DNA from: a bacterium
GTDB lineage: Bacteria; AUK180
DNA length: 6,795 nucleotides
Assembly: GCA_030622125.1 (NCBI GenBank)
Contig: JAUXGM010000119.1
Span: forward strand, 1-6,795
Direction of reading: 5' to 3'
Position numbers and translations under genes: made by a program
In this document: positions 1-6,795 of the stretch, piece after piece
Layout: the number at the start of each line of letters is the position of its first letter
Position numbering within the stretch: position 1 is the stretch's first letter
The notes under the pieces: model-generated
Seen by the model: only the letters and a program-made list of their open reading frames with translations
Databases searched by the model: none
Told to the model about the DNA's origin: nothing

Positions 1-31
1 TGAGTAAATAGAAATGGAATTTCTTAAACTC

Positions 32-57
32 AGTACGAAAAACTTAGTACTTAGTAC
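32..57. repeat. AGTAC short-repeat cluster
   Basis: Three copies of AGTAC lie at 32-36, 46-50 and 53-57, the last two within the 7-base direct repeat TTAGTAC. No coding frame crosses the segment. It looks like low-complexity intergenic repeat DNA of the kind scattered through this window, and no function is visible. Confidence 0.5.
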
Positions 58-64
58 GATTACT

Positions 65-190
65 CCTTGAACCTTCGAACTTCAAAATATGAGATTATTA
101 CGCCTTTGATGTGAATCAAAGGCTCATAATGACTTCGTTACTTTTGACCTTGAACCTTTGAACCTTTGAACTTTTTAACCTTTGAACCTT
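65..190. repeat. CTTTGAAC-type tandem repeat, degenerate
   Basis: An 8-base unit close to CTTTGAAC recurs in tandem from about 150 to 188, with variants CTTGAAC and TTTTTAAC. Related copies (CCTTGAAC, CTTCGAAC) lie at 65-82. A 13-base stretch at 173-185 (TTTTAACCTTTGA) has an exact reverse complement at 263-275, inside the neighbouring composite repeat. The two could therefore pair across 77 bases. There is no coding potential. Confidence 0.6.
103..122. repeat. Perfect 8-bp stem-loop in the 5' intergenic region
   Basis: CCTTTGAT at 103-110 and ATCAAAGG at 115-122 form a perfect 8-bp stem with loop GTGA. Outer pairing may continue between ATGAG (89-93) and CTCAT (123-127) if the 9 bases 94-102 bulge out. 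No T-run follows on either strand, so a rho-independent terminator is unlikely. It is more probably a repeat-derived palindrome. Confidence 0.55.
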
Positions 191-195
191 TTTTA

Positions 196-390
196 TGTGT
201 CCCGGACTCTACATTAGATAACGATAGATCTCCCGAGAACAATATAGCCAAAGGAAATAGAATCAAAGGTTAAAAGAAAATGCACTGAAAACAGGCGGGA
301 CATACGTTGCTTGCATCGTGTGTCCCAAGACTCGGACTCTTCATTAGATAACAATAGACCACCCGAAAACAATATAACCAAGGGAAAAGA
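196..390. repeat. Composite dispersed repeat, copy A (two tail units around a hairpin)
   Basis: This segment contains a tail of about 60 bases (T1, about 204-262), a linker, a stem-loop at 297-326 and a second tail (T2, about 333-390). Both tails share CGGACTCT, then TTAGATAAC, then a CCGA(G/A)AAC block, then CAATATA. The same arrangement recurs at 3972-4213. Tail-to-tail spacing is about 129 bases here and 137 there, so each copy is a tandem dimer. Copy A starts with TGTCCC (198-203), the right arm of a hairpin whose GGGACA left arm is missing, so it appears 5'-truncated. No ORF explains it. Candidates are a MITE-like or REP-like palindromic element, or a structured RNA repeat. Confidence 0.8.
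297..326. repeat. GGGACA/TGTCCC stem-loop (copy A)
   Basis: The outer arms GGGACA (297-302) and TGTCCC (321-326) are complementary. The inner arms CGTTGC (305-310) and GCATCG (313-318) pair except for one T-T mismatch, leaving a TT loop. The joining bases TA and TG add one A-T pair and one G-T wobble. The equivalent hairpin at 4112-4141 carries its mismatches elsewhere but keeps the fold. Confidence 0.75.
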
Positions 391-457
391 AAAAATCTTA
401 TTTGGTAAAAAAACTGTTTTTTAAAAAAGTCCAAAATGTTGAGACACCAGAAAAAAA

Positions 458-486
458 TTGCAAATAAATATTAAATATGTTAAAAT
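458..486 (+). promoter_or_regulatory. Candidate sigma70 promoter for the tdh-kbl cluster
   Basis: TTGCAA at 458-463 and TAAAAT at 481-486 are separated by exactly 17 bases in a very AT-rich stretch. Transcription would start near 493, giving a leader of about 68 bases before the GTG at 561. No operator or riboswitch is evident in that leader. The call rests on matches to -35 and -10 consensus in an AT-rich background where chance hits are common. Confidence 0.45.
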
Positions 487-560
487 AAAAATAATAAAGA
501 TGTAAACTAAAATGGAATATGTTTCATCTATTTTAGAAAAAGTATTATAAGGTGGTGTAT

Positions 561-1523
561 GTGAAGACAAAAATATTAGTTACGGGTGCCGTAGGTCAGA
601 TCGGATCGGAGCTTACAATGGCTCTCAGAAAGCGGTATGGGAATGATCAGGTCATTGCTGTCGGGCACAGAAAGAAACCGTCAGAGGAACTTCTAAATTC
701 AGGTCCTTTTGAGTTTATTGAAGTTACAAATTATGATGAGGTAGAAGTAATTGTTAAAAAATATGATATCGGGATAATATATCATCTCGCTGCAATTCTT
801 TCTGCTTTGGCGGAAAACAATCCACAGCTTGCGTGGAAAGTCAATGTCGAAGGTATTGCCGTTGTATTGGAGATAGCGAGAAAATATAATTGTTCGGTAT
901 TTACACCGAGCTCTATCGGTGCATTCGGTCCTTCAACCCCAAAGGATGGAACTCCGCAGGATACAATTCAAAGACCTACTTCAATGTATGGTGTAACCAA
1001 GGTTTCAGGAGAATTATTATGCGATTACTACCATTTAAAATATGGAGTTGATACGAGAGGTGTAAGGTACCCGGGTTTAATATCTTATGTTACTCCCGCC
1101 GGTGGTGGAACTACGGATTATGCAGTTGATATTTACTATAAGGCGCTGGAAGATAAAAAATATGAATGTTTTTTAAGCAAAGAGACCCGCCTTGACATGA
1201 TGTATATGCCTGATGCAATAAAAGCGGCAATGGATCTTATGGAGGCAGAACCGTCAAAATTAAAGCATAGAAATGCTTTCAATGTAACTGCTATGAATTT
1301 TACACCGGAAGAATTAGCAAAAGAGATTAAAAAGTTTATTCCGGAATTTGAAATTTCTTATAATATTGACCCGATTAGACAGGGGATTGCAGATTCATGG
1401 CCTAACTCTATGGATGACTCTGCTGCAACAGAGGAATGGGGCTGGAGTCCGGATTATGGTATTGAAAAAATGACGGAAGATATGCTGAAAAATCTTTCAA
1501 AAAAATTAAATATTAGCTATTAG
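561..1523 (+). CDS. tdh: L-threonine 3-dehydrogenase, SDR (epimerase-like) type
   Basis: The predicted reaction is NAD-dependent oxidation of L-threonine to 2-amino-3-ketobutyrate in the cytoplasm, the first step of threonine breakdown to glycine. The protein (320 aa) is an extended short-chain dehydrogenase. The Rossmann motif GAVGQIG is at residues 9-15, the catalytic serine region SSIGAFGP follows near 117, and YxxxK (Tyr143, Lys147) comes next. The GGGTTDYAV block near 181-189 is typical of SDR-type threonine dehydrogenases and separates it from sugar-nucleotide epimerases. The kbl gene 10 bases downstream supplies the partner enzyme and strongly supports the assignment. Length fits the family (about 310-320 aa). 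The frame stays open to an upstream GTG at 552, but that codon lies inside the AAGGTGG Shine-Dalgarno (549-555). The GTG at 561 is well spaced from it and begins MKTKILVTG, so it is preferred. No key residue is missing. A generic NAD-dependent epimerase is the weaker alternative. Confidence 0.9.
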   Translation: MKTKILVTGAVGQIGSELTMALRKRYGNDQVIAVGHRKKPSEELLNSGPFEFIEVTNYDEVEVIVKKYDIGIIYHLAAILSALAENNPQLAWKVNVEGIAVVLEIARKYNCSVFTPSSIGAFGPSTPKDGTPQDTIQRPTSMYGVTKVSGELLCDYYHLKYGVDTRGVRYPGLISYVTPAGGGTTDYAVDIYYKALEDKKYECFLSKETRLDMMYMPDAIKAAMDLMEAEPSKLKHRNAFNVTAMNFTPEELAKEIKKFIPEFEISYNIDPIRQGIADSWPNSMDDSAATEEWGWSPDYGIEKMTEDMLKNLSKKLNISY

Positions 1524-1533
1524 GAGAAGATAT

Positions 1534-2757
1534 ATGTCTACGGAAAAATTAAGTAAAATATTGAGAGCCCATGTAAATGATCTTAAAAAGCGAAATGTCA
1601 GTAAAGGAAATGAGATGATCATAACCGATGTGATCAGGGCAAAAGGAAATAAAGGACCAAGATATTTTATTGAAGGATACGGAAACAAGGAATTTTTAAA
1701 AATGAATTCTAATTCCTATCTTGGATTGTCTTTAAGGGACGATATGATCAAGGCAGAAGAAGATGCGTCAAGACAATTCGGTGTAGGACCGGGCGCCGTA
1801 AGATTTATAAGCGGAACATACAATATACATTCTGCATTGGAAAAAAAGCTTGCAAACTTTCACAATAAGGAAGCGGGAATGATCTTTTCGTCTGCCTATG
1901 TTACAAGTATGAGCGTTATAGTACCGCTTACAACAAAAGAAACCATTATTATAAGTGATGAACTCAATCATAATTGTATTATAAACGGAATGAAGCTCGC
2001 TCGCCCGGCGGGAAAGACAATATATAAACACAATGATGTGTCGGATCTTGAAATTAAAGTTAAGGAAGGCATTGGAATTGCAAAACGTCTACTCGTCATC
2101 ACGGATGGAATATTCTCAATGAGAGGAGACAATGCACCGCTTGATAAAATTGTTGAGGTCTGTAAAAAATACGAATCGGAATTTGAAGAAGGTATAATCA
2201 CTATTGTTGATGATTCTCATGGTGTCGGTGCATTCGGTAAAACAGGTAGAGGAACAGAAGAATACACGGGAGCAAAGGCAGATATTTTAATCGGAACTCT
2301 TGGAAAAGCTTTTGGTGTAAATGGCGGATATGTTGTTTCCGATGATGCAATACTAAAATATTTCAGAGAAACTTCGCCAATGTATATTTACTCAAATCCA
2401 ATAACGGTATCGGAGGCAGCGGCGGCATCAAAAGCAATTGATATCATTGATAGTCCCGAAGGATTAGGAATACTTGAACATTTGAGAAAATTAACGACAA
2501 AGTTCAGACAGGGTTTGAAGGATGCGGGTTATGAAACACTTAACGGTGAACATCCCGTAGTTCCTTTAATGGTTCGTGATACTCAACTAACATCTGATAT
2601 AGTTGCATTTCTGATTGAAAACGGTATTATTGCAACCGGACTTAACTATCCTGTTGTTCCAAAAGGATCGGAAGAAATTAGATTCCAGATCGCCGGAGAT
2701 CATACCGAATTTGATATTGATTACGCACTTGAAGTTTTAAGAAAATTTAAAAAATAA
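1534..2757 (+). CDS. kbl: 2-amino-3-ketobutyrate CoA ligase (glycine C-acetyltransferase)
   Basis: A PLP-dependent enzyme of the alpha-oxoamine synthase family. It is expected to cleave 2-amino-3-ketobutyrate with CoA into glycine and acetyl-CoA, so the unstable tdh product is used at once. Of 407 residues, the visible marks are NSYLGL (60-65), the SDELNH motif whose His146 should stack on PLP, TDGIFSM (190-196), DDSHGVG (226-232) with the PLP-contacting Asp and His, and GTLGKAFG with Lys258 as the Schiff-base lysine. Near the C-terminus are PVVP (373-376) and the RFQ motif expected to bind substrate carboxylate. Start: ATG preceded by AGGAGA (1522-1527) at 6 bases, which overlaps the tdh stop and suggests translational coupling. 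Family relatives are 8-amino-7-oxononanoate synthase (BioF) and 5-aminolevulinate synthase. The tdh neighbour decides for KBL. The N-terminus is slightly longer than in E. coli Kbl (398 aa). Confidence 0.92.
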   Translation: MSTEKLSKILRAHVNDLKKRNVSKGNEMIITDVIRAKGNKGPRYFIEGYGNKEFLKMNSNSYLGLSLRDDMIKAEEDASRQFGVGPGAVRFISGTYNIHSALEKKLANFHNKEAGMIFSSAYVTSMSVIVPLTTKETIIISDELNHNCIINGMKLARPAGKTIYKHNDVSDLEIKVKEGIGIAKRLLVITDGIFSMRGDNAPLDKIVEVCKKYESEFEEGIITIVDDSHGVGAFGKTGRGTEEYTGAKADILIGTLGKAFGVNGGYVVSDDAILKYFRETSPMYIYSNPITVSEAAAASKAIDIIDSPEGLGILEHLRKLTTKFRQGLKDAGYETLNGEHPVVPLMVRDTQLTSDIVAFLIENGIIATGLNYPVVPKGSEEIRFQIAGDHTEFDIDYALEVLRKFKK

Positions 2758-2760
2758 CAT

Positions 2761-2779
2761 TAAGCAGGAGGTGCTTATG
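2761..2779 (+). promoter_or_regulatory. Hairpin presenting the Shine-Dalgarno in its loop, at the DUF4412 gene start
   Basis: TAAGC (2761-2765) pairs with GCTTA (2773-2777) around the 7-base loop AGGAGGT. This leaves the Shine-Dalgarno exposed in the loop and pairs the first base of the ATG at 2777. Almost the same element, with a 6-base loop, precedes the unrelated Spy-like gene (4759-4774). This site also decides the start at 2777: the GTG at 2771 overlaps the Shine-Dalgarno itself. Confidence 0.6.
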
Positions 2780-3502
2780 AAAAAGTATGTTGCATTATTT
2801 TTGGTTTTTAGTGTCATTTTTGCTTTTGGGGCAGGCGGAGATCCAGGTGATTTCTTTAAAAATTTTTATGATCAGGATAATCTGTTCATAAAAGGAAAGA
2901 TTGTTTCCACGGAATCTGACGGGAATAAGGTTGTTATGGGAGTTACATTGTGGCAAAAAGGTGAACTTAGAAAATCTGAGATGAAAATGATATCCACCAC
3001 AAAAAAGGAAGAAAATCCTATGGCAGAATTAATGATGAACTTTATATCAATAAATGATAATAAAAACAAAAAAAGTTACATCATTTATCCCGGTAAAAAA
3101 GCGTATATTGAAAGTGATACGAGTAAAGAAAATAATAGAAATCTTCAGAATGCCAATAAAACTCAACTAAAAAAAGAAGATTATGTTCAGGAAAAAAAGC
3201 TGATCGGAAGTGAAAAAACAGGGAAATATAATTGCAATAAATATAGGCTCATTTCCTATTTAAAAAGTTCTCCAAAGACAACTCGAACCGAAACTATTTT
3301 GTGGGAAACGAAAAAGGACAAGTTCCCGATAAAAATGGAAACAACCGATGCCTCTGGTGAAAAAACAACATTTATTGTTGAAGAATACTCAATGAAAACA
3401 ATTCCCGATTCGGTTTTTACCCCACCAAAAGATTATAAGAAAGTAAATAGTATGATGGAACTTATGATGGGTGATATGAAGATGCAGTTCGAGAAAAAAT
3501 AA
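2777..3502 (+). CDS. Secreted DUF4412/LolA-like protein of unknown function
   Basis: This 241-aa protein has a Sec signal peptide: MKK, a hydrophobic core at residues 4-17 and likely cleavage after Gly18 in the FAFG/AGG region. The mature part is rich in beta-type segments and lysine. It resembles the LolA/LppX-like fold families, especially DUF4412: a GSEKTGKYNCNKYRL segment (about 144-158), then FPIKMET (about 183-189), then a C-terminal VFTPPKDYKKV (about 213-223). A methionine-rich end follows (MMELMMGDMKMQ), echoed by MAELMM at 82-87. There is no lipobox cysteine, so it is predicted to be periplasmic rather than a lipoprotein. It starts 19 bases after kbl, with no terminator or promoter between, so it is probably in the same operon. 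Its role is unknown. The family assignment is from motif recall, with moderate confidence. Confidence 0.7.
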   Translation: MKKYVALFLVFSVIFAFGAGGDPGDFFKNFYDQDNLFIKGKIVSTESDGNKVVMGVTLWQKGELRKSEMKMISTTKKEENPMAELMMNFISINDNKNKKSYIIYPGKKAYIESDTSKENNRNLQNANKTQLKKEDYVQEKKLIGSEKTGKYNCNKYRLISYLKSSPKTTRTETILWETKKDKFPIKMETTDASGEKTTFIVEEYSMKTIPDSVFTPPKDYKKVNSMMELMMGDMKMQFEKK

Positions 3503-3510
3503 GTTTTAAA

Positions 3511-3870
3511 ATGAAAAAAACAAAAAACATAATTGGAATAATTTTAGGTATTGGATTAGTTATACTGGGAATTTTATCAATATGTAGAAATGGATTAACC
3601 GTGGGACTCATACCGGTAATCATAGGTATTGGATTGATTATAATAACATGGACAAACAATCGTGTAGGAATGGTTATATTCGGACATATCTGTATTGTTG
3701 TCGGAGCCTATCTGATAACATTCGGAATATATCTTTTACCTCAATGCAAGCCGACTTTCTTGTATATTATTGGCATGCCTTTATTTTGGGGAATATTTTG
3801 TCTTTTTGGCGGTATCTGTGCAATTTTTCATGGAATGTGTAATTGTGTTCGTAATTTCCGAAAAAAGTAA
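3511..3870 (+). CDS. Small four-helix membrane protein, unrecognised
   Basis: The 119 residues contain about four hydrophobic helices at 7-24, 29-47, 53-76 and 83-108. Positive charges (MKKTK at the N-terminus, RNFRKK at the C-terminus) suggest both ends are cytoplasmic. Helices 1 and 2 share a glycine-isoleucine pattern (IIGIxLGIGLVI / VIIGIGLIII), hinting at a small internal duplication. There are seven cysteines (25, 61, 79, 97, 103, 110, 112), four of them in or after the last helix, including CNC. No enzyme or transporter motif is recognised. It starts 8 bases after the preceding stop. No clear Shine-Dalgarno is present (only A-rich sequence with GAG near 3491), so translation probably depends on coupling. 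It is likely the last gene of the cluster. Confidence 0.7.
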   Translation: MKKTKNIIGIILGIGLVILGILSICRNGLTVGLIPVIIGIGLIIITWTNNRVGMVIFGHICIVVGAYLITFGIYLLPQCKPTFLYIIGMPLFWGIFCLFGGICAIFHGMCNCVRNFRKK

Positions 3871-3884
3871 GATATAGAAAAAAA

Positions 3885-3913
3885 GAGGATAGAGGCTCGA
3901 GGTTAGAGGTTAG
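3885..3913. repeat. GAGGTTA-type degenerate repeat
   Basis: Units close to GAGGTTA (GAGGATA, GAGGCTC, GAGGTTA, GAGGTTA) follow each other immediately after the membrane protein gene. No hairpin with a T-run is seen here, so no conventional terminator for the upstream cluster is evident before the composite repeat. Confidence 0.45.
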
Positions 3914-3971
3914 TAAAGAGAAAATAAGGGAATACGGAAAATAATATTAAATTCCGTACCCCCATAAAAGA

Positions 3972-4017
3972 GGGACATTACCTCAACTTTCTGATTTTTA
4001 AAGTTGAGGTGTGTCCC
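3972..4017. repeat. GGGACA/TGTCCC stem-loop with a different inner arm
   Basis: The outer arms GGGACA (3972-3977) and TGTCCC (4012-4017) are the same as in the other two hairpins. The inner arm is instead a perfect 10-bp stem, CCTCAACTTT (3981-3990) with AAAGTTGAGG (4000-4009), around a 9-base loop. Between the arms, A3980-T4010 and T3979-G4011 can also pair, leaving one bulged T. It is strong enough to stall polymerase, but no T-run follows on the + strand, so a terminator role for the upstream genes is only possible. Confidence 0.75.
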
Positions 4018-4111
4018 GGACTCTTCCTTAGATAACGATATACCTTCCGAGAACGATATAGCCAAATGAAATAAGTTCAAAGATTCAAAAGAAAATGCAC
4101 TGAAAACAAGC

Positions 4112-4141
4112 GGGACATTCGTTGCTTGCAACGTGTGTCCC
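4112..4141. repeat. GGGACA/TGTCCC stem-loop (copy B, second)
   Basis: The outer arms are GGGACA (4112-4117) and TGTCCC (4136-4141). The inner arm CGTTGC (4120-4125) pairs perfectly with GCAACG (4128-4133) around a TT loop. Only one T-T mismatch and one T-G wobble separate inner from outer arms. Confidence 0.78.
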
Positions 4142-4210
4142 AAGACTGTGTTCCGGACTCTTCCTTAAATAACAATAGAATACCCGAGAACGATATAATC
4201 AAGAGGAAAG

Positions 4211-4247
4211 AAAAAAGCCGTAGGGGCACGGCATGCCGTGCCCATAC
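4211..4247 (-). terminator. Terminator for the Spy-like gene overlapping a GC-rich palindrome
   Basis: Read on the - strand, 26 bases after the stop codon of the Spy-like gene, GCCGT (4232-4228) pairs with ACGGC (4221-4217) around the loop GCCCCT. Six T residues follow (4216-4211), a good rho-independent terminator. The same DNA contains a perfect 20-base palindrome at 4224-4243 (GGGCACGGCA and its complement), with flanking GTA/TAC pairing at 4220-4222 and 4245-4247. The palindrome and the terminator share one arm, so only one can form at a time. GGGGCACGGC palindromes of this kind occur as REP-like repeats in many genomes, so the terminator may have been built from a repeat. Confidence 0.65.
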
Positions 4248-4258
4248 TTCTGTAATTC

Positions 4259-4759
4259 CTACCTCTTGCTTTTCGCTTCTTTTACTCTTTTCTTTACTGC
4301 CTTTCTTATCATTGCTTTTTTTCTTGCTTTGTTAGCATCGAGAAAATGAAGTTTGAATTTTTCAAATTGTTCGGGTTTCAGAATTTCTTCAACTTGCTTT
4401 AAATGATCGAATTTTTTATACTTCATTTGAAGTTCGAGATCATTTATCTTTTTTAATACCGATTTGATCTTTGCATAATCGATCTTGTCTTCAAGAAGTA
4501 ATTCTTTGATAGTAATGTTTTCCTTTTGGATCTTTAATCTTAGCTTTTGACTTTCCTTATCAAGTTTCATTTTTAAAGCTTCAAGTTTTTCAAATTGCTT
4601 ATCCGTAAGATTTAAGAATTCCTTGACCCTATCCTGAAAATTAATCCTCTGCCCCTCTTGCATCTCCCTGGGTCCTTGACCATGACCGTGTTCTGCAAAA
4701 GTAAACACGCTTAGCATAAATAGACCAACCAACAATAGCACTTTCATCTTGCTTTTCAT
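4259..4759 (-). CDS. Spy/CpxP-family periplasmic protein (LTxxQ type)
   Basis: The 166-aa product has a Sec signal peptide (MKSKMK, hydrophobic core to FTFA at residue 22, likely cleaved before EHGHG). The mature part is almost all helical and highly charged. It carries two LTxxQ-like motifs: LTDKQ at 51-55 and LKPEQ at 127-131. This is the arrangement of Spy, CpxP and ZraP, periplasmic chaperones or sensors induced by envelope stress or metals. The HGHG segment after the signal peptide could bind metal (inference). The C-terminal 22 residues are more than half Lys/Arg, a very basic tail. Start: the ATG at 4759 follows GGAGGT in a hairpin loop; the GTG at 4765 lies within the Shine-Dalgarno and is rejected. 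It is monocistronic, convergent with the tdh cluster and divergent from the AlbA_2 gene. Its specific function is unknown. The Spy-like assignment is from motifs, not alignment. Confidence 0.75.
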   Translation of the reverse strand: MKSKMKVLLLVGLFMLSVFTFAEHGHGQGPREMQEGQRINFQDRVKEFLNLTDKQFEKLEALKMKLDKESQKLRLKIQKENITIKELLLEDKIDYAKIKSVLKKINDLELQMKYKKFDHLKQVEEILKPEQFEKFKLHFLDANKARKKAMIRKAVKKRVKEAKSKR

Positions 4760-4774
4760 AAGCACCTCCGCTTA
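4757..4774 (-). promoter_or_regulatory. Hairpin presenting the Shine-Dalgarno in its loop, at the Spy-like gene start
   Basis: On the - strand TAAGC (4774-4770) pairs with GCTTA (4763-4759) around the loop GGAGGT, and the stem includes the A of the start codon. Apart from one A deleted in the loop, it matches the element at 2761-2777. The shared sequence runs from ATTAAGC through GCTTATGAAAA. Confidence 0.6.
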
Positions 4775-4843
4775 ATCAATAGAACGCAAATCAAAGCCGA
4801 AAGGTTACAATTGCCTGGTGTTGCCCAATTTGATTACTTTTTT

Positions 4844-4879
4844 ATTATACTTTTCCCAGATTTCAATCAATAAAATCTG
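4844..4879 (-). promoter_or_regulatory. Promoter and possible operator of the Spy-like gene
   Basis: On the - strand a perfect -10 TATAAT lies at 4849-4844. The best -35 is TTGATT (4870-4865) with a short 15-base spacer, so activation by a regulator is possible. A 7-bp dyad, CAGATTT (4857-4863) and AAATCTG (4873-4879) with a 9-base gap, brackets the -35 and could be an operator. The leader would be about 78 bases. The dyad as an operator is inference. Confidence 0.45.
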
Positions 4880-4913
4880 AAAGAACCAAAGCACCAACCT
4901 GGCACTTTTTTTT

Positions 4914-4944
4914 CACCGCAGAGACGCAGAGACCGCAAAGAAAG
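4914..4944. repeat. CACCGCAGAGACGCAGAG-type dispersed repeat
   Basis: CACCGCAGAGACGCAGAG followed by a related ACCGCAAAG unit. Sequences of this type are scattered in intergenic DNA of many bacterial genomes. It is non-coding and forms the left end of a repeat mosaic that fills 4914-5174. Confidence 0.5.
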
Positions 4945-4960
4945 AAGTGTACACTTTTTC

Positions 4961-4990
4961 TCGTCATTCCTGTGAAAACAGGAATCCATC
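4961..4990. repeat. Palindromic repeat of the TCATTCCTG...CAGGAATCC type
   Basis: ATTCCTGT (4966-4973) and ACAGGAAT (4978-4985) form a perfect 8-bp stem with the tetraloop GAAA, within TCGTCATTCC...GGAATCCATC. It resembles the widespread intergenic repeat in which a GGAAT stem encloses a GAAA loop. It is probably a mobile or REP-like palindrome. Confidence 0.6.
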
Positions 4991-5004
4991 TTTTCTTTTA
5001 CTTC

Positions 5005-5031
5005 TTCACTTTTAGTTTTTCACTTTTAGTT
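5005..5031. repeat. Short direct duplication TTCACTTTTAGTT
   Basis: The 13-base unit TTCACTTTTAGTT occurs at 5005-5017 and again at 5019-5031. It is low-complexity, with no visible function. Confidence 0.45.
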
Positions 5032-5043
5032 TATATGGAGTTT

Positions 5044-5102
5044 ACCCCGTATAGGCTTTAATACGGGGTCATTGCGAAGGAGCAAAGCGACTGTGGCAAT
5101 CT
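5044..5102. repeat. Hairpin followed by GTCATTGCGAAGGAGC-type repeat
   Basis: ACCCCGTAT (5044-5052) and ATACGGGGT (5061-5069) form a perfect 9-bp stem. It runs straight into GTCATTGCGAAGGAGC (from 5068), which ends in GGCAATCTC near 5102, with ATTGC/GCAAT as terminal inverted repeats. That second sequence matches a repeat known from many bacterial genomes. A single transcript could form both hairpins. There is no coding potential. Confidence 0.6.
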
Positions 5103-5141
5103 CATTCGTTAGTTGCGAAATCCGAGTTATTAATTTGTTTT

Positions 5142-5174
5142 TCATTGTCAATTGTCCATTGTCCATTGTTAATT
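5142..5174. repeat. ATTGTCC heptamer tandem repeat
   Basis: Four units of a 7-base repeat follow each other: CATTGTC, AATTGTC, CATTGTC and CATTGTT, then AATTG. It is non-coding, the last of the unrelated repeats between the Spy-like promoter and the promoter at 5195. Confidence 0.55.
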
Positions 5175-5194
5175 GCTTGATACCTCCCCCCCCA

Positions 5195-5241
5195 TTTTTT
5201 TTAAAAAAAAGGTTGAATTAAAATTCAAAAAAGGATATAAT
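5195..5241 (+). promoter_or_regulatory. Strong sigma70 promoter with UP-like A/T tract, reading into the AlbA_2 gene
   Basis: A -35 TTGAAT (5213-5218) and a perfect -10 TATAAT (5236-5241) are separated by exactly 17 bases, placing the start near 5248. T8A8 at 5195-5210 falls at about -53 to -38, where an UP element would sit, and C8 at 5186-5193 lies just upstream of it. The -35 is half of a dyad, TTGAAT / ATTCAA (5213-5228, 4-base gap), which could be an operator. The leader to the AlbA_2 start would be about 220 bases and includes the DUF1016 remnant. Confidence 0.6.
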
Positions 5242-5306
5242 AAAATTATGAAAGGATTAAAATGTTGTGAATTTAGAATAAAAATGAACCTTGAACCAAA
5301 ATGTAG

Positions 5307-5468
5307 TACGGGGAAAAAGTGCTGAAAAAACTTTCTACTGATCTTACTACAAAATTTGGTTGTGGATTTTCCAGACAGAATCTTCAGCGATTCCGCAAAT
5401 TTTACATTGTTTGGTCTCCTCGAAAGATATACTCAACACTGTCGGACAAATTGGATATTGGAAAATAA
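5307..5468 (+). pseudogene. Remnant of a DUF1016/YhcG-type nuclease N-terminal domain
   Basis: This 53-codon open stretch begins right after an in-frame TAG (5304-5306) and ends at the TAA at 5466-5468. Its translation includes YGEKVLKKLSTDLT, then FGCGFSRQNLQRFRKFY, then KIYSTLSDKL. It fits the helical N-terminal region of DUF1016 (YhcG-like, PD-(D/E)XK nuclease) proteins, which usually read YG-x-x-(L/I)-(L/I)-x-x-LS-x-DLT-x-x-FG-x-GFS-x-x-NL-x-x-(M/F)R-x-FY. Intact proteins carry some 60 residues before this segment and the nuclease domain after it; both are absent. A GTG at 5319 could still start a short peptide, but no Shine-Dalgarno supports it. The TAA overlaps the next ATG by one base (TAATG), so the remnant now acts as the leader of that gene. 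The family call is from motif recall. Confidence 0.6.
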
Positions 5469-6795
5469 TGAAGATACCGATTAACATAAACGATCTTATT
5501 AGCGGAAAAACAGTTGAATGGGAACGTATTGAATTTAAAAAAGGATGGAATCCCGAAGCAATAATTCATACAATATGTGCTTTTGCCAATGATTTCAATA
5601 ATTGGGGTGGTGGTTATATAATTTTAGGTATTGAATCAAGAGATGGTAAGCCTATCTTACCTCCCATCGGATTAAATCCAAATAATATTGATAAAATTCA
5701 AAAAGAATTACTCAATCTTTGTAATAGAATAAATCCAAATTATTTCCCTGTTGTTTCCCCCTCTATTTTTATGAATAAGCATATTATAATTCTTTGGGTA
5801 TTTGGGGGTGGGAATCGTCCTTATCAAGTACCTTATAAAATAAAGAAAGAAGAAAAATTGGAGTATAAATATTACATAAGAAGATATTCCAATACCGTCA
5901 TTGCTAAAAAATCTGAGATAGAAGAACTTATTTCAATGGCTGCAAATATTCCATTTGATGATAGAATAAATCAACAGGCAAAAATAGAAGATATAGATAT
6001 TTTTTATGTCAAATCATTTCTTAAAGAGATTAAGAGTGGTTTGGATATTCATGTTTCTCCCGTTGAAATTTACAAACAACTAAATATTATAGCTGGTCCA
6101 AATGAATATCTTAGACCCAAAAATGTTGCATTGCTCTTTTTTTCTGAAAATCCACACATTTTTTTAAAAGGAGCACAAATTGATGTAGTTGAGTTTGTTG
6201 ATGATATTGGAGATAACTTTACTGAAAAAATATTTCAAGGTCCCATACAGATACAATTAAAACGCTCATTACAATATATAAGGGATAAAGTTATTAAGGA
6301 AAAAGTAGAAAAACAAGAAGGGAAAGCTGAATCAAAGAGATTTTATAATTATCCTTTTTCAGCAATTGAGGAATCTCTTGCAAATGCTGTTTATCACAAA
6401 AGTTACGAAATGGATTCACCTATTGAAGTGAGAATATTTCCTGATAAAATTGAAATATTAAGCTATCCCGGACCTCTTCCACCTTTAAATAAAAATAATA
6501 TAAATAATGGAAATCTTGCTGCAAGGAAATATAGAAATCGTGTAATTGGTAATTTTATGAAAGAACTTCAATTAACAGAGGGTAGCGGCACGGGTTTCCC
6601 AAAAATTAAAAGAGTATTAAAAGAAAATGTATCTCCACCACCTTTATTTGAAACAGACGAGGAAAGGACATATTTTTTAGTAGTTATTTCTTGCCACCCT
6701 AATTTTGTTGAGGAGATACAAGAAAAAGTAAATATTGGGGGAGTAAATGGGGGAGTAAATGGGGGAGTAAATGGGGGAGTAAATGGGGGAGTAAA
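5468..6795 (+). CDS. AlbA_2 / HATPase_c_4 (RecG-like, COG2865) regulator, 3' end outside the window
   Basis: An open frame of 442 codons runs off the right edge. Residues about 15-145 match the AlbA_2 (divergent AAA-4/Schlafen-type) domain: VEWERIEFKKGW, AFANDFNNWGGGYIILGIE (residues 38-56), and NRPYQVP with YYIRRYSNT near 135-143. Residues about 295-405 match the HATPase_c_4 domain of so-called RecG-like proteins. The N-box-like EESLANAVYHKSY (Asn306, His310) is followed by VRIFPDKIEI, then PGPLPP and GSGTGF (372-377). The protein then enters a (GGVN)n linker at 424. In this family a winged-helix domain normally follows, so the missing part is probably a DNA-binding end. The biochemical role is not settled; transcriptional regulation or defence are proposed. 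Start: ATG overlapping the upstream TAA, with a weak GGA at 5460. It is probably driven by the promoter at 5195-5241. Lower GC than tdh/kbl and the remnant before it suggest an accessory gene. Confidence 0.85.
   Translation, partial: MKIPININDLISGKTVEWERIEFKKGWNPEAIIHTICAFANDFNNWGGGYIILGIESRDGKPILPPIGLNPNNIDKIQKELLNLCNRINPNYFPVVSPSIFMNKHIIILWVFGGGNRPYQVPYKIKKEEKLEYKYYIRRYSNTVIAKKSEIEELISMAANIPFDDRINQQAKIEDIDIFYVKSFLKEIKSGLDIHVSPVEIYKQLNIIAGPNEYLRPKNVALLFFSENPHIFLKGAQIDVVEFVDDIGDNFTEKIFQGPIQIQLKRSLQYIRDKVIKEKVEKQEGKAESKRFYNYPFSAIEESLANAVYHKSYEMDSPIEVRIFPDKIEILSYPGPLPPLNKNNINNGNLAARKYRNRVIGNFMKELQLTEGSGTGFPKIKRVLKENVSPPPLFETDEERTYFLVVISCHPNFVEEIQEKVNIGGVNGGVNGGVNGGVNGGV
6737..6795 (+). repeat. 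12-base tandem repeat encoding Gly-Gly-Val-Asn, truncated by the window
   Basis: GGGGGAGTAAAT is repeated without any difference at 6737-6748, 6749-6760, 6761-6772 and 6773-6784, plus 11 bases of a fifth unit. It is in frame with the AlbA_2 gene (GGG GGA GTA AAT). Each unit adds four codons, so gains or losses keep the reading frame. Identity at synonymous positions points to recent expansion. The true copy number is unknown because the window ends inside it. Confidence 0.9.

Follow-up and report, generated by a model that had tools for sequence, protein, structure and literature searches.

Dispersed GGGACA hairpins with exchangeable inner arms in a candidate-phylum bacterium are likely derived from the ends of TIRYT transposase units

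INTRODUCTION

The described repeats closest to those reported here are associated with Y1 transposases. The ends of TIRYT genes have the sequence GGGGWSAS in common and form TIR repeat families (Di Nocera et al. 2013, PMC3733652). A 2018 survey (PMC6006769) found no REP-like sequences near genes of TnpA-Y1 subclass 2.1; it noted that proteins of this subclass have DnaA_C-like domains at the C terminus but did not decide whether these recognize the ends. The E. coli TnpA-REP reads the foot and the lower stem of the hairpin, whereas the role of the upper stem is structural and nonspecific (PMC8266576).

The DNA analyzed here comes from AUK180, a candidate phylum (Candidatus Uvuciota, PMC11382960). 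The window, that is, the whole stretch analyzed, comprises the 6,795 nucleotides of contig JAUXGM010000119.1 (assembly GCA_030622125.1) on the forward strand. It contains hairpins that belong to a real and abundant family of REP-like repeats, which, judged by comparison of sequences, most likely derives from TIRYT ends.

RESULTS

Hairpins of two types in the window

The three stem-loops that the initial annotation had described were located exactly at positions 297 to 326, 3972 to 4017, and 4112 to 4141 by a check of the sequence. They represent two repeat types, A and B, with differing flanking modules. The features of the two clusters are as follows.

196-280, forward strand: right half of a type A unit (TGTCCC GGACTCTACATTAGATAAC and following), left hairpin arm absent (direct repeat family D1; type A right-flank consensus)
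272-296, forward strand: type B left module AAAAGAAAATGCACTGAAAACAGGC, kept in type B copies
297-326, forward strand: type B hairpin; outer arms 297-302 and 321-326, inner arms CGTTGC 305-310 and GCATCG 313-318
332-390, forward strand: another type A right-flank module, behind the type B hairpin (direct repeat family D1)
3941-3971, forward strand: type A left module ATAATATTAAATTCCGTACCCCCATAAAAGA (consensus of 71 type A copies; a similar module, CCGTAACACAAGAAAAGA, occurs in the sister genus)
3972-4017, forward strand: type A hairpin; outer arms 3972-3977 and 4012-4017, inner arms CCTCAACTTT 3981-3990 and AAAGTTGAGG 4000-4009, loop 3991-3999
4018-4086, forward strand: type A right module GGACTCTTCCTTAGATAACGATA and following, joining the next hairpin (direct repeat family D1; right-flank profile)
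4087-4111, forward strand: type B left module AAAAGAAAATGCACTGAAAACAAGC (direct repeat; type B conservation)
4112-4141, forward strand: type B hairpin; outer arms 4112-4117 and 4136-4141, inner arms CGTTGC 4120-4125 and GCAACG 4128-4133
4142-4205, forward strand: type B tail AAGACTGTGTTCCGGACTC, continuing into one more type A right module (direct repeat family D1)

The first hairpin reads GGGACA-TA-CGTTGC-TT-GCATCG-TG-TGTCCC, with one T.T mismatch in its inner stem, and the third reads GGGACA-TT-CGTTGC-TT-GCAACG-TG-TGTCCC; the type A hairpin between them reads GGGACA-TTA-CCTCAACTTT-CTGATTTTT-AAAGTTGAGG-TG-TGTCCC. A 61-nt direct repeat, 95% identical, links the type B left module region at 272 with positions 4087 to 4147, and in the cluster at 3941 to 4205 an A module, an A hairpin, and an A right module are followed by a B module, a B hairpin, and another A right module. 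Short tandem words in intergenic DNA (TTGAACC/TTTGAACC and GAGGTTAGAGG) adjoin the hairpins at 150 to 191 and 3893 to 3915 and recur around many other copies. Elsewhere in the window, a twelve-base tandem repeat, TGGGGGAGTAAA, lies within an open frame at the contig end (6736 to 6795; GGVN repeats), and a perfect 17-base inverted repeat, GGAGGTGCTTATGAAAA (2767 to 2783 and 4753 to 4769), coincides with the ribosome-binding sites and starts of two genes that are unrelated and lie on opposite strands.

A dispersed, mainly intergenic family

The pattern GGGACAN{4,34}TGTCCC was found at 121 places per strand in the host draft genome (G000; 2,079,618 bases in 192 contigs), while the reversed-pattern control gave 0 and a rough composition-based estimate put the chance expectation below 1; thus, the hairpins are not a product of chance. 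GGGACG...CGTCCC occurred at a further 20 places, 19 of which were variants of the same or a related kind of hairpin. As in classical REP families, copy number is high and position mainly intergenic: among 108 distinct hairpins read in their genomic context, 99 lay outside open reading frames of at least 100 amino acids, although such frames cover 71% of the segments examined. One hairpin (at 350 to 380 of L195, contig 44 of the host) lies within the open frame L195:3-899 of a low-complexity Glu/Lys-rich protein.

Type A, to which the hairpin at 3972 to 4017 belongs, was read in 71 copies; its left module ends in CCGTACCCCATAAAAGA, which precedes the hairpin, and GGAYTCTTCNTTAGATAAC follows on the right, the right module running from GGAYTCTTCNTTAGATAACGATA to CCCGAGAACAATATAGCCAA. 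Type B, with the hairpins at 297 to 326 and 4112 to 4141, has the left core GAAAACARGC and the tail AAGACTGTGTCCCGGAYTC and occupies 23 places genome-wide, or 29 copies read if every AAGA-tailed copy is included. Modules are mixed between types, and further types carry the tails GTCTAATG or GAGGCGACCAAGG. The feet of the hairpins are AAGA or ARGC at the left and GGAY or AAGA at the right.

Two genomes of the sister genus (G001 and G004) had 53 and 51 places matching GGGACAN{4,34}TGTCCC, mostly GGGACATGTCGTACGCCGCAGGCGTTCGTCTGTCCC and its variants, with inner arms unlike those of the host. Some of these copies keep the left module CCGTAACACAAGAAAAGA and a GGAT tail; their inner arms have thus been replaced, with conservation of the outer arm and the foot. 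In sister-genus loci (L070, L071, L123, L124, and L130), a second hairpin stands behind the GGGACA hairpin; its arms are, for instance, AGCAAAGAGTT and AACTCTTTGC, and its inner sequence is exchangeable. Two other related genomes, G002 and G003, had 6 places each, and in G003 the control likewise gave 6. Among the genome contigs scanned, only one other species record, again from AUK180, contained the exact type B hairpin, and a scan of viral contigs with the type A pattern yielded no more than two scattered matches.

Pairing is kept while the inner arms change

The initial annotation had proposed, from three hairpins, that the outer arm stays constant while the inner arms vary and still pair. 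This holds for many unrelated inner sequences in two genera. Copies without inner pairing might have been expected among the others had the structural reading been spurious; in a folding test of 82 distinct hairpins from five genomes, most distinct inner arms paired better than dinucleotide shuffles, with z scores of about -4 to -8 for most type A arms without an inner mismatch. A minority of inner arms, for example, TTCCTTGCAGAGTGG and TTCGTTGTTTGCGTCGCG, folded no better than shuffles. The paired fraction was 92.5% in the sister genus and 94.9% in type A, compared with at most 46 and 58%, respectively, in slid versions. Double-sided changes were seen in both sets: of 24 distinct sister-genus sequences, 17 have G-C at one pair, 6 have T-A, and 1 has A-T, and of 11 type A sequences with the unchanged loop CTGATTTTT, 6 have TTT/AAA and 5 have AAA/TTT at three adjacent pairs. 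These counts come from related, amplified repeats and hence are not independent events. Pairing across unrelated inner arms, together with these double-sided changes, makes a constraint on the structure of the hairpins plausible.

Mutation rather than selection could also keep the arms paired, if template switching at quasi-palindromes copied one arm onto the other and the insertion of nested palindromes replaced the inner part. Other palindromes do sit inside the stem in three hairpins (C21, C34, and C50); C21 reads GGGACGTACCTT-CCCGTATCTAATACGGGATAAACT-CCGAAGGTGCGTCCC, and in C146 a B-type hairpin lies inside an A-type arm, so that the second suggestion of the initial annotation, palindromes inserted into palindromes, is true for some copies. 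The TTT/AAA swap is a multibase change of the kind typical of template switching, and the process is compatible with an origin from transposase ends. However, many copies retain mismatches that have not been corrected (CTCATC/GTTGAG in type A), and template switching leaves unexplained why the GGGACA outer arm is conserved across genera and in transposase ends. We therefore regard it as possible but rather unlikely to account for the pairing. As for the claim that the structure and not the sequence is under selection, the part that stands is that pairing survives double-sided changes, a pattern that correction by template switching could produce as well.

DNA element or structured RNA

Pairing kept through double-sided changes would also fit a structured RNA, in which pairing is selected in the transcript and the copies have spread as terminators, mRNA stabilizers, or riboregulators. 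The 34 hairpins with assessable neighbors lie between convergent genes in 16 cases, tandem genes in 12, and divergent genes in 6, as elements downstream of genes would, but mobile REP families have the same downstream placement in the literature (PMC3733652). Within tandem gene pairs the orientation is mixed (7 same versus 5 opposite), the hairpins are not followed by a T run, and the predicted folding energy is alike on both strands. An Rfam search of the hairpins returned no family match, and a tRNA search gave no match either.

One copy, moreover, lies inside a protein gene. The host mnmG (L050:1069-2937, contig 30) carries an in-frame insert of 22 residues that consists of a B-like hairpin and its left module, and the mnmG genes of five related genomes (G001, G002, G003, G004, and G005) lack it. 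As far as the aligned genes can tell, this presence and absence speaks for the insertion of a single unit of about 66 bp, whose precise boundaries, like any duplication of the target, are blurred at this divergence. With these observations against it, an RNA function as the reason for the family is very improbable, and the evidence points to transposase ends acting at the DNA level.

Y1 transposase genes and their ends

The host genome has four Y1_Tnp genes (C73, C140, C141, and C172), coding for about 280 to 295 amino acids and confirmed by Pfam in a check that covered six Y1 proteins. The host proteins show HUH-type motifs by eye and a C-terminal similarity to helix-turn-helix domains that is mostly below the Pfam curated cutoff. 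Inverted ends bracket all four genes, imperfectly in the case of C172.

C73 unit end: GGGGACGGTGGTTGCAAAAGTTGCA
C140 unit end: GGGGACGGTGGTTAGTTT(g/a)ATTAGTTTA
C141 unit end: ATGGGGACGGTGGTAGAAAAAGTAGAAAAATT
C172 unit (contig 172) ends: TTAGGGACACACCTCGC on the left; GCGAGGGGCGTCCCTAA / TTAGGGACGCCCCTCGC on the right

The C73, C140, and C141 units have perfect or near-perfect inverted ends of 25 to 32 bp that start with GGGGACGGTGG. A relative of C172 in G002 is syntenic, adjoining the same downstream GTPase-like gene, and has perfect 17-bp ends, with TTAGGGACACACCTCGC on both sides. These contain GGGACACACCTC, which is the reverse complement of GAGGTGTGTCCC, the 12-nt right arm of the type A hairpin (4006 to 4017); GGGACACACCTC stands at both ends of the G002 unit and at the left end only of C172. 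Two features of the TIR repeats of TIRYT units were thus found: the genome that carries the hairpins also has Y1_Tnp genes between terminal inverted repeats, and a dispersed repeat has the sequence of Y1-unit ends, in the form of GGGACACACCTC in type A hairpins. One hairpin, C8, reads GGGACACACCTC-T-GCGAGGAATGTCCC and resembles the C172 ends minus the gene. Type B and the sister-genus types have only the outer GGGACA in common with Y1-unit ends, and these 6 nt of outer arm are all that is common to every hairpin type.

Across diverse genomes, an inverted GGGACA...TGTCCC bracket within 160 bp was present at 16 of 29 Y1 loci of about 220 amino acids and on one side only at 7 more; the corresponding figures for loci of the longer type were 0 of 29 and 2 of 29. 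Units of the longer type have inverted ends of their own, which start with GGGGACG or GGGGTCA. In one genome (G039), two complete GGGACA hairpins flank a Y1 gene, and at a separate locus (L101, 1104 and 2009) direct copies of TTTTGTCCCTAACGGGACAATAGCC flank a Y1 gene of the IS200 type.

Complete hairpins of the window type were not found in the fetched flanks of the family Y1 genes, nor did we find a Y1 gene with the GGGACAGACG ends of the sister genus; the host assembly is a 192-contig draft in which many contigs end near hairpin repeats, so a hairpin-flanked Y1 gene could be missed. Classical REP elements flanking a RAYT gene were considered as an explanation and ruled out: hairpins do not flank the family Y1 genes as repeat copies, the arms being common only to C172 and its G002 relative; neither a GTAG nor a CGTC tetranucleotide marks the palindrome foot; and copy number does not track the number of Y1 genes, G002 having 13 Y1 matches and 6 hairpins. 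A chance likeness, with the hairpins belonging, as MITE-like or attachment-site elements, to an unrelated transposon or recombinase (a DDE transposon or an integron-like integrase), would suit the shortness of the common outer arm and the family Y1 genes that carry no complete hairpins, but the 12-nt identity with the ends of the C172 and G002 units and the recurrent GGGACA brackets of Y1 genes elsewhere are unlikely to be accidental, and we give this explanation the least credence of all.

Direct repeats inside the ends of longer units

In Y1 units with proteins of at least 245 amino acids, protein length serving as a proxy for the C-terminal domain, 32 of 50 distinct ends held an exact direct repeat of at least 5 nt with a spacing of 6 to 10 bp, nearly always 7, 8, or 9, compared with 3.4 on average and 9 at most in shuffled ends. 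A second, independent set taken alone gave 14 of 26 ends versus 1.0 in shuffles. Because the ends were found by inverted match, identity between left and right within a unit is partly built in, but the direct repeats are not. Their sequence varies from unit to unit (L019, L020, L021, L217, and loci L199 to L361). A constant spacing of 9 bp, like that of DnaA boxes, was tried and given up, since 60 independent loci yielded 7 and 8 as well. Among units below 245 amino acids, 2 of 16 ends held a direct repeat, and both (L229 and L231) belong to genes with a full frame of about 290 amino acids. A spaced direct repeat in the variable inner part is thus a new and usual feature of the ends of units with longer proteins, and units of about 220 amino acids lack it.

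DISCUSSION

We consider it likely that the hairpins are short, gene-less REP-like elements of a TIRYT/RAYT Y1 (HUH) system and that their outer arm represents the terminal inverted repeat found on either side of such transposase genes. An element of this kind would consist of two transposase-unit ends set back to back, with the gene replaced by a short loop, and would fold on one DNA strand. The Y1 transposase would then recognize the foot and the outer stem (the GGGAC arm) of the folded single strand, cut it, and rejoin it; we propose the reading of these parts because of the analogy with the E. coli TnpA-REP. The upper stem may mainly need to pair, which would allow its sequence to drift or to be replaced, including by the insertion of other palindromes. 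The candidate enzyme is the product of the C172 Y1 gene, whose unit ends have the GGGACACACC arm in common with the hairpins, or else a relative of an enzyme since lost. What the sequences themselves show is the repeat family, its paired inner arms, the in-frame insert that is present or absent in mnmG, and the 12-nt arm at the ends of the syntenic G002 Y1 gene; recognition of the single strand, mobilization by a C172-type enzyme, and selection on pairing are steps that we infer.

The direct repeats suggest a more tentative extension, to which we give somewhat less than even weight. The ends may be a two-part address: the Y1 domain would read the conserved outer GGGAC[A/G] or GGGTCA, and the C-terminal helix-turn-helix domain would read, and coevolve with, an exchangeable inner direct repeat with a spacing of 7 to 9 bp. 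The swappable inner arms of the hairpins would then be footprints of changes of address. Separate recognition by the catalytic and the C-terminal DNA-binding domains is a possible reason for the combination of a conserved outer arm with an exchangeable inner arm. With inner direct repeats in the ends of longer-protein units and their absence from 220-amino-acid units, the role of the C-terminal domain becomes directly testable. The analysis also links a dispersed hairpin family of a barely studied candidate phylum to TIRYT transposases.

Comparison with known systems

The present system has Y1 transposase chemistry and subterminal hairpins in common with IS200/IS605 elements and their PATE derivatives, but the ends here are inverted repeats, and we found these hairpins in no complete IS200/IS605 element. 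With Rickettsia palindromic elements the hairpins share the presence of a short palindromic repeat in frame inside a protein gene, although the sequence is unlike and one clear in-gene case (mnmG) was examined here. The likeness to the REP/RAYT systems (REP, BIME, and REPIN) is broader and includes abundant intergenic imperfect hairpins, a composite arrangement, a Y1 gene in the genome, and a conserved lower stem below a variable upper stem and loop; here, however, the foot carries no GTAG/CGTC tag and the Y1 genes are bracketed by inverted ends instead of complete repeats. TIRYTs resemble the present system in having a Y1 gene between inverted repeats with a G-rich, GGGGWSAS-like start (PMC3733652; subclass 2.1, PMC6006769), solo copies of the ends that form dispersed families, some of them self-complementary, and C-terminal helix-turn-helix or DnaA_C-like domains. 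The family described here differs from them in that its copies are hairpins of ends paired end to end, with many exchangeable inner stems and composite modules, in a candidate phylum.
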